Assembly: GCA_930986645.1 (NCBI GenBank)
Contig: CAKNJS010000001.1
Span: 1 to 64,000, forward strand
Source: an uncultured Lachnoclostridium sp.
GTDB lineage: Bacteria; Bacillota; Clostridia; Lachnospirales; Lachnospiraceae
Reading direction: 5' to 3'
DNA: 64,000 nucleotides
This document shows, piece after piece, positions 1 through 64,000 of this stretch (its first letter is position 1; the number at the start of each line of letters is the position of its first letter). The position numbers were made by a program, and so were the translations under genes. The notes beneath the pieces are model-generated. The model ran no database searches and was not told the origin of the DNA. It saw only the letters and a program-made list of their open reading frames with translations.

Positions 1-46
1 GGGTCTGCAACACCCTGATTCACCGGTTCAAATCCGGTCTGCGCCT
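1..46 (+). tRNA. tRNA-Cys (GCA), 3' portion
   Basis: The window starts inside the anticodon arm. The loop CTGCAAC carries anticodon GCA between a GGGT/ACCC stem. A short variable loop follows, then a T arm with stem ACCGG/CCGGT and loop TTCAAAT. The acceptor strand CTGCGCC ends with discriminator T, which is typical of tRNA-Cys. No CCA is encoded, so the CCA-adding enzyme at 7959 would be needed. The 5' half lies outside the window. Confidence 0.88.
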
Positions 47-50
47 CTCG

Positions 51-87
51 AAAAATCCCGGAAAATCAATATTTTCCGGGATTTTTT
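51..87 (+). terminator. Rho-independent terminator after tRNA-Cys
   Basis: A near-perfect hairpin with arms AAATCCCGGAAAAT and ATTTTCCGGGATTT around a CAAT loop runs into a T tract. It closes the tRNA transcript. Confidence 0.88.
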
Positions 88-247
88 ACTGCCCGGATAT
101 ATAAAAAACAGGATAAAAATAAGGTGGAAATAAGGCGGCTGGAATTTCTGCTTTTATGAAATGGTATTATGCAGGGAAACCGGATGACTCAGAGCCTCCC
201 TTATGATAAAATAATAATCGTCTAAAAAATGAGATTGGAGGGAAACT

Positions 248-970
248 ATGTTTGATCCGAACAGTACTTTTCTATTTATCCTTGCAGGACTGGTTATTGT
301 TTTTGTAATCGCCCAGTCGGTATTTTTCCTTGTCAGAGCGTGGCGCAGGGGCAGGACACTGGGAATGGACATGAAGCAGATTAAGAAGACGATTCTTTCT
401 ACTGCGGTCTTCACCTTTGCCCCGGCAGTGTCGATCCTGCTGGGAGTGATCACACTTTCCAAGTTTCTGGGACTTCCGCTTCCGTGGCTGCGCTTAAGTG
501 TGATCGGCGCTATTACCTATGAACTGCCTGCTGCAACGACCACGGCGAATGCACTGGGTATTACGGCTCTGTCCGAGACGATCACTGATCCTCAGGTCTA
601 CACGGCGATCGCATGGGTGATGACTCTGGGAATCTTTCCGGGACTGATCTGGGTTCCGCTTTTTATTCGAAAGATACAGGGCGGACTGATGAAGATCAAG
701 AACAAAGACAGCAAGTGGGGCGATATTTTGATGACCGCTCTTTTCCTCGGCATGATTTCCGCTTTCCTCGGGATGGTATTTGCGGATATCCGTTCGGGAC
801 TTGCGGGATGGATTCCGATTTTCGTCCTGCTGTTCTCCGCATTTGTCATGGGAGTCTGTGGACTTCTTGTTAAGAAATGCGGCATGAAATGGCTGGAAAA
901 CTATGCACTTCCCATCAGTATGCTGTGCGCTATGGCATTTGCCGCGGTGATTACGCCGCTGATCGTATGA
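248..970 (+). CDS. DUF5058 family integral membrane protein
   Basis: A 240-residue, very hydrophobic protein with about six to seven predicted membrane segments. The first (residues 7-28) is followed by a basic stretch that suggests inside orientation. The start fits the ribosome site GGAGGGAAAC just upstream. I recognise it as the DUF5058 family of Firmicutes, which has no established function. It is the first gene of a tight three-gene operon with a second membrane protein and an M20 metallopeptidase. That context suggests the two membrane proteins form a transporter or channel for a peptide-like substrate cleaved by the third. This role is inference. Confidence 0.75.
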   Translation: MFDPNSTFLFILAGLVIVFVIAQSVFFLVRAWRRGRTLGMDMKQIKKTILSTAVFTFAPAVSILLGVITLSKFLGLPLPWLRLSVIGAITYELPAATTTANALGITALSETITDPQVYTAIAWVMTLGIFPGLIWVPLFIRKIQGGLMKIKNKDSKWGDILMTALFLGMISAFLGMVFADIRSGLAGWIPIFVLLFSAFVMGVCGLLVKKCGMKWLENYALPISMLCAMAFAAVITPLIV

Positions 971-992
971 GCTTGAAGGAGGTATGAGCGAA

Positions 993-1685
993 ATGAAAGA
1001 AAAAAATACAAAAACATCAAATCCTGCAGGCGGACGAAGCTACGAAGATATGACGCACCTGTACGGAAGAATCTGGATCTTGAGTGCGCTGGGCATGATT
1101 TTTGCTTATCCGATTGCGGCCTGCATTTATTATGATGCGTGGCCGGGAATTGTTCCTGTACTTAAAGGACTGATCGGCGTGGCGCCGATCTTCTGGACAG
1201 TTGGTCTCATTGAGGTGCTGACATTTGTGCCCATGCTGGGAACGGCAGGTTCTTATCTTGCATTTGTCACAGGAAATCTGACCAATCTGAAAGTGCCGGC
1301 AGCATTGACGGCTATGGAAAATGCCCGGGTGAAGCCGGGAACGGAAGAAGGAGAGGTCATTTCTACGATTGCGGTGGCCACATCCTCTATTGTGACGACA
1401 GTGATCATCGCCATAGGAGTGGCTCTGCTTGTACCGCTGACTCCGATTCTGAACTCCCCGACGCTTAAGCCGGCCTTCGACAATATCCTGCCGGCGCTGT
1501 TTGGAGGGCTTGCGGTCGTATATGTAAGCAAGAACTGGAAAATCTCAATTGCACCGCTCGTATTTATGGTAGTGCTGTTCCTGTGTGTTCCGTCTCTGTC
1601 AGGCTCGGTGGGCGTGCTTGTTCCGGTAGGTGCGATCATTGCAATCGGGGCAGCGAGAATTCTGTATAATAAAGGAAAACTGTGA
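993..1685 (+). CDS. Membrane protein partner of DUF5058 protein
   Basis: About 230 residues with roughly six hydrophobic segments after a polar N-terminus. I place the start at ATG 993, ten bases after AAGGAGG; an in-frame ATG at 984 lies one base after that site and is too close. The gene begins 22 bases after the DUF5058 stop, and the M20 peptidase follows within 17 bases, so the three are probably one transcript. The Gly- and Ala-rich, permease-like segments around residues 60-100 and 120-155 suggest transport. I do not recognise a named family, and the function is unknown. Confidence 0.7.
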   Translation: MKEKNTKTSNPAGGRSYEDMTHLYGRIWILSALGMIFAYPIAACIYYDAWPGIVPVLKGLIGVAPIFWTVGLIEVLTFVPMLGTAGSYLAFVTGNLTNLKVPAALTAMENARVKPGTEEGEVISTIAVATSSIVTTVIIAIGVALLVPLTPILNSPTLKPAFDNILPALFGGLAVVYVSKNWKISIAPLVFMVVLFLCVPSLSGSVGVLVPVGAIIAIGAARILYNKGKL

Positions 1686-1701
1686 AAGGAGTTGCAGGAA
1701 C

Positions 1702-3138
1702 GTGATCATATTATATATTTTACTTGCAGTTATCGTGCTTTTCTTCGCAGTGCTTCTGATCCGTGCGGCGATGTTCCGGCCGCACACAGAGCTGAGGCCT
1801 TCGGAGGAGAAAGTAGAGCTTGACGAGAAGAAGATTGTAAACGATATGGTGGAAATGATCCGCTGCAAAACAGTCTCTTATAATGATGAAAGCCTGATTG
1901 ACAAGGCAGAGTTTAAGAAGTTTCAGGATCTCCTTCCGAAGCTTTATCCGAAAGTGCATGAGACCTGCCCGCGCGAGTTCGCGGGAGTCAACGGAATGCT
2001 TTACCGCTGGAAGGGAAAAACTTCGGATGATCCGGTTGTACTGATGGCTCACTATGACGTGGTTCCAATCGAAGAATCCCTGTGGGACAAGCCTGCATTT
2101 GAAGGAATTGTAGAAGACGGGATGATCTGGGGGCGGGGAACTCTTGATACGAAGGGGACTTTCTGCGGTATTATGGAGGCGGCGGAGAAGCTGATCGGGG
2201 AAGGATTTGTGCCGGAACATGATATCTATCTGGCATTTTCCGGACAGGAGGAGATCAACGGGCCGACCTGCCCTGCGATTGTGGATCTGTTTGAAGAGAG
2301 AGGCATCAAGCCGGCTTTGGTAGTTGACGAGGGCGGAGCTGTTGTGGAAAATGCTTTCCCGGGGGTTCCGGGGGAATGCGCTCTGATCGGGATTGCTGAA
2401 AAAGGACTCACAAATATTGAATTTAAAGCAAAAAGCAGAGGCGGCCATGCCTCCATGCCGCCGGTGCATACGATTGTGGGAGAGCTTGCTCAGGCGGTAG
2501 TGGATGTAGAGAAGCATCCGTTCCCGCGGCAGCTGACCAGACCGGTGAAAGAGATGCTTGATATTCTTGGGCGGCATTCCGGATTCGGCTATAAAATACT
2601 CTTTGCAAATATGTGGTGCATGAAGCCACTGTTCGATCTGGTGTGCCGCGCCTCAGGCGGCGAGCTTAACGCCATGCTGCGGACAACCTGTGCCGTGACG
2701 AAGATGCAGGGCGGGAAGGCGTTTAATGTAATTCCGCCGGCCGCTTCTGTGGGTATGAATCTCCGTCTCATGGGGACGGACACGGTAGAGTCTGCAAAAG
2801 CATATCTCGAGAAGACGATCAATAACCCTGATATTGAAGTATCGGTCTATGAGGGCAGAAACCCGTCTGCTGAGTCGGACACAGACTGCGCGGAGTATAC
2901 ACGGCTGTGTCAGGCAGTGAAAGATACATGGCCGGATGCGATTGTATCCCCGTATCTGATGATGGCTTGCAGCGATTCGTGGCATTACTGCCGGATCACG
3001 GACAGAGTCTACAAGTTTTCTGCAATGAAGCTCTCTAAAGAAGAACGCGGCATGATTCACGGAAACAATGAAGGGGTGCCGATCGGGACACTGGTGAGAA
3101 CTGCAGAGTTCTACGTGCGTCTGATGAAAATGTGCTGA
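1702..3138 (+). CDS. M20 family metallopeptidase with N-terminal membrane anchor
   Basis: A GTG start at 1702 fits the AAAGGAG site ten bases upstream, giving 478 residues. A single hydrophobic segment at residues 3-20 is likely a membrane anchor. The body matches M20 zinc peptidases: AHYDVVP carries the first metal His and Asp, GRGTLDTKG the bridging Asp, and SGQEE the catalytic and metal Glu pair. A dimerisation domain follows (RGGHAS), and a late His sits in the MIHGNNE motif. Family members hydrolyse dipeptides or acylated amino acids. It is translationally close to the two upstream membrane proteins, so a linked uptake-and-cleavage role is plausible but unproven. Confidence 0.85.
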   Translation: MIILYILLAVIVLFFAVLLIRAAMFRPHTELRPSEEKVELDEKKIVNDMVEMIRCKTVSYNDESLIDKAEFKKFQDLLPKLYPKVHETCPREFAGVNGMLYRWKGKTSDDPVVLMAHYDVVPIEESLWDKPAFEGIVEDGMIWGRGTLDTKGTFCGIMEAAEKLIGEGFVPEHDIYLAFSGQEEINGPTCPAIVDLFEERGIKPALVVDEGGAVVENAFPGVPGECALIGIAEKGLTNIEFKAKSRGGHASMPPVHTIVGELAQAVVDVEKHPFPRQLTRPVKEMLDILGRHSGFGYKILFANMWCMKPLFDLVCRASGGELNAMLRTTCAVTKMQGGKAFNVIPPAASVGMNLRLMGTDTVESAKAYLEKTINNPDIEVSVYEGRNPSAESDTDCAEYTRLCQAVKDTWPDAIVSPYLMMACSDSWHYCRITDRVYKFSAMKLSKEERGMIHGNNEGVPIGTLVRTAEFYVRLMKMC

Positions 3139-3221
3139 TACCGGAGGTATTTATATTTTTTAATGCTGCTTTAATCTTTTTCCTATATAATATAGTCATA
3201 CGCAGAAAGGAGGAACTGCCG

Positions 3222-3683
3222 ATGCGGAAAAAATACGTGGTAATTCTTACGGGAATTATATTATCGTTTGCTGTCCTGTCAGGATGCGGGATGAATCGTG
3301 ACGTGCAGCGGACTCGTCAGACGGATGACGGCAGAGCACAGACGGAGGAAGAACTTCAGGCAGAGATCGATGCTCTTCAGCAGCAGATTGACGAGCTGAA
3401 AAACGGGCAGCAGGATGCGGGTAGCACTGCGGATGACGGAAATACGGCGGACAGCAGTCAGACAACCGGTGAGGCAAATGTATCGATCACTCTGGAAGAA
3501 GCTCAGAATATTGCACTTGCCAGAGTGCCCGGAGCAGCGGCACGGAATATTTCCATTGAGCTTGAACGGGATGATGGCTGGTATATCTACGAAGGCGACA
3601 TTGAGTATAACGGGATGGAGTATGAATTTGAGATTGATGCAGATACGGGAAATATCCTGAAGTGGGAAGAAGAGAGATGGTAA
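3222..3683 (+). CDS. PepSY-domain lipoprotein
   Basis: A 153-residue lipoprotein. The N-terminus is basic and hydrophobic, with lipobox LSGC at about residues 19-22. A short acidic coiled coil follows (EELQAEIDALQQQIDEL), then a Ser/Thr/Asp-rich linker, then a C-terminal PepSY domain of about 65 residues (from SITLEEAQNIAL to the end) with the typical GNILKWEEE finish. PepSY domains are found in peptidase inhibitors and cell-surface regulators. ATG 3222 is chosen because AAAGGAGG precedes it; the reading frame is open further upstream but lacks a ribosome site. A TATAAT-like -10 at about 3187 suggests its own promoter. Confidence 0.82.
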   Translation: MRKKYVVILTGIILSFAVLSGCGMNRDVQRTRQTDDGRAQTEEELQAEIDALQQQIDELKNGQQDAGSTADDGNTADSSQTTGEANVSITLEEAQNIALARVPGAAARNISIELERDDGWYIYEGDIEYNGMEYEFEIDADTGNILKWEEERW

Positions 3684-3710
3684 TGCGTTTATATGGCAGA
3701 TGATGTGGAC

Positions 3711-3754
3711 AAAAGATTTCAGCACCGGCGCTGCGGGGCTGAAATCTTTTGTTT
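3711..3754 (+). terminator. Terminator between the PepSY gene and asnS
   Basis: Hairpin arms AAAAGATTTCAGC and GCTGAAATCTTTT around a GC-rich loop, followed by GTTT. Confidence 0.85.
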
Positions 3755-3814
3755 ACTGCCGCGTTCCACAGTGTTATACTAATGTGTGAATATTGCGATA
3801 AGGAGTTTTTTGAT

Positions 3815-5206
3815 ATGGAACTGACAACGATTCGGGATTTATTTAAGAACAGGGAAAAATACCTTGATAAGAAGATTACGGTCGGCGGCTGGGTCCGCAG
3901 TCTCCGTGATTCCAAGACCTTCGGATTTATCGTGGTAAACGACGGCTCTTATTTCCAGCCGCTTCAGGTTGTTTATCATGATAAGATGGAGAATTTTGCC
4001 GAGATTTCAAAATTAAATGTAGGAGCGGCAATTATCGTGACAGGCACGCTTGTGGCGACACCGCAGGCAAAGCAGCCGTTTGAGATTCAGGCGGACGAGG
4101 TGCAGGTTGAAGGGGCGTCCGCGCCGGACTACCCGCTGCAGAAGAAGCGCCACAGCTTTGAATATCTGAGGACGATTTCCCACCTTCGCCCGAGAACGAA
4201 TACATTCCAGGCGGTATTCCGTGTGCGGTCGCTGGCGGCCTATGCAATCCACAAGTTCTTTCAAGAGAGAGGTTTTGTATATGTTCATACACCGCTGATC
4301 ACAGGAAGCGACTGCGAGGGCGCGGGAGAGATGTTCCGGGTGACGACTCTGGATATGGAGAATGTGCCGAAGAATGAGGACGGAACAGTTGATTACACGA
4401 AGGATTTCTTCGGAAAAGAGACAAGCCTTACTGTAAGCGGCCAGCTCAACGGCGAGAGTTATGCGCAGGCTTTCCGCAGCATTTATACGTTCGGACCCAC
4501 ATTCCGCGCAGAGAATTCTAATACTACGCGCCATGCGGCGGAATTCTGGATGATCGAACCGGAGATCGCATTCGCAGATCTGGAAGATGATATGGATCTG
4601 GCTGAGGACATGCTCAAATACATTATCAATTATGTGTTGGAGAATGCACCGGAGGAAATGAACTTCTTTAATTCCTTTGTGGACAAGGGCTTGCTTGAAA
4701 GACTTCATAATGTGGCGAATTCTGATTTTGCGCGCATCACATATACAGAAGCAATTAAGCTTCTTGAGAAGAACAATGATAAATTTGAGTATAAGGTGTC
4801 GTGGGGATGCGATCTTCAGACAGAGCACGAGAGATACCTGACAGAGCAGATCTATAAGCGCCCGGTATTTGTGACAGATTATCCGAAGGAGATCAAAGCA
4901 TTCTACATGAAGCAGAATGATGACGGGAAGACCGTGGCGGCCGTGGACTGTCTTGTGCCGGGGATTGGCGAGATCATCGGAGGCAGCCAGAGGGAGGATG
5001 ATTATGAAAAACTCCTGAACCGTATGAAAGAGCTGGGGCTTAAGGAAGAGGATTACAGTTTCTATCTCGACCTGAGAAAATACGGTTCTACAAGACACGC
5101 AGGATTCGGTCTCGGATTCGAGAGGTGTGTAATGTACCTTACAGGTATGTCTAACATCCGCGACGTGATCCCGTTCCCGAGAACAGTAAATAACTGTGAG
5201 CTGTAA
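3815..5206 (+). CDS. asnS: Asparaginyl-tRNA synthetase
   Basis: A class IIb aminoacyl-tRNA synthetase of 463 residues that charges tRNA-Asn with asparagine in the cytoplasm. An N-terminal OB-fold anticodon-binding domain (residues 1-105, [11 protein letters not shown]) leads into the catalytic core. Motif 2 is visible around [22 protein letters not shown], and motif 3 in the [15 protein letters not shown] segment near the C-terminus. Length is normal for bacterial AsnRS. The start follows AAGGAG by nine bases; in-frame codons further upstream have no ribosome site. It is flanked by terminators and probably monocistronic. Confidence 0.97.
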
Positions 5207-5246
5207 TTCCGGGAGACGGCAGAAACAAATATCAGACAGAAAAGAT

Positions 5247-5294
5247 GAGGGCGCAGTGGACCGGCAGAGCAGACGGTATGCGCCCTCTTCGTTT
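5247..5294 (+). terminator. Terminator after asnS
   Basis: Hairpin arms GAGGGCGCA and TGCGCCCTC, then TTCGTTT. Confidence 0.8.
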
Positions 5295-5341
5295 ATAAGA
5301 CCAAAAAGACGGGAAACAGGGAAGCCGGAAGGAGAAATAAG

Positions 5342-6394
5342 ATGAAATTTATCCATATTGCGGATGTACATCTCGGGGCGCGGCCTGATGCAGGGCCGCT
5401 GTACAGCAAAGCGCGCCCCCGCGAGCTGTGGGATACATTTGAGCGGGTGCTGCAGGTGTGCGAGGACGAGCAGACAGATCTGCTTCTGATCGCAGGAGAC
5501 CTGTTTCACCGCCAGCCTCTGGTCAGGGAACTAAAAGAAGCGGACTATTTGTTTTCAGAGCTGACACATACAAAAGTGGTGCTTATTGCGGGAAACCATG
5601 ACTATATTGGCAAGGATTCCAATTACCGGACGTTTTCGTGGGGCGGAAATGTATATCCACTGTTCGGACAGAGACTGCAGTATGCTGATTTCCCGGAACT
5701 TCAGACCGCAGTGTACGGGCTGAGCTATCATACAAGGGAGATCAGCCGCCCGCTGTATGATACGGTAAGTGCGCCCGGACTGCGCAGGTATGAGATCCTT
5801 CTGGCCCACGGAGGTGACGAGAAACATATTCCTTTTGACCGGCGCATTCTGGAAAAATCCGGATTTGACTATGTGGCGCTCGGCCATATCCATAAGCCGC
5901 AGGTGCTGCAGGAAAATCAGATGATTTATTCCGGAGCTCTGGAACCGGTGGATAAGAATGACACGGGAAAACACGGCTATGTGAAAGGCATGATTACAGA
6001 TCACGGCGTGCAGACACAGTGGGTGCCGTGCGCATCAAGAGAATATATACATCTTCAGATCCCGGTCAGCAGAAATGACACGACAGGAAGTCTGAAAAAA
6101 CGGGTGGCAGAACAAATTAGTGAATATGGAAATGAAAATATTTACAAAATAGTACTGGACGGGAAACGGGATCAAAATGTTTCTCTGGATACAGAACGTA
6201 TGGCGGGAGACTGGAATATACTGGAAATACTGGACAGAACAAGCCCGGACTATGACTTTGAGAAACTTCGCGCAGAGAACAGGGATTCGATTCTCGGCAG
6301 ATATATTGACCGGTTCCGCGGGTGCAGGGAAGGCAGCGTGGAATATCAGGCACTGTGCGAAGGTGTGGAAGCGCTGCTGAGCAGCAGACAGTGA
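5342..6394 (+). CDS. SbcD/YhaO-type DNA repair exonuclease (metallophosphoesterase)
   Basis: A 350-residue calcineurin-like phosphoesterase. The metal-binding motifs appear in order: ADVHLG (residues 7-12), GDLFHR (about 51-56), GNHDY (about 83-87), LAHGGD (about 154-159) and GHIHKPQ (about 181-187). Together they define the Mre11/SbcD nuclease fold. The gene stops ten bases before an AAA ATPase with a zinc-hook-less coiled coil, the arrangement of yhaO-yhaN and sbcD-sbcC. The pair should act as an ATP-dependent nuclease on DNA ends. The start is supported by AAGGAG about ten bases upstream. Confidence 0.9.
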   Translation: MKFIHIADVHLGARPDAGPLYSKARPRELWDTFERVLQVCEDEQTDLLLIAGDLFHRQPLVRELKEADYLFSELTHTKVVLIAGNHDYIGKDSNYRTFSWGGNVYPLFGQRLQYADFPELQTAVYGLSYHTREISRPLYDTVSAPGLRRYEILLAHGGDEKHIPFDRRILEKSGFDYVALGHIHKPQVLQENQMIYSGALEPVDKNDTGKHGYVKGMITDHGVQTQWVPCASREYIHLQIPVSRNDTTGSLKKRVAEQISEYGNENIYKIVLDGKRDQNVSLDTERMAGDWNILEILDRTSPDYDFEKLRAENRDSILGRYIDRFRGCREGSVEYQALCEGVEALLSSRQ

Positions 6395-6404
6395 AGGAGC
6401 AGGC

Positions 6405-7919
6405 ATGGTAATAACAGAACTGTATATCAGAAATTTCGGAAAACTTTCAGAGGTACATTTCTACCTGAGAGACGGCGTGCAGGTGATAAGAGGAGACAAT
6501 GAATTCGGAAAAACTACGCTGCATGCATTTGTAAGAGCCATGCTGTTCGGCATGGAGAGAGGGCGCGGGCGCGCGGCGTCACGGGATGCTTTCAGCCGTT
6601 ATGAACCTTGGGATAATCCGGGGGGATATGCCGGAGTTATGCGGTTTACTTGTGGCGGACGCAGTTTCAGGCTGGAGAGAAACTTTGCCCGTCAGACAAA
6701 GCACACTTCTCTGATCTGTGAGGATGACGGAGAGGAGCTTTCTGTGGAACACGGGGATCTGGAAATGCTGCTGGGCGGTATGACAGGAGAACTTTTTGAC
6801 AATACGGTATCCATCGGACAGCTGAAAGCCCGGCCAGGGCAGGAACTGTCTGATGCGCTGGCGAATTACGCTGCAAATTACTACGAGACCGGAGGCGGAG
6901 AGTACGACTTGAGTGCGGCTCTGAAGCATCTGGAAGAGAAGCGGAAGTCTGCACAGAAAGAACTCAGGGCTGAAGTACGGGCATCGGAGGAGAGGCGTCA
7001 GAATCTCCTGCAGCAATGCAGATATCTGGAAGAAGACATGAAACGGCTGGATCAGGAATATAAAGATGCTGTTCAAAACTGTGCCGAAGATCAAACGGAG
7101 GAGGAAGTCGCTTCCCGCAGCGTCCGGAAAGAGACTTCCCCCGGAGTGTATGCCCGGGGGCTTGTTTTGGCGGCAGCAGGGCTTCTGGCAATCTGTGCAG
7201 GTTTGGCGGCATTGACAGCCGGAAGGACAGGCGTTTTGATTGTGTGCCTTATGGCGGGAGTGATCCTTGCGACGGCCGGTGTACGGACAGCAGCAGCCGA
7301 TGCGCGAAAGAAAAACCGCGGAGAATCGGAGGAGCGAAAGCAGGTCTGGGAGCTGGAACGCATCCGATCTGAACAGCGGGAAAAGAGGATCAGATACGAA
7401 AACCTGCAGGAGCAGTATGAAGAATCAGACAGAAGCGAACGACAGCTCAGGCTGGAGGAGAAGTGCCGGGCACTGGAAAAGGCGGCTTCTGAGCTGGAGA
7501 AAGCGGCCCGGGTGACCGGAGACGGCATGGAACGCCGGGTGAACAGGAGGGCGTCCGAGATATTTGCGGCTGTCACAGCCGGCAGGTACTGCACCCTTGA
7601 GACAGGCGGACAGGGGGAGATCACTGTGTGGGACGGAATAAGGAAGATCCCTGCCGGACGTCTGAGCAGAGGGACGATAGAGCAGATATACTTTTCAATC
7701 CGGATGGCGGCTTCGGAAATACTTTCGGAAGAGCCCATGCCGGTTATCCTTGACGATGTATTCGCATTTTATGATGACAAACGGCTTGAATCTGTATTAA
7801 AATGGTTGAGCAGACAGGAAAAGCAGGTTATAATATTATCCTGTCACAGACGGGAAGAAGAGATACTGCAGTCCATTCAGGGAGCTTCCCGGTCCGGAGA
7901 CAGACCGGACGAAACTTAA
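6405..7919 (+). CDS. YhaN-like SMC/Rad50-type ATPase with membrane hairpin
   Basis: 504 residues. The N-terminal AAA domain contains ELYIRNFGKL and Walker A GDNEFGKTTL at about residues 29-38. An acidic/basic coiled coil follows. In the middle (about 247-298) sit two hydrophobic segments that look like a membrane hairpin, then a second coiled coil. The C-terminal half-site carries the signature SRGTIEQIYFSIR and Walker B VILDDVFAFYD, with a His in the switch segment (LSCHRREEE). It is much shorter than SbcC (about 1000 residues) and lacks a CxxC zinc hook, which fits the YhaN type. It partners with the upstream nuclease. Confidence 0.85.
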   Translation: MVITELYIRNFGKLSEVHFYLRDGVQVIRGDNEFGKTTLHAFVRAMLFGMERGRGRAASRDAFSRYEPWDNPGGYAGVMRFTCGGRSFRLERNFARQTKHTSLICEDDGEELSVEHGDLEMLLGGMTGELFDNTVSIGQLKARPGQELSDALANYAANYYETGGGEYDLSAALKHLEEKRKSAQKELRAEVRASEERRQNLLQQCRYLEEDMKRLDQEYKDAVQNCAEDQTEEEVASRSVRKETSPGVYARGLVLAAAGLLAICAGLAALTAGRTGVLIVCLMAGVILATAGVRTAAADARKKNRGESEERKQVWELERIRSEQREKRIRYENLQEQYEESDRSERQLRLEEKCRALEKAASELEKAARVTGDGMERRVNRRASEIFAAVTAGRYCTLETGGQGEITVWDGIRKIPAGRLSRGTIEQIYFSIRMAASEILSEEPMPVILDDVFAFYDDKRLESVLKWLSRQEKQVIILSCHRREEEILQSIQGASRSGDRPDET

Positions 7920-7958
7920 ATAGCTGCATGATATATTTTAGGAAAGAAGAGTTTCAGG

Positions 7959-9293
7959 ATGAAGATAAATTTGCCGAGAAAAGTGCTGATGATTATTAAT
8001 AATCTGCAGCTTCACGGATATGAGGCGTACGCCGTGGGCGGCTGTGTGCGCGATTCGATCCTTGCGAGAAGACCGGAAGACTGGGATATAACTACCTCTG
8101 CTCGTCCGGAAGAGATCAAGAAGCTGTTCCGCAGAACCGTTGATACCGGAATTGAGCACGGAACAGTTACTGTGCTGCTGGGAAAGGACGCTTATGAGGT
8201 GACAACTTACCGGATCGACGGGGCTTATGAAGACAGCCGTCATCCGAAGGAAGTACGTTTTACAAACCGTCTGGAGGAAGATCTGCGCCGGCGGGATTTT
8301 ACAATCAATGCCATGGCGTACAACGATGATGTGCGGCTGGTGGATGTGTTTGGAGGAATGCAGGATCTGAATCATCATCTGATCCGGTGCGTAGGGGAAC
8401 CGAAGGAACGTTTCGGAGAGGATGCTTTAAGAATCCTGCGCGCAGTGCGTTTCTCCGCGCAGCTTAATTTCCCTATTGAGCCGGAGACTGCCGAGGCTGT
8501 CCGGGAGCTTGCTCCCACACTTAAGAATATCAGCGCGGAGCGTATCCAGACGGAACTGGTCAAGCTTCTTGTATCACCCCATCCGGAGCGCATACAGGAT
8601 GCGTATGAACTGGGAATTACGAAAGTGATTCTTCCGGAATGGGACGCCATGGTGGGAGTGGAACAGAATACGCCGCATCACAAATACGATGTGGCAGGAC
8701 ATACGCTGCGTGCATTGAAGAATATAAAAAGAGATAAGATCCTCCGGCTTACCATGCTCTTTCATGATATGGGCAAACCGTCTGTCAGGACGACGGATGA
8801 AAATGGGCGGGATCACTTTAAAGGGCATGCGCTGGTCAGCGAAGAAATTGCCAGAAAGGTTATGCGCCGGCTGAAGTTCGATAATGATACTGTGAAAAAA
8901 GTAACACGCCTTGTGTGTTACCACGATTACCGAATGGAAGCTACGCCGAAAAATGTACGACGGGCAATGAACCGGATCGGCGTCGAGCTGTTCCCGTATT
9001 ATCTGGCGGTAAGGATGGCGGATGCAAAAGCCCAGAGCCCCTATCGCAGAAGAGAAAAGATCGAGAATATTATTGCCGTGAGAGAGCTGTATCAGGAAGC
9101 GCTGCTCAATGATGAGTGTGTCACGCTGCGTCAGCTGGCAGTGAGCGGCCGCGATCTGATGGAACTCGGCATGAAGCCGGGCAGGGAAATGGGAAGCCTG
9201 CTCAGCGAACTTCTGGAATATGTTATTGATGAACCTGAGCGCAATACAAAAGAGAAGCTCTGTGCTTATGTAAAAGAAAAACTTAATTTGTAA
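7959..9293 (+). CDS. cca: CCA-adding tRNA nucleotidyltransferase with HD domain
   Basis: A 444-residue class II enzyme that builds or repairs the 3' CCA of tRNAs. Visible motifs are YAVGGCVRDSIL (residues about 22-33), the metal pair in WDITTSA (about 42-48), RRDFTINAMAY (about 107-117) and the helical RLEEDLRRRDF region. An HD phosphohydrolase domain follows around MLFHDMGKP (about 264-272). The partial tRNA-Cys at the start of this window has no encoded CCA, consistent with a requirement for this enzyme. The start codon lacks a strong ribosome site; GGAAAG lies some 15 bases upstream. Confidence 0.96.
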   Translation: MKINLPRKVLMIINNLQLHGYEAYAVGGCVRDSILARRPEDWDITTSARPEEIKKLFRRTVDTGIEHGTVTVLLGKDAYEVTTYRIDGAYEDSRHPKEVRFTNRLEEDLRRRDFTINAMAYNDDVRLVDVFGGMQDLNHHLIRCVGEPKERFGEDALRILRAVRFSAQLNFPIEPETAEAVRELAPTLKNISAERIQTELVKLLVSPHPERIQDAYELGITKVILPEWDAMVGVEQNTPHHKYDVAGHTLRALKNIKRDKILRLTMLFHDMGKPSVRTTDENGRDHFKGHALVSEEIARKVMRRLKFDNDTVKKVTRLVCYHDYRMEATPKNVRRAMNRIGVELFPYYLAVRMADAKAQSPYRRREKIENIIAVRELYQEALLNDECVTLRQLAVSGRDLMELGMKPGREMGSLLSELLEYVIDEPERNTKEKLCAYVKEKLNL

Positions 9294-9305
9294 TTACATT
9301 TGGAA

Positions 9306-9334
9306 TCATACTCGGGCTGTCCCCGTCATACATT
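9306..9334 (+). promoter_or_regulatory. Sporulation-type (sigma-E/sigma-K-like) promoter
   Basis: TCATACT at 9306-9312, a 14-base spacer and CATACATT at 9327-9334 match the mother-cell promoter pattern (an ATA-type -35 and CATACA-T -10). The -10 with the next base (CATACATTA) also fits the sigma-K form CATA-N3-TA. It lies 37 bases before a CotS-like spore coat gene, which supports the assignment. Confidence 0.6.
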
Positions 9335-9370
9335 AGAAAGAGTCAGAATATGCGGTGACAGGGGGCAGCC

Positions 9371-10381
9371 ATGAGAGAAGAGTACGAACTGGAAGTATTA
9401 GAGCGTTATGACATAGAAGTAAGGAGCACCCGAAAGATAAGGGGTGCGTTTTTTTGCGATACAAATGAGGGGACGATGCTGCTCAAGGAGACGAAAATAT
9501 CCGGGCAGCGCGCTCCCTTATTGTATTTTGTGCTGGATTCTCTCGAGGCGCAGGGAAATATTAAAGCTGATACGCCTGTATTTACGAGAGACGGAGAACT
9601 GCTTGTAAATGCAAGAGACGGGAAAAGATATATGCTCAAGAAATGGTATCAGGGGCGGGAATGCGACGTGCGGCAGGAGAGGGAGGTTCTCAGAGCTGCG
9701 GAGCGTCTTGCGGTGCTGCACAGGGAACTGGAAACAATTTCAAGAGATTCGGAGCAGCTGTCTTCCCCGGCGCTTATGACGGGGAGAGATCCTGTGGATG
9801 AAATCCGCAGGCATAACCGTGAGCTCAAGAAGGTCAGAAGCTTTATAAGGGGCAGGGTCACGAAGAATGAGTTCGAGTATCTGTTTCTGGACAGCTTCGA
9901 GAAAATGTATCAATTGGCAGAATATGTCCTGAAGAGAATGGAGAAATCAGGCTGTACGGAACTTTACTATGACAGTGTCAGGAAAAGGAGTCTGGCGCAT
10001 GGAGAATATAACTATCATAATCTGCTTATTACAGAAAATGATATGGCCGTAACCGGATTTGAACATCTTCATACAGGAATTCAGGTTCACGATTTATACT
10101 ATTTTCTTAGAAAGATAATGGAAAAATATATATGGAAACAAAAAAGTGGACTAAAAATGCTGGAGGCCTATGAAGAAGTAAGAAAAATGACCCCGGAGGA
10201 GCGGGAATATGTGGGCCTGCGTCTGGCTTATCCGGAAAAGTACTGGAAGACCGCCAGCACATATTACCATTCCAATAAGGCATGGCTGCCCCAGAAATGT
10301 GTGGAAAAACTGGAGCTTTCCGTACGCCAGAATGAAGAAAAAAGAGCTTTTCTGGAAAATATTTTTTCCATCGGCATCTAG
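9371..10381 (+). CDS. CotS family spore coat protein (kinase-like fold)
   Basis: 336 residues resembling the CotS/YtaA/YutH group of spore coat proteins, which have an aminoglycoside-phosphotransferase-like fold. The catalytic-loop region reads LAHGEYNYHNLL (about residues 212-223) where true kinases have HGD, so the canonical Asp is replaced by Glu and activity is doubtful. A later VTGFEHLHTG segment takes the place of the metal-binding IDF/D motif. Family members sit in the inner coat of spores. The gene lies alone between cca and a phosphoglucomutase and has a mother-cell type promoter upstream, so expression during sporulation is likely. Confidence 0.82.
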   Translation: MREEYELEVLERYDIEVRSTRKIRGAFFCDTNEGTMLLKETKISGQRAPLLYFVLDSLEAQGNIKADTPVFTRDGELLVNARDGKRYMLKKWYQGRECDVRQEREVLRAAERLAVLHRELETISRDSEQLSSPALMTGRDPVDEIRRHNRELKKVRSFIRGRVTKNEFEYLFLDSFEKMYQLAEYVLKRMEKSGCTELYYDSVRKRSLAHGEYNYHNLLITENDMAVTGFEHLHTGIQVHDLYYFLRKIMEKYIWKQKSGLKMLEAYEEVRKMTPEEREYVGLRLAYPEKYWKTASTYYHSNKAWLPQKCVEKLELSVRQNEEKRAFLENIFSIGI

Positions 10382-10484
10382 CAAAGACCGGTTGCTGTTT
10401 CAGCGGAAACATGATATATTAGTACTGAATTTATTGTGGTTTTTTTATAAAAAATCAACTGAAAAAATGGTAGGAGTGGTAAAA

Positions 10485-12167
10485 ATGTATCAGAAAGAGT
10501 ATGAACGCTGGATGGCAGCGGATCTGGAAGATCCGGATCTGAAACCGGAACTGTCAAAAATCGAAGGAAATGACGAAGAGATCAAGGAGCGCTTTGCGGT
10601 AGCGCTGAAGTTCGGAACAGCCGGACTCAGAGGCGTTCTCGGAGCAGGTACGAACCGCATGAATATTTACGTGGTGCGTCAGGCAACACAGGGACTTGCT
10701 AACTGGGTTAAAACTCAGGGCGGTACACAGACTGTTGCCATCAGCTATGACAGCCGTATTAAGAGCGATGTATTTGCGAAGACAGCGGCAGGCGTACTTG
10801 CAGCCAACGGGATTAAGGTAAGAATTTATGATGCACTGATGCCGGTGCCGGCACTTTCATTTGCGACACGGTACTATAACTGTAATGCAGGTGTTATGGT
10901 GACAGCATCCCACAATCCTGCAAAATATAACGGATACAAGGCATATGGCCCGGACGGCTGCCAGATGACAGACGACGCGGCTGCAATTGTTTATGAAGAG
11001 ATTCAGAAGACAGATGTGCTGACCGGGGCGAAGTATATGTCATTTGCTCAGGGAGTTGAGGAAGGTCTGATCCGGTTTGTGGGAGACGACTGCAAGAGAG
11101 CACTCTACGATGCGATCGAGTCCCGTCAGGTACGTCCGGGTCTGTGCAAGACGGCAGGACTTAAGCTTGTATACAGCCCGCTGAACGGTTCCGGACTGAT
11201 GCCGGTGACTCAGGTGCTGAAAGATATCGGTATTACAGATATCACGATCGTTCCGGATCAGGAGTATCCGAACGGTTACTTTACAACCTGCAGCTATCCG
11301 AATCCGGAGATCTTTGCAGCGCTGGAACAGGGGCTTAATCTTGCAAAAGAGACAGGAGCGGACCTGATGCTGGCAACAGACCCGGATGCAGACCGTGTCG
11401 GTATTGCCATGAAGTGCCCGGACGGCTCCTACGAGCTGGTAAGCGGAAATGAAGTCGGCGTTCTTCTTCTCGACTATATCTGTGCGGGACGCATTGAGAA
11501 AGGCACGATGCCGGAGAAACCGGTGGCAGTGAAATCTATCGTATCCACTCCGCTTGCTGATGCAGTAGCTGAGAAATACGGTGTGGAACTCCGCAGTGTG
11601 CTGACCGGATTCAAGTGGATCGGCGATCAGATCGCGCAGCTCGAGGAAGCAGGAGAAGCAGACCGCTTTATCTTCGGTTTCGAGGAGAGCTACGGATACC
11701 TTGCAGGGCCGTATGTACGCGATAAAGACGCAGTGATCGGATCTATGCTGATCTGCGAGATGGCAGCTTACTACAGAAGCATCGGCAGCTCGCTGAAACA
11801 GAGAATGGAAGAGATCTATGCGGAGTATGGACGCTATCTGAACAAAGTAGACAGTTTTGAGTTCCCGGGCCTGAGCGGAATGGACAAGATGGCAGGCATT
11901 ATGGAAGGCCTGAGAGAAAATCCGATGACAGAGATTGCCGGATATAAAGTAACATCCGTAACAGATTATGAGAAACCGGAGAAAACAGGACTGCCGGCAG
12001 CCAACGTTCTGATCTATAAACTGGAGAACAATGAGACTGTAATTGTCCGTCCGTCAGGAACAGAACCAAAGATCAAAATCTATTATACAACACTGGGTAA
12101 GGACCTCGCTGAAGCAGAGGGAGAGAAAGAAAAACTCGCTGAGGCACTCAAACCGATCATGGCATAG
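10485..12167 (+). CDS. Phosphoglucomutase/phosphomannomutase (alpha-D-phosphohexomutase)
   Basis: 560 residues in four domains. The serine phosphorylation loop is VTASHNPAKYNGYK (about residues 139-152), the magnesium loop DPDADRVG (about 300-307), the sugar loop GFEESYGY (about 399-406) and the C-terminal phosphate loop VRPSGTEPKIK (about 521-531). It interconverts hexose 1- and 6-phosphates, feeding glycolysis, glycogen and envelope sugar synthesis. ATG 10485 follows TAGGAGTGG; an in-frame upstream ATG overlaps that ribosome site and is less likely. Length matches the PgcA/Pgm2 branch. Confidence 0.94.
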   Translation: MYQKEYERWMAADLEDPDLKPELSKIEGNDEEIKERFAVALKFGTAGLRGVLGAGTNRMNIYVVRQATQGLANWVKTQGGTQTVAISYDSRIKSDVFAKTAAGVLAANGIKVRIYDALMPVPALSFATRYYNCNAGVMVTASHNPAKYNGYKAYGPDGCQMTDDAAAIVYEEIQKTDVLTGAKYMSFAQGVEEGLIRFVGDDCKRALYDAIESRQVRPGLCKTAGLKLVYSPLNGSGLMPVTQVLKDIGITDITIVPDQEYPNGYFTTCSYPNPEIFAALEQGLNLAKETGADLMLATDPDADRVGIAMKCPDGSYELVSGNEVGVLLLDYICAGRIEKGTMPEKPVAVKSIVSTPLADAVAEKYGVELRSVLTGFKWIGDQIAQLEEAGEADRFIFGFEESYGYLAGPYVRDKDAVIGSMLICEMAAYYRSIGSSLKQRMEEIYAEYGRYLNKVDSFEFPGLSGMDKMAGIMEGLRENPMTEIAGYKVTSVTDYEKPEKTGLPAANVLIYKLENNETVIVRPSGTEPKIKIYYTTLGKDLAEAEGEKEKLAEALKPIMA

Positions 12168-12195
12168 AATAATGCCCTAAAAACGGTGAAAATTC

Positions 12196-12224
12196 TTGAC
12201 AAAGGCAGGGTAAACCGTTATAAC
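12196..12224 (+). promoter_or_regulatory. Sigma-A promoter of the HU gene
   Basis: TTGACA at 12196-12201, a 17-base spacer and TATAAC at 12219-12224. The perfect -35 and ideal spacing suggest strong expression, as expected for an abundant nucleoid protein. Confidence 0.78.
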
Positions 12225-12231
12225 AATACAT

Positions 12232-12270
12232 AAAGGCGGAAAATGCGGTCGTTCGGGCATTTTCCCCTTT
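12232..12270 (+). promoter_or_regulatory. Leader hairpin of the HU gene
   Basis: Arms AAAGG-GGAAAATGC and GCATTTTCC-CCTTT enclose a small loop right after the expected transcription start. There is only a short T run, so it could be an mRNA-stabilising stem, an attenuator or a protein-binding site. Confidence 0.5.
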
Positions 12271-12324
12271 AATAAATCAGAACAGAAATTGTATGTATGT
12301 ACAATAAAGAGGAGGAATTTATCC

Positions 12325-12597
12325 ATGAACAAAACAGAATTGATCGCAGCTATTGCAGAGAAAGCAGAGATTTCCAAGAAAGATTCTGAGAAAGCATTAA
12401 AAGCTTTTGTTGATGTTGTTACAGAGCAGCTTAAAAATGATGATAAGGTTCAGCTTGTAGGATTCGGAACATTCGAAGTAAGCAAGAGAGCAGCTAGAGA
12501 GGGAAGAAACCCGCAGACAGGAAAGACAATGAAGATCGAGGCTTGCAAGGCACCGAAGTTTAAAGCAGGAAAAGCTTTAAAGGATGCAATCAACTAA
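12325..12597 (+). CDS. HU family DNA-binding protein
   Basis: A 90-residue histone-like protein that dimerises and bends DNA, compacting the nucleoid. The sequence starts [20 protein letters not shown]. It has the hallmark beta-arm [10 protein letters not shown] (about residues 61-70) and the conserved GFGTFEV turn (about 46-52). It ends with the usual [12 protein letters not shown] helix. The start follows GAGGAGG by about ten bases. It is transcribed from its own strong promoter through a leader hairpin and ends at a terminator. Codon use is very even, in line with high expression. Confidence 0.97.
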
Positions 12598-12625
12598 TCT
12601 CAGATTTATCATAGAGTGAGTTATA

Positions 12626-12669
12626 AAAGGACAGGCACTTACGATGAAAAAGCATTGTAAGTGCCTTTT
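12626..12669 (+). terminator. Terminator after the HU gene
   Basis: Arms AGGCACTTAC and GTAAGTGCC around an A-rich loop, then TTTT. Confidence 0.82.
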
Positions 12670-12702
12670 GGCATCTATGCCGATTGGCAGAAAGGGGAAA
12701 TT

Positions 12703-12942
12703 ATGCGTTTAGACAAATTTCTGAAGGTATCCAGACTGATCAAGCGCCGTACCGTGGCCAATGAAGCGTGCGATGCGGGGCGTGTTATGGTCAATGACAA
12801 GCCGGCGAAAGCATCGGCGCAGGTGAAGCCGGGAGACGTGATTGAGATTCAGTTCGGCACACGGAATGTGAAAGTAAAAGTTCTGGAACTGAAGGACACT
12901 ACGAAAAAGGATGAGGCTTCCGACCTGTTCCAGTACTTATAG
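12703..12942 (+). CDS. S4 domain RNA-binding protein (RqcP/YabO type)
   Basis: 79 residues forming a single S4 domain (MRLDKFLKVSRLIKRRTVANEACDAGRVMVN style). In Firmicutes this family works with RqcH in ribosome quality control, binding stalled 50S subunits while C-terminal alanine tails are added. Position directly upstream of yabP-yabQ-divIC is the same as yabO in Bacillus, which supports the assignment. ATG 12703 is preceded by AAAGGGGAA. Confidence 0.88.
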   Translation: MRLDKFLKVSRLIKRRTVANEACDAGRVMVNDKPAKASAQVKPGDVIEIQFGTRNVKVKVLELKDTTKKDEASDLFQYL

Positions 12943-12997
12943 GTATAATTTAGAACTGCCTCTCATATATTTAAAAACAGAGTGGGAGGGAGTACAG

Positions 12998-13282
12998 ATG
13001 GAAGAACAGCGTATTGCAAAATCACACAAGCTCGTAGTAAATAATAGGAAAACAAGTATGGTGACAGGGGTTCTGGACGTCCTTTCTTTCGACCTGAACG
13101 AGATCCTGCTGGAGACGGAGCAGGGGATGATGATGGTGAAAGGGACGGATCTCCATGTGAACAGGCTGAGTGTGGAAAAAGGAGAGGTGGATCTGTCCGG
13201 CAATATTGACAGTATCGCATATTCAAGCGCAACACCGGCAGGAAAGCAGGGAGAGAATTTCCTGTCAAAACTTTTTAAGTAG
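12998..13282 (+). CDS. yabP: Sporulation protein YabP
   Basis: 94 residues, matching YabP in length and in the pattern KLVVNNRKTSMVTGVLDV...FDLNEILLET. YabP is needed for spore coat or cortex assembly in Bacillus. The gene starts 55 bases after rqcP behind GGGAGGGAGT and is followed after nine bases by yabQ, the conserved order in spore formers. Confidence 0.9.
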   Translation: MEEQRIAKSHKLVVNNRKTSMVTGVLDVLSFDLNEILLETEQGMMMVKGTDLHVNRLSVEKGEVDLSGNIDSIAYSSATPAGKQGENFLSKLFK

Positions 13283-13291
13283 GAGCGGATT

Positions 13292-13624
13292 ATGATACTG
13301 GGGATCGGTGCGGAGAGCGGAGTCTTTTTATATGCTGTGCTTGCAGGTGTCTCTGTGCTGTGCGCGTACCGGATACTGGCTGCGTTCAGGAAACTGGTCC
13401 GGCATAATCTGTTCATAACCGGTATGGAAGATGTGATCTTCTGGATCGGCACCAGCATTTATATTTTCCGCAAAATGTATGATACGACTTACGGAAATAT
13501 CCGGTGGTTTTTTGTGCTGGGGGTTCTGTGCGGTGCGGGTACGGCATCTCTTTTGCTCCGCCTGTCCGGTAAAATTTGTGCAAAGACTAAGAAAAGCCTT
13601 GAAAAGTATAGAAAAAGAAGATAA
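13292..13624 (+). CDS. yabQ: Spore cortex biosynthesis protein YabQ
   Basis: A 110-residue membrane protein with about three hydrophobic segments (residues about 10-30, 45-60 and 72-92) and a basic C-terminus. Size, topology and place between yabP and divIC match YabQ, which localises to the outer forespore membrane and is needed for cortex formation. The central EDVIFWIGTSIYIF motif is typical of the family. Confidence 0.88.
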   Translation: MILGIGAESGVFLYAVLAGVSVLCAYRILAAFRKLVRHNLFITGMEDVIFWIGTSIYIFRKMYDTTYGNIRWFFVLGVLCGAGTASLLLRLSGKICAKTKKSLEKYRKRR

Positions 13625-13674
13625 AATATTTTAACAATGGGGTATAAAAATATTGATAAGACGGGTGAGTATGA

Positions 13675-14013
13675 ATGAGTAAGACAAGACGACAGCAGAG
13701 CGGGAGCCGGTCGAGGAAGAAAAGAAATACGCGGCTCAGACATTACAGACAGAGTATATTGATGATCTGCATGGTGCTGGTATTTCTGTCGGGTGCACTG
13801 GCAATTGGTTCTTTAAGCCTTAATGCGAAGAACGCCGGGTACAAGGATCAGGAGAAGGAGCTTCAGGCGCAGATTGAGGAAGAAAAACAGCGGTCGGAAG
13901 AGATAGATGAATATGAAGAATACGTCAAATCGGATCAGTATATCAAGGACACGGCAGAGGACAAGCTGGGGCTGGTAGATCCCAATGAGATTGTATTCAA
14001 GCCGTCGAAATAG
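13675..14013 (+). CDS. Septum formation initiator (DivIC/FtsB family)
   Basis: 112 residues with a basic cytoplasmic N-terminus (about 1-25), one membrane segment (about 28-48) and an extracytoplasmic coiled coil (QEKELQAQIEEEKQRSEEI). A short conserved tail (EDKLGLVDPNEIVF) completes the FtsB/DivIC pattern. It should pair with FtsL and DivIB in the divisome and possibly with sporulation septation. Position after yabQ is the same as in Bacillus. A GGGTGAG ribosome site lies five bases before the ATG. Confidence 0.9.
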   Translation: MSKTRRQQSGSRSRKKRNTRLRHYRQSILMICMVLVFLSGALAIGSLSLNAKNAGYKDQEKELQAQIEEEKQRSEEIDEYEEYVKSDQYIKDTAEDKLGLVDPNEIVFKPSK

Positions 14014-14055
14014 CAGCACGGATCGTAACAGAATAATGAGGACAATATACAAATG

Positions 14056-14087
14056 AAAACTCCGGGAGAATTCTCCCGGAGTTTTTT
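14056..14087 (+). terminator. Terminator after divIC
   Basis: A perfect hairpin AAAACTCCGGGAG-aatt-CTCCCGGAGTTTT followed by T residues. It separates the rqcP-yabPQ-divIC unit from spoIIE. Confidence 0.92.
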
Positions 14088-14160
14088 GCTGGTGCGGTCC
14101 AAAGGCCGGACTGATGTGTGTCCGGCCGATAAGAAACAACGGAAAGGAGATACGGCAGGC

Positions 14161-15558
14161 ATGGACAAGGGACAGGCACTTCACGGCAGCCCCTATGTGG
14201 AACAGATTGAAAAATATGCACATTCCCTGAAACAGCTCTCGCGGACATTTATGGGGCTGGAGGAGAAGAAAAAGGCATTTTCCAGCGAGGAGATTGAGGA
14301 AATGTTTACAAGAGTCAGGGAGAAAGTGTGCGGAAAATGTGAAAAATGCGGCTGGTGCTGGGGCGAAAATTTTGTGCATACATATCAGATGGGATATGAG
14401 ATACTTTCTGCCGCAGATCAGTATGGGAATGAGCTCAATACGGAAGTGAAACGAAAGCTTATGCAGCGGTGTATTATGGCGCCCCGTTTTCTGAGGGAGA
14501 TGCTGGCGGGATTTCATGATGCCAGACAGAATATTATGTGGGTAAACAGGATTGCGCGCAGCAGGGAGAGTTGTGCCATACAGATGGATACATTTGCCGA
14601 TGTGATCGAAAATACCGCCAGAGAGCTCGAAAACAGCATATTTACAGATGAAAGGCTGGAAAAACGGATCATGTCAGCTCTGAAAAAGAAGGGGCTGCGT
14701 GTATTATATACTCATTTTTTTATGAATGGAGAGGGAAAATACGAAATCCATGTTACGGTCAGAAGCATGAAGAAACAGAAGGTTACTGTCAAGGAAGTTG
14801 TGCGCGCGGTGACGGACTGCGCCGGACGCAAATTTATCCTTCCGGGGGACAGTGCACAGATGATCGGCAGTGATTATATGACCGTTGTATGCGTGGAAGG
14901 GCCTTCTTTTTACATTATGCATGGTACTGCCAGAATCGGGAAGGACTGTTCGCAGGTGTCCGGAGATAACTTTGCCCTTATGGAAATGCCGGGAGGAAAA
15001 TACGCGGCAGCGCTTTCGGACGGTATGGGATCTGGAGAGGCGGCGTGCAGGGAAAGCACACTGGTCATTGAACTTCTGGAGGAACTCTTAAATGCCGGTT
15101 TCCCGGAGAAGGCGGCGATCCAGATGATCAATACGACGCTTGTGATCGGCCGGGAGGAGATCCATTATTCCACGGTGGATATGACGGTGTTTGATCTCTA
15201 TACCGGAGAGTGCGAAATAATAAAGGCGGGGGCGTCCGCCACCTTTATCCGGAAAAAAGACAGTGTAGAGCATTTAAGCTCCACCAGTCTTCCGATCGGG
15301 GTCATGAATCATATAGATATTGACTCGGTAAAACGCCGGCTTGAAGACGGCGACTTCGTAATCATGGTTACAGACGGTGTGCTGGACGCACTTCCGACAG
15401 GCGAGCAGGATATTATTCTGGAGACGATCATACAGGGAAGCGAGATTACGAATCCGAAGGAGCTGGCACATCATGTGCTGGAACAGGTGCTTGCGTGGAC
15501 AGGGAAAGAGCCGGCAGACGATATGACTGTGATGGCGGTGGGGATATGGAGAGATTAA
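14161..15558 (+). CDS. spoIIE: SpoIIE-like PP2C phosphatase without the membrane domain
   Basis: 465 residues from ATG 14161, ten bases after AAAGGAGA. An N-terminal Cys-rich segment (VCGKCEKCGWCW, about residues 57-68) resembles the middle domain of SpoIIE. The C-terminal PP2C serine phosphatase domain (about 255-465) shows metal motifs ALSDGMGSGE, MVTDGVLDA and ADDMTVMAV. SpoIIE dephosphorylates SpoIIAA to activate sigma-F. The location between divIC and tilS is the canonical spoIIE locus. The usual N-terminal ten-pass membrane region (about 330 residues) is missing, and the upstream frame starts inside a terminator, so no longer form is possible here. The protein should be soluble or tethered by a partner. 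Confidence 0.87.
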   Translation: MDKGQALHGSPYVEQIEKYAHSLKQLSRTFMGLEEKKKAFSSEEIEEMFTRVREKVCGKCEKCGWCWGENFVHTYQMGYEILSAADQYGNELNTEVKRKLMQRCIMAPRFLREMLAGFHDARQNIMWVNRIARSRESCAIQMDTFADVIENTARELENSIFTDERLEKRIMSALKKKGLRVLYTHFFMNGEGKYEIHVTVRSMKKQKVTVKEVVRAVTDCAGRKFILPGDSAQMIGSDYMTVVCVEGPSFYIMHGTARIGKDCSQVSGDNFALMEMPGGKYAAALSDGMGSGEAACRESTLVIELLEELLNAGFPEKAAIQMINTTLVIGREEIHYSTVDMTVFDLYTGECEIIKAGASATFIRKKDSVEHLSSTSLPIGVMNHIDIDSVKRRLEDGDFVIMVTDGVLDALPTGEQDIILETIIQGSEITNPKELAHHVLEQVLAWTGKEPADDMTVMAVGIWRD

Positions 15559-15611
15559 AGGGACGGCGGTCTTCGGATGAAGCGGCTGTGCCATGGAACT
15601 GAACTGCCATC

Positions 15612-15640
15612 TTTACAATTTAAAATGAATTAGTTATAGT
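15612..15640 (+). promoter_or_regulatory. Sigma-A promoter of tilS, possibly giving a leaderless mRNA
   Basis: TTTACA at 15612-15617, a 17-base spacer and TATAGT at 15635-15640. The ATG lies only seven bases after the -10, about where transcription should start, and no ribosome site is visible. Confidence 0.65.
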
Positions 15641-15646
15641 TTACAT

Positions 15647-17149
15647 ATGATGAAGAATATAGTGGAACAGACGGAATTATTTATAAGAAAATACGGCATG
15701 ATCGAGAAGAATGACGTAGTGATCGCGGGTGTATCGGGCGGAGCGGATTCGGTATGCCTGCTTTTTATACTCTGCAGTCTTCAGGAGAGACTGGGATTTC
15801 GGGTAAAAGTGTGCCATGTGAATCATGAGCTGAGAGGCAGGGAGGCAGACGAGGATGAGGCATATGTAAAAGAACTGTGCGCCCGTCTGGGAGTACCCTG
15901 CCGTATTTTTCGGGAAGATGTGGAATTAATTGCCGCAAAAAGGAAACAATCTCTTGAGGAGGCAGGGCGCACTGTCCGCAGGGCGGCATTCGGGACAATG
16001 TGCAGGGAAGACGGGGGCACAAAAATTGCCACCGCCCATCACAGAGATGACAATGCAGAGACGGTTCTCCTTAATATTGCCAGAGGCACCGGGCTGAAAG
16101 GACTGTGCGGGATCCGCCCGGTTCAGGGAAGATGGATCCGGCCTCTTCTTGCCTCCAGCCGGGAGCAGATAGAGAGCTTCCTTAAAGCACAGGGGGTGTC
16201 GTGGAGGACTGATGCTACAAATGAGGAGGACGATTATACAAGAAACCGGATACGCCATAATATTCTCCCGGTTATGAAAGAACAGGTTAATGCCGGTGTT
16301 GTCCGGCATCTGGAGGAACTTTCCATGCAGTCGCTGGAAGTATGGCAGTATCTGGAACAGGGGGTGCAGAAAGCCCGGGAACGCTGTGTTTGTGTGCAGG
16401 AAGAACGGAACGGAGCATATCATGCAGGACAGAAGAAAGTGCCCGAAGTAATCCGGATCGGCGGAAAAGCATTCGGGCAGGAAGCGCCTGCCGTACAGAA
16501 GCAGCTGGTCAGGGAATGCATAGCCGCCGTGCGGGGAGGCGAAAAGGATATCGGATCCGTACACCTTAAATCGGTTACAGAACTTTTCGGCAGACAGTGC
16601 GGAAAGCGGGTTGATCTGCCGGGCGGCGTTACCGCCGAGCGGACATATGACGGCATTGTGATCCGGAAACGCCGAAATACAAAAGAAGAGGGAGCCGGGG
16701 AGATGCGGGAAGTGCTGCTCAATATCCCGGGAGAGACCCTTATGCCGGATGGAATTCACAGAGTAAAGTGCCGGTTCGCGGACATTTCCGAGAGGGATAA
16801 GGCGAAAGAGATCCCACAAAAAAGCTACACGAAATGGATTGACTATGATATAATAAAATATGGTCTTTCTGTGAGGACACGGCGGAGCGGAGATTATCTG
16901 ACGGTGGATGAACAGGGAAAACATCAGAAGCTGAAATCATGGTTTATTAACGAGAAAATTCCGCGTGAGCTCAGAGACAAAATGCTTCTTGTGGCGGACG
17001 GACACCATATCGTCTGGATACCGGGCAGAAGAATGAGCCGTGCCTGTCAGATCAGTAACAGGACAAAGAGGATTCTTGAGATGAAAATAACGGAGGATAA
17101 GAAAGATGTCAGAGACGATCAGAGTGCTGGTTCCGGAAGAGAAAGTTGA
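15647..17149 (+). CDS. tilS: tRNA(Ile)-lysidine synthase
   Basis: 500 residues. The N-terminal ATP pyrophosphatase PP-loop is VSGGADS (about residues 28-34), followed by CHVNHELRG and TAHHRDDNAET motifs. A linker and a C-terminal TilS substrate-binding domain (KLKSWFINEKIPRELRD...) complete the family. It converts C34 of the AUA-decoding tRNA-Ile to lysidine and is essential. The 3' end overlaps hpt by 44 bases. Two adjacent ATG codons occur at 15647 and 15650 with no ribosome site, which fits a leaderless message from the promoter just upstream. Confidence 0.93.
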   Translation: MMKNIVEQTELFIRKYGMIEKNDVVIAGVSGGADSVCLLFILCSLQERLGFRVKVCHVNHELRGREADEDEAYVKELCARLGVPCRIFREDVELIAAKRKQSLEEAGRTVRRAAFGTMCREDGGTKIATAHHRDDNAETVLLNIARGTGLKGLCGIRPVQGRWIRPLLASSREQIESFLKAQGVSWRTDATNEEDDYTRNRIRHNILPVMKEQVNAGVVRHLEELSMQSLEVWQYLEQGVQKARERCVCVQEERNGAYHAGQKKVPEVIRIGGKAFGQEAPAVQKQLVRECIAAVRGGEKDIGSVHLKSVTELFGRQCGKRVDLPGGVTAERTYDGIVIRKRRNTKEEGAGEMREVLLNIPGETLMPDGIHRVKCRFADISERDKAKEIPQKSYTKWIDYDIIKYGLSVRTRRSGDYLTVDEQGKHQKLKSWFINEKIPRELRDKMLLVADGHHIVWIPGRRMSRACQISNRTKRILEMKITEDKKDVRDDQSAGSGRES

Positions 17150-17633
17150 TGAGAGAATCAGGGAGCTTGGTAAGCAGATCAGTGAGGATTACAAGGGAAA
17201 ACAGATTCATCTGATCTGCGTGCTGAAGGGCGGTGTGTTCTTTATGTGCGAGCTGGCGAAACGGATCAGCGTGCCGGTATCCATGGACTTTATGTGTGTG
17301 GGAAGCTACGGAGACGGGACCGCTTCAAGCGGAGTCGTGCGCATTGCAAAAGACCTTGATGAGTCTATTGAGAATAAAGAAGTGCTTATCGTAGAAGATA
17401 TTATCGATTCAGGCAATACACTGTATTATCTGATCGATGTTCTGAAAAAGAGAAATCCGGCCAGTATGAGGCTGTGTACACTTCTGGATAAACCGGACAG
17501 AAGAGTAAAAGACGTGAAAGTCGACTACTGCGGTTTTGAGATCCCGGATGAATTCGTGGTAGGATACGGGCTTGACTATGCCCAGAAATACAGAAATCTT
17601 CCCTACATCGGGGTAGTGGAAGGTCTGGAATAG
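17106..17633 (+). CDS. hpt: Hypoxanthine phosphoribosyltransferase
   Basis: 175 residues. The PRPP-binding motif is VLIVEDIIDSGNTL (about residues 97-110), with the flexible-loop region MCVGSYGDGT and the C-terminal purine contact DEFVVGYGLDY. It salvages hypoxanthine and guanine to IMP and GMP. GGAGG precedes the ATG. The gene overlaps the end of tilS and precedes ftsH, the conserved Firmicute order. Confidence 0.95.
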   Translation: MSETIRVLVPEEKVDERIRELGKQISEDYKGKQIHLICVLKGGVFFMCELAKRISVPVSMDFMCVGSYGDGTASSGVVRIAKDLDESIENKEVLIVEDIIDSGNTLYYLIDVLKKRNPASMRLCTLLDKPDRRVKDVKVDYCGFEIPDEFVVGYGLDYAQKYRNLPYIGVVEGLE

Positions 17634-17648
17634 GAAGGAGTATAAGAC

Positions 17649-19490
17649 TTGGACAATAACAGGAAATACAGAGGCATCAGTGGCTCTACGATCCTGATGT
17701 TTATCGTGATCGTAGTAGCAGCGCTCTGGATGGCAAGCCGGATGCAGATACACCGGCAGGAGATGACATATACTGATTTTGTCTCCGAAGTAGAAGCAGA
17801 AAATGTGACAGATGTGTATATTGACCAGAACCGCGCCGTGCCCACGGGTACGGTGTCCTTCATGCTGAAAGAGGAAGGCGAGAACAGGACAGTCAATGTC
17901 TCAAATGTGGAGGATGTGGAAGACCTTCTGTATGAGAATGACGTGAAATACAGCATATCGGCTGTCCCGGAAGATTCGATCTTTACGACGGTGCTGCTTC
18001 CGGTCCTCATTACGCTGGCAGGAGTAATGCTGCTGTTCTATCTGATGAACCGTCAAGGCGGAGGAGCCAATGCTAAGGCGATGAATTTCGGTAAGAGCCG
18101 CGCAAGGATGACGAACCAGAATGAAATCAAAGTAACGTTTGCGGACGTGGCGGGACTGAAAGAGGAAAAAGAGGAGCTGGAGGAGATCGTCGATTTCCTG
18201 AAAGCCCCGAAGAAATATGTACAGGTGGGAGCGCGAATCCCGAAGGGAGTACTCCTTGAAGGGCCTCCGGGAACCGGAAAGACGCTGCTGGCAAAGGCAG
18301 TTGCAGGCGAGGCGGGAGTACCCTTCTTCAGTATCTCCGGTTCAGATTTTGTAGAGATGTTTGTGGGAGTGGGAGCATCCCGTGTGCGTGACCTGTTTCA
18401 GGATGCAAAGAAAAATGCTCCCTGTATAGTATTCATTGACGAGATCGATGCTGTGGCAAGACGCCGCGGCAGCGGTCTGGGCGGCGGCCACGATGAGCGG
18501 GAGCAGACACTGAATCAGCTGCTTGTAGAGATGGACGGTTTTGGCGTAAATGAAGGTATTATCGTCATGGCGGCAACGAACCGCAAGGATATTCTTGATC
18601 CGGCTATTTTAAGGCCGGGACGTTTTGACAGGAATGTTATCGTGGGACGTCCGGATGTGGGCGGACGAGAGGAAATTCTCAAAGTTCATGCCAAGAATAA
18701 ACCGCTTGCCGAAGATGTGGATCTGAAGCAGATTGCCCAGACAACCGCAGGATTTACAGGGGCGGATCTGGAGAATCTTTTAAACGAAGCCGCTATCCTT
18801 GCGGCAAAAGATAACCGGGTATATATCCAGCAGCAGGATATCCGCCATGCATTTGTCAAAGTCGGTATCGGTCCGGAGAAGAAGAGCCGGATCGTATCCG
18901 AAAAAGAGCGGAGGATTACAGCCTACCACGAAGCGGGACACGCGATCCTCTTCCATGTACTGCCGGATGTAGGGCCGGTATACAGTGTATCTATCATACC
19001 GACCGGCGGGGCGGGCGGCTATACAATGCCTCTGCCGGAGAAAGACGAGATGTTCAATACGAAGGGACAGATGCTTCAGGAGATCACGGTATCTCTGGGC
19101 GGCCGTGTGGCTGAGGAGGAGATATTTGATGACATTACGACAGGCGCATCACAGGATATCAAGCAGGCGACTGCAATTGCAAAATCCATGATCACCAAGT
19201 TCGGCATGTCGGAGAGACTGGGACTGATCAATTATGACAATGACAGTGATGAGGTGTTTATCGGACGCGATTTCGGCCATACATCGAGAGGTTATGGAGA
19301 GAAAGTAGCGGGTACGATAGACGAAGAAGTAAAGAGGATCATTGATGAGTGCTATCTGAAAGCGCGTGCGATTATTCAGGAACATCACGATGTGCTGGAA
19401 GCGTGTGCAAAGCTTCTGCTCGAGAAAGAGAAGATTTCGAGAGACGAGTTCGAAGCTTTATTTGAGGACAGCGAAAAAGAGGAGGCTTGA
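17649..19490 (+). CDS. ftsH: ATP-dependent zinc metalloprotease FtsH
   Basis: 613 residues from a TTG start eight bases after GGAAGGAG. Two membrane segments (about residues 9-28 and 113-132) flank an extracytoplasmic domain. The AAA module has Walker A GPPGTGKT, Walker [11 protein letters not shown] and the second region of homology MAATNR...LRPGRFDR. The M41 protease carries HEAGH and the later metal Asp in SQDIKQAT. It degrades membrane and regulatory proteins and affects sporulation in Bacillus. It sits 15 bases after hpt and four bases before the next gene. Confidence 0.96.
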
Positions 19491-19494
19491 TGTT

Positions 19495-21546
19495 ATGAAC
19501 AGAGACGCGCTGTTCTGCGACGGCACGCAGGATTATGTGATTCCAGCAGAGCCGGAGAAAAACGAGAAGATTACGCTGCGTTTCCGCACTGCGCACAATG
19601 ATGTTGAGGAGGTGCTCCTTCTGACTGGTGACCGCAGTTATTCCATGTGGAAAATCAGTGCGGGAGATGAGTTTGACTTTTACGAGATTGAATGGCAGCT
19701 GGGCGAAGAACCGTTCCGGTATTCTTTTGAGATCAAAAGCGGCGAGCAGATCTGGTATTATAACCGCTATGGCGTATCGGATCACAGGGAAGATTATTAT
19801 GCGTATACGGTTGTTCCGGGATTTAAGACTCCGGAGTGGGCGAAAGGCGCGGTTATGTATCAGATTTTTGTGGACCGTTTCTATAACGGAGATCCTTCGA
19901 ATGATGTGGAAGATGCAGAGTATATCTATATCGGCGCACCGAGTAAAAAGATAAAAGACTGGAATCAGGTGCCGGAGGCGCTTGATATACGTAATTTCTA
20001 CGGCGGAGATCTTCAAGGCGTTATGGATAAGCTGGATTATCTTCAGGATCTGGGAGTGGAAGTGATCTATTTTAACCCGCTTTTTGTGTCTCCTTCAAAC
20101 CATAAGTATGATATTCAGGATTATGACTACATTGATCCCCATTACGGAAAGATTGTTGCGGACGGCGGCGAGCTGCTCCCGGAGGGAGCGCAGGACAACA
20201 TCCATGCGACGAAATATCAGAAAAGGGCAGGCGATATCCGAAATCTGGAAGCAAGCAACGAACTGTTTGCAAAGCTGGTGGACGAGATGCATAAACGTGG
20301 AATGAGGGTCATTCTCGACGGAGTATTTAACCACTGCGGATCGTTTAATAAATGGCTGGACAGAGAGCGGATCTATGAGCCCCAGCCGGAATATCCGAAG
20401 GGCGCTTATGTGAGTGCGGACAGTCCGTACAGGGAGTTTTTCCACTTCCATGACAACCGCGACGAGGCGTGGCCGTACAACGGCAGTTATGACGGATGGT
20501 GGGGGCATGATACTCTGCCGAAGCTGGCGTACGAGGATTCGCCGGAACTAGAGCAATATATTATGGATATAGGAAAGAAATGGGTTTCCCCGCCGTACAA
20601 TGTGGACGGCTGGCGTCTGGATGTGGCTGCTGATCTGGGATGCAGCAATGAGTATAACCATATGTTCTGGAAGCGTTTCAGAAAAGAAGTAAAAGAGGCA
20701 AATCCGGATGCGCTGATTCTTGCGGAACACTACGGAGATCCGGTTGAATGGCTTCAGGGAGATGAATGGGACAGCGTCATGAATTACGATGCTTTTATGG
20801 AGCCGCTTACCTGGTTCCTCACGGGAATGGAGAAGCACAGTGATGAGAGGCGCACTGACCTGTGGGGCAATCCGGATAACTTTGTGGGTGCGATGCGCCA
20901 CTTTATGTCCAGTATGCTCACCCCGTCATTACAGGTGGCTATGAATGAGCTTTCCAACCACGATCACTCAAGATTTCTTACGCGTACGAACCATATTGTG
21001 GGACGTGCGGAACACGTGGGGGCAAAAGCTGCCGAAGAAGGAATCAACCATGCGGTTATGCGCGAGGCGGTAACTGTTCAGATGACATGGGTGGGAGCTC
21101 CTACGATCTACTACGGCGATGAAGCAGGGCTGTGCGGTTTTACGGATCCGGACAACAGGAGAACGTATCCATGGGGACGGGAGGACAAAGATCTTCTTGA
21201 GTTTCACAAAGAGATGATAAGGATACATAAAGAGGAAAAACCGCTTCGGAAAGGTTCGATCAAACTTCTCCATGCAGACCATAATGTGCTTGCGTATGCC
21301 CGGTTTCAGGAGGATGAACAGATCGTAGTGGTACTTAACAACAGTAAGGAATTGAAGAAAATTACGGTTCCGGTCTGGCTCTCGGGCGTAAGCAAAGAGG
21401 GCAGGATGCAGCGGCTGATCTATACGTATGAGGAAGGGTACACCACAGCATATGATGAGTATATTGTTGAAAACGGTGAGATCGTGCTCAATATGGGACG
21501 CCATTCCGCAGCAGTGCTGAAGCCTGTGAGGCCGGCGTGGTTTTAA
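19495..21546 (+). CDS. Glycoside hydrolase family 13 (cyclomaltodextrinase/neopullulanase-like)
   Basis: 683 residues with an N-terminal beta-sandwich of CBM34 type (about 1-115) and a GH13 barrel. Conserved regions are YQIFVDRFYNGDP, DGVFNHCG, DGWRLDVAADLG (nucleophile Asp near residue 375), LILAEHYGDP (acid/base Glu) and LSNHDHSRF. A C-terminal beta domain follows. The combination suggests cytoplasmic hydrolysis of maltodextrins, cyclodextrins or pullulan fragments; no signal peptide is seen. It starts four bases after ftsH behind GAGGAGG, so the two are probably cotranscribed, an unexpected pairing. Confidence 0.9.
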   Translation: MNRDALFCDGTQDYVIPAEPEKNEKITLRFRTAHNDVEEVLLLTGDRSYSMWKISAGDEFDFYEIEWQLGEEPFRYSFEIKSGEQIWYYNRYGVSDHREDYYAYTVVPGFKTPEWAKGAVMYQIFVDRFYNGDPSNDVEDAEYIYIGAPSKKIKDWNQVPEALDIRNFYGGDLQGVMDKLDYLQDLGVEVIYFNPLFVSPSNHKYDIQDYDYIDPHYGKIVADGGELLPEGAQDNIHATKYQKRAGDIRNLEASNELFAKLVDEMHKRGMRVILDGVFNHCGSFNKWLDRERIYEPQPEYPKGAYVSADSPYREFFHFHDNRDEAWPYNGSYDGWWGHDTLPKLAYEDSPELEQYIMDIGKKWVSPPYNVDGWRLDVAADLGCSNEYNHMFWKRFRKEVKEANPDALILAEHYGDPVEWLQGDEWDSVMNYDAFMEPLTWFLTGMEKHSDERRTDLWGNPDNFVGAMRHFMSSMLTPSLQVAMNELSNHDHSRFLTRTNHIVGRAEHVGAKAAEEGINHAVMREAVTVQMTWVGAPTIYYGDEAGLCGFTDPDNRRTYPWGREDKDLLEFHKEMIRIHKEEKPLRKGSIKLLHADHNVLAYARFQEDEQIVVVLNNSKELKKITVPVWLSGVSKEGRMQRLIYTYEEGYTTAYDEYIVENGEIVLNMGRHSAAVLKPVRPAWF

Positions 21547-21567
21547 GTTATAGCGAAAGAGAAAATT

Positions 21568-23376
21568 ATGGAAGTGTTTTCAATGATTCTGTCCCTGCTC
21601 AGCGGCGTGGCCATGTTCCTGTATGGAATGCTGCTGATGGGAGACGGACTGAAGATGGTAGCCGGCGATAAGCTGGAGTCATTTCTTTATAAGATGACAA
21701 ATACCCCGGTAAAGGGGGTTGCTCTGGGAGCGGGAGTTACATGTGTAATTCAGTCTTCCTCCGCTACAACAGTCATGGTGATCGGATTTGTAAATTCCAT
21801 GATGATGAAGCTGAGACAGGCAATCAGCATTATTATGGGAGCAAATATCGGAACAAGTATTACCGGATGGATCCTGTGCCTGTCCTATATAGACGGATCC
21901 GGCGGTATCGCCACGATTCTGTCTACAGCAACAATTTCGGCGCTGGTTGCAGTAGCCGGCATTGTTCTCAGAATGTTCTGTAAAAGATCACTCTACAAGA
22001 ATATTGGAAATATCATGCTCGGATTTGCAATCCTGATGATGGGAATGCAGACAATGAGCGGTGCGGTAGAACCGCTGCGGGAGAATGAGATGTTTGTCAA
22101 TATGCTGACGATGTTCTCAAATCCTCTGGCGGGTATTCTGGTGGGAATAGTATTTACTGCGGTTCTGCAGAGTGCATCGGCGGCAGTCGGTGTGCTTCAG
22201 GCACTGTCTGCAACAGGCATTCTGACATTTTCCAGCGCTTTTCCAATCGTGCTGGGAATCGGAGTAGGCGCGGCCTGTCCTGTGCTGATCTCATCGATCG
22301 GAGCAAGCAAAAACGGCAGGAGAACTGCACTGATCTACCTGCTGAATGACCTGTTCGGCCTTGTATTCTGGGGTATTGTTTTTTACACGGTAAACGCGGT
22401 CGTACATTTCCCGTTTATGGATATGGTTATGACACCGGTATCGGTTGCTCTTATAAACACGATATTCCGCGTGGCAACTGTGTGCGTCCTGTTTCCATTT
22501 ATATCTAAGCTGGAAAAGCTGGTCTGCTGGCTTGTAAAAGACACGCAGGAGGAAAAGGAAGACGAGGCAGACTTTGAACTGCTGGATGAGCGGCTTGTGA
22601 CTTACCCTGCTCTGGCGATCGGCCAGTGCCACCGTGTAATGTCCGGGATGGCGAAAAAGGTTCGGAAAAACGTGAATCGTGCCATGAATCTGCTGAATGA
22701 ATATCAGCAGGACAAGTTTGATAAGGTGCAGAGAAAAGAAGATCTCATCGATAAATACGAGACGAAGCTGGGAGATTACCTTATGAAACTGACGAAACAG
22801 GAGATGACTTCGACCCAGACACGTCAGGTATCATTGTATCTGAGTACGATCAGTGATTTTGAACGGATAGGGGATCACGCGGCATATATTGCGCATATGT
22901 CCTCTGAGATGAATGAGAAGCATACCGGATTCTCCGAGGAAGCCCGGGATGAACTGAATGTGGTAATGGACGCAGTGCGGGAGATTATAAATGTGACCTG
23001 CCGGGTATTTATGGATGATGATCAGGAGGGGGCTAAAAAAGTAGCTCCTCTCGGAGTTGTGATTACAAACTTGTGCGATGATCTGAAACACGATCATGTC
23101 AAGCGCCTGAGCAGAGGAATGTGCGGCATGGAAGAAGGAACGGTATTTACCGATATTCTTAACAGTTTTACGCGTATCGCAGCACATTGTGCGGGCGCTA
23201 TGACAGCACTGATGAAAGCTGCTGAGGAGGATACGGATATTCATATCCACGACTCCAGAGTGTATGCCGGAGACGGGATGGAATATTATACATATTTTAA
23301 AGAATACAGTCAGAAATACGATATCGAGAAAAATAACGGTCATGTGAGAAGTATGGAACCGGAAGAAATTGAGTAA
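21568..23376 (+). CDS. Na/Pi cotransporter family protein with PhoU-like tail
   Basis: 602 residues. The first ~320 residues form about eight to nine membrane segments with the two inverted repeats typical of NptA: IQSSSATTVMVIGFV and its partner LQSASAAVGVLQAL. The C-terminal ~250 residues are a helical PhoU-like domain (SDFERIGDHAAYIA). The protein imports phosphate with sodium, and the PhoU-like part is probably a cytoplasmic regulator. The frame stays open to a nearby strong bidirectional terminator. Confidence 0.93.
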   Translation: MEVFSMILSLLSGVAMFLYGMLLMGDGLKMVAGDKLESFLYKMTNTPVKGVALGAGVTCVIQSSSATTVMVIGFVNSMMMKLRQAISIIMGANIGTSITGWILCLSYIDGSGGIATILSTATISALVAVAGIVLRMFCKRSLYKNIGNIMLGFAILMMGMQTMSGAVEPLRENEMFVNMLTMFSNPLAGILVGIVFTAVLQSASAAVGVLQALSATGILTFSSAFPIVLGIGVGAACPVLISSIGASKNGRRTALIYLLNDLFGLVFWGIVFYTVNAVVHFPFMDMVMTPVSVALINTIFRVATVCVLFPFISKLEKLVCWLVKDTQEEKEDEADFELLDERLVTYPALAIGQCHRVMSGMAKKVRKNVNRAMNLLNEYQQDKFDKVQRKEDLIDKYETKLGDYLMKLTKQEMTSTQTRQVSLYLSTISDFERIGDHAAYIAHMSSEMNEKHTGFSEEARDELNVVMDAVREIINVTCRVFMDDDQEGAKKVAPLGVVITNLCDDLKHDHVKRLSRGMCGMEEGTVFTDILNSFTRIAAHCAGAMTALMKAAEEDTDIHIHDSRVYAGDGMEYYTYFKEYSQKYDIEKNNGHVRSMEPEEIE

Positions 23377-23504
23377 AGAAGAGGAATTTATATACGGAGA
23401 TTGAGAGAAGATACAGGCATATTTTGACGGCATCATCTGTACAGATCTCATGCCGTGCGGGAAACGCCCGCAGCTGAGGATGACGACGCCCTGTAAATAA
23501 AAAT

Positions 23505-23550
23505 ACCGGGGAGCGGTTCACTGATACTACATCAGGAACCGCTCCCCGGT
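23505..23550. terminator. Bidirectional terminator
   Basis: A hairpin of about 20 base pairs (arms ACCGGGGAGCGGTTC and GAACCGCTCCCCGGT, plus CTGAT/ATCAG inside) lies between the convergent Na/Pi transporter and L25 genes. A-rich sequence precedes it and T-rich sequence follows it, so it can work for both. Confidence 0.9.
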
Positions 23551-23570
23551 TATATAATGCTATATTTATA

Positions 23571-24158
23571 TTATTCTTCTGCAGCCTCTTCTTCATCTTC
23601 TGTATCTGCAGCAGATGCATGAACTTCTGTAATGGTAACTACAGTTGCATCCAGATCTGTTGTCAGATCAACGTCTTTGTCTTTGGCGATATCAAGGTCT
23701 TTTACCCGGATCGTATCGCCGACTTTCAACTCTCCGATATCCAGTTCGATCTTCTCTACCAGAGCAGAAGGCAGTGCCTTAAAGTCTACCTCATTCAGCA
23801 TCTGCTGTGGTACACCGGCAATAAGCTTGTCTGCATTGAGCAGATGGATCTCTGCTGAGGAGTGAACTTTTTCCGTGCTTACAAGGGCCTGAAAGTCTAT
23901 CTCGTCAACCCCGCCTTTGAGCGGATTAAAATCAACTTCCTTAATCAGAGCATCATATGGCTCCCCGTCTACTTCAAGACGGATCCTGCCGCCCTTTCCT
24001 TCGGTTTTGAGAAGTTTGTCTATGTCGCCTTTCGCCATCTTCAGCGGAATGGACTCCTTCATCTCACGGCCGAAGATACAGCCTGTAACAAATCCTTCAC
24101 GTCTAAGTTTCTTGGCTTTGATTGTCATGTCTCTTTTTTCAGCTTTTAAAGTATTCAT
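23571..24158 (-). CDS. 50S ribosomal protein L25/Ctc
   Basis: 195 residues. The N-terminal L25 domain (about 1-90) starts with MNTLKAEKRDMTIKAKKLRREG and binds 5S rRNA. The C-terminal TL5-like domain (about 95-180) is followed by an acidic tail rich in Glu and Ala. This is the long Ctc form, often stress-induced in Firmicutes. The gene is alone on the minus strand and convergent with the Na/Pi transporter. Confidence 0.93.
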   Translation of the reverse strand: MNTLKAEKRDMTIKAKKLRREGFVTGCIFGREMKESIPLKMAKGDIDKLLKTEGKGGRIRLEVDGEPYDALIKEVDFNPLKGGVDEIDFQALVSTEKVHSSAEIHLLNADKLIAGVPQQMLNEVDFKALPSALVEKIELDIGELKVGDTIRVKDLDIAKDKDVDLTTDLDATVVTITEVHASAADTEDEEEAAEE

Positions 24159-24279
24159 TTATCTTTTCCTCCAATCACTGAATCACGCTTAGCAGCCTTC
24201 AACTTTGTTTGAACAAATAGGTATTGTTAAGTGTATTTCTTTGCTACATCTACAGTATAGCACCGTTGTCAAGGGGTGA

Positions 24280-24308
24280 TTTACAAGAAAAAATCTGTAT
24301 GTTAAGAT
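24280..24308 (+). promoter_or_regulatory. Promoter of the phosphodiesterase/NYN operon
   Basis: TTTACA at 24280-24285, a 17-base spacer and TAAGAT at 24303-24308, 45 bases before the ATG. Confidence 0.55.
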
Positions 24309-24352
24309 AAGACAGGAGAATCCGAAAAAGCGGAGAAAGGCAGGAAACGAGT

Positions 24353-24997
24353 ATGAAATATATGATCGCGTCCGATATTCACGGTTCGGCAAAGTACTGT
24401 GAGCAGATGCTTGAGGCATATAAAAGAGAAGGGGCGGGAAGACTTGTGATTCTGGGAGATATTCTCTATCACGGTCCCCGCAATGATCTTCCGGAAGACT
24501 ATGCACCGAAAGAAGTGATCGCCATGCTTAATCCGTTGAAAGAGAATTTTCTGTGTGTGCGCGGCAACTGCGACACGGAAGTGGATCAGATGGTGCTTGA
24601 GTTCCCGGTGATGGCGGAATATTGTTTCCTTGAGCTGCCGGGGGCGGCGCCGGAGACAGCAGAGACAGAGAAAACAGAGGGGACGGGGCAGGAAGAACAG
24701 AGAAGTGCCTGCGGTACGGTAAACATTTTCGCCACCCACGGCCATATCTGGCATCCGAAGCATCTCCCGCCGATGAGAAACGGAGATATTCTTCTCAACG
24801 GACACACGCACATACCGGCATGTGAGGAGATTACAGACAGTGCGGGAAATAAATACCGTTATCTGAATCCGGGTTCCGTCTCAATACCGAAGGAGGGATC
24901 CGCCCACAGTTATATGATATATGAAGCCGGCAGATTCCGGTGGAAAAATATGCAGGGAGAGGAGTATATGACATGGAAGACAGATTCGCGCTCCTGA
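24353..24997 (+). CDS. YfcE-type metallophosphodiesterase
   Basis: 214 residues. Calcineurin-like motifs are SDIHGSAKY (about residues 6-14), LGDILYHGP (about 34-42), RGNCDTEVD, THGHIW and LNGHTHIP. The early GPRND and final LNPGSVSIPK are typical of the YfcE subgroup, which hydrolyses phosphodiesters in vitro; the natural substrate is unsettled. A Glu/Thr-rich insert at about 100-122 (TAETEKTEGTGQEEQRS) looks like a disordered loop. The 3' end overlaps the NYN gene by 25 bases, indicating translational coupling. Confidence 0.9.
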   Translation: MKYMIASDIHGSAKYCEQMLEAYKREGAGRLVILGDILYHGPRNDLPEDYAPKEVIAMLNPLKENFLCVRGNCDTEVDQMVLEFPVMAEYCFLELPGAAPETAETEKTEGTGQEEQRSACGTVNIFATHGHIWHPKHLPPMRNGDILLNGHTHIPACEEITDSAGNKYRYLNPGSVSIPKEGSAHSYMIYEAGRFRWKNMQGEEYMTWKTDSRS

Positions 24998-25941
24998 TCG
25001 ACGCGGACAATGTGTCTGCAAAGTATATCCAGCCGATTCTGGATGAATTATCGAAATACGGGAATGTGACTTATAAGAGGATCTACGGTGACTGGACAAG
25101 ACCAAACAGCGCAAGCTGGAAGGAAGAGCTTCTTCAGAATTCCATTACGCCGATTCAGCAGTTCAGCTATACCCATGGGAAAAATGCAACTGATTCGGCT
25201 ATGATTATTGACGCTATGGATATGCTGTATACAAGTGAACTGGAAGGGTTCTGCCTTGTGTCCAGCGACAGTGATTTCACGAGACTGGCGAGCCGTCTGC
25301 GGGAAAGCGGAAAGACAGTGATCGGGATGGGGGAGGATAAGACGCCGTATCCGTTCCGCAAAGCCTGTGATATATTTACAGAGCTGGAGCTGCTCCTCGA
25401 GGATAGTACGATGGAGAAGGACGAGAGAGAAGATAAAAGCTCTGTCCATCATACGCACGGAAAGGAGCAGAAGAAGCGGTCTGCGGTATCGAAAGAACAG
25501 ATCGAGGAGGCTGTGGTCAAAATAATTACGGAAAATCAGAATGATGACAGAGAAACAGGGCTGGGTGAAGTAGGCAGCCGCCTTGTCAAGCTTTATCCGG
25601 ACTTTGACGTGAGACGCTACGGCTACAGCCTGCTGTCAAAATTCCTTGAGACACTGCCGAAGCTGAAGCTGATACAGGAGGGGACGAAAGTATCCGTGAC
25701 CCTGTATGAGGATAAGAGCCGCAAAGAAATGCTGGAGGAATATATCATGCAGCAGATCAGAAGCGGAGGAAAATACGGTATAGCCCTCAGTGCTCTGGGC
25801 AACCGGATCCGGATGAAGTTCGGGGATTTTAAGGTAAGGGATTACGGATTTTCTCAGTTCAAACAGTATATTCAGAGCTTCCAGAATGTGGAGCTGGTGG
25901 ATGACGGCGAGAGGACGAGAGCAGTATATGTAAAAGTATAA
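24973..25941 (+). CDS. NYN domain protein with OST-HTH/LOTUS domains
   Basis: 322 residues. The N-terminal NYN (PIN-like) nuclease domain (about 1-150) has acidic residues in LLIDADN, KIDAMD-like DSAMIIDAMD and SSDSDFTRLA. A charged linker follows, then two OST-HTH (LOTUS) modules (about 175-245 and 258-322), with the repeated pattern YPDFDVRRYGYSLLSKFL and FGDFKVRDYGFSQFKQY. The fold suggests RNA cleavage or RNA binding, but bacterial members remain poorly defined. ATG 24973 follows GAGAGGAG; it is coupled to the upstream phosphodiesterase. Confidence 0.88.
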   Translation: MEDRFALLIDADNVSAKYIQPILDELSKYGNVTYKRIYGDWTRPNSASWKEELLQNSITPIQQFSYTHGKNATDSAMIIDAMDMLYTSELEGFCLVSSDSDFTRLASRLRESGKTVIGMGEDKTPYPFRKACDIFTELELLLEDSTMEKDEREDKSSVHHTHGKEQKKRSAVSKEQIEEAVVKIITENQNDDRETGLGEVGSRLVKLYPDFDVRRYGYSLLSKFLETLPKLKLIQEGTKVSVTLYEDKSRKEMLEEYIMQQIRSGGKYGIALSALGNRIRMKFGDFKVRDYGFSQFKQYIQSFQNVELVDDGERTRAVYVKV

Positions 25942-25958
25942 TGTGGAAAAAGGATGAG

Positions 25959-25986
25959 ACCGCGCATATTTATATGCGCGGTTTTC
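25959..25986 (+). terminator. Terminator after the NYN gene
   Basis: Perfect stem ACCGCGCATAT/ATATGCGCGGT with a TT loop, then TTTC. Confidence 0.85.
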
Positions 25987-26040
25987 TGTATGTATTGACG
26001 AAAGAGGAACTGTTTTCTGTAAAATATTTGTAAATTCATG

Positions 26041-26073
26041 TGTCTTGTCACCTGTAAAACCAAGTGCTATAAT
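26041..26073 (+). promoter_or_regulatory. nad operon promoter with candidate NiaR operator
   Basis: TTGTCA at 26045-26050, a 17-base spacer and TATAAT at 26068-26073 with an extended TGC. An imperfect palindrome GTGTCTTGTCAC overlaps the -35, and a GTGAAC/GTTCAC inverted repeat (26085-26113) lies downstream. Because the last nad gene encodes a NiaR-type repressor, these are plausible binding sites; the consensus was not checked. Confidence 0.6.
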
Positions 26074-26141
26074 TTGCACCATGGTGTGAACTGAAATAAA
26101 TTGCGGGGTTCACAGCAGCAGAAAAGCAAAGGGGTGTACAT

Positions 26142-27047
26142 ATGACAGTCAGAGAAGAAATTGAACAGCTGAAAAGAGAGAAAGATGCGGTAATACTGGC
26201 ACATTATTATGTCAGGCCGGAAGTACAGGAGCTCGCAGATTACATAGGCGATTCCTTTTACCTGAGCAGGATAGCGGCGGGGCTGAAGGAACAGACGATC
26301 GTATTCTGCGGCGTTTCATTTATGGGTGAAAGCGCGAAGGCGCTCAATCCGGACAAGACGGTGCTTATGCCGGACGCGCACGCCGACTGCGCTATGGCAC
26401 ATATGGCTGATACGGAGAAGATCCGGAGAGTAAGGGAGGCATACGATGATGTGGCGGTCGTCTGCTATATCAATTCTACGACGGAGCTGAAACGGTATTC
26501 GGACGTGTGCGTTACATCGGCAAACGCGGTGCAGATCGTCAGAGCTCTTCCGAACAAAAACATCTTCTTTATTCCGGATGAGAATCTGGCGCATTTTGCG
26601 GCGGAACAGGTGCCGGAGAAGCATTTTATTTTTAACAACGGGTACTGTCCGGTGCATCAGCAGATGAAAACAGAAGAAATCTGTCAGGCAAAGAAACTGC
26701 ATCCCCGGGCAGAGGTGCTCTCCCATCCGGAGTGCACGAAGGCTGTGCTGGATATGTCGGACTATGTGGGCAGCACGTCCGGGATTATCCGGTATGCGGG
26801 GGAAAGCAGTGCCAGGGAGTTTATCATATGTACGGAGAAGGGAGTCCTTGCCGAGCTTCAGAAACGGTACCCGGAGAAAACATTTTATTTCACGGAGACA
26901 GAGCCGGTCTGCGGGGATATGAAGCTGATTACGCCGGAGAAGATTCTCCATGTGCTGAAGACCGGGGAAAATGAGGTGATTATGGACGAAGAACTCTGCG
27001 AAGAGTCGAGAAAGCCGCTGGAAGAAATGTTAAGACTTGCAAAGTAG
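26142..27047 (+). CDS. nadA: Quinolinate synthase
   Basis: 301 residues. Makes quinolinate from iminoaspartate and dihydroxyacetone phosphate with a 4Fe-4S cluster. Three cluster Cys candidates are visible: FCGVSFMGESAK (about residue 66), NGYCPVH or HPEC in the middle (about 169/193) and EPVCGDM (about 256). The early AHYYVRPEVQ and GDSF motifs are typical. It heads the NAD operon behind AAAGGGGTG. Confidence 0.95.
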   Translation: MTVREEIEQLKREKDAVILAHYYVRPEVQELADYIGDSFYLSRIAAGLKEQTIVFCGVSFMGESAKALNPDKTVLMPDAHADCAMAHMADTEKIRRVREAYDDVAVVCYINSTTELKRYSDVCVTSANAVQIVRALPNKNIFFIPDENLAHFAAEQVPEKHFIFNNGYCPVHQQMKTEEICQAKKLHPRAEVLSHPECTKAVLDMSDYVGSTSGIIRYAGESSAREFIICTEKGVLAELQKRYPEKTFYFTETEPVCGDMKLITPEKILHVLKTGENEVIMDEELCEESRKPLEEMLRLAK

Positions 27048-27118
27048 GATATGGCGGGACAGCGGCCGCGGATCATTTTGTGAGGCAGGAGTCTGATACG
27101 AGAAAAGAGGAGAAAAAA

Positions 27119-28342
27119 ATGGACAGAAAAGCAGATGTAGTAATTGTAGGAACGGGGGCTGCCGGGCTCTTTGCAGCGCTCAGCCTTCCGAGGGACAAGA
27201 AGATCATCATTATTACAAAGAAAGACGCTGAGAGCAGTGATTCGTTTCTGGCTCAGGGCGGTATCTGTGTGCTCAGGGATGAATCGGATTATGACAGTTA
27301 TTTTGAGGACACGATGCGGGCCGGGCATTATGAGAACCGGAAGGAATCCGTGGACATTATGATCCGGAGTTCAAGAGAAATCATAAAGGAACTGATCGGA
27401 TATGGGGTCAGGTTCGCACGCAGGCCGGAAAAAGAGGCAGAAGAGCCGGAAAACTTTCTCGACAGTTATGCGTTTACAAGGGAAGGGGCGCATTCCAAAC
27501 CGCGTATTCTGTTTCATGAGGATGTGACGGGAAAAGAAATTACGGGAAAACTGCTGGAACGGGTGCGTTCTCTTGAAAATGTCACTATCATGGAGTATAC
27601 TACCATGACAGACATTATTGTAGAGGACGGCAGATGCGCCGGTATTACCGCGGAAGATGAACAGGGGAATATTATGCGTCTCTGGGCGCCTGATACGATT
27701 CTGGCCAGCGGAGGGATCGGAGGACTCTATGAGCATTCCACAAATTACCCGCACCTTACAGGGGATGCGGTCCGTATTGCGAAGAAACACGGAATACGTC
27801 TGGAACATCTGGACTATGTGCAGATCCATCCGACTACATTATATTCAAAAAAACCGGGAAGGAGATTCCTCATCTCCGAGTCTGTCAGAGGCGAGGGAGC
27901 CATCCTTCTGGATAAAAACGGCAAGCGTTTTACCGATGAGCTGCAGCCCCGTGATGTGGTGACGGCGGCTATCCGCAGGCAGATGGAAAAGGACGGCACG
28001 GATTATGTCTGGCTTTCGATGGAGCGGATCGATAAGGAGACGATCCTCAGACATTTTCCGAACATATACGAACACTGTCTGGAGGAGGGCTATGATGTGA
28101 CTAAAGACTGGATACCGGTAGTGCCTGCCCAGCATTATTTTATGGGCGGCATCTGGGTGGACAGCGACAGCCGCACTTCTATGGAGCATTTGTTCGCGGC
28201 GGGCGAGACAAGCTGCAACGGAGTACATGGAGCCAACCGGCTTGCAAGCAATTCTCTTCTGGAGAGCATGGTATTTGCCAGAAGAGCGGCACAGAAGATC
28301 ACTGCAGATCAGGACGGTCAGCGCAGCAGTATAGAACAGTAA
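27119..28342 (+). CDS. nadB: L-aspartate oxidase (short form)
   Basis: 407 residues. FAD-binding VVIVGTGAAGLFAAL (about residues 6-20), substrate motif SFLAQGGI, and the FAD C-terminal site ANRLASNSLLE. It oxidises aspartate to iminoaspartate for NadA. At 407 residues it lacks the C-terminal helical domain of the ~530-residue E. coli and Bacillus enzymes; clostridial forms are often short. ATG 27119 is behind GAGGAGAAAA; the open frame further upstream has no ribosome site. Confidence 0.94.
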   Translation: MDRKADVVIVGTGAAGLFAALSLPRDKKIIIITKKDAESSDSFLAQGGICVLRDESDYDSYFEDTMRAGHYENRKESVDIMIRSSREIIKELIGYGVRFARRPEKEAEEPENFLDSYAFTREGAHSKPRILFHEDVTGKEITGKLLERVRSLENVTIMEYTTMTDIIVEDGRCAGITAEDEQGNIMRLWAPDTILASGGIGGLYEHSTNYPHLTGDAVRIAKKHGIRLEHLDYVQIHPTTLYSKKPGRRFLISESVRGEGAILLDKNGKRFTDELQPRDVVTAAIRRQMEKDGTDYVWLSMERIDKETILRHFPNIYEHCLEEGYDVTKDWIPVVPAQHYFMGGIWVDSDSRTSMEHLFAAGETSCNGVHGANRLASNSLLESMVFARRAAQKITADQDGQRSSIEQ

Positions 28343-28366
28343 TGCAGAAGAAAGCGGGGAACAGAC

Positions 28367-29218
28367 ATGAATAAAATTACAATGAGGCTTCAGGCGGATC
28401 ATCTGATCCTTGAGGCGTTGAAAGAGGATATATCGAGTGAGGATGTAAGCACCAATGCGGTGATGAAAGAGGCAGCGGCAGGAGAAGTGGATCTGATCTG
28501 CAAGCAGGACGGAGTTATTGCCGGACTGGAGGTGTTCGGCAGAGTGTTTGAACTGCTGGATCCGGATACGAAGACGGAATTCTACTGTAAAGATGGCGAT
28601 GAGGTAAAAGCCGGACAGCTGATGGGAAAAGTAAGGGGCGATATCCGCGTCCTTCTCTCCGGTGAGAGGACCGCGCTTAATTATCTCCAGCGAATGAGTG
28701 GAATCGCAACCTATACCCACTCTGTTGCAGAACTCTTAAAGGGCAGCAGGACAAAGCTTCTGGACACGAGAAAGACCACTCCGAATATGAGGATATTTGA
28801 AAAATATGCAGTGCGCGTGGGCGGCGGATATAATCACAGATATAATCTGTCCGACGGCGTACTGTTAAAGGACAATCACATCGGGGCAGCAGGAGGAGTT
28901 GCCAAGGCAGTGAAGATGGCGAAGGAATATGCGCCGTTTGTCCGGAAGATCGAAGTTGAAGTGGAGAATCTTGATATGGTCCGCGAGGCTGTGGAAGCGG
29001 GAGCAGATATTATCATGCTTGACAATATGACGCCGGATGATATGCGTGAAGCGCTTCGCATTATCGACGGACGGGCGGAAACAGAGTGCTCCGGAAATGT
29101 GACAAAAGAAAATATTGCCCGTCTGACTGAGCTGGGAGTGGATTATATTTCCAGCGGAGCGCTGACACATTCTGCATCTATACTTGACATTTCAATGAAA
29201 AACCTTCATGCTGTTTGA
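28367..29218 (+). CDS. nadC: Nicotinate-nucleotide pyrophosphorylase (quinolinate phosphoribosyltransferase)
   Basis: 283 residues. It converts quinolinate and PRPP to nicotinate mononucleotide. Signature motifs are TRKTTPNMR (about residues 133-141), GGGYNHRYNLSDGVLLKDNH and EVEVENLDMVREAVEAGADIIMLDN. It follows nadB by 24 bases and its stop region overlaps the leader of niaR. Confidence 0.96.
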   Translation: MNKITMRLQADHLILEALKEDISSEDVSTNAVMKEAAAGEVDLICKQDGVIAGLEVFGRVFELLDPDTKTEFYCKDGDEVKAGQLMGKVRGDIRVLLSGERTALNYLQRMSGIATYTHSVAELLKGSRTKLLDTRKTTPNMRIFEKYAVRVGGGYNHRYNLSDGVLLKDNHIGAAGGVAKAVKMAKEYAPFVRKIEVEVENLDMVREAVEAGADIIMLDNMTPDDMREALRIIDGRAETECSGNVTKENIARLTELGVDYISSGALTHSASILDISMKNLHAV

Positions 29219-29235
29219 TGAGAGGAGGAGACCTG

Positions 29236-29760
29236 ATGACAGGGTCAGACAGAAGGAGTGCAATCGTGGAGCAGATCAGAAACAGTTCTGCTCCCGTATC
29301 AGGCAGAGCACTTGCCGCCGCGTTTGACGTGAGCAGGCAGGTGATCGTACAGGATATCGCGCTGATCCGTGCGGCGGGATATGACATTATATCTACAAAC
29401 AGAGGGTATATTATCAATGAACCCAGTTCAGTGAGCCGTATCTTTAAAGTCAGACATACGGACGCACAGCTGGAGGAAGAGCTGAATTCCATTGTAGATC
29501 TGGGCGGAAATGTGCGCGATGTAATGATAAACCACCGGATATACGGAAGGCTGACAGCGGCCCTCAACATTACATCACGAAGAAAAGTATCCGAGTTTAT
29601 CGCGGATATTAAGAACGGAAAATCCAGTCCGCTTAAAAATATCACTTCTGATTATCATTATCATACGGTAGAGGCGGACAGCGAAGAGACGCTGGACATG
29701 ATTGAAAAAATGCTCAGGGACAAGGGGTTCCTTGTGGAGGGCGGGAAGACAGCGGACTAA
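29236..29760 (+). CDS. niaR: NiaR-type nicotinate-responsive repressor (HTH_11 + 3H domain)
   Basis: 174 residues. An N-terminal winged helix (about 1-60: RRSAIVEQIRNSSAPVSGRALAAAF) and a C-terminal 3H domain (about 75-170) with conserved His in VRHTDAQL, INHRIYG and YHYHTVEA, where a metal and niacin bind in this family. It is the last gene of nadABC and probably represses the operon when niacin is plentiful. ATG 29236 follows GAGGAGGAG. Confidence 0.92.
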   Translation: MTGSDRRSAIVEQIRNSSAPVSGRALAAAFDVSRQVIVQDIALIRAAGYDIISTNRGYIINEPSSVSRIFKVRHTDAQLEEELNSIVDLGGNVRDVMINHRIYGRLTAALNITSRRKVSEFIADIKNGKSSPLKNITSDYHYHTVEADSEETLDMIEKMLRDKGFLVEGGKTAD

Positions 29761-29785
29761 AGAATGCGGCAGAAACGGAGTATAT

Positions 29786-30982
29786 ATGGAAGAGATCAGA
29801 GCGCTGCTGGATGCAGTTTTAAATATAGAATTTATCCGCGCGGTTATCAGTAATCCGCGGAAAAAAGAGGGCATAATAAAGGTTAAGGTGCGCCCTCTCG
29901 AAAAGCGGGGACAGCTTGTGTTCCAGTTCGAGGCATTTACGGAAAAACAGGCCTTTCACAGTAATCTGGATAAAAAAGAAGCCGGGGAGAAGTTTATGGA
30001 ATATGCAGAACAATTCCGGCAGATACAGATTGAGACGACTGGAGAGGAATACACTGTATTGATCAGTAAAAAAGGAAAGGCTGCGGTCAAAAAAAGGAAG
30101 AAGAAGGTAAAGACCGGGCAGGCAGATCTCTCCCATAACCGGAAGAAGCACTATATTCTGGAGGAAGGCGTGCCGGTTCCTTTCCTGCATGATCTGGGAG
30201 TTATGACAGAGGACGGAAAGATTGTGAAGACACGGACGGACAAATTTCGTCAGATCAACCGTTTTCTGGAATTTATCGAAGATATTCTGCCGCGGCTTGA
30301 CAGAGAACGGGAACTTACGATACTTGATTTCGGGTGCGGAAAGTCTTATCTTACCTTTGCCATGTATTATTACCTTCATGAGCTGAAGGGGTATGATATC
30401 CGGATCATCGGTCTGGATCTGAAGGAGGACGTAATCGAACACTGCGGAAAATTGGCGGAAAAATACGGCTATGAAAAGCTGACATTTCTTGTGGGGGATA
30501 TTGCGGATTACTCCGGAACAGACCATGTGGATATGGTCGTCACTCTTCACGCCTGTGATACGGCGACAGATTATGCTCTTGCTAAGGCAGTGGGCTGGAA
30601 GGCAGATGTGATCTTATCTGTACCGTGCTGCCAGCATGAATTAAACGGTCAGCTGTCAGGAATTTCCGGCGGGGGAAATCTTGCTCCGGTTCTGGATTAC
30701 GGCCTTCTGAGGGAACGTTTCGCTGCCCTTGCCACCGACGGGCTGCGGGCAAAATATCTCGAGCGGTCCGGATATGAGACGCAGGTGCTTGAATTTATCG
30801 ATATGGAACATACGCCGAAAAATATTCTGCTGCGGGCGGTGCGCAGAGACTCAGATTCCGGAAAGACATCCGGCAGGAGAAAAGCAGAACAGGCAGCAGA
30901 AGAAATCAGAAAATGTGAAGAATTTCTGCAGGCGGATCTGACACTGGGACGCCTGCTTTCAGATATAAGGGAGAATAAATAA
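29786..30982 (+). CDS. Class I SAM-dependent methyltransferase (Methyltransf_32-like)
   Basis: 398 residues. An N-terminal ~150-residue region of unknown function precedes a Rossmann methyltransferase with SAM motif I LDFGCGKSYLTF (about residues 179-190), an acidic motif II IIGLDLKEDV and VVTLHACDTATDYAL. A conserved SVPCCQHEL segment follows motif IV, as in the Methyltransf_32 group. The basic stretch KKRKKKVK near residue 100 suggests a nucleic-acid substrate. The target is not known. It sits 25 bases after niaR and three bases before the next gene. Confidence 0.82.
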   Translation: MEEIRALLDAVLNIEFIRAVISNPRKKEGIIKVKVRPLEKRGQLVFQFEAFTEKQAFHSNLDKKEAGEKFMEYAEQFRQIQIETTGEEYTVLISKKGKAAVKKRKKKVKTGQADLSHNRKKHYILEEGVPVPFLHDLGVMTEDGKIVKTRTDKFRQINRFLEFIEDILPRLDRERELTILDFGCGKSYLTFAMYYYLHELKGYDIRIIGLDLKEDVIEHCGKLAEKYGYEKLTFLVGDIADYSGTDHVDMVVTLHACDTATDYALAKAVGWKADVILSVPCCQHELNGQLSGISGGGNLAPVLDYGLLRERFAALATDGLRAKYLERSGYETQVLEFIDMEHTPKNILLRAVRRDSDSGKTSGRRKAEQAAEEIRKCEEFLQADLTLGRLLSDIRENK

Positions 30983-30984
30983 GG

Positions 30985-33414
30985 ATGAAGAAAAGAGCCA
31001 TCAAAGCGGGAGTGCTGATTCTTGTGTTTATCGCAGCACTTGTAATCAGCAGTATAGTTATAAACAGCGGAACAGACGATGAGATTGTGGATATGGGGGC
31101 GCCTACCCTGCCAAGGGTCTCATTTAACATGGATAATACTGAGGTGAATCCGCTTTTCGGATATGTGCAGGACATGGATATTACTGCCATGAGAGATACA
31201 ATTACGCCGCTGAACGCAGACGGCTCTTTGTCTGTCAATATTGAAGAAGATAATAATGATATAACCGCCATGAAATATGAAGTATATTCTCTGGACGGAA
31301 AAGACAAATACACGGAAGGAGAGGCGGAGGTGCCCGGGGAGGACACGGCTGTGGAGCTGAGACTCGGAAATGCTGTTTCCGGCGATGTGAGGGAAGCTGT
31401 GCTCAAGATTATCCTCACAGTGGGAGATAAGCCTGTGAGCTACTATACGAGAGTGGCAATGCCGACGGATCTTGCGACGTCCAGATGTCTGGAGTACGCT
31501 GTGGATTTTCACGATAAGGCGATCAATAAGACCGGAACCGAAGATCTGCAGAGCCATCTTGAACCAAGCGAAGAGAGCGACAATACAACGTATCAGACGG
31601 TGAATATCCATTCGGATATCACACATGTACAGTGGGGGGACCTGCAGCCGGAAATTGCAGGGAATGTGGAGTGGAGTATCAAGGAGAGCAACACTGTCTA
31701 CACATCAATTCTTGCAAAGTATCAGGTGGCGTGTCAGGATGAAAACGGCGGGACAGCCCTCTATAATGTAAAAGAATTCTTCCGCGTCCGCTTCCTTGCA
31801 GATACGATCTATCTGCTGGATTATAACAGGGATATGGAACAGATTTTTCAGGGAGCGGAACAGAATTTTGACGAAAATGGAATCCTGTTCGGAATTACCT
31901 CTGCGGATGATATCCAGTATGAAACGAACAGTGACGAATCTGCCGCGGCGTTTGTACAGGAGAGAAATCTCTGGCTTTATAATAAAGAAAAAGACAAACT
32001 GACGGAGGTGTTCAGTTTTTCCGATCAGGAGGGGCGCGACATGCGCAGTAAGAATGATCAGCATGCGGTGCGGATTATCAGTATGGAGGACGACGGCAGT
32101 CTGGCATTTGCCGTGTACGGTTATATGAACCGCGGTTACCACGAAGGTGAAGTCGGAGTCGGTATTTACTATTTCAGTGCTGCTGAAAATGCAATCGAGG
32201 AGAAGGCATTTATCCCCAGTACTAAATCCTATGCTATCGCAGCTGATGAGCTGGGCAAGATGGTGTATTACAATCACAGCGAATCCATGCTTTATGTGCT
32301 TGCCGACGGAACGCTGTATCAGATTGACCTTGATAAAGACGAGCAGACAGTTCTGGCAGAAAAATTGTCTGAGGATCAGTATGCGGTCTCGGATGACGGC
32401 CATCAGATGGCGTATCAGACATCCGACGCGCAGATAAATGTGATGAATCTGAAGAGCGGAGATACTTATACGATCGATGCGTCTGACGGAGAAGGCGTCC
32501 GTCCTCTGGGATTTATAAACGGAGATTTTATTTTCGGAAAAGTCCGCTCGTCAGATAAAGGCGTGACAGTGGCAGGGGAAGAGATCAGCCCGATGTATGA
32601 AATCGAGATACGTAATTCTGATAATAAGACAGAGGCGCAGTATTCATTTACGGATCAGAATATATATACAACCGACATTCTGATCGACGGAAATCTGGTG
32701 ACATTGAACCGGGTTGTAAAAAACGGTGATACGTACAATTCGGCGTCACAGGAATTTATTACGAATAATCAGGAGCGCAAAGAGACAAAGGTATCTCTGG
32801 AGACTTACACAACAGAGTCAGCCGGAAAGCAGGTGAGGATGACATTTGCCGACGGAACAGCAGATGCAGCACCCGAGCTGCTTAAGCCGGGACAGATTGC
32901 CTCAAAGGATCCCCTGACTGTAACTCTGAGCGGCGGAGACAGCGGCGAGAAATTCTACGTGTACGGCATGGGAGAACTGGTTGCTGTATATGATAAAGCA
33001 GGATATGCTGTCCAGAAGGCAAATGAAGTATCCGGCGTGGTGATTTCGTCAAATCAGGAATATGTATGGGAGCGGGGAAACCGTGATCTCGTCTATTCCA
33101 CGGATGCCGCGGCGTTTGGAAAAGAGAGCGGTGAGACTTCGCTGGCAGCCTGCGAGCGCTATATGGAGCAGTATGACGCTCATCAGGTGGATCTGACAGG
33201 ATGTACGCTGGATCAAGTGCTTTATGTGATCAACCGGGGGTGTCCGGTGATCGCCCTGACAGGAACGGATCATGCGGTGCTGCTGACAGGCTATACTATG
33301 ACGGATATCACCTATATCGATCCAGACGACAGCGCATCGCATACCGTGGGACTGGATGCGATGGAAAAGCAGACTGCAGACAGCGGAAATGTATTTATAG
33401 GATATATCAAGTAA
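30985..33414 (+). CDS. Large anchored extracytoplasmic protein, beta-propeller-like with C39-like tail
   Basis: 809 residues. A basic N-terminus and one hydrophobic segment (about 7-27) act as signal anchor. The middle (about 250-600) is rich in short beta strands with repeating DGSLAFAVYG, LADGTLYQIDLDKDE and VSDDGHQMAYQ patterns, like a WD40/TolB-type propeller. The last ~90 residues (CTLDQVLYVINRGCPVIALTGTDHAVLLTGY ... in part) resemble a C39-like papain fold, with a His-Ala-Val segment and a late Asp, but I cannot identify an N-terminal catalytic Cys. Function unknown; a cell-surface sensor or inactive peptidase are options. It may be cotranscribed with the methyltransferase. Confidence 0.7.
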   Translation: MKKRAIKAGVLILVFIAALVISSIVINSGTDDEIVDMGAPTLPRVSFNMDNTEVNPLFGYVQDMDITAMRDTITPLNADGSLSVNIEEDNNDITAMKYEVYSLDGKDKYTEGEAEVPGEDTAVELRLGNAVSGDVREAVLKIILTVGDKPVSYYTRVAMPTDLATSRCLEYAVDFHDKAINKTGTEDLQSHLEPSEESDNTTYQTVNIHSDITHVQWGDLQPEIAGNVEWSIKESNTVYTSILAKYQVACQDENGGTALYNVKEFFRVRFLADTIYLLDYNRDMEQIFQGAEQNFDENGILFGITSADDIQYETNSDESAAAFVQERNLWLYNKEKDKLTEVFSFSDQEGRDMRSKNDQHAVRIISMEDDGSLAFAVYGYMNRGYHEGEVGVGIYYFSAAENAIEEKAFIPSTKSYAIAADELGKMVYYNHSESMLYVLADGTLYQIDLDKDEQTVLAEKLSEDQYAVSDDGHQMAYQTSDAQINVMNLKSGDTYTIDASDGEGVRPLGFINGDFIFGKVRSSDKGVTVAGEEISPMYEIEIRNSDNKTEAQYSFTDQNIYTTDILIDGNLVTLNRVVKNGDTYNSASQEFITNNQERKETKVSLETYTTESAGKQVRMTFADGTADAAPELLKPGQIASKDPLTVTLSGGDSGEKFYVYGMGELVAVYDKAGYAVQKANEVSGVVISSNQEYVWERGNRDLVYSTDAAAFGKESGETSLAACERYMEQYDAHQVDLTGCTLDQVLYVINRGCPVIALTGTDHAVLLTGYTMTDITYIDPDDSASHTVGLDAMEKQTADSGNVFIGYIK

Positions 33415-33455
33415 ACTTCAGGCAGGAGAAGATCAGAGATAAGAGGATATAAAGA

Positions 33456-33510
33456 ACGGGCGTGCAGCAGAATGGGGAGTTTTCCCATATGCGGCACGCC
33501 CGTTGTTTTC
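33456..33510. terminator. Bidirectional terminator before queT
   Basis: Arms ACGGGCGTGC and GCACGCCCGT enclose a second stem ATGGG/CCCAT; T-rich sequence follows on both strands. It separates the convergent large anchored protein gene and queT. Confidence 0.82.
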
Positions 33511-33545
33511 ACGCGGGGTGAATATTTTATTGTCAAAGTGAAGCT

Positions 33546-34046
33546 TTAAGCACCTGTCTTAAACAGAATTCCTCTGTATCTGTTCAGCGCTGTATACAGG
33601 ATCAGTCCGAGTACGCCGCAGGAAATCACTTCCCCGATTCCCACAGTCAGCATCATAAACGGAATCGGAAGCGGTACCATGTAGCCGTATTTCAGCACAA
33701 AAGGTACAACGATTACATTGGCAATGATCGGCGGAAGCGGTGCGAGATATTTACTCTTGTTCCTCAGCATCCATGTGAAAATTGCTCCGATCAGAGTAGC
33801 GAGGCTTCCGAAGATGATGTCCGGAAGAATGCATCCGCCGAGGATATTGCTGATGAGACATCCCAGAAATACACCCGGGATAGCTGCGGGGGTAAATACT
33901 GGAAGAATGGTCAGCGCTTCGGAAATACGAACCTGAACCTCTCCGTAACTGAATGACGCGCCGATAAGAGTCAGCACGACATAGATAGCGGCAATCATAG
34001 CCGCCTGTGCTATGAACAGCACTTTGCCTGATTGGTTGTTTTTCAT
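33546..34046 (-). CDS. queT: QueT-family ECF transporter S component
   Basis: 166 residues, about six membrane segments, with the family pattern AAIYVVLTL...GEVQVRISEALTILPVFTPAAIPGVFLGCLISN. This is the substrate-binding S subunit that takes up a queuosine precursor (probably preQ0/preQ1) through a shared ECF energy module encoded elsewhere. AAAGGAG at 34056-34062 precedes the ATG. Its whole 5' leader (34063-34181) is a structured RNA with its own promoter and forms the left end of the integrated element, so regulation by a ligand-binding leader is likely. Confidence 0.9.
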   Translation of the reverse strand: MKNNQSGKVLFIAQAAMIAAIYVVLTLIGASFSYGEVQVRISEALTILPVFTPAAIPGVFLGCLISNILGGCILPDIIFGSLATLIGAIFTWMLRNKSKYLAPLPPIIANVIVVPFVLKYGYMVPLPIPFMMLTVGIGEVISCGVLGLILYTALNRYRGILFKTGA

Positions 34047-34055
34047 TTTTTTGTT

Positions 34056-34163
34056 CTCCTTTAGTTTTGTTTTACGAGTGGAAGGTCTCGAACACTCGAT
34101 TCATTTAACGCCGGGAATCGGCGGCAAGCCCGATAGACCTTGGTTTTTGTGGGCTTTGCAACG
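34056..34163 (-). promoter_or_regulatory. Structured 5' leader of queT, candidate queuosine-precursor riboswitch
   Basis: Read on the minus strand the leader has three hairpins: AAGCCC/GGGCTT with a large loop, CGCCG/CGGCG, and CGAGTG/CACTCG. The first loop contains AAGGTCT (34135-34141 complement) and the third AGACCTT (34082-34088 complement), a perfect 7-base kissing or pseudoknot pair. An A-rich tail (TAAAACAAAACT) and the AAAGGAG ribosome site follow; CCTT in the third loop can also pair with AAGG of that site. This resembles preQ1 riboswitches in layout, and the gene fits, but I cannot assign a class from memory. Confidence 0.6.
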
Positions 34164-34181
34164 TGGGATAGTATAACACGG
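34063..34181. repeat. Left attachment-site repeat (queT promoter and leader)
   Basis: 119 bases aligned without gaps to 42526-42644, 103 identical. It ends exactly at the queT ribosome site on one side and just beyond the -10 element on the other. Longest identical runs are 24, 18 and 18 bases. It is read as attL of the element. Confidence 0.85.
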
Positions 34182-34198
34182 AGAAGGCTGAAATTCAA
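34170..34198 (-). promoter_or_regulatory. Promoter of queT
   Basis: On the minus strand: TTGAAT (34198-34193), a 17-base spacer and TATACT (34175-34170). The -10 lies in the 24-base stretch shared with the right copy. The -35 differs from that of the other copy and may belong to the element. Confidence 0.65.
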
Positions 34199-34201
34199 GC
34201 T

Positions 34202-34220
34202 GTACCCACAATTTACCCAC
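34202..34220. other. Integrase arm-type sites, left end
   Basis: GTACCCACAAT at 34202-34212 and TACCCAC at 34214-34220. The 11-mer recurs at the right end in the same orientation, as expected for integrase arm sites of a tyrosine-recombinase element. Confidence 0.6.
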
Positions 34221-34228
34221 ACCGAAAT

Positions 34229-34266
34229 AAAAAAGCACTCTATCCCGTGTAGGACAGGGTGCTTTT
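34229..34266. terminator. Bidirectional terminator after the repressor gene
   Basis: Stem AAAAAGCACTCT.TCC with GGA.AGGGTGCTTTTT, A tract before and T tract after. It stops repressor transcription before the queT promoter. Confidence 0.8.
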
Positions 34267-34272
34267 TAGGGT

Positions 34273-35034
34273 TCATTTGAGAAGAAGATTTTCTATGGTG
34301 CAAATAGTATAGGAATCTAAGATTTTAATAAAGTTTTGTAATCCCTGTTCTGAAATAGTTTTTACTAAATTTCCTTTATAATATACTTCAAAGTAAATTG
34401 ATATATCATAATTCTCTTTTATAATGTTTTTCGGACCGATGTAGATATCATCCCAGAGGGAGTCTGAGGGTGGAAGAGTCCGCGCTCCTTTTATAAGATC
34501 ATCTGTTCGTAAAAACGGAGTGTTTGGTAGTGGAGCGGATAGTTTAATTGTACAGTATTGGGAAAAATACTTTTTATAAAAATTTTTTAGATCCAGGGTG
34601 AAATCATATTCTTGCTTTAGCTGTTCTAAAGAGGATGGATCTATGAAAGGTGTTAAATGATCGATATTTTTATATAGTGTGGTCAGGCTACAATATAGAG
34701 AATTAATTGGTTTGAATTTCAGTCCGATTGATTCAACATAATTAAGAACAACACTCATATTTCGCATTCCCTTACTCTTTAGAAATGAGTGCATTTCCTC
34801 AGAGGTTTTGTATTCACTGGCTCCAAGCAAATAATCTTCATCAACATGTAATTTCTCGGCAAATATATGAGCAGCTTCCCGTGTCATTGAACGCCTTGAA
34901 TTAGCGATATTATTAATATGCTGTACTGTATAAGGCGTGATTTTAGAAAGTTCTTTTTGTGTCAGCTTTGAATCCTTTATACATTCTTTTAATCTTTTCC
35001 CCTGTATTGGGTTTATTTTTTCGGATTTTTTCAT
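34273..35034 (-). CDS. XRE-family repressor of the element
   Basis: 253 residues. The N-terminal helix-turn-helix (about 8-70: GKRLKECIKDSKLTQKELS...INNIANSRRSMTREAAHIFAEKLHVDEDYLLG) is of the XRE/Cro type. The remaining ~180 residues match no family I can name. It is divergent from the excisionase, and the gap between them has repeated TTGATATAT sites. By position it keeps the element quiet. The gene is richer in A+T than the host genes around it. Confidence 0.82.
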   Translation of the reverse strand: MKKSEKINPIQGKRLKECIKDSKLTQKELSKITPYTVQHINNIANSRRSMTREAAHIFAEKLHVDEDYLLGASEYKTSEEMHSFLKSKGMRNMSVVLNYVESIGLKFKPINSLYCSLTTLYKNIDHLTPFIDPSSLEQLKQEYDFTLDLKNFYKKYFSQYCTIKLSAPLPNTPFLRTDDLIKGARTLPPSDSLWDDIYIGPKNIIKENYDISIYFEVYYKGNLVKTISEQGLQNFIKILDSYTICTIENLLLK

Positions 35035-35050
35035 GTGATTATCTCCTTAA

Positions 35051-35107
35051 ATATATCAAATTACAGATATAAGTGAATATGTCAAATGATTGATTTTGAT
35101 ATATCAA
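35051..35107. promoter_or_regulatory. Repressor operators
   Basis: Three related sites: ATATATCAA (35051-35059), ATATGTCAA (35077-35085) and the perfect palindrome TTGATATATCAA (35096-35107). They lie between divergent genes, where a lysogeny-type repressor would bind. Confidence 0.62.
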
Positions 35108-35122
35108 TAGTTTACAATATTA

Positions 35123-35151
35123 TTGTAACAGATATCACAACGGCTTACAAT
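35123..35151 (+). promoter_or_regulatory. Rightward promoter of the element
   Basis: TTGTAA (35123-35128), a 17-base spacer and TACAAT (35146-35151), 35 bases before the excisionase start. Confidence 0.58.
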
Positions 35152-35186
35152 AGCTAGATAAACAAAGATAAATGAAAGGAGTAATC

Positions 35187-35390
35187 ATGAGAAACAGAAC
35201 AGTAACAGCTACAGTAGGGGAATCCCGCTTAATGGACACGGAAGAATTAAGGGCATACACAAATCTTGGACGTAACAATGCTATGAAACTGGGCGAAGAG
35301 ATTGGCGCAAAGGTGCAGATTGGGCGTCGCGTATTATGGGATCGCCGTAAGATTGATGAGTATTTCAATTCACTTACGGGGGTAAGATAA
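35187..35390 (+). CDS. Excisionase-like small HTH protein
   Basis: 67 residues with a MerR/Xis-like winged helix: LMDTEELRAYTNLGRNNAMKLGEE, then VLWDRRKIDEYFNSL, which is the usual excisionase finish. It resembles the DUF6462-type proteins of Lachnospiraceae elements. First gene of the rightward operon, behind AAAGGAG; the stop overlaps the next start (TAATG). Likely directs excision together with the integrase. Confidence 0.75.
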   Translation: MRNRTVTATVGESRLMDTEELRAYTNLGRNNAMKLGEEIGAKVQIGRRVLWDRRKIDEYFNSLTGVR

Positions 35391-35767
35391 TGCAGAAAGA
35401 AAATAGAAATAACCGAGTACATATAGGGGATCAGTCCGGCAAGACTGAGTTTCCAATAATGAGCCTGCTGCCAGTAGGAAAAGAAAATGCAATCAGTACA
35501 GCGGATCTGGTGCGGCTGACGGGCTGTAAATCTGCCCGGGATCTTCAGGAGCGTATCGCTTATGAGAGAAATCACGGTGCTGTGATATGTTCCGGCTCCG
35601 GGCGGGGTTACTGGAAACCGAAGGACCGGCAGGAGATACAGGAGTTTGTCAGGACGATGGACGCAAGGGCGTTGAATACTCTGAGAGCAGCGAAGAGTGC
35701 GAGAGCGGCTTTGAAAATTCCGGCCGGGCAGCAGGTCATAGAAGGGAGCGGAAAAGATGGCAAATAA
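35390..35767 (+). CDS. Element protein of unknown function, HTH-like
   Basis: 125 residues. The middle segment AISTADLVRLTGCKSARDLQERIAYERNHGAVICSG looks like a winged helix used in replication control, followed by a basic helical tail. It overlaps both neighbours by a few bases. I recognise no named family; a role in element replication or its control is inferred from position. Confidence 0.6.
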   Translation: MQKENRNNRVHIGDQSGKTEFPIMSLLPVGKENAISTADLVRLTGCKSARDLQERIAYERNHGAVICSGSGRGYWKPKDRQEIQEFVRTMDARALNTLRAAKSARAALKIPAGQQVIEGSGKDGK

Positions 35768-36518
35768 AAGAATGTTCTGCCTCGATGTTGTAGATACAGA
35801 TTTATTTCTGGAAATGCCTACCAGTTCGCAGGCGTTATATTTTCAGTTGGGAATGAGAGCTGATGATGATGGTTTTGTATCTTCGCCGAAGAAAATTGCT
35901 AAGATTACAAGCTGCGGGGAAGATGATCTCAGGCTTTTGGCGTCAAAAGGGTATATTATCCCGTTTGATAGCGGAGTGATTGTGGTTACGCACTGGGGAA
36001 TTAATAACAACAAGATAAAAGGGGATCGGTACAAGCCGACCATTTACAGCAGAGAAAAATCGATGCTGACTCAAAGTGGCGGAGTGTATTCCACTGTTGG
36101 AACCGAAATGGTTCCAGAATGTCTCCAAAGTGGAGACACCTCGGAACCTCAGAATAGATTAGATAAGAATAGAATAGATAAGAGTAATAACTATAGTGTG
36201 CATTTCGAGGAGTTTTGGAAAGCATATCCGAGAAAAAAGGAGAAGGCAAAGGCGCATAAATGCTATTTGGCCAGATTAAAAGATGGCTTTTCAGAAGAGG
36301 AGCTGCTGACTGCTGCCCAAAGATATGCGGAAGAGTGCAGAGAGAAACACACCGAGGAAAGATATATAAAACATGGAGCTACTTTCCTGAGTGCAAATAC
36401 TCCATTTACTGATTATCTAACGAAAGGAGATGAAAACGATGGCGAATCGGATGATCAGGATAGGCGACCAGCATCAGATTACTACACAGAGTTTCTCGGG
36501 GGATGCAGTAGTGACTGA
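35757..36518 (+). CDS. Phage-type replication initiation protein
   Basis: 253 residues. The N-terminal winged-helix region (about 1-90: MANKRMFCLDVVDTDLFLEMPTSSQALYFQLGM...VVTHWGINN in part) is typical of phage replisome organisers. A variable Ser/Gln-rich linker with repeated RLDKNRIDKS follows, then a C-terminal helical module (EEFWKAYPRKKEKAKAHKCYLARL). It precedes a DnaC-like loader, the usual initiator-loader pair. Overlaps the upstream gene by 11 bases and the loader by 80. Confidence 0.82.
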   Translation: MANKRMFCLDVVDTDLFLEMPTSSQALYFQLGMRADDDGFVSSPKKIAKITSCGEDDLRLLASKGYIIPFDSGVIVVTHWGINNNKIKGDRYKPTIYSREKSMLTQSGGVYSTVGTEMVPECLQSGDTSEPQNRLDKNRIDKSNNYSVHFEEFWKAYPRKKEKAKAHKCYLARLKDGFSEEELLTAAQRYAEECREKHTEERYIKHGATFLSANTPFTDYLTKGDENDGESDDQDRRPASDYYTEFLGGCSSD

Positions 36519-37293
36519 GGTTCATGGAATACAGACGCCAGATCAAAAGGGAGTGCTTGTGAATTATCGCATTGAAGATTATGGAGAAACAAATGCCTTC
36601 TATTTGCCAGATAGTCAAATTCTTGAAGCTCAGGCGGATGGCAGACGGAGCAGGAGTGGTATGCCAAAAGAATATGTCTATAAAACTGCAAAGAATTTTG
36701 ACTGGATGCAATATGGCGAAGATGTGTCTGTACAAAAGAAGATAGCAAATGCCTTTGTAAAACGCTTTGATATGTTCAGAAAGCAGGGGAGAGGGCTTTA
36801 TATCTATTCCGATACGAAAGGCAGCGGTAAGACGATGTTGGCGTGCTGTATTGTAAATGAGGTTCTGAAAGAATTTGATATCCCGGTCAAATTTATCTCT
36901 ATGCCGGAATACATAGAGCTTGTGAAAGATAAGAGCGAAGGCGCAAAGGCAAAGATAAAATCTGTGTTGGAGGCTGTGCTTCTAATCGTGGATGATATTG
37001 GTGCGACAACGGAGGATAAGGAGTGGATTTCCAACGCCATCTTCCGGCTTGTAAACAGGCGTCACGAGAATTTGTTGCCGACGATATACACAAGCAATGT
37101 TCCAATTGAGAAATTAAAGACTGATGATCGAATTGTGAGCCGGATCTATGAGGACTCTGTACCGGTAATTATGCCAGAAGTTAGTATACGTCGAAAAAAG
37201 GCGGATAAGTACAGAAGTGAATTTTTAAGACAGATTCTTGAAGAAAAAGAGCCAGCCGCAAGTGGCCAAGCCCTTCCTGATTCTGATAAATAA
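36439..37293 (+). CDS. DnaC-like helicase loader ATPase
   Basis: 284 residues. AAA ATPase with Walker A SDTKGSGKTML (about residues 131-141), Walker B VLLIVDDIGATTEDKEW (about 174-190) and arginine finger region ...RIVSRIYEDSVPV. It should load the host DnaB helicase at the element origin. I take ATG 36439, nine bases after AAAGGAG; the ATG at 36430 directly abuts that site. The 80-base overlap with the initiator indicates coupling. Confidence 0.85.
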   Translation: MANRMIRIGDQHQITTQSFSGDAVVTEVHGIQTPDQKGVLVNYRIEDYGETNAFYLPDSQILEAQADGRRSRSGMPKEYVYKTAKNFDWMQYGEDVSVQKKIANAFVKRFDMFRKQGRGLYIYSDTKGSGKTMLACCIVNEVLKEFDIPVKFISMPEYIELVKDKSEGAKAKIKSVLEAVLLIVDDIGATTEDKEWISNAIFRLVNRRHENLLPTIYTSNVPIEKLKTDDRIVSRIYEDSVPVIMPEVSIRRKKADKYRSEFLRQILEEKEPAASGQALPDSDK

Positions 37294-37315
37294 AGTATAA
37301 GGGAGAAGGCTGCTC

Positions 37316-38203
37316 ATGTCAAATGTGGACCTTGAAAACAGAATATTGACAAATGAGGAACTTGTTTCACTGATTCAGACAGGAAAAAACAGGGCTGATA
37401 ATATGCTTGCACTATGGCAACAGTGCGAAAAGTTCGTTGCTGTGTTTGCCCGGAAATATACGGGGCTGGCCGAATATGAAGATTTAATGCAAAGTGGATT
37501 TATCGGGCTGTATAATGCGGTTCAGGGCTATGAACCAGACAGGGGCATGAAGTTTATAAGCTACTGTGGTTTCTGGATCAGGCGGGAAATGCAGAGGTGT
37601 GTCAACGAAACAAGAGGTATTCACATTCCTGCTGATATGGGAAATAGTGTACAAGAATATAAAAAGGCTGTATCAAAGTATATGCAGAAATATGGCTATG
37701 AACCGTCAGAACGCGAAATAAGCGTGATAATGGGAGTGAGTCGGGAAAAGTTACGACAGATACACCAAACGGCTCAAATAGGACAAATACAAAGCCTGAG
37801 CGAACCCGTAGAGAATGAAGACGGAGAGATGAGCCTTGAAGAATGTATCGCCTCTCCTGAAAATCTGGAAGAAGCTACTGTTAAAGCTATGGATGCAGAA
37901 GAGATGAAACGCGAGTTGTGGCTTGCGGTCGACAATTTGCCAGAGGAAGAGGCGACAATAATTTATAATGTTTATCTGGATGATATGACCAGAGCGGCAG
38001 CAGGCAAGGCTATAGGCGTAAGTCAGAGTAAAGCGCGAGCATTAGAGAACAGGGCATTGCAAACGCTCAGACGGTCGCATAAAACGAAATATCGGAGATA
38101 CTCTGAGGAGTATATTTCTGCTGCTCCGATTTCACATACTGGCTTAAAGAGTTTCAAGACAACATGGTGGAGTGGTACGGAAAGGTTGGCAATAAAAGAC
38201 TGA
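37316..38203 (+). CDS. Element-encoded sigma-70 family factor with regions 2, 3 and 4
   Basis: 295 residues. Region 2 (AEYEDLMQSGFIGLYNAVQGYEPDRGMKF...YCGFWIRREMQ in part), region 3 (YMQKYGYEPSEREISVIMGVSREKLRQI) and region 4 (VDNLPEEEATIIYNVYL...AAAGKAIGVSQSKARALENRAL) are all present, so it resembles a housekeeping or flagellar/sporulation sigma rather than an ECF factor. It is the last gene of the rightward replication operon, 23 bases after the loader. It may switch on late element genes or redirect host polymerase. Confidence 0.85.
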   Translation: MSNVDLENRILTNEELVSLIQTGKNRADNMLALWQQCEKFVAVFARKYTGLAEYEDLMQSGFIGLYNAVQGYEPDRGMKFISYCGFWIRREMQRCVNETRGIHIPADMGNSVQEYKKAVSKYMQKYGYEPSEREISVIMGVSREKLRQIHQTAQIGQIQSLSEPVENEDGEMSLEECIASPENLEEATVKAMDAEEMKRELWLAVDNLPEEEATIIYNVYLDDMTRAAAGKAIGVSQSKARALENRALQTLRRSHKTKYRRYSEEYISAAPISHTGLKSFKTTWWSGTERLAIKD

Positions 38204-38209
38204 ACAGAT

Positions 38210-38259
38210 CCCCCCTCCTCATACTCGGACGATCTACCCCGGTTCTACCGGCAGGGGGT
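38210..38259. other. GC-rich hairpin after the sigma factor gene
   Basis: CCCCCCT and AGGGGG arms (38210-38216, 38253-38258) enclose an inner CCGGTTCTACCGG stem. There is no T tract, so it may be a replication or nicking origin rather than a terminator; this is a guess. Confidence 0.4.
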
Positions 38260-38319
38260 AAGCATTTCCAACTCTAAAGGTAAATTGTGAAAAAGGGGAA
38301 AAGAGATGAGGATAATGGT

Positions 38320-38345
38320 AGATTTGTGAGTCCCTAAAAAGAAAG
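38320..38345 (+). repeat. Copy 1 of a 25-base element repeat
   Basis: AGATTT-GT-GAGTCCCTAAAAAG, followed by AAAG. The same pattern occurs twice in tandem at 40794-40844. Confidence 0.65.
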
Positions 38346-38372
38346 CCGCCCCACGAACTGGCACGGAGCGGC
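38336..38372 (-). terminator. Terminator of the RHH-Uma2 operon
   Basis: On the minus strand GCCGC...GCGGC stem followed by TTTCTTTTT. Confidence 0.65.
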
Positions 38373-38378
38373 AATGTT

Positions 38379-38924
38379 TTAAAATTCTATGGCGTTAAAA
38401 TCAATCTCCAGATCATCATAGATCCCGGCTTTGACAGCCTCAGAGAAAGTATATTCTGCGGTATCGTCGGACTCAAAGGAATAAACCGTGATTCTGTTCT
38501 TTTCAGGATCAACAATCCAGTATTCACGAACTCCGGCAGTACGGTATTTGAACAGTTTAGTATAGTAGTCTGTTCGCCTGCTGCCCGGGGAAACGATCTC
38601 AATGATCCAGTCCGGCGCACCTGTGCAGCCTTTGTCTGTAAGCTTGTCAGGGCTGCATATAACGCTTATATCCGGCTCGACATAGTTTTTATCATCTGCG
38701 TTGAGGAATACGGCAAATGGGGCAATATCGACCTCACAGGAGCCGCCTTTATCCTTGATATAGTTATTGATGATGGTTGAAAGCTCCAGTGTGATCCGCT
38801 GATGCCTCCGCGTGGGCGGTGCCATCATATACATCTGGCCATCGATCAGTTCTGCTCGCTGTCCGTCCGGAAGGGCATAGATATCATCAATGGTATACTC
38901 TTTGTTCTGTTGCAGTAATGGCAT
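38379..38924 (-). CDS. Uma2 family endonuclease (DUF820)
   Basis: 181 residues of the PD-(D/E)xK fold: GQRAELIDGQMYMM (Glu), YVEPDISVIC (catalytic Asp region), DWIIEIVSPGSRRTDYYTKLFKY (Glu and Lys) and GVREYWIVDP. Uma2 proteins are widespread predicted nucleases; their role is not settled. ATG chosen behind AAAGGATG. It follows a ribbon-helix-helix gene by 46 bases in the same direction and lies within the element, opposite to the replication genes. Confidence 0.85.
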   Translation of the reverse strand: MPLLQQNKEYTIDDIYALPDGQRAELIDGQMYMMAPPTRRHQRITLELSTIINNYIKDKGGSCEVDIAPFAVFLNADDKNYVEPDISVICSPDKLTDKGCTGAPDWIIEIVSPGSRRTDYYTKLFKYRTAGVREYWIVDPEKNRITVYSFESDDTAEYTFSEAVKAGIYDDLEIDFNAIEF

Positions 38925-38970
38925 GGTAACACATCCTTTCATGGTGAGAGTGTTGACAGTTGCATAGAGG

Positions 38971-39171
38971 TTATACGGAGTCACGCTCCATTCGCTCATT
39001 AACAGAACGAACAATAAAAGCATTCACGCTTTCTCCGTGTCTTTTTGCATGATCCTTTATTATTTCCTTTTGTCCTTTTGGAAAAGTAACGTTAATTCTA
39101 TCATAATTGTTCTTTACATATTTGTTTACCGCTTTTTGCTGTGCTTTGCTAATTTTTGATTCTTCAGGCAT
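38971..39171 (-). CDS. Ribbon-helix-helix (Arc/CopG-type) protein
   Basis: 66 residues: a Lys-rich N-terminus, a short strand (DRINVTFPKGQ) and two helices (EIIKDHAKRHGESVNAFIVRSVNERM), the classic RHH DNA-binding pattern. The start is placed at 39171 because AGGTGA precedes it; the frame is also open six codons further. It is upstream of Uma2 and beside three direct repeats at 39245-39324, which may be its operators. Confidence 0.78.
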   Translation of the reverse strand: MPEESKISKAQQKAVNKYVKNNYDRINVTFPKGQKEIIKDHAKRHGESVNAFIVRSVNERMERDSV

Positions 39172-39244
39172 TTGTTCACCTACTTTCATTAATTTATAGA
39201 TAGATATACTGCATCTATTTTATAAAGATTATAAACTAAAAATC

Positions 39245-39324
39245 TATTGATGTAAATATACAATATTACTAAATATATTGGTGTAAATATAGCAATTATG
39301 CCAATAGACTATTGGTGTAAATAG
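39245..39324. repeat. Three direct repeats TATTGRTGTAAATA
   Basis: Copies at 39245-39258, 39276-39289 and 39310-39323, starts 31 and 34 bases apart, roughly three helical turns. The last is joined to an inverted half (CCAATAGaCTATTGG, 39301-39315). They lie between divergent genes and could be operators of the RHH protein or iterons of a replication origin. Confidence 0.7.
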
Positions 39325-39333
39325 ATGTATAAT
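39305..39333 (+). promoter_or_regulatory. Promoter of the small-gene operon
   Basis: TAGACT (39305-39310), a 17-base spacer and TATAAT (39328-39333). The third direct repeat lies inside the spacer, so binding there would block it. Confidence 0.55.
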
Positions 39334-39339
39334 AAGACC

Positions 39340-39460
39340 ATAAGATAAAGGTAAGGCAAACGAACAGCCCGAAAAGCTGCAAAGCCGGAAACCATATCCC
39401 TGTGAGCGAAGTCGTGGACGAGGTGCAATAGTCAGGAAGATGATCCGGCCGGATGCATCC
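39340..39460 (+). ncRNA. Structured leader or small RNA of unknown class
   Basis: Begins at the expected transcript start. Stems: CAGC/GCTG with loop CCGAAAA (39365-39379), a long-range GCCGGA/TCCGGC (39384-39389 with 39444-39449), an inner CCTG/CAGG, and the palindrome GGATGCATCC (39451-39460). The opening GGCAAAC...GAAA...GCAAAGCC faintly recalls the cyclic-di-GMP-I riboswitch, but the second half does not fit what I remember. Class unassigned. Confidence 0.4.
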
Positions 39461-39496
39461 GATATCTTAGAAAAAACAATGGAAGGAGACAGGAAC

Positions 39497-39826
39497 ATGA
39501 AATACAATCTCAGGGCGATCATGTTAAGAGCATGGAAGAACTACCGTAAGATGCAGCTTTCATTCGCGGAGTGTTTACATAGAGCATGGCTCTCAGCGAA
39601 AGCCGAGGAAGTCAATTCTAAGCGGATTGAAAACGCGAAAGCGGCAGCAGGAATCAACGAGGATACGAACACATGGAGCGGATGGAAACAGCTCGGATAT
39701 GAAGTGATACACGGCAGCAGGGCGTTGTTTGGTGCAGAGCTGATCTGGGGAAGTAAGGGTGATGGTGCTGTATACAAAGCGAGATTCTTCGGACGCTCTC
39801 AGGTGCAGGAGATCGCGACAGCATAA
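39497..39826 (+). CDS. Small conserved element protein
   Basis: 109 residues. Basic N-terminal half (MKYNLRAIMLRAWKNYRK, LSFAECLHRAWLSAKAEE) with helices that could bind nucleic acid, then a Trp-containing segment and a beta-rich end. The start follows GGAAGGAGAC. I do not recognise a named family. It has its own promoter and a 150-base structured leader. Confidence 0.65.
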   Translation: MKYNLRAIMLRAWKNYRKMQLSFAECLHRAWLSAKAEEVNSKRIENAKAAAGINEDTNTWSGWKQLGYEVIHGSRALFGAELIWGSKGDGAVYKARFFGRSQVQEIATA

Positions 39827-39832
39827 AGAAAA

Positions 39833-39922
39833 TGCCCTTGCCAGTGCTGAAACACTGACAGGGGCAGCACAGCCGGAGCCATGCAGTAACATACCATTTA
39901 CATAATAGCATGGATCCTCCGG
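39833..39922 (+). other. Two adjacent strong hairpins
   Basis: TGCCCTTG.CAGTG/CACTG.CAGGGGCA (39833-39866) is followed by CCGGAG-CCATGC/GCATGG-CTCCGG (39873-39922). Only the second is near the next ribosome site. No T tract, so these are more likely RNA structural elements than terminators. Confidence 0.5.
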
Positions 39923-39938
39923 GGAAAGGAAGGGAAAA

Positions 39939-40424
39939 ATGAAAAAATACTTAAAAGATTTAACTGTTGATGACCTGAATACATTTAAATATCCGAACCT
40001 TATGGCGGAGGTAAAAGAAACCAGTTACTCTATATGCACCATAGCGGATCATATAGGGCTTCCAAGGCCGTATCGTAAGGAGGATGACTCGGAAACATGG
40101 GATAAGCTGACAGGGAGAACGGAAATAACGGCAGATGAATCACTCCGCCTCGCCAATTTGTTTGGTGTCTTTCCGGAATATCTTTTCGGTCATGAATTAA
40201 AAGTTGTTTCCGGACAGTCAGCCGCTTATTGGCGTTGGTTGGATAGAAACAGGGAGATAGATAAGGAGATCGAGCGCAGTAATCAGATTCGGAAAATTGA
40301 GCAGGAATTGAAAGACAAGCCGTATCTGTTTGAATTTGTAAAAGAGGCGGTTACATTGAATCATGATGAGATAGAAGATTTTATAAAAATTCTCAGGAAG
40401 ATGGAAAGGGGAAATCATAAATGA
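39939..40424 (+). CDS. XRE-like element protein
   Basis: 161 residues. An XRE-like region (about 30-85: YSICTIADHIGLPRPYRKEDD, WDKLTGRTEITADESLRLANLFGVFPEYLFG) suggests DNA binding. A charged coiled segment follows (DRNREIDKEIERSNQIRKIEQELKD), then a C-terminal helix. The start follows GGAAAGGAAGGG. It overlaps the next small gene by four bases. Function unknown. Confidence 0.65.
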   Translation: MKKYLKDLTVDDLNTFKYPNLMAEVKETSYSICTIADHIGLPRPYRKEDDSETWDKLTGRTEITADESLRLANLFGVFPEYLFGHELKVVSGQSAAYWRWLDRNREIDKEIERSNQIRKIEQELKDKPYLFEFVKEAVTLNHDEIEDFIKILRKMERGNHK

Positions 40425-40609
40425 ATCATGAAATTGTCGAAAAATTCATAATCGAAATGTATCACACAACACCAGACGAACGCGAGATGATAAAGCTTGT
40501 GCTGCTGAATGGAAATAAGGATAAACCGGCTGTATTCGGATTTCTGAATGCAGTATTTAATTTAATTGAAACACTCAGTCCGAAGATGATTGAAATGAAG
40601 ATGCAATAA
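40421..40609 (+). CDS. Small protein of unknown function
   Basis: 62 residues, helical and acidic/basic mixed (HEIVEKFIIEMYHTTPDEREMIKLVLLNG). Starts in the ATGA overlap with the preceding gene, so it is probably translated by coupling. Not recognised. Confidence 0.55.
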   Translation: MNHEIVEKFIIEMYHTTPDEREMIKLVLLNGNKDKPAVFGFLNAVFNLIETLSPKMIEMKMQ

Positions 40610-40614
40610 AACCC

Positions 40615-40778
40615 ATGCCCTCCCGGGAAAGGTGCTGCAACATCCGATCCGGGCGGCAGGGGATCAGATCAGAGAGTGAACGGCGCTCCGGCGTGCTACC
40701 AATACTGCCGGGGCATGAGAGAATGAAGAACCGCCCTCCCTGGGGAGCTGCGCCAACAGTAGAACTGAGGCGGCGGTT
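40615..40778. other. Hairpin-rich non-coding stretch
   Basis: ATGCCC (40615-40620) pairs with GGGCAT (40711-40716), and AACCGCC (40729-40735) with GGCGGTT (40772-40778). A short open frame here is Arg/Pro-rich and has no ribosome site, so I read it as structured RNA or DNA rather than a gene. Confidence 0.45.
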
Positions 40779-40793
40779 GATAACAGAAATCGG

Positions 40794-40844
40794 AGATTTT
40801 GGAGTCCCTAAAAAGGCGAGATTTCCGAGACCTTAAAAAGAAAG
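40794..40844 (+). repeat. Copies 2 and 3 of a 25-base element repeat, in tandem
   Basis: AGATTT-TG-GAGTCCCTAAAAAG at 40794-40815 and AGATTT-CC-GAGACCTTAAAAAG at 40819-40840, exactly 25 bases apart. Copy 1 is at 38320. Confidence 0.65.
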
Positions 40845-40855
40845 AAGGTGAGAGA

Positions 40856-41104
40856 ATGAGCAAATTGCAGGATATTTACCAGAGAGTCTATAATAATACG
40901 CCTGCTGCCACTGTCGATGATAATACAGTAGGCGAGGCAGTCCGAGAGCAGATTGAGCGCGAGAAGAGCCGGGCAGGTGGTCCGTTATCAGAGGATGAGT
41001 GGTCAGATCTGGTCTGTCTCGGCACAAGCTACGGACAGGCGCAGGGCTTCGAGAGCGGCTTCAGGTATGCTCTGGCACTGATCTTCGAAAGCCTGAGCAA
41101 CTAA
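40856..41104 (+). CDS. Small element protein (DUF6809-like)
   Basis: 82 residues: KLQDIYQRVYNNTPAATVDD, an acidic helical middle and a final GQAQGFESGFRYALALIFES helix. Similar short proteins are frequent on Lachnospiraceae elements; the family name is from memory. ATG follows GAAGGTGAGAG. Function unknown. Confidence 0.6.
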   Translation: MSKLQDIYQRVYNNTPAATVDDNTVGEAVREQIEREKSRAGGPLSEDEWSDLVCLGTSYGQAQGFESGFRYALALIFESLSN

Positions 41105-41246
41105 AAGCCCCGCGGTGCGGCAACACCACGAGGCAAAACAGAAATAACCCAATACACACGATAAAGGGTCAACATGATTATATACTGTCATGTGGCCCTA
41201 TTGCAATATGTGAACTGACGTTCAGACGGCAGAGAAAGGGGCAGAC

Positions 41247-42368
41247 ATGGCAGTTGATAGCAAAGGGAAAAAATTACCATCAGGAATACGACAGAGAGCC
41301 AACGGGAGATATGAGGGGCGCATAAAATACGACTATAAAAGCTATTCGGTTTATGCCGATACGATAACCGAAACTAAAAAGAAAATGCGCGATCTGAAGT
41401 ATAAGCTAGAGCATGGTCTTTTCGTATCAAAAGAAAGGATTACACTGGATGCATGGTATAAAACATGGCTGGAGGAATATAAAAAGAATCGGGTGAAGAT
41501 TGGAACGTATACCAGCTATGAAAAATATTATCAGAGTGTTATTAAGAGCAGACTCGGCAGCAGGAACTTAAATGATATACGAGGCGAGCATATTCAGAAA
41601 TTGTACAATGATCTGGTAAAAGAGGGGTATGCACTTTCAAGTATCAAAATTGTATCTGCTGTGTTGAATGGTTGTTTTAAGCAGGCAGAGCGGAACGGTC
41701 TAATTGAACGGAATCCGGTGAAATTAGCAGAATTACCACGCCAGACTGAGAAGAAAACACGGCAGGCCATGACAAGAGAACAGCAGGCGTTGTTCATGGA
41801 ATATGCGAAGGAAAGCTATTTATATCATTTCTTTGAGGTTATGCTCCGTACCGGCATGAGAAAAGGAGAGATGCAGGGGCTTAAATACCCGGATGTAGAC
41901 CGAAAGGCAAATGTTATACACGTCAGGCGCACACTGAAATATATTGAGCATCACGGATATATCGAGGATACGCCGAAAACCCGGACTTCTACAAGGGATA
42001 TTCCGCTGACTGCTGCCATATTGGAACATATAGAGGCACAGCGGAATTACTGGGGCTTTAAGGTCGTTAATATGAATCAGTATATTTTCTGCAATGAAAG
42101 AGGGGAGGCGCTGAGCAGGGAAAGAATACAGGCGGAAATAGACCGGATTATAAAGCGGATCAGGGCAGCAGGTCACGACTTCCCGAGGATTACTTCCCAT
42201 GTGTTCCGGCATACATTTGCCACCAGAGCAATAGAGGCGGGGATGCAGCCGCAGGTATTAAAGACGATTCTCGGGCATAGTTCCCTTGCTATGACAATGG
42301 ATCTGTATAGTCACGTTTTGCCGGATACAAAGGCGGAGGAAATGGAGAAAATAGCAAGCGTATTTTAA
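41247..42368 (+). CDS. int: Tyrosine-type site-specific integrase
   Basis: 373 residues. An N-terminal arm-binding domain (about 1-60), a SAM-like core-binding domain (about 64-150) and a catalytic domain with the Arg in RTGMRKGE (about residue 202), HVFRH (His/Arg, about 312-316), GHSS (about 338) and the nucleophile Tyr in LYSHVL (about 350). The start is behind AAAGGGGCAGAC. It should recombine the two 119 bp repeats that border the element. It lies next to the right-hand repeat, as usual for such integrases. Confidence 0.95.
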   Translation: MAVDSKGKKLPSGIRQRANGRYEGRIKYDYKSYSVYADTITETKKKMRDLKYKLEHGLFVSKERITLDAWYKTWLEEYKKNRVKIGTYTSYEKYYQSVIKSRLGSRNLNDIRGEHIQKLYNDLVKEGYALSSIKIVSAVLNGCFKQAERNGLIERNPVKLAELPRQTEKKTRQAMTREQQALFMEYAKESYLYHFFEVMLRTGMRKGEMQGLKYPDVDRKANVIHVRRTLKYIEHHGYIEDTPKTRTSTRDIPLTAAILEHIEAQRNYWGFKVVNMNQYIFCNERGEALSRERIQAEIDRIIKRIRAAGHDFPRITSHVFRHTFATRAIEAGMQPQVLKTILGHSSLAMTMDLYSHVLPDTKAEEMEKIASVF

Positions 42369-42389
42369 GGGGCCTGCTGCCCTCTTTTT
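42369..42389 (+). terminator. Terminator after the integrase
   Basis: GGGGC/GCCC short stem followed by TCTTTTT. Confidence 0.6.
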
Positions 42390-42392
42390 CGT

Positions 42393-42421
42393 GTGGGTAT
42401 ACCCACTTTTGTACCCACAAT
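42393..42421. other. Integrase arm-type sites, right end
   Basis: Palindrome GTGGGTATACCCAC (42393-42406) and GTACCCACAAT (42411-42421). The 11-mer is identical to that at 34202 near the other end. Confidence 0.6.
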
Positions 42422-42445
42422 GCAGTAAATAGTGATAAATTAGAA

Positions 42446-42485
42446 TAAAAAGAAAGAGCCCGAAAACACGTTGTTTTCATGGCTC
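42446..42485 (-). terminator. Terminator of the orphan leader RNA
   Basis: Minus strand: GAGCC-AT-GAAAAC, loop, GTTTTC-G-GGCTC, then TTTCTTTTT. It ends transcription 41 bases after the right-hand RNA copy and protects the integrase gene from antisense transcription. Confidence 0.8.
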
Positions 42486-42525
42486 AGTAATCAACCATAA
42501 ACCTATATAAATAGGTAAGAATCGA

Positions 42526-42632
42526 AGTTTTGTTTTACGTGTGGAAGGTCTCGAACACACGGCACATTTTACGGCGGTGACCGCCGGTAAGCCCGATAGA
42601 CCTTGGATGTTGCGGGCTTAGCAACGTGGGAT
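42526..42632 (-). ncRNA. Orphan copy of the queT leader RNA
   Basis: Same three hairpins as the queT leader. CGTGTG/CACACG replaces CGAGTG/CACTCG, and CGGCGG/CCGCCG replaces CGCCG/CGGCG: both are paired changes that keep the stems. The AAGGTCT and AGACCTT loop elements are identical. The homology stops exactly where queT has its ribosome site, and no gene follows, only a terminator. Expected transcript about 180 bases. Confidence 0.65.
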
Positions 42633-42644
42633 AGTATAACACGG
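42526..42644. repeat. Right attachment-site repeat
   Basis: Partner of 34063-34181, 103 of 119 bases identical and no gaps. Read as attR. Confidence 0.85.
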
Positions 42645-42661
42645 CAATCATATTAAATCAA
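42633..42661 (-). promoter_or_regulatory. Promoter of the orphan RNA (probably the original queT promoter)
   Basis: Minus strand TTGATT (42661-42656), 17-base spacer and TATACT (42638-42633). The -35 lies outside the repeat, on the chromosomal side, so before insertion it probably drove queT. Confidence 0.62.
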
Positions 42662-42684
42662 GAGGAGTGAAAGAAGTAATTCCA

Positions 42685-43380
42685 TCATCCTTTCAGCAGA
42701 TTCTCGATCATCCTTGAGGCTTCACTCCGTGTGATCGTCTTTGGATTCCACTTTATTGAAGCATGCCTTTTGCGGATCAAGCTTTCCAAAAGAGCGATCT
42801 GTTTTGCCGTAGCAGGCTGAGGTTTTCTGATTTTATATGTAAGCTGTACCGGCTTAAAGAGTTTCGGGTCTTTATCTTCAAAATAATGCGCCAGTGTCTG
42901 GTAGAGCTTTGCGGCTGCCAGCGCATCATGGTAAGCACGGTGTGCGGATTTGTTCTCGATGTGATAATAATCGCACAGACTGCCGAGGCTTTTTGACTTC
43001 AGACTGCTGTGAACCTTCTGGGCAATTTTTAATGTATCAATTCCCATTTTTTCGAAAGTCAGTCCGTCTGCCGCTGCGCTGCATTTCATAAAACTGTAGT
43101 CAAAAGATACATTGTGTCCGATCAGCACATCTTCTTCACAGAAATCGAGAAAATCGGACACAACGCTGCGCCGTGAGCGTGCTCCCGCTACCATCTCGTT
43201 GGTGATTCCGGTCAGAGAGGTGATCGCAGGCGAGATGGAAGCAGCCGGTTTAATGAATTCCATGAAGCGTTCCGCTACTTTACCGTTCCGGACTTTCAAA
43301 GCGCCGATTTCTATAATCTCATTTTCCAGCGGATTCAGGCCCGTTGTTTCAACGTCAAATGCTATATATGATTTCAACAT
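42685..43380 (-). CDS. DnaQ/PolC-type 3'-5' exonuclease
   Basis: 231 residues. The DEDDh exonuclease motifs are FDVETTGL (about residues 8-15), IGHNVSFDY (about 88-96) and HRAYHDALAA (about 147-156). The last ~60 residues form a separate helical tail (ATAKQIALLESLIRKRHASIKWNPKTITRSEASRMI in part) resembling SAP/UvrC-like or RNase T accessory domains. Stand-alone enzymes of this type trim DNA or RNA ends. Before element insertion it was probably the gene upstream of queT. Confidence 0.9.
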   Translation of the reverse strand: MLKSYIAFDVETTGLNPLENEIIEIGALKVRNGKVAERFMEFIKPAASISPAITSLTGITNEMVAGARSRRSVVSDFLDFCEEDVLIGHNVSFDYSFMKCSAAADGLTFEKMGIDTLKIAQKVHSSLKSKSLGSLCDYYHIENKSAHRAYHDALAAAKLYQTLAHYFEDKDPKLFKPVQLTYKIRKPQPATAKQIALLESLIRKRHASIKWNPKTITRSEASRMIENLLKG

Positions 43381-43451
43381 AATGAAAATCTCCTTTTCTT
43401 CCGCTATTATACTTGAAAACGCCGGAAAATGACAACAAAGTTTCGGGAATA

Positions 43452-43883
43452 TTAAAGATAATCTTTCAGTTTCTTCATCAGTTCTTCCTCTGTCCGTATG
43501 ATCTTCTGTGCCAGATCTGCCGCCTTTTTGTCTGCCTTGTCATACTGGTGTGCCTTTTCTCCCAGAGTCTTGATCCCCATAGTACAACCGTCCATGAGAA
43601 GCTTGGCAATTTGAGTATTGCCGCTGTTGAATGTCAGTTTCATTTCTGTGGTGAACCATGAAAAGGTACTTGCCATAATGCCGGGAGACTTTGCTTCATT
43701 TCCGGAATCTTTGAGGAGAGCAGCTGCCTCATCTTCAAGGTTTCGATGCTTTTCGGTATAATCGTTTATCAATTTCTTGAACTCCGTATCCTTTGTATAT
43801 TCCTTTATCTGTTCAAAGCTCTCCACAGCCATCCTGCAGCCGCTGCTGCATTCTTCGAAAAGTTTCCGTGTCTGTTCATCCAT
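43452..43883 (-). CDS. DUF2383 / ferritin-like four-helix protein
   Basis: 143 residues, almost entirely helical, with the heptad-rich pattern of a ferritin-like bundle: EECSSGCRMAVESFEQIKEYTKD, LINDYTEKHRNLEDEAAALL and a middle SWFTTEMKLTF. I associate it with DUF2383, often found in spore formers. A metal site is not obvious. It is 71 bases upstream of the exonuclease on the same strand. Role unknown. Confidence 0.72.
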   Translation of the reverse strand: MDEQTRKLFEECSSGCRMAVESFEQIKEYTKDTEFKKLINDYTEKHRNLEDEAAALLKDSGNEAKSPGIMASTFSWFTTEMKLTFNSGNTQIAKLLMDGCTMGIKTLGEKAHQYDKADKKAADLAQKIIRTEEELMKKLKDYL

Positions 43884-43975
43884 ATTGAATCCCTCCTGTA
43901 ATCTCTGCTTATGGTTATAGTTTGTATTTTTTTTAATAATATGTGCCGAATACGGCAGAATTCAGGCATCATAAA

Positions 43976-44004
43976 TTGATTTTTAGACTTCCATACAATA
44001 TAAT
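43976..44004 (+). promoter_or_regulatory. Promoter of the coaBC operon
   Basis: TTGATT (43976-43981), a 17-base spacer and TATAAT (43999-44004). Confidence 0.68.
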
Positions 44005-44091
44005 AAAGCCGAACCGGAGCAATCCCGATGAAGATGCGGGATGTTCACACTTATTAAGATCGGTTCTAAATAGACAGAAAGGGGGAAACTT

Positions 44092-45306
44092 ATGCTGACA
44101 GGAAAAACAGTTCTACTGGGTGTATCAGGCAGTATAGCGGCGTATAAGACGGCGTATCTTGCCAGCGCGCTCAAAAAACTCAATGCGAACGTCCATGTCC
44201 TTATGACCCGGAACGCGGTCAACTTTATCAATCCCATTACATTTGAGACCCTTACGGGGAACAAATGTCTGGTTGATACATTTGACCGGAATTTTGAGTT
44301 CAGCGTAGAGCATGTGTCTCTGGCTAAACAGGCGGATGTGGTTATGATCGCTCCGGCCACTGCCAATGTGATCGGCAAGCTTGCACACGGAATTGCAGAT
44401 GATATGCTTACTACAACAGTGATGGCATGCAAATGCAGGAAACTGATCGCACCGGCAATGAACACGAACATGTTTGAAAATCCGGTGGTTCAGGACAATC
44501 TTAAGACGCTTGCCCATTACGGGTACGGGGTCATCAGCCCGGCTGTGGGATATCTGGCGTGCGGCGATACGGGCGCGGGAAAGATGCCGGAGCCCGAGGT
44601 GCTTCTGGAGCATATCCTGCAGGAGATTGAATTTGAAAAAGACATGCAGGGACTCCGGGTGCTGGTGACGGCAGGGCCTACGCAGGAGGCAATCGATCCG
44701 GTTCGGTATATTACGAATCATTCTACCGGGAAGATGGGGCATGCCATCGCGAAAATGGCGTCAAGGCGCGGCGCAGAGGTGACACTGGTGACCGGACAGA
44801 CGGCATTGAGTGATCCGAGGTTTGTAAACGTCGTGCAGATAAAATCCGCCAAGGAGATGTTTGACGAAGTGACCGGACGGGCGTCGGAACAGGACATTAT
44901 CATTAAAGCTGCGGCTGTGGCAGACTACAGACCGAAGCATGTGAGCAGCCGGAAAATGAAGAAGCAGGATGGAAATCTTGTTATTGAACTGGAGCGCACG
45001 GATGATATTCTGGCATATCTCGGAGAGAACAGAAAGCCCGGGCAGTTCCTGTGCGGATTCGCAATGGAGACGGAGAATCTGTTGGAAAATTCCAGAAAGA
45101 AGCTGGGGAAAAAGCATCTTGATATGATCGTCGCCAACAGTCTGAGAGTAGAAGGCGCCGGTTTCGGCGGCGACACCAACGTGGTGACCTTGATTACAGA
45201 CTCAGAGGAAATCTCACTCGGAAAAATGTCAAAAGAGGAGACCGCCTCGCACATTCTTGATCAGATCATGAAGATGCGCAGAGACGGCAGAAATGTTCAA
45301 CCGTAA
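44092..45306 (+). CDS. coaBC: Bifunctional phosphopantothenoylcysteine decarboxylase / phosphopantothenate-cysteine ligase
   Basis: 404 residues. The N-terminal flavin decarboxylase CoaC (about 1-185) has GSIAAYKTAY, the active His in VEHVSLAKQAD, MNTNMFENP and the Cys in GYLACGDTGAGKMPEPE. The C-terminal ligase CoaB (about 190-404) begins with TAGPTQEAIDPVRYITNHSTGKMG. It makes 4'-phosphopantetheine for coenzyme A. An ECF transporter and pantothenate kinase follow, so the cluster couples vitamin B5 uptake and use. Confidence 0.96.
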   Translation: MLTGKTVLLGVSGSIAAYKTAYLASALKKLNANVHVLMTRNAVNFINPITFETLTGNKCLVDTFDRNFEFSVEHVSLAKQADVVMIAPATANVIGKLAHGIADDMLTTTVMACKCRKLIAPAMNTNMFENPVVQDNLKTLAHYGYGVISPAVGYLACGDTGAGKMPEPEVLLEHILQEIEFEKDMQGLRVLVTAGPTQEAIDPVRYITNHSTGKMGHAIAKMASRRGAEVTLVTGQTALSDPRFVNVVQIKSAKEMFDEVTGRASEQDIIIKAAAVADYRPKHVSSRKMKKQDGNLVIELERTDDILAYLGENRKPGQFLCGFAMETENLLENSRKKLGKKHLDMIVANSLRVEGAGFGGDTNVVTLITDSEEISLGKMSKEETASHILDQIMKMRRDGRNVQP

Positions 45307-45441
45307 CGCAATAGGCATAACCGGCGGACGGAAAAAGAAAGAGAAAAATTGAATAAAGAGTAACAGGGTAAATAAGCAGAAGACAGTTCTGCGCCAAAAG
45401 TATTGTATCCCGTAAGGGAATGATAACAAGGAGGCAATATT

Positions 45442-46125
45442 ATGAACAATTCAACAACACAGAAACCCGCAGGAAGCAGATACAGCACGATGAGCATGGT
45501 TCAGGTGGCGATATTCGGTGCAATCATATGCATCATGGCCTTCACCCCCTTTCTGGGCTATATCCCGCTTGGATTTACAAGGGCAACGATCATCCATATT
45601 CCTGTCATTATCGCTTCACTGCTGATGGGACCGAAGAAAGGCGGCGCGCTTGGCTTCCTGTTCGGTCTGACGAGTTTTATTAATAACACGATCAATCCCA
45701 GCGCTACGTCATTTGTATTTACGCCATTTTACACCTTAGGTGAGTTCAGCGGCGGCATCGGGAGCGTGATCATCTGTTTTATCCCGCGTATTCTGGTAGG
45801 AATCGTTCCGTATTTTGTATATAAATTAGTACTCAGGCTTTCAAGTGAAACAACGAAGAACCGGGGCGTGTCCAATATCGGGCTCGTATTGGCGGGAATA
45901 TCAGGAGCTCTCGTAAATACACTGCTGGTCATGAACCTTATCTATATTTTTTTCGGAGATGCCTATATTAAGGCAAGCGAAAAAGCGGTATCATTGGGAT
46001 ATATGGTTATTCTGTCTATAATCGGGATCAATGGAGTTCCGGAGGCAGTCATTGCAGGCATCCTTACCCTGTGTATCGGCAAAGTACTCCTGAAGAAAAA
46101 TGTGAGAGAAAGGCTGGGATTTTAG
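45442..46125 (+). CDS. ECF transporter S component, probably for pantothenate
   Basis: 227 residues with about six membrane segments; the family motif is FTRATIIHIPVIIASLLMGPKKGGALGFLFGLTS. Such S units capture vitamins with high affinity and share an ECF module. Its place between coaBC and coaX argues for pantothenate (PanT-like). RBS AAGGAGGC. The stop is two bases before coaX. Confidence 0.86.
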   Translation: MNNSTTQKPAGSRYSTMSMVQVAIFGAIICIMAFTPFLGYIPLGFTRATIIHIPVIIASLLMGPKKGGALGFLFGLTSFINNTINPSATSFVFTPFYTLGEFSGGIGSVIICFIPRILVGIVPYFVYKLVLRLSSETTKNRGVSNIGLVLAGISGALVNTLLVMNLIYIFFGDAYIKASEKAVSLGYMVILSIIGINGVPEAVIAGILTLCIGKVLLKKNVRERLGF

Positions 46126-46127
46126 CG

Positions 46128-46895
46128 ATGATCTTAGCAATTGATATCGGAAATACGAATATTGTGATCGGCTGCATCAAAGGAGATGAATGCATTTTTG
46201 TTGAGCGACTTTCAACGGTGCGAACAAAGACAGAGCTTGAATATGCATTTGATATCAAGAATGTTCTTGACCTTTACCATATCAAAAGGACAGATCTTGA
46301 AGGAGGTATCATTTCCTCGGTTGTCCCGCAGATTACAACGGCGGCCAAACTTGCAGTTGAGAAAATTTTAAAGAAAGAAGTGCTTGTCGTAGGGGCCGGC
46401 ATCAAGACCGGGCTTAACATCCGCATTGATAATCCGGCTCAGCTTGGAAGCGACCTTGTTGTTGATTCCGTGGCTGCGATTGCAGAATATCCCGCCCCCC
46501 TCCTTGTATTCGATATGGGGACGGCAAACACGGTCTGCGTGATCGATAGAAACAAAAATTACATTGGCGGAATGATCTACCCGGGAATCGGTGTAGCTCT
46601 GGATTCCCTGACCGCGCACGCATCCCAGCTGGGCGGCATCAGCCTTGAGGCCCCGGCGCATATCATCGGAAAGAACACTGCCGACTGTATGAAGAGCGGA
46701 ACTATATACAGCGCCGCAGCGGCAATCGACGGTATTATAGACAGGCTGAGCGAAGAGCTGGAAGGAAAAGTGACGGTGATCGCCACGGGCGGACTGGCGA
46801 AAAAGATCGTGCCGCATTGCCGGAGAAAGATTATATTAGACGATAATCTGCTGCTGAAAGGCTTGTCGGTGATCTACCGCAAAAATAGGAAGTAA
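46128..46895 (+). CDS. coaX: Type III pantothenate kinase
   Basis: 255 residues of the ASKHA fold: AIDIGNTNIVIG (about residues 4-15), LNIRIDNPAQLGSDLVVD (about 99-116), VFDMGTANTVCVID and ATGGLAKK. It phosphorylates pantothenate, the first step to coenzyme A, and is not inhibited by CoA. Starts two bases after the ECF gene, so it is cotranscribed. Confidence 0.95.
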   Translation: MILAIDIGNTNIVIGCIKGDECIFVERLSTVRTKTELEYAFDIKNVLDLYHIKRTDLEGGIISSVVPQITTAAKLAVEKILKKEVLVVGAGIKTGLNIRIDNPAQLGSDLVVDSVAAIAEYPAPLLVFDMGTANTVCVIDRNKNYIGGMIYPGIGVALDSLTAHASQLGGISLEAPAHIIGKNTADCMKSGTIYSAAAAIDGIIDRLSEELEGKVTVIATGGLAKKIVPHCRRKIILDDNLLLKGLSVIYRKNRK

Positions 46896-46966
46896 AATCC
46901 TGATACCGATTCGGGATTGGAATATCATTCAAAAGCAGCTGAAAAGTATTATGGAGGTCAGGCATA

Positions 46967-49900
46967 TTGAAAAGTATCTTTGTATCAAGTACATTCCGGG
47001 ATATGCATGAGGAACGTGATATTATTCACGAGCGTGTCATGCCGGCATTAAACGAATATGCCGCCCGATATGGGGAGAGCGTGTCGTTCTGTGATCTCCG
47101 CTGGGGTGTGAATACAGAGAATCTGGAAAGTGAAGAGAAATCAAGTAAGATCCTCTCTGTGTGTCTTGACGAGATAGACCGGTGCAAGCCATATATGCTG
47201 GTTATACTGGGAGAACGCTACGGCTGGATCCCGGAGCCGGAGACCATGCGTGCGGCGGAAGAAAGCCGGGAAGGACTGAATTTGGATGACCTGGAGAAAA
47301 GTGTTACCGCGCTGGAAATCGAATACGGCGCTCTTCACAGCAGAGAGCAGTTAAGCCACACTCTGTTTTATTTCCGGGAGTTTGAAGGTCCGGTTCCGGA
47401 CGGATACGGACAGGAAGACGCGCTGCGCGCCAAAAAGCTTGCAGAACTGAAAACACAGATCCGTAAGTTTGCAGGGGACAACCTGCACACCTATACGGTG
47501 AGCTGGGACAGAGGAAAACAGGTGCTGAAGGGGATGGAGCAGTTTGCGTCACAGGTAACGGAAGATGTGAAAAAGCTAATGGAAGCCGACTGGAAAGCGT
47601 ACGCGGATCTTTCGCCTTATGAAAAGAACAGGCGTTTTCAGTGGGATTATGCGCGACAGAAAGGAGAACAGTTCCGGGCGCGGGAAAGGCTCATTCAAAA
47701 ATATATAGAAAAACTGGAGCATGGACAGAAACTTCTGGCGCTGACCGGACCGGCAGGAAGTGGGAAGAGTACCCTTATGGCAAGACTGGCACTTCAGTTA
47801 CGGGATTTAGGAAAAGATGTGCTCCCGGTGTTCTGCGGGAGCACGCTGTTCTGCAGGAATGCGTTGGATGTGATCCGGTATATTGTCCGTTATATAGAAG
47901 ACCGGTTTTCTCTGGATCATTTTGAAGAAAAGGCTGACGGCGGCAGATTAGAAACGACCCGGGTGCAGGACTCGGACGCAGGCAAAGCTGACGGAGGACT
48001 GGAGCAGACAGAGATTGACCGCTGGACTGACCGTATGAGAGAGTTATGTGCATGGTATGTGGAGAAATCAGAAAAGGAACTGGTCATCATGGTGGACGCG
48101 GCAGATCAGCTGACTGCAGATGAAGCAAGGGAGCGGCTTCGTTTTATTCCGCCGAATCTGTCAGACAAGGTAAAGACCGTGTGCTCTTTCCTTGATACAT
48201 TTCATCCGGGATATCACAGCGGACTGGAAGAGCCGGAGAGAGTGAGCCCGCTGGAGGAGTCAGATAAAAGACAAGTTGTGAAAGGAATCCTTTCCTACTT
48301 GAGAAGAGAATTGTCAAAACCTGTAATCGACAGGATTGTGGGAAAGAAGGGGGCATCCAATCCGCTGTATCTGAATCTGTCCGTACAGCGGCTGGTAATG
48401 ATGGATAAAAGCGATTTCGAAAAAATCGTGGCACAGGGCGACGGGATCGACGCGATTATGATGCGTCAGCTGGAAGTGGTGGACAGTCTGCCGGAGAACC
48501 TTGATGAAATGTGTATGGATATCGTACATGAGGCATCCGGGAAGCTGGGCGGATACATGGAGGAGCTGGCGACACAGTATATCGCGTTATCCAGATACGG
48601 CTTGAGAGAGAAAGATCTGGAAGGAATACTGACTGCCCGGGGACTTGAGTGGAACAGCTTGGATTTCACACTGTTTATCCGATATCTGAAGAGCTTCTTC
48701 CTGTTAAGAGACGATGGCAGATGGGACTTTACCCACAGGAGTATCCGGGAAGGCTTCCGGAAACACAGTGCAGATGCGAAAAAACTGCACGGGGAAATTT
48801 TGGAGTATTTAAAGAAGCTGGATGTCCGGGATGAGATACGTGTGGGCGAGATAGCGTATCACTGTTATGGTGCGGACGACAAAGAGTATTTTATAAGATA
48901 TATCAGTGAATATGAATACCAGAAGGATATCATAGGTCCGGCAGCAAAAACTGCATACGAGATATCTCTTCAGGATGGCGGGAAATGGCTGTGCGGGACA
49001 GTAAGGCGAGGTGAAGAGCTTCAGGCGGATTGTAAATTTACAGCGTTTCTTATTTTTGATGTGAAAGAGCATTTCGGTAATTCTCGGAAGGAACTGGAAA
49101 TTCAGCTGAAAATATTTTCCTCGGCTGCGGATCTGGCTTATATCCAGGCAGAAATGCAGAATGACAGTGCGGATCTTGGCAGTCTGCATAGTTTGAAAAA
49201 GAAATGGAATAATGAAATCGGAGGAAATTATCAGGAGTTGTACCAGGTATACAAAAAGACCTTGAACGATACCTCTGATACAGGTTGCTCTGACGGCTGG
49301 GAACTGTTCGCAGTATACGAAAAAGCCCTCCGGCGGAAGCGGGAAGTAGTCAGTCTGTGTAATTTAGGCGTCAGTTATGACAATATAGCCCAGGTATATG
49401 TAGACATGGGGGGAGTGGAAAACCTACAGAAGGCCCTTGAAATGTACGAGAGGAGTCTTCGGATAGCGGAATTTACGGCAGAAAAAGATTCTTCGGAAGA
49501 AAGAAAGCGCGAGCTGAGCATAAGTTATAACAACGTGGCCCGAGTTTGTGAGAAACTGGGAGGAGAACAAAATATCCGGAAAGCATATGAAATGTATGAA
49601 AAGAGCCTTAGGATAGCAGAATTTCTGGCAGAAAAGCAGGGAACCGTGGAGAGCCTGACGGATCTGATCATAAGTTTTCACAGAATGGGAGATGTGTACT
49701 CGAATCTGGGCTGTAAGCAGGATTTTCAGAAGGCACAGGATATGTATGAAAGAGCGCTTCGGATAGCAGAATTTCTGACTGACAGCGTGAAGACAGCGCC
49801 GGTCTGGCGTTTACTAAGCATCAGCTATAACAAGGTCGGGGAGATCTATGAAAAGAGGGATGGCACAGATAATTTCCCAAGGGCATATGAAATGTATGAA

Positions 49901-50578
49901 AAAGGCATTCGGATAGCAGAATTTCTGGCAAGGGAACTGAGAACGTCGGAGAGTCTGAAAGAGCTGGGCTTCAGTTATATGAGAATGGGAGGAGCATATG
50001 AAAAATCAGGAAGAGCAGAGAATCTTCAGAAAGCATATGCGATGTATGAAAAAAGCATGGAAATCCGACAGATCTTGGCAGAAGATCAGCAAAATGCGGA
50101 AAGTCAGCGGGAACTGCTTGTGAGCTATTCGTTAATGGGTGACATATGCAGGAAAATGGGCGGAGCGGCGAATCTTCAGAAAGCCCGGCAGATGTGCGAG
50201 AAGAGTGTTCAGCTTGCGGAAATGCTTGCAGAAAAGCAGAGAACAGAAGAGAGCTTGAGAGATCTGAGTGTAAGTTGGACTAAAATGGCGGGAATATGTG
50301 AACTGCAAGGAGGTCAGGAGAATCTGAAGCTGGCCTTGGAGTTGTATAACTCGAGTCTGATGATTCAGTCGGAACTTGCAGAGAAGCAGAAAAGTATCCA
50401 GAGCTATACAGATTTGGCTGCAGGTTTGTGCAAAACAGCCTGCCATCCAATGACAAGACCTGATGTGAGCAGACAATATTTAGAGGAAATGCTCTCCATA
50501 TCGAAAATGCTGTACCGCCAGACACAAAACCCGAGATATAAACAGTTTATTGATATCGCACAGCAATTGCTTGCATAA
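46967..50578 (+). CDS. DUF4062-STAND ATPase-TPR protein, defence-like
   Basis: 1203 residues from a TTG start nine bases after GGAGG. The N-terminus is a DUF4062 domain (about 1-100: SIFVSSTFRDMHEERD, CDLRWGV, LGERYGWIPE), a TIR/SEFIR-like effector or sensor module. A STAND/NACHT-type ATPase follows, with Walker A TGPAGSGKSTL (near 261) and Walker B VIMVDAADQL (near 372). A helical arm (about 500-800) leads into seven 50-residue TPR-like units (about 822-1171). The architecture resembles NPHP3/TEP1-like and Avs-type proteins that detect invaders. No neighbour gives a definite partner; a decayed gene lies downstream. Confidence 0.85.
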   Translation: MKSIFVSSTFRDMHEERDIIHERVMPALNEYAARYGESVSFCDLRWGVNTENLESEEKSSKILSVCLDEIDRCKPYMLVILGERYGWIPEPETMRAAEESREGLNLDDLEKSVTALEIEYGALHSREQLSHTLFYFREFEGPVPDGYGQEDALRAKKLAELKTQIRKFAGDNLHTYTVSWDRGKQVLKGMEQFASQVTEDVKKLMEADWKAYADLSPYEKNRRFQWDYARQKGEQFRARERLIQKYIEKLEHGQKLLALTGPAGSGKSTLMARLALQLRDLGKDVLPVFCGSTLFCRNALDVIRYIVRYIEDRFSLDHFEEKADGGRLETTRVQDSDAGKADGGLEQTEIDRWTDRMRELCAWYVEKSEKELVIMVDAADQLTADEARERLRFIPPNLSDKVKTVCSFLDTFHPGYHSGLEEPERVSPLEESDKRQVVKGILSYLRRELSKPVIDRIVGKKGASNPLYLNLSVQRLVMMDKSDFEKIVAQGDGIDAIMMRQLEVVDSLPENLDEMCMDIVHEASGKLGGYMEELATQYIALSRYGLREKDLEGILTARGLEWNSLDFTLFIRYLKSFFLLRDDGRWDFTHRSIREGFRKHSADAKKLHGEILEYLKKLDVRDEIRVGEIAYHCYGADDKEYFIRYISEYEYQKDIIGPAAKTAYEISLQDGGKWLCGTVRRGEELQADCKFTAFLIFDVKEHFGNSRKELEIQLKIFSSAADLAYIQAEMQNDSADLGSLHSLKKKWNNEIGGNYQELYQVYKKTLNDTSDTGCSDGWELFAVYEKALRRKREVVSLCNLGVSYDNIAQVYVDMGGVENLQKALEMYERSLRIAEFTAEKDSSEERKRELSISYNNVARVCEKLGGEQNIRKAYEMYEKSLRIAEFLAEKQGTVESLTDLIISFHRMGDVYSNLGCKQDFQKAQDMYERALRIAEFLTDSVKTAPVWRLLSISYNKVGEIYEKRDGTDNFPRAYEMYEKGIRIAEFLARELRTSESLKELGFSYMRMGGAYEKSGRAENLQKAYAMYEKSMEIRQILAEDQQNAESQRELLVSYSLMGDICRKMGGAANLQKARQMCEKSVQLAEMLAEKQRTEESLRDLSVSWTKMAGICELQGGQENLKLALELYNSSLMIQSELAEKQKSIQSYTDLAAGLCKTACHPMTRPDVSRQYLEEMLSISKMLYRQTQNPRYKQFIDIAQQLLA
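49430..50479 (+). repeat. Seven 150-bp coding repeats (TPR-like)
   Basis: Units start at 49430 and recur every 150 bases, each 50 codons, beginning K-A-x-x-M-Y-E-K-S. The period is exact through all seven units. They encode the sensor-like C-terminus of the STAND protein; units 1-4 are the most alike, and the last has drifted. Confidence 0.85.
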
Positions 50579-50659
50579 TTGCAGCCGTACTTGTAGATAA
50601 CCTGATCCAGGCTATAATTAATAATGTTATATTCAAGGATTTTGAGAGAAATGTGATCA

Positions 50660-51654
50660 ATGAAGTATGCTATTTTAATCATGACAATATGGGATCTGCT
50701 CTGGAGCGCAGACACGAACGGGAATCCGGATAGCGAAAGCGGGAAGAAAGAGCAGAGTTCTATCCTTAAAGACGTTGAATTCCTGAAAAATCTGACCAGA
50801 AAGGTAAAAGAGATGCAATCTGTTCTTTCTACGCAGGTTCTGGGATAGGAGCATGCGGTGATCATACTGACAACAAGCCTGTCTGATGGCGTCTGAAAGC
50901 AGCACGTATAAGATCGATGATCTGAGAAAAAATCCGGCTGTCGGTCAATCTTGTTGAGTGCGATCAAGAAATTACGGAACTGTTTTATCCGAAACGTCAG
51001 AAAGATATCTTTGTGTTCGCACAGGGGAAGCCTTTGAGATATACAACAGTGGTAGGGAAAAGAAATGGGATCCCCGGCAACTTGAGCGTACAGCCCGGCA
51101 AGAAGCAGGACACGCCTTGCTGTGCTGGAAGAGCGGGAAAATTCCGGCTTATTATTATTATCTGAAACAGAAGAGAAATCTCCTCCCCACCTGATCTGTA
51201 CCTATATAGAAAATCCCAGAAAGCGTCGGACTGTCTGGGAATTGTACGAGAATACAAGAACAAAGCAGAGATTGTATTACAATATTATTCCTTTTAGAAG
51301 GAGAAAGATGTTTTTCTGCGGCCAGTCGGATGCCACCTCCAGTTTAAGAATCAGAACTATCTGATCCGGCTGCATCCTGCGCTTGTCCCCATACACAGGC
51401 GAAATGAGACAGCCACAACACTTCAGGAAGTGGATGACATGATCGAAAATGTGAACCGCCGGAAAAAAGAAGAGTATAACCCCGATTACATTCAGTCTGA
51501 TAAGGAAGTTGTAAACCATATCGGCGCTATTGTAGCCGGAGGCTGTTGCGGTCCGGAAGGCATAAGCATCTGCGGAGTGCGGGCAAAAGAAGAGGAAGAC
51601 AAGAATCTGGCGCTTGAATATCTTGCACAGATCCGGCAGGAAGAAATTATATAA
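50660..51654 (+). pseudogene. Decayed coding region downstream of the STAND gene
   Basis: Protein-like segments occur in changing frames: a 62-codon opening (ATG 50660), a stretch near 50960-51190, one near 51190-51300 with an in-frame TAG (VLQYYSF then stop, then KEKDVFLRPVG), and a clean final open segment to 51654 (DDMIENVNRRKKEEYNPDY). Together they look like one gene of about 330 codons broken by several frameshifts and a stop. Family unknown. If it belonged with the STAND ATPase, the system may have lost a component. Confidence 0.55.
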
Positions 51655-51760
51655 AGAATTTAGATTTGTATGATCGAGAAGAGGCTGCCAGTCCCTGCCA
51701 GCTGCCTTTTCTCTCACACAATTCCGAATCCAGACAGAAAAAACTACGGCAAATTCGTGT

Positions 51761-52624
51761 TTATTTCGTCAGAACTTCGATCCCGGTTTCTGTCACAAGC
51801 ACCATATACTCAATCTGGGCGGACAGTCCGTCATCGATTGTATAAACAGTCCAGCCGTTATCCTCATCTACAAAGTAATCCGGGCTGCCTTCGTTGATCA
51901 TAGGTTCGATTGTGAACATCATGCCGGGGACGAGGAGCATTTCGCTGCCCTTTGGTGTTACGTAGCTTACGAAAGGATCTTCGTGAAATTCAAGGCCGAT
52001 ACCGTGGCCGCCGATCTCTTCGACTACGGAATATCCGTTTGCTTTTGCGTGTGTGTTGATTGCATCGGCGATATCACCTAAGTGTCCCCACGGTTTTGCG
52101 GCAGCTAATCCCAGTTCCACGCATTCTTCCGTTACACGGATCAAGCGTTCGGCACGTTCGGAAATTTTGCCCATTTTAAACATACGCGAGGCATCGGAAA
52201 AATATCCGTCTACAATGGTTGAGACGTCAACATTGATAATATCGCCTTCTTTGAGTATGATATTTTCGTCCGGAATTCCGTGGCAGATCTCATTGTTGAG
52301 AGATGTGCACACGCTCTTTGGAAATCCCTGATAATTCAGTGGTGCGGGAATACCGCCGTGCTCTGTTGTAAAGCGGTATACGATATCATCGATCTCGGCG
52401 GTGCTCATTCCGATGCGGATGTGTTTTGCCACTTCATCAAGTACTGCTGTATTCAGGGCGGCACTTGTTTTTATCTTCTCTATCTGAGCCGGTGTTTTCA
52501 ACAGTTTGCGGGTAGGTACAATTTCCCCTTTTTCTGCGTGTAAAAGCATTTTCTCTTCAATGGGCATATGGCATTTTTTATATTTTTTGCCGCTGCCGCA
52601 CCAGCATAGCTCATTTCGTTCCAT
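51761..52624 (-). CDS. map: Methionine aminopeptidase with N-terminal SEC-C zinc motif
   Basis: 287 residues. The first ~25 hold a SEC-C motif (CWCGSGKKYKKCH). The M24 pita-bread domain then has metal ligands in VDVSTIVDGYFSDASRMF (two Asp), GGHGIGLEFHEDP (His) and FTIEPM (Glu), plus a late Glu in AQIEYMVLV. It removes initiator methionine. The ATG at 52624 follows AGAGGAGATG. The SEC-C extension probably helps ribosome or SecA contact. Confidence 0.94.
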   Translation of the reverse strand: MERNELCWCGSGKKYKKCHMPIEEKMLLHAEKGEIVPTRKLLKTPAQIEKIKTSAALNTAVLDEVAKHIRIGMSTAEIDDIVYRFTTEHGGIPAPLNYQGFPKSVCTSLNNEICHGIPDENIILKEGDIINVDVSTIVDGYFSDASRMFKMGKISERAERLIRVTEECVELGLAAAKPWGHLGDIADAINTHAKANGYSVVEEIGGHGIGLEFHEDPFVSYVTPKGSEMLLVPGMMFTIEPMINEGSPDYFVDEDNGWTVYTIDDGLSAQIEYMVLVTETGIEVLTK

Positions 52625-52683
52625 AGAAATACATCTCCTCTGAATAATAATCATTGTCATAATTACCGGACGGGCCGGCTGAA

Positions 52684-53919
52684 TCAGAACCGGTGGATAA
52701 ACAGGCCGCTTCGCAGCTTCGGTTCAAACCATGTGGATTTCGGCGGCATAAGTTTACCGCTGTCTGCTACTGACATCAGTTCTTCCATTGACGTGGGATG
52801 CATGGAAAACGCGATGCCGTCCGAGGTGTCTGCAGCTTCTTCGAGAGCAGCGAGCCCGCGGATCCCTCCGATGAAGCGGATGCGCGGATCTGTTTTGGGA
52901 TCGCTTATACCGAAAACAGGTTCGATGATGTGATCCTGAAGAATGGACACGTCCAAGCCTTTTACCGGATCATCGGACTGCAAAGCTGGTCTTGCCGTAA
53001 GCTGATACCAGCTTCCTTCGCAGTACACACCGAATTCGCCCTTGTGTTTCGGGCGGTATGCATCCGTTCCGATTTTTCTGATTTTGAAACCATCTTTTAT
53101 CTTATCAAGAAATTCATCAAATGTACACCCATTCCTGTCCGTAATCACGCGATTATAGTCGCAGATACACAGCTCGTCAGCGGGAAACAGTACAGACAGA
53201 AAATAGTTGTACTCTTCGCTGCCGGAATACTTAGGATCTGCGGATCTGCGCATCAGGCCGACCCGGACAGCGGAGGCGGCGCGGTGGTGGCCGTCTGCAA
53301 TGTAAAGATGTGGAATTTTGCCAAATAACTGAGATATTTTATCAATATTTTCCTGCCCGCTGATCTTCCAGACCTGATGGCGGACTCCGTCACCGCTGGT
53401 AAAATCATAGAGCGCAGGAAGAGATTTCTCCTGCTCGATGATCTTTTGCAGCGGTTCATATGGCCGATATGCAAGAAAAATCGGTCCGGTCTGGGCGCTG
53501 CATGCATCTACGTGGCGAATGCGGTCCTCTTCCTTTGCGGCAAGAGTGTTTTCGTGTTTTAGAATTACATTATTTATATAGTCGTCGATGGAGGCGCAGC
53601 CGACAAGGCCGGTCTGTGTCCTGTTGTCCATAGTGAGAGCGTATATATAGTAACAGGGTGATGAGTCCTGTATAAATGACCCGTCTTCGATCATGGAATC
53701 GAGAGTGCGGCGTGCAGTCTGGTATACCTGAGGGGAATAGAGATCAGTCCCTTCAGGAAGCAGAGTCTCTGCACGGTCAATTTTTAAGAATGACATCGGG
53801 TTCTCAGAGACGATCTTACGTGCCTCCTGACTGCTGTATACGTCATAAGGGAGTGCCGCTATAGATGACGCAAGACCGGGGGCCGGCCGGATTCCCTTAA
53901 ATGGGCGTATGATACTCAT
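52684..53919 (-). CDS. DUF1015 family protein (SerK/SbnI-like)
   Basis: 411 residues, start MSIIRPFKGIRP, with PYDVYSSQEAR, YYIYAL and the diagnostic ADGHHRAASA motif (about residues 220-229). DUF1015 includes free-serine kinases related to ParB nucleases; in serine-cysteine pathways these make O-phosphoserine. In Clostridia the gene often lies near serine genes, but here it stands alone behind the aminopeptidase. Function therefore only suggested. Confidence 0.85.
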   Translation of the reverse strand: MSIIRPFKGIRPAPGLASSIAALPYDVYSSQEARKIVSENPMSFLKIDRAETLLPEGTDLYSPQVYQTARRTLDSMIEDGSFIQDSSPCYYIYALTMDNRTQTGLVGCASIDDYINNVILKHENTLAAKEEDRIRHVDACSAQTGPIFLAYRPYEPLQKIIEQEKSLPALYDFTSGDGVRHQVWKISGQENIDKISQLFGKIPHLYIADGHHRAASAVRVGLMRRSADPKYSGSEEYNYFLSVLFPADELCICDYNRVITDRNGCTFDEFLDKIKDGFKIRKIGTDAYRPKHKGEFGVYCEGSWYQLTARPALQSDDPVKGLDVSILQDHIIEPVFGISDPKTDPRIRFIGGIRGLAALEEAADTSDGIAFSMHPTSMEELMSVADSGKLMPPKSTWFEPKLRSGLFIHRF

Positions 53920-54153
53920 AATAGTCTCCTTTTCTGTTTGTATATCTGTATTTGTATTTATGCCATGAACATTCTAACACACATAAAGGTGTTTTGCCAG
54001 ATAGACTTCGTGTCTGCCGGCGGCCTGTACAGACAGCTGAAAGTCCGGAATATCCGGTCTGCAGTATGCGCAATATTCGACAAAAACCGTTATTTTTACT
54101 TGCCCGCGGGTAAAAAGTATAGTAGTATTAATATCCGAAGGAGAGATATTTTT

Positions 54154-54726
54154 ATGTGGTATTGGATCGTAATGTTTATACTCATTGCCGGCAGTATCGG
54201 AATGCTGGGAGTATCATTCAGAAGCATAAAGAAAAATAAGGACATTGCTGCCGCACAGATGGACAGAGGGGGCCGGCGGCGGAGACGGAGATCGGAAGAA
54301 GACGAGGATGAAGATGACTATGATATGACACCGAGGCAGAGGAGGCGTCCGGTGCCGGAAGAGGATGAGGAACCGCCGCGCCGCCAGCGGAAGAAGAGGC
54401 GCCAGTGGAAGATTATTCTGGAAGATATCGACAGCTGGGATAAATACAGCTTTACGTTTTACGATACAGTGGGTATCGGAAGAGGAAAGGACGGAAGTAT
54501 GTATGAGAAGTATCTTCCGATCATCGGGGACGGACGTGTGTCAAAGATACACTGTGCGATTGTCCATAGAGGAGATAAGCTTTATCTGAAGGATGAAGGC
54601 TCCAGAAACGGAACTTATCTTAACGGGGAACGGATTGACCGCCCGGTTGCAGTTCAGAGAGACGACATTATCGGTGTCGGGGAGACGCGGCTGGAGATCC
54701 AGAGAATTCTCAGGGAAAGTGAATAA
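54154..54726 (+). CDS. FHA-domain membrane protein
   Basis: 190 residues. One membrane segment (about 2-20), a highly charged Arg/Glu/Asp linker (about 40-95) and a C-terminal FHA domain (about 105-188) with VGIGRGKDGSM, GRVSKIHCAIV, LKDEGSRNGTYLNGERI. FHA domains bind phosphothreonine, so a link with a Ser/Thr kinase is likely. The start follows AAGGAGAG; the open frame continues upstream without a ribosome site. Confidence 0.88.
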   Translation: MWYWIVMFILIAGSIGMLGVSFRSIKKNKDIAAAQMDRGGRRRRRRSEEDEDEDDYDMTPRQRRRPVPEEDEEPPRRQRKKRRQWKIILEDIDSWDKYSFTFYDTVGIGRGKDGSMYEKYLPIIGDGRVSKIHCAIVHRGDKLYLKDEGSRNGTYLNGERIDRPVAVQRDDIIGVGETRLEIQRILRESE

Positions 54727-54853
54727 CAGAATAACAGAGAACTTACAGTGAATCGTCCGCTCCGGAAACGGGGCGGGCGATTGTGCGTGTATGGAACAGA
54801 TAGTTTTAAAATGCATATAATAGCCATATAATGTCTTCCGGGAGTGAATTTTC

Positions 54854-55327
54854 ATGGATGCAAAAGTGCCCTACTATATGGCGTATCCGATGCCGTTTTC
54901 TTATGACGACGAGAGGACGGAGCAGATGGATTTTGAATATCTCAAGAGTATGTACCCTGATGCTGCCAAACGGCTCATGCCCTATGTGGAAGAGGAGTGT
55001 GACCGGATGGAGTATGAAAACAGTATGGTCTACGACCAGTATCCGGATAAGCTGCAGCTGAAACTTATGTGCAGAAGGGTATATGATAATGTCAGAAAAC
55101 ACGAACGCATATTTGCAGAAGAGGAGGCTGCAGCTGAGCCCTATGGCGAGCCGGAATCCGGTGCGGGGGTAAACAGTCAGACGGATAGAAGACGCAGACC
55201 CTGCCGCGTCGGGGAATGCGGCAGGACAGATACGTTGTCACTGCGTGATTTTATAGAGATAATGCTCTATCAGGAGCTCTATAAACGCAGATGCGATTAC
55301 AGGAGAAGATGCAGAAGATTTTACTAA
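54854..55327 (+). CDS. Hypothetical protein, possible spore-associated
   Basis: 157 residues. The N-terminal half is Tyr/Pro/Met-rich and acidic (VPYYMAYPMPFSYDDERTEQ, FEYLKSMYPDAAKRLMPYVEEECDRMEYENSMVYDQYPD in part); a Glu/Ala linker follows, and the end is strongly basic (YKRRCDYRRRCRRFY) with several Cys. It is reminiscent of clostridial spore coat or germination-associated small proteins, but no family is certain. Own ribosome site GGGAGTGA. Confidence 0.6.
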   Translation: MDAKVPYYMAYPMPFSYDDERTEQMDFEYLKSMYPDAAKRLMPYVEEECDRMEYENSMVYDQYPDKLQLKLMCRRVYDNVRKHERIFAEEEAAAEPYGEPESGAGVNSQTDRRRRPCRVGECGRTDTLSLRDFIEIMLYQELYKRRCDYRRRCRRFY

Positions 55328-55448
55328 TGGGAGAATCCATGCTATAATCCCCCTATGAGTGACACGGCCCGCAGGCCGGACTGCCCTGCGGGGCAGAAAC
55401 TTCTGCGGGGATCATGATGGAAAATATGAAATAGAGAGAGAATACAAA

Positions 55449-56009
55449 ATGAAGAGAAATCTGATATTTATTGGTATGCCGGCGGTGGGGAAGAGCACGG
55501 TCGGCATCGTAGTTGCAAAACGTCTGGGGATGCGGTTTATCGATACGGATCTTCTGATACAGGAGCAGGAGGGTAAACTTCTGCGGGAGATTATCGCTGA
55601 GAAAGGCGAAGACGGTTTCCTTAAGATTGAAAATCAGGTGAACGCCTCTGTAAAGGCGAAAAATGCAGTCATATCGCCCGGCGGCAGCGTGATTTACTGC
55701 AGGGAGGCTATGAAACATTATAAAAAAATCGGGACGGTCGTATATTTAAAGGCGTCTTATCAGACAATAAAAAAGCGGATCAGAAATCCCAAAAAGCGCG
55801 GCGTTGTGCTCAAAGAGGGGCAGTCCTTGCGGGATTTGTACTATGAGAGAGTGCCGTATTTTGAAAAATATGCCGATATTACTGTGTGTGAAGACGGCTG
55901 CCGTATAGAAGATACAATAAAAAATGTGCTGAATGCGGTGAAAAAGTACAGAAAAACGACGGAATTCCGGAAAAAACTTGACAATGCCCCAAAGAGCAAA
56001 CTAAAATAA
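55449..56009 (+). CDS. aroK: Shikimate kinase
   Basis: 186 residues. P-loop GMPAVGKST (residues 9-17), shikimate-binding FIDTDLL (Asp32/Asp34) and SPGGSVIYC (Gly pair). The lid segment reads RNPKKRGVVLKEGQSLRDLYYERVPYFEKYA, in line with family members. It phosphorylates shikimate in aromatic amino acid synthesis. The other aro genes are not nearby. It has only a weak ribosome site (GAGAGAGAAT). Confidence 0.86.
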   Translation: MKRNLIFIGMPAVGKSTVGIVVAKRLGMRFIDTDLLIQEQEGKLLREIIAEKGEDGFLKIENQVNASVKAKNAVISPGGSVIYCREAMKHYKKIGTVVYLKASYQTIKKRIRNPKKRGVVLKEGQSLRDLYYERVPYFEKYADITVCEDGCRIEDTIKNVLNAVKKYRKTTEFRKKLDNAPKSKLK

Positions 56010-56065
56010 GATTTTGAGCAGAAAATCAGATATTCGTGAGGATATCTTCTGCTGTGAAAAAGGAA

Positions 56066-56094
56066 TTTAAAAACAGCAGGTTATATGATATAAT
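56066..56094 (+). promoter_or_regulatory. Promoter of murA
   Basis: TTTAAA (56066-56071), a 17-base spacer and TATAAT (56089-56094) with an extended TGA. The leader is about 105 bases and begins with a GCAGT/ACTGC hairpin. Confidence 0.65.
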
Positions 56095-56204
56095 ACATTC
56101 GTGGGTGCAGTTTACTGCAATTCCCTTGCACAGACGCAAGCGACAACTTTAAGATACAGAGGGGACATACGAATAAGATAATAAGATCGAGGTCGAGGTG
56201 CAAA

Positions 56205-57497
56205 ATGGAGCAATATATTATTAAGGGCGGCAATCCGCTGGTTGGAGAAGTAGAGATCGGCGGTGCCAAAAATGCAGCGCTTGCCATTCTGGCAGCGGCA
56301 ATCATGACGGACGAGACAGTCCTGATCGAGAACCTGCCGGATGTGAACGACATCAATGTTATGCTTGAGGCAATCAGCGAGATTGGTGCGATGGTTCAGC
56401 GTATTGACAGACATACAGTTAAGATTAACGGAAGTACGATTGGCGATTTCAATATCGAATATGATTATATTAAGAAGATAAGAGCTTCTTACTATCTGCT
56501 TGGAGCTCTGCTCGGTAAGTATAAAAGGGCGGAAGTGGCTCTTCCGGGCGGATGCAACATCGGAAGCAGACCGATTGACCAGCATTTGAAGGGATTCCGT
56601 GCACTGGGTGCAGATGTGGATATTGAACATGGAAAGATTGTGGCGGAAGCGGATTATTTACGCGGCACACATCTCTATTTTGATGTTGTGAGCGTGGGAG
56701 CTACGATCAATGTCATGATGGCCGCAGCCATGTCCGAGGGGCTTACCATTATGGAAAATGTGGCGAAAGAACCTCATGTGGTAGATGTGGCGAACTTTCT
56801 TAACAGCATGGGTGCGAACATCAGAGGAGCAGGTACTGACGTGATCAAGATCAGAGGAGTTCATTCCCTGCACAAGACGGAGTACTCTATTATTCCGGAT
56901 CAGATTGAGGCCGGCACATTTATGTTTGCGGCGGCAGCCACAAAAGGGGATGTAACTGTTCTGAATGTAATTCCGAAGCATCTCGATGCGACCATTTCCA
57001 AACTGATCGATATCGGATGCGAGGTGGAGGAATTCGATGATGCAGTGCGTGTTGTGGCAAAGGGACGGCTGAGAAGCACACAGGTGAAAACTCTTCCGTA
57101 TCCGGGGTATCCGACAGATATGCAGCCCCAGATCGGTGTTGTCCTTGCGCTGGCAAAGGGTACGAGCACCATTACGGAAAGTATCTTTGAGAACCGTTTC
57201 AAATATCTTGGCGAGCTGGCACGCATGGGAGCGCAGGTTAAGGTGGAAGGCAATTCCGCTACGATCGAGGGAATCGAGAGATTCTCTGGAGCGAGAGTGA
57301 GCGCGCCTGACTTAAGAGCGGGGGCGGCACTGTGCATCGCCGGACTTGCGGCTGATGGAATCACAATCGTGGATGATATTGTTTATATCCAGAGAGGATA
57401 TGAGAGGTTTGAGGAGAAGCTCAGAAGCCTCGGCGGTATTATCGAAAAAGTTACAAGTGAGAAGGAAATTCAGAAGTTTAAGCTGAAAGTAGGATAA
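56205..57497 (+). CDS. murA: UDP-N-acetylglucosamine 1-carboxyvinyltransferase
   Basis: 430 residues. The first committed step of peptidoglycan synthesis, adding enolpyruvate to UDP-GlcNAc. Seen are GGAKNAALAILAAAI, the catalytic Cys in LPGGCNIGSRPIDQH (near residue 117, the fosfomycin target), and the C-terminal RDLRAGAALCIAG-like DLRAGAALCIAGLAADG. Normal length. Followed by the metK riboswitch. Confidence 0.96.
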   Translation: MEQYIIKGGNPLVGEVEIGGAKNAALAILAAAIMTDETVLIENLPDVNDINVMLEAISEIGAMVQRIDRHTVKINGSTIGDFNIEYDYIKKIRASYYLLGALLGKYKRAEVALPGGCNIGSRPIDQHLKGFRALGADVDIEHGKIVAEADYLRGTHLYFDVVSVGATINVMMAAAMSEGLTIMENVAKEPHVVDVANFLNSMGANIRGAGTDVIKIRGVHSLHKTEYSIIPDQIEAGTFMFAAAATKGDVTVLNVIPKHLDATISKLIDIGCEVEEFDDAVRVVAKGRLRSTQVKTLPYPGYPTDMQPQIGVVLALAKGTSTITESIFENRFKYLGELARMGAQVKVEGNSATIEGIERFSGARVSAPDLRAGAALCIAGLAADGITIVDDIVYIQRGYERFEEKLRSLGGIIEKVTSEKEIQKFKLKVG

Positions 57498-57512
57498 AAT
57501 TCATAAATACTA

Positions 57513-57541
57513 TTGACATTTCCTTTGTCACGCAGTAAAGT
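57513..57541 (+). promoter_or_regulatory. Promoter of metK
   Basis: TTGACA (57513-57518), a 17-base spacer and TAAAGT (57536-57541). Confidence 0.72.
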
Positions 57542-57575
57542 TTCTTACTGGAACAAAATTAAATTATTAAGACTT

Positions 57576-57675
57576 TCTCTTATTCAGAGCAGTGGAGATA
57601 CAAAGGATCTGTGAAGCTGCGGCAACCCCTTACATGGAAGGTGCCAACCTGAGCGAGTGATCGAACAATAAGAGG
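57576..57675 (+). promoter_or_regulatory. SAM-I (S-box) riboswitch
   Basis: P1 CTCTTATT/AATAAGAG (57577-57584 with 57667-57674), then AGAGCAGTGGAG, GAAGCTGCGGCAACC and GGAAGGTGCCAACCTG, all hallmarks of the S-box. SAM binding stabilises P1 and allows the terminator downstream. It controls metK, whose product makes SAM. Confidence 0.93.
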
Positions 57676-57694
57676 ATTGTAACGATAAATATCG

Positions 57695-57724
57695 GCAGTC
57701 CGCTTTGCGGACTGCTTTCTTTTT
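57695..57724 (+). terminator. Riboswitch-controlled terminator
   Basis: GCAGTCCGC/GCGGACTGC with TTTCTTTTT, directly after the S-box aptamer. Confidence 0.88.
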
Positions 57725-57797
57725 GTCTGAAAAGGAATACCTGCGCAGGTGTTGCCAAAGAAGATCAGACAGACGGACGATCCAAGGGAGAAAGTTG

Positions 57798-57847
57798 GGC
57801 TTAACTGCTGCAGTTAAGCCGGCATATCTGCGTAACAGCAGATATGC
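57798..57847 (+). promoter_or_regulatory. Two tandem perfect hairpins in the metK leader
   Basis: GGCTTAACTG-ctg-CAGTTAAGCC (57798-57820) and GCATATCTGC-gtaaca-GCAGATATGC (57822-57847) lie between the riboswitch terminator and the ribosome site AAAGGAG. Neither has a T tract. They may stabilise the mRNA or give a second layer of control. Confidence 0.6.
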
Positions 57848-57874
57848 GGTGTACAGAGAAAGGAGTTATATCGT

Positions 57875-59062
57875 ATGGAGAAGTTATTATTTACATCTGA
57901 GTCAGTCACCGAAGGCCATCCGGATAAGATGTGCGACCAGATTTCTGACGCTATTCTGGATGCTTTGATGGAGCAGGATCCTATGAGCCGTGTTGCGTGT
58001 GAAACATGCTGTACGACAGGTATGGTCATGGTCATGGGAGAGATCACCACAAAGGCGTATGTCGATATCCCGAAAATCGTGCGCGATACAGTCCGTGAGA
58101 TCGGATACACAAGAGGAAAATACGGTTTTGACGCAGACACATGCGGCGTGATCACAACGATCGACGAGCAGTCCGCAGATATTGCAATGGGTGTGGACAA
58201 AGCCCTTGAGGCAAAGGAACATACAATGTCAGAGGATGACATTGAAGCAATCGGCGCAGGAGATCAGGGAATGATGTTCGGCTATGCATCCGATGAGACG
58301 GAAGAGTATATGCCGTATCCGATCGCTATGGCGCACAAGCTGGCCCGTCAGCTTACAAAAGTGAGAAAAGACGGCACACTGCCGTATCTCCGTCCGGACG
58401 GAAAGACACAGGTGACGGCAGAGTACGATGAGAATCATATGCCGAAGCGTCTGGATGCAGTCGTTCTTTCCACTCAGCATGATCCGGATGTGACACAGGA
58501 GCAGATCCATGAGGATATTAAGAAATATGTCTTCGATGAGATCATCCCGGCCGATATGGTTGACGACGAGACAAAGTTTTTCATTAACCCGACGGGAAGA
58601 TTTGTCATCGGCGGCCCGCACGGAGACAGCGGTCTGACAGGACGTAAGATCATTGTTGATACATACGGCGGTATGGCACGTCACGGCGGCGGCGCATTTT
58701 CCGGAAAGGACTGCACGAAAGTAGACCGTTCTGCAGCATATGCGGCACGTTATGCGGCGAAGAATATCGTGGCCGCAGGACTTGCAAAACGATGTGAGAT
58801 CCAGCTGTCCTATGCGATCGGCGTGGCACAGCCTACATCAATCGCTGTAGATACATTCGGGACAGGCAAAGTTTCAGATGCGAAACTTGTTGAGATCCTC
58901 CGCGAGAACTTTGATTTCCGCCCGGCGGGAATCATAAGAATGCTCGACCTGCGCAGACCAATCTACAAACAGACAGCAGCGTATGGACACTTCGGACGTA
59001 CGGATCTGGATCTGCCGTGGGAGAAACTGGATAAGGTTGACGATTTGAAGAAATATTTGTAA
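57875..59062 (+). CDS. metK: S-adenosylmethionine synthetase
   Basis: 395 residues. ATP + methionine to SAM. Motifs [12 protein letters not shown] (about 128-139), [18 protein letters not shown] and the N-terminal [20 protein letters not shown]-type sequence are all intact. Regulated by the S-box upstream; ends at a strong terminator. Confidence 0.97.
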
Positions 59063-59085
59063 AATATTCTGATAGCAGTCGTTAA

Positions 59086-59124
59086 AAATACCGGGTGCTT
59101 TTGTATAGGTGCCCGGTATTTTTT
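59086..59124 (+). terminator. Terminator after metK
   Basis: ATACCGGGTGC with GCCCGGTAT and T6. Confidence 0.88.
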
Positions 59125-59231
59125 GTAATGGCGGCGGGCTAAAGTCCGGGCCTGAACGAGACTTTGGCGGCCGTTTGAAATCCCGGAATGTGTTTTTGGC
59201 CACTTCCTGCGATTTGAGAAAGGAGCGTTCA

Positions 59232-60287
59232 ATGAAACTCAAGACAAAACTGGTCATTGTCTTTCTGGCAGTTATGATTCTGCCGATGATTTTCATGACT
59301 GTTGCCGTAAATACCATCGGAACCGGCGAGGCAAATGAGATCCAGCAGCTGTATATGATCCTCGTATGCGTTACGACAGGGCTGCTCATTTACTGGATCT
59401 ACCGTTCTGTCTCTGTTCCGCTGACCAAGCTGCAGAAAGCGGCCCGCAATATTAAAGAGGGAAATCTTGATTTTGAGATCCGGCAGGAGTCAGATGATGA
59501 GATCGGGCAGCTCTGTCAGGATTTTGAGGAGATGCGTCTGCGCCTGAAGGCGAACGCGGAGGAGAAGGTACAGTTTGACCGGGAAAATAAGGAACTCATC
59601 AGCAATATCTCCCATGATCTGAAAACTCCGATCACTGCAATCAAAGGTTATGTGGAAGGAATTATGGACGGCGTGGCGGATACGCCGGAAAAGATGGACA
59701 GATATATCAAGACCATATATAATAAGGCTAATGAGATGGATCTTCTTATCAATGAGCTGACGCTGTATTCCAAGATCGACACCAACAGAATTCCTTATAA
59801 TTTTGCGACGATCTCTGCGAAAGAATATTTTGAAGACTGCGCGGAGGATCTGCATATGGAACTGGAGGCGAAGGGCGTATCCTTCAGCTACCGCAATGCC
59901 ATGGAAGAGGACTGCAAGGTGATCGTAGACCCGGAACAGCTCAGGAGAGTCATCAACAACATCGTATCAAATTCCCTGAAATATATGGATAAGCCGGAGG
60001 GAAAGATTACGATGGAGGTAAAGGATGTGGGAGATTTCGTCCAGATCGAGCTGGGCGATAACGGAAAGGGGATCGCTGCAAAAGATCTGCCGTATATCTT
60101 TGACAGGTTTTATCGGACGGATGCGTCAAGAAATTCGTCCAAGGGCGGAAGCGGCATCGGCCTTTCTATTGTGAAAAAGATCGTCGAGGAGCACGGAGGA
60201 AACATCTGGGCCACCAGTGAAGAGGGCGCTGGTACGACAATGTATTTTGTAATCAGAAAATATCAGGAGGTACCGATTGATGAGTAA
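59232..60287 (+). CDS. Sensor histidine kinase
   Basis: 351 residues. Two membrane segments (about 7-25 and 41-59) leave only a ~15-residue outside loop, so it senses in the membrane or through a partner. HAMP (about 60-115), HisKA with phospho-His in ISHDLKTPITAIKGY (near 126) and HATPase_c with NNIVSNSLKY, GDNGKGI and GGSGIGLSIVKKI. ATG 59232 is after AAAGGAGC. Overlaps the response regulator by eight bases. Confidence 0.94.
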   Translation: MKLKTKLVIVFLAVMILPMIFMTVAVNTIGTGEANEIQQLYMILVCVTTGLLIYWIYRSVSVPLTKLQKAARNIKEGNLDFEIRQESDDEIGQLCQDFEEMRLRLKANAEEKVQFDRENKELISNISHDLKTPITAIKGYVEGIMDGVADTPEKMDRYIKTIYNKANEMDLLINELTLYSKIDTNRIPYNFATISAKEYFEDCAEDLHMELEAKGVSFSYRNAMEEDCKVIVDPEQLRRVINNIVSNSLKYMDKPEGKITMEVKDVGDFVQIELGDNGKGIAAKDLPYIFDRFYRTDASRNSSKGGSGIGLSIVKKIVEEHGGNIWATSEEGAGTTMYFVIRKYQEVPIDE

Positions 60288-60972
60288 GCGTATTTTGATC
60301 ATTGAGGATGAGGAGAGCATCGCTGATCTTGAGAAAGATTATCTGGAGCTGAGCAGCTTCGAGGTGGAGGTCGCCAATGACGGACAGACCGGACTGAAGA
60401 AAGGACTTGAAGACGACTTTGATCTGATCATTCTTGATCTGATGCTTCCGGGAGTGGACGGCTTTGAGATCTGCCGTCAGATCCGGGATCAGAAAAACAC
60501 TCCGATCATTATGGTTTCGGCCAAGAAGGATGATATTGACAAGATCAGAGGCTTAGGTCTGGGAGCGGATGATTATATGACAAAACCATTCAGCCCGAGC
60601 GAACTGGTCGCGCGAGTGAAAGCACATCTTGCGAGATATGAAAGGCTGATCGGCAGCGATGTGGAAGAGAATAAAGTTATCGAGATCCGCGGCCTGAAGA
60701 TTGACACGACAGCGCGGCGCGTGTGGGTAAACGGTGAGGAGAAATCATTTACCACAAAGGAATTTGATCTTCTGACCTTTCTTGCAAGTCATCCGAATCA
60801 TGTGTATACAAAGGAAGAGCTGTTCCGTGAGATCTGGGATATGGAGTCCATCGGAGACATCGCTACGGTAACCGTGCATATCAAAAAGATCAGAGAGAAG
60901 ATTGAGTACGATACATCACATCCCCAGTATATCGAGACAATCTGGGGCGTGGGGTACCGGTTTAAAGTGTAA
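60280..60972 (+). CDS. OmpR/PhoB-family response regulator
   Basis: 230 residues. Receiver with acidic pocket EDEE (9-12), phosphorylated Asp53 (LILDLMLPG), Thr/Ser in MVSAK and Lys in TKPFSPSE. The C-terminal winged helix has FTTKEFDLLTFLASHPNHVYTKEELF in part and VHIKKIREKIE. Partner of the kinase that it overlaps. The site AGGAGG precedes ATG 60280. Confidence 0.95.
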   Translation: MSKRILIIEDEESIADLEKDYLELSSFEVEVANDGQTGLKKGLEDDFDLIILDLMLPGVDGFEICRQIRDQKNTPIIMVSAKKDDIDKIRGLGLGADDYMTKPFSPSELVARVKAHLARYERLIGSDVEENKVIEIRGLKIDTTARRVWVNGEEKSFTTKEFDLLTFLASHPNHVYTKEELFREIWDMESIGDIATVTVHIKKIREKIEYDTSHPQYIETIWGVGYRFKV

Positions 60973-60995
60973 AACCCAAAATGAAACAAACATCT

Positions 60996-61039
60996 GCCAT
61001 CCGGAAATATCAGTTGTGGTATTACCGGATGGCTTTTTT
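60996..61039 (+). terminator. Terminator after the two-component system
   Basis: GCCATCCGG with CCGGATGGC and T6. Confidence 0.88.
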
Positions 61040-61146
61040 ATTTTATGAAAAGTGTAACAGTTTACAGGGCCGGAATGTTATATTAGTAGAAGAAATCCTA
61101 TACAGAAGAGCGAAAATAAACGCTGCCGGGCAAAGGGGGTGAAGGC

Positions 61147-61674
61147 TTGGAAAAGGAACTGCTGGAAGAGCTGTATCACAGATACGGACAGGAAATATAC
61201 AGATATTTGTATGCCATATGCCGGGACAGGCTGGCAGCGGAGGATATTCTGCAGGACGTATTCTGCAAAGCACTCATCTCACTTCCATCAAGCCATAGAA
61301 ATGCCCGGGCGTGGCTCTACATGGTGGGGAGAAATCTTCTTTTTAATGAAATGAAAAAACAAAAGAGGCAGATGCATTCGGAAGATCTGGAAAAAAGAGC
61401 GGCAGACAAGACGGGAGGCTCGGACAGCTCGGCCGGAGGAAATCCGGAAGAACAGACGATTAAGAAAGAAGAGAGCGAAATCCTGCGGCAGGCGCTCCTC
61501 ACGCTGGATTTAAGGAAAAGGGAGATTCTGGTCCTGAGTTATTTTGAACATTTTACTCTGAAGGAGACGGCTGCGATCATGGGCATATCTTATGAAAATG
61601 CAAGGATACTGAGTATGCGGGCAAAACGGGAGATGCGCAGGATAATGGAGGTGAACGGTTATGAAATATCATGA
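61147..61674 (+). CDS. ECF-type RNA polymerase sigma factor
   Basis: 175 residues from a TTG start after GGGGGTGA. Region 2 (LYHRYGQEIYRYLYAICRDRLAAEDILQDVF in part) and region 4 (LTLDLRKREILVLSYFEHFTLKETAAIMGIS in part) are joined by a short charged linker. It overlaps the next gene by 14 bases; that gene is its likely anti-sigma factor. Confidence 0.9.
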   Translation: MEKELLEELYHRYGQEIYRYLYAICRDRLAAEDILQDVFCKALISLPSSHRNARAWLYMVGRNLLFNEMKKQKRQMHSEDLEKRAADKTGGSDSSAGGNPEEQTIKKEESEILRQALLTLDLRKREILVLSYFEHFTLKETAAIMGISYENARILSMRAKREMRRIMEVNGYEIS

Positions 61675-62920
61675 ATTACTGGAATTATATAAAAGGAAAG
61701 AACTCAGTGGAGAACAGCAGGAAATGGTGGAACAGGATATCGAGCGGCACGAGGCCATCAGCGAGTATCTGTTTGAAAAGGAAGAGGAGGATATTTTACA
61801 GGATTCCGGGAAGCTGCCGGAAGAATCTGCTGTACAGTTCACAGAGAAAGAAAAAAATGCGGCAGATGATTTCACAAAGCGTGTGAACCGTGCGGTCCGG
61901 CGTGCATTCCTGAAGATGGGAGCAGCAGTCTGCGCAGTGACATTGGTCGTTGTTCTTCTGGTCTTGTTTGTGCTCCCGCATGTGGTCTCCTCTTTTTATT
62001 ATGGTCCGGGCAGGATTGTGGGAGAAAGCAGCTATGGAGGGACAACAAATCAGATGAGCCTCGATCTGGCGGTGTATACGGAACTTGCACTGCCGGGCGC
62101 TTACAGGGATAATGTACAGGTGGAAGACAGAGGATACGGAAACTATGATATCAATATTTATCAAAGTGTGAGCAGGAGTGGTGAATTTCACCATGCGGCA
62201 GGACGAGTAGAGAAAAATAAGCTCAAGATGTATGATATTAACCTTCTTAATATGCCGTCCTCCAATATATTCGGATGGTTTCAGATGAACATGGACCGGA
62301 AAGATACCCTGACCGAACAGGTGGAAAATGGAGTGGGGAGTTTTGCCTATACACCGGAAAGTAAAGAACAGTCTGCGGAAGATCTGAAAATGCTTGATGA
62401 TAATAAATATTATCTGGCCTATGTGACGCTGGATAAGATACTGCCTTATAATGATTTCATCGAATTTGCAGAAAGCTGCTCAGAGCGGGCGATAGATATC
62501 TGGTGTGTGCCGCGGACAGCGGAAGAATCCTATATGCCGATCGGACGCCCTGCGAATCTGGGGTTTTATATCCAGCGGGGACAGTCTTCGATGCTGGAGT
62601 GGAATCAAGAGAAATATCCGGATTTGATACTCTGGTCTTTTGATGATACTTCGGAATGGGATGAAGCTGAGGAGAAGATAAAAGATGAAACATTTGCAGC
62701 GGAGCACTTTGCCGTCATGCTGGACTATATGTCCGGGCAGGACGAATTCCTCGGAATGGCAGGGCAGCAGGCGGGGGAAAAGTATGCAGAGGCTGCAGAC
62801 TATATCCGGGAAAATGGACTGCAGGTCTATGGATTCGCCTGTACAGCTGACAAAGAGACTCTGCTGGAACTGAACGCGGAAGAAGAAGTATTTGGAATTC
62901 GTACGGAAGAAGCAGAGTGA
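61661..62920 (+). CDS. Anti-sigma factor, Sigma_reg N/C type
   Basis: 419 residues. Cytoplasmic N-terminal ~80 residues (KYHELLELYKRKELSGEQQEMVEQD in part), one membrane segment (about 88-108) and a ~300-residue outer domain with GPGRIVGESSYGGTTNQ and a C-terminal part (YYLAYVTLDKILPYNDFIEF in part) typical of the sigma factor regulator C-terminal domain. It should hold the ECF sigma at the membrane until an envelope signal arrives. Confidence 0.85.
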   Translation: MKYHELLELYKRKELSGEQQEMVEQDIERHEAISEYLFEKEEEDILQDSGKLPEESAVQFTEKEKNAADDFTKRVNRAVRRAFLKMGAAVCAVTLVVVLLVLFVLPHVVSSFYYGPGRIVGESSYGGTTNQMSLDLAVYTELALPGAYRDNVQVEDRGYGNYDINIYQSVSRSGEFHHAAGRVEKNKLKMYDINLLNMPSSNIFGWFQMNMDRKDTLTEQVENGVGSFAYTPESKEQSAEDLKMLDDNKYYLAYVTLDKILPYNDFIEFAESCSERAIDIWCVPRTAEESYMPIGRPANLGFYIQRGQSSMLEWNQEKYPDLILWSFDDTSEWDEAEEKIKDETFAAEHFAVMLDYMSGQDEFLGMAGQQAGEKYAEAADYIRENGLQVYGFACTADKETLLELNAEEEVFGIRTEEAE

Positions 62921-62947
62921 TCCGTTTGAGTTTATGGATCAGAAACA

Positions 62948-62989
62948 GCAGGTTGTTCCGGCATTATGCCGGACTCCCTGCCTCTTTTT
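62948..62989 (+). terminator. Terminator after the anti-sigma gene
   Basis: GCAGG...CCGGC/GCCGG...CCTGC, then CTCTTTTTGTTTT. It overlaps the 3' end of the convergent gene. Confidence 0.75.
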
Positions 62990-64000
62990 GTTTTATCTCA
63001 AGTAATTCTCTGATCATATTCTGAACAGCTTCTGTACCTATTTCCGTATTGACGGTGAGATCATAATTCTGCGCCCGTCCCCAGATGCGGCGGGTGTAGT
63101 AGCGATAATTGTCAGAGCGCCTGCGGTCCATTCTGCGGATCTTCTGAAGTGCATCTTCCTTTGAAAGATTTTCTGTTTCCATGATACGCTTTGTACGGTA
63201 ATCTTCTGAAGCGTGCAGGTAAACTTTCAGGGTATCAGGACGGTCTCGGAGCACATAATCCGCGCAGCGCCCTACGATGACACAGTTCCCTTTCTCAGCA
63301 AGATTTTGGATGACCTTTGCCTCAGACTCGAAAATCTCATCCTGCGGGGACTCCTGTGTTTCTGAATATACATACATCTGGCTCATAAGGTCGTAGAGGA
63401 AACTGTTGGTCATGTTCTCTTCTCTGTCTTTGATAAACTGCGGATCGTAACCTGTTGAACCTGCAGCCATCTGAATGATTTCGTTATCGTAGAAATCATA
63501 TCCCAGTTTTTCGGCAAGCGCCTTCCCGATATCATGTCCGCCGCTGCCATACTGGCGCCCGATCACAATGACGGGGAGAGGATAAGTGCAAGAGTTGTCG
63601 GAGACAGAAACCGTTGCAGATTGCTGCTCTTCATGTGCATGAAAGAGCAGCGTGTTCAGAAAAGAAAGTTTTCTTCCGAACAGTCTGGCAATGAAACCGA
63701 CCAGAAGAGCTGCAATGATCGTTCCTTCTCTGACACCGTCCAGACGATGCGCGAAGATCAGTGATAGTACAGCGGCGATGACAGTCAGTGATACATCAAA
63801 TGCCACTTTTGTTGTGCCAAACTCTGTCTTCCATGTAGAGGAGACAGCCCGGACAAATGATTCACCCGGCAGCATTGCCACATTTGCCAGTACTTCTGTA
63901 TATACGCCGAAGCCGAGGATGAGACATCCGGCCAGAAGATAGATTACACTGGATATGTATGACTGCGGATTGACGAAGAAAAGCATCACCATAGTCAGGT
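62964..64000 (-). CDS. YczE/YitT-like membrane domain fused to a cytidylate kinase-like domain (5' end cut)
   Basis: At least 342 residues; the frame is open to the window edge, so the true start is probably outside. The visible N-terminal ~120 residues have three membrane segments and match the second half of YczE/YitT-type proteins (LDGVREGTIIAALLVGFIARLFGRKL). The C-terminal ~200 residues are a cytidylate kinase-like P-loop domain: VIVIGRQYGSGGHDIGKALAEKLG, DNEII, GNCVIVGRCADYVLRD, and RRSDNYRYYTRRIWG. A nucleotide kinase or sensor tied to a membrane protein is inferred; the substrate is not known. Confidence 0.82.
   Translation of the reverse strand, partial: LTMVMLFFVNPQSYISSVIYLLAGCLILGFGVYTEVLANVAMLPGESFVRAVSSTWKTEFGTTKVAFDVSLTVIAAVLSLIFAHRLDGVREGTIIAALLVGFIARLFGRKLSFLNTLLFHAHEEQQSATVSVSDNSCTYPLPVIVIGRQYGSGGHDIGKALAEKLGYDFYDNEIIQMAAGSTGYDPQFIKDREENMTNSFLYDLMSQMYVYSETQESPQDEIFESEAKVIQNLAEKGNCVIVGRCADYVLRDRPDTLKVYLHASEDYRTKRIMETENLSKEDALQKIRRMDRRRSDNYRYYTRRIWGRAQNYDLTVNTEIGTEAVQNMIRELLEIKQKEAGSPA

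Follow-up and report, generated by a model that had tools for sequence, protein, structure and literature searches.

Gene organization of the locus

The window, by which we mean the whole 64,000-nucleotide stretch of uncultured Lachnoclostridium DNA analysed here, carries two similar leader sequences on the minus strand, one in front of queT and one beside an exonuclease gene, with an integrase-bearing segment between them. The relevant features are as follows.

33546..34046, minus: queT (QueT transporter; PF06177, 168 bits), the target gene
34056..34062, minus: queT ribosome-binding site AAAGGAG, read from the sequence, directly 3' of the aptamer tail and on the host side of the junction
34063..34076, minus: probable crossover segment CGTAAAACAAAACT, queT side (exact run common to both copies, and the P1 allele argument)
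34063..34098, minus: 36-nt preQ1-I-like aptamer, P1 CGAGT/ACTCG (RF00522, 24.7 bits at 34055-34103; cut-off 39)
34063..34181, minus: queT-side junction, comprising the current queT promoter, an upstream RNA domain and the preQ1-I-like aptamer, apparently supplied by the element
34170..34198, minus: element-internal promoter TTGAAT-17-TATACT (weak consensus scan)
34202..34223: left arm-type repeats GTACCCACAAT and TTACCCACACC, just upstream of the -35
34230..34267: terminator-like hairpin inside the left end, folding on both strands (-20.1 and -19.0 kcal/mol; z -6.3 and -4.6)
34273..35034, minus: HTH repressor-like protein (PHROG 8, 2439)
35187..35390, plus: 67-aa protein, DUF6462-like (below cut-off), possibly an excisionase
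35390..35767, plus: 125-aa protein recurring in related elements (PHROG 2113, function unknown)
35757..36518, plus: DnaD-like helicase loader (PHROG 8489, 4e-61)
36430..37293, plus: DnaC-like helicase loader (PHROG 50, 6e-39; PF01695)
37316..38203, plus: sigma-70-family factor (profile matches)
38379..38924, minus: Uma2-family protein (PF05685), with homologues adjoining the leader in some integrase-less relatives
38971..39189, minus: Arc-like small DNA-binding protein (PF03869)
39440..39826, plus: 128-aa protein recurring in related elements (weak AcrIIA3-family match, far below cut-off)
39939..41104, plus: three small ORFs (161, 62 and 101 aa) without a family match (for the 62-aa ORF, in PHROGs only)
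41247..42368, plus: tyrosine integrase, full-length ORF (PF00589, 100 bits; PF14659; PHROG 1, 5e-75)
42400..42421: right arm-type repeats TACCCACTTTT and GTACCCACAAT
42456..42485, minus: terminator-like hairpin (fold -15.6 kcal/mol, z -4.1; missed by a consensus terminator scan) with a T-run that faces transcripts coming from the stranded leader
42526..42539, minus: probable crossover segment, integrase side (run common to both copies)
42526..42644, minus: integrase-side junction, presumably the old host promoter, leader and aptamer, severed from their ribosome-binding site
42685..43380, minus: exonuclease gene

The combination of integrase, repressor and replication module, with no capsid genes among the 13 ORFs scanned, fits the profile of a phage satellite or PICI. 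No packaging-hijack genes were recognised among the same 13 ORFs, and the relaxase expected of an integrative and mobilizable element was not found when 12 window proteins were compared with Pfam. A 17-kb element at the same site in another genome (G002) does encode a relaxase (PF03432). An ARAGORN scan of the window gave no tRNA gene that could serve as an alternative target.

Two leaders with a preQ1-I-like aptamer

The 119-bp copies are direct repeats with a period of 8,463 bp, identical at 103 of 119 positions without a gap, and the similarity of 34063-34181 to 42526-42644 breaks off abruptly on each side. As the earlier note had proposed from the sequence, the left copy is the leader of queT, lying directly upstream of it, and the right copy adjoins the exonuclease gene, which in element-free relatives directly precedes the queT leader. 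The promoter that the note placed in each copy was likewise recovered, as a sigma-70-like sequence with a 17-nt spacer, in a weak scan for which 0.7 and 0.8 chance sites are expected per region; the element-derived DNA upstream of queT would thus contain a promoter after integration, at the level of sequence rather than activity. The flanks 3' of the aptamer are the queT ribosome-binding site at one copy and element DNA at the other. A(A/G)AGGAG directly follows the aptamer in 16 queT-side copies, in rows that had been sorted by this flank. One point of the earlier account has to be given up: the 119-bp similarity is that of two homologous leaders and not of a single duplicated att site. The attachment core is probably confined to the 36-nt aptamer, its 3' tail being favoured.

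The aptamer has the hallmarks of the preQ1-I type: a paired P1, a conserved loop and an A-rich tail that passes directly into the ribosome-binding site of queT, a queuosine-related gene. Its match to the PreQ1 family (RF00522), obtained in permissive scans and not at the gathering threshold, stays below the family cut-off of 39 for both copies (24.7 bits left, 14.2 bits right). At the gathering threshold Rfam reported only a SAM riboswitch in the window (57577-57674) and no PreQ1; with strict filters and E <= 1e-4, RF00522 matched nothing in the own genome, and a phylum-wide scan at E <= 1e-4, which matched 15 of 398 genomes, is too insensitive for this type of aptamer, having missed the own genome, to reveal other elements that target aptamers. 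The aptamer word itself, with up to 3 mismatches, occurs in 171 of 397 Lachnospiraceae genomes. Pairing of P1 is complete in each of the 62 distinct pattern-matched leaders, 15 of them with no ribosome-binding site following, even though the alleles differ. In the leader alignment 96.4% of cells are paired and six pairs have changed on both sides; covariation is 0.108, against 0.055 in shuffles, while further pair types are no more frequent than in shuffles (341/500). These features suggest that the queT leader holds a preQ1-I-like riboswitch, and either copy may be under preQ1 control.

Paired loci and the position of strand exchange

Both copies were found on one contig at 14 loci, 2.1-17.2 kb apart and spanning several genera. 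At least three are from isolates (L007, a complete chromosome, L008 and L009), which excludes an artefact of metagenome assembly. A full-length integrase gene is present in 11 of the 14 loci; its end lies 134-173 bp away from the copy that does not serve queT in 10 of them.

In every pair but the relic L126 (13 of 14), the run common to both copies halts at ...AAAACAAAACT. In six loci (L008, L122, L123, L124, L129 and L130) no word longer than 8 nt is common to both copies over the 80 nt 5' of the aptamer, and the shared run (25-38 nt; 14 in L130) does not extend beyond the aptamer. The copies of the window, L128, L007, L009, L121 and L125 also share words of 13-58 nt 5' of the aptamer, and in L120 a 59-nt word is shared at a greater distance. 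Three pairs (window, L130 and L120) have P1 alleles that are not the same in the two copies but match within each one. Since differing alleles stay paired, exchange inside the hairpin is unlikely; together with the pairing of P1 in 62 of 62 leaders, this puts the crossover probably in the tail, between the aptamer stem and the ribosome-binding site.

In L006 and L128 a Uma2 gene remains attached to the stranded copy, as do a terminator and an arm resembling the left end of the window. That copy has an upstream scar of its own, and it seems that a new element entered 3' of a complete older leader. A shared block from the arms to the -10 precedes differing leaders in L128 and L007, and the right copy of the window looks, by eye, like a chimera (5' A-type, 3' B-type). 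These observations indicate that homologous recombination also reshuffles leaders, so that which of the two copies is element-borne is unproven locus by locus.

Empty sites and arm-type repeats

Contiguity of exonuclease, leader and queT, predicted for genomes lacking the integrase, was seen in five congeners (G054, G050, G041, G010 and G038), among genomes that represent each species once. The arm-type sites that the earlier note saw at both ends are borne out as repeats with an 11-bp period in the same orientation. Such repeats stand above the queT -35 in 20 of 38 testable promoters of the genus (a threshold reached by 181 of 3,800 shuffles), in 11 of 11 element or relic loci of other genera (shuffles 57/1,100) and in 2 of 16 distant loci (shuffles 45/1,600). 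About 2 of the 20 are expected by chance, and those of G012 and G039 are weak. Fifteen of the 20 promoters bear their repeats with no close relative of the integrase, and we regard these as probable scars of past elements. Even the nearest empty site, G054, has arm repeats and would accordingly be a scar and not a virgin site.

Leaders and the genes they precede can differ widely in conservation. The upstream leader of Claveliimonas L007 is 96% identical and its queT DNA 72%; in G002 the leader is 47% identical and queT 91%. The viral contigs gave no match to the junction pattern of an attP or circular form, and the own assembly holds only the two leader copies, absences that in either place prove little.

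Relatives of the integrase

The intact integrase gene belongs to a family that, when sought beside queT in other genomes, recurs next to queT leaders. The condition under which the note would have been refuted, this family at unrelated sites, holds in part: at 76% identity or more all relatives found lie near an aptamer (full-length in seven loci, as fragments in others); below 76% the picture is mixed. Relatives at 62-70% identity (L011-L014, L017) have no aptamer on the stretch examined, and those that are at an aptamer are the ones of G318 (72%), G002 (63%), G309 (62%), G359 (59%) and perhaps G239 (50%). The six closest rows of the integrase tree form a supported clade (99/99). Over the 23-row tree the queT-site label requires seven changes, a number as low in 197 of 500 label shuffles, and with 12 of 20 inner branches unresolved the tree supports neither one nor several origins of the specificity. 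At 11 off-site loci, Rfam at the gathering threshold recognised one RNA, a skipping-rope RNA in L085. A pattern search of 98 G309 relatives gave 15 with a match, and no new junction besides G309 and G119.

A model for integration and its alternatives

We consider it highly probable that 34063-42644 is an element of ~8.46 kb whose integrase recombines attP with the preQ1-I-like riboswitch of the queT leader, replacing that leader and stranding the old one. Paired loci and empty sites in relatives support this use of the leader as an attachment site. In the proposed sequence of events, a complete unit of promoter, leader and aptamer would sit in attP immediately 5' of the crossover, and strand exchange would most likely fall beyond P1 and before the ribosome-binding site, in the aptamer's A-rich 3' tail (CGTAAAACAAAACT). 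Integration would then place the native ribosome-binding site of queT behind the promoter and riboswitch of the element, and the former host promoter and riboswitch would end up at the integrase end, facing the terminator-like hairpin. On decay of the element, promoter and leader would persist as the control region of queT. Elements that enter tRNA genes restore the 3' part of their target on integration; the element described here would mirror that strategy, resupplying the 5' part instead.

One could envision that the aptamer matters to the element merely as a conserved DNA word near queT, in which case its riboswitch role would be irrelevant and neither copy would need to work. The Rfam match below cut-off and the commonness of the word, as a broad-host attB requires, are compatible with this idea. 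It is nonetheless unlikely in view of the stems that stay paired even where no ribosome-binding site follows, the compensatory changes in the leader RNA and a queT-side junction that comprises a promoter and a whole leader, more than a core. Another scenario, in which a host leader was duplicated and the integrase element is a neighbour by coincidence, could draw on L126 (in G119), where two copies lie 2.1 kb apart with no integrase match. This is the only locus where both copies were seen without the integrase, and it looks like a relic. The position of the integrase end next to the non-queT copy in 10 of the 14 paired loci, across several genera, and the occurrence of contiguous sites without an integrase make the scenario barely credible; as a sole explanation, duplication is largely refuted by the recurrent association with the integrase.

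A further alternative concerns the direction of the swap. Were strand exchange to fall ahead of the aptamer's 5' end, whether within the leader or close to the -10, the aptamer of queT would still be the native one, and the element would have brought in the integrase-side copy. The common blocks of L128 and L007, the chimera-like right copy of the window and the words shared upstream of the aptamer in 6 of 14 pairs all speak for such an exchange. However, six loci offer little homology in that region, and in L006 and L128 the stranded copy is an older leader that is complete and has a scar of its own upstream. On balance we find exchange at this position quite improbable and retain the model in which crossover in the aptamer tail replaces the leader of queT.

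Implications for queT regulation

If each integration swaps the promoter and riboswitch of queT and leaves them behind on decay, the control region of this gene would have been replaced horizontally time and again. We lean modestly towards this wider reading, with the riboswitch aptamer as a broad-host Lachnospiraceae attB, used much like a tRNA gene by divergent integrases with unrelated cargos, and the elements as vectors of leaders. As judged from their sequences, kin elements in other species would likewise insert in the queT leader and restore promoter and riboswitch. The Claveliimonas leader, far closer than the queT beneath it, suggests a natural route by which riboswitch and promoter are exchanged between species. 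Since the arm sites of the integrase lie right against the new -35, binding of integrase or excisionase could also influence queT transcription. With the queT leader, a cis-regulatory RNA joins the parts of genes known to be split by integrative elements and then restored. The crossover is apparently sited to replace sensor and promoter in full, the coding gene remaining untouched. The aptamer word further suggests a short attB of known position in many gut Lachnospiraceae.

Comparison with known systems

The earlier note thought a cis-regulatory RNA as attB, with a resupplied copy, unusual. Such use is supported here but is not unprecedented: a prophage of Enterococcus cecorum is reported to be integrated, like the queT element, in a PreQ1 riboswitch, upstream of a nucleoside hydrolase gene whose expression is likely changed (PMC10117131). 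The available text of that report gives a one-line account, with no mention of resupply, crossover or recurrence in other genera. This and the other negative statements below apply to the open-access literature, without most subscription papers.

Conserved RNA-encoding attB sites restored by the element are likewise described, in the portions of text available, for the islands of tRNA and tmRNA genes (Islander, PMC4383910). Pneumococcal prophages in csRNA and SRP RNA genes, as far as that text goes, similarly use non-coding RNA, but these targets are not ligand-binding cis-regulatory leaders (PMC8637289). Integration of streptococcal ICEs into the 5' ends of rbgA and ebfC also alters the upstream sequence including the promoter; in the excerpts of that paper, which also treats SpyCI, neither a riboswitch nor a resupplied homologous leader appears (PMC4701971). 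Further precedents are elements such as the dusA-specific island IMEVchUSA3 and SXT in prfC, which, in the text available, enter the 5' end of their target and supply a new promoter, as demonstrated for IMEVchUSA3 by a lacZ fusion (PMC8409611, PMC4482086). Their targets are coding 5' ends, to which a new N-terminus is supplied. In contrast, the queT element would supply a non-coding promoter and aptamer, leaving the coding sequence and its ribosome-binding site untouched.

Two leader copies bound the element

The two direct copies claimed in the earlier note were recovered: they are identical at 103 of 119 positions, gapless, at a period of 8,463 bp, and similarity is sharply lost at both edges. 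As the note also held, the left copy lies upstream of queT (PF06177), the right copy adjoins an exonuclease gene, and one end of the element is occupied by the gene for a tyrosine integrase. That gene ends 158 bp from the right copy.

Features of the window
34063..34181, minus strand, leader copy on the queT side
42526..42644, minus strand, stranded leader copy on the integrase side
57577..57674, SAM riboswitch (RF00162, 69 bits), unrelated to the element

The 3' part of the leader is a preQ1-I-like aptamer (Rfam 24.7 bits left and 14.2 right, below the cut-off of 39). In the queT-side copy its tail runs directly into a ribosome-binding site, AAAGGAG, which suggests that the aptamer controls queT at the level of translation.

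Relatives of the integrase are encoded at 16 loci in named genomes. Ten lie near the aptamer (L004-L010, L015, L016, L018), L016 and L018 being fragments and the former about 0.9 kb away; at five (L011-L014, L017) no aptamer was found on the available stretch, and L019 is a distant match. Among 397 sampled Lachnospiraceae genomes, 11 encode an integrase at E <= 1e-100, six of them at the aptamer (G000, G327, G318, G309, G359 and G239, where it sits 4 kb inside); the remaining five had no aptamer on the integrase contig by the pattern used. Within the genus an integrase occurs at E <= 1e-80 in 6 of 58 genomes, at queT in five (G000, G002, G004, G042, G048) and on another contig in G022 (47% identity). 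At locus L012 (8483..9903) the same family has an off-riboswitch target: a related integrase (69%) lies upstream of a large gene, dehydratase-activator-like by eye, and a 16-bp repeat, CGTTAATTTTCTGTTA, stands some 8.1 kb away.

Both copies are found in the same orientation on a single contig, 2,111-17,191 bp apart, at 14 loci (the window, L130 (=L004), L128 (=L006), L129, L007, L008, L009, L120-L124, L125 (=L018) and L126). The integrase is full-length in 11, a fragment in two (L123, L125) and absent from L126. For 10 of the 11 full-length genes, the distance from the gene end to the non-queT copy is 134-173 bp. Because copies were sorted by the bases after the aptamer, the flank difference on its own is circular. 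The position of queT escapes this circularity: at these loci it follows the copies flanked by A(A/G)AGGAG but not the remaining ones. Among the 19 rows lacking this flank, 18 read ...AAAACAAAACT then T (the exception being the relic L126), and a TTTAT-like word recurs, by eye, about 14 bases beyond that T. Further loci are less regular. L010 is atypical in carrying the integrase on the queT side, and L132, on another contig, is the probable other end of its element; in L127, which is rearranged, the two copies lie in opposite orientation; L016 and L136 present one end only; and L131 and L150 are two contigs of genome G048.

Strand exchange and homologous recombination

The run common to both copies ends in ...AAAACAAAACT in 13 of the 14 pairs, and past it only 2-7 of 20 flanking bases agree. 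In the window, L130 and L120 the aptamer stem P1 differs between copies, the shared run being down to 14 nt, CGTAAAACAAAACT. Nevertheless, each of the 62 distinct leaders that fit the pattern has a completely paired P1 (five pairs, with G-U counted as a pair), 47 with a ribosome-binding site behind and 15 without. Since exchange within the hairpin would mix alleles, the aptamer tail is the likely place of strand exchange.

One could instead place the crossover 5' of the aptamer. Six pairs (window, L128, L007, L009, L121, L125) also have words of 13-58 nt in common on the 5' side of the aptamer, L128 and L007 have the block from the integrase arm-type repeats to the -10 in common despite different leaders, and by eye the right copy of the window resembles a chimera. 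We consider this placement improbable, however, because six other pairs (L008, L122, L123, L124, L129, L130) share no word >8 nt within the 80 nt on its 5' side, sharing being restricted to the aptamer itself, and because the stranded copy of L006/L128 is a complete older leader. Upstream, that copy still adjoins a Uma2 gene as well as a terminator and an arm like the window's left end; a new element thus seems to have entered 3' of it. The shared upstream words, the L128/L007 block and the chimeric-looking right copy mean that homologous recombination must act on leaders as well. The relic L126 has a 49-nt common word upstream of the aptamer.

Identity to the window can diverge strongly between upstream leader and queT across 76 distinct queT-side leaders: 96% against 72% (queT DNA) in Claveliimonas L007, and 47% against 91% in genome G002, as compared case by case, inserted modules depressing leader scores. 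Extra hairpin-like modules of about 40-60 nt stand at varying positions in L027, L028, L029, L036, L040, L042, L044, L046, L074 and L112, by eye as if the leader were modular.

A structure of 30 pairs was proposed for 34 leaders that belong to a single length class, and 96.4% of the pairings are standard; it was drawn from one of the 34 rows, a bias in its favor. Covariation was 0.108 against a shuffled mean of 0.055 (0/500 shuffles as high), and six pairs changed on both sides (6/500 as high); further pair types were no more numerous than in shuffles (341/500). Sliding the structure lowers the paired share to 27-45%. The structure also has a hairpin 5' of the aptamer whose loop, AAGGUCU, complements that of the aptamer, AGACCUU (window 34063-34169, minus strand, and 33 other leaders). 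These cells are paired in 96.2%, with none changed on both sides, so a kissing contact or anti-aptamer is only a suggestion.

Element-free sites and scars

The earlier note expected exonuclease, leader and queT to be contiguous in relatives lacking the element. This arrangement was found in G054, G050, G041, G010 and G038, with the aptamer 122-200 bp from the exonuclease end; none of the five has a match to this integrase family at E <= 1e-80. The exonuclease is likewise adjacent to queT in G009 and G022, where no aptamer fits the pattern. Many other genus loci have contig ends, no exonuclease match in the fetched stretch, or intervening genes; in several (e.g. G037, G020, G056, G014, G023) a Uma2 gene stands beside the leader or queT. 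Uma2-family genes occur both inside elements (window 38379-38924) and beside the queT leader or queT in integrase-less relatives (L141, L145, L146, L157, L165 and others).

Of the 48 genus loci, 38 had a testable promoter, and 20 of these carry arm-type tandem repeats (10-12-bp period) immediately 5' of the queT -35 (weak in G012 and G039). Such repeats are also present in 11/11 other-genus element or relic loci and in 2/16 testable distant family loci; shuffles reached the threshold in 181/3,800, 57/1,100 and 45/1,600 cases, respectively. As only 5 of the 20 repeat-bearing genus genomes have the integrase at this site, in a search covering this integrase family, most repeats look like element ends left behind. 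These putative scars include G054, whose queT is among those closest to the window's.

Element content and insulation

A terminator-like hairpin that can fold on either strand lies just inside the left end. Its counterpart just inside the right end, found by folding and not shown by the consensus scan, faces transcription from the stranded leader. Through these hairpins the new queT promoter is probably insulated from the element, as the integrase gene is from the stranded promoter. The cargo comprises a repressor-like protein, DnaD-like and DnaC-like helicase loaders, a sigma factor, a Uma2 protein, an Arc-like protein and small unknowns. Among the 13 element ORFs scanned (not each against every library), none was recognized as a capsid, terminase or relaxase gene; in layout the element resembles a satellite. 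A 128-aa protein (39440-39826), conserved in related elements, matches the anti-CRISPR AcrIIA3 family very weakly (E 3.6e-4, 20.6 bits, cut-off 70). The 17-kb element of G002 (L129 1600-17400), at the same riboswitch site, carries a relaxase, a coupling-protein-like ATPase, RecT and YqaJ, indicating that different kinds of element use one site.

Comparison with known integrators

Our functional statements on the element and its leaders are predictions from sequence. One report in the literature searched (PMC10117131) describes an element integrated in a preQ1 riboswitch, and resupply of the target promoter is established for integrators at dusA and prfC (PMC8409611, PMC4482086). The open-access literature searched yielded no account of a riboswitch being resupplied by an element; against that literature it is this resupply that would be new, riboswitch integration and promoter resupply being already known. 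Like the dusA and prfC integrators, the queT element is predicted to resupply the promoter of its target.
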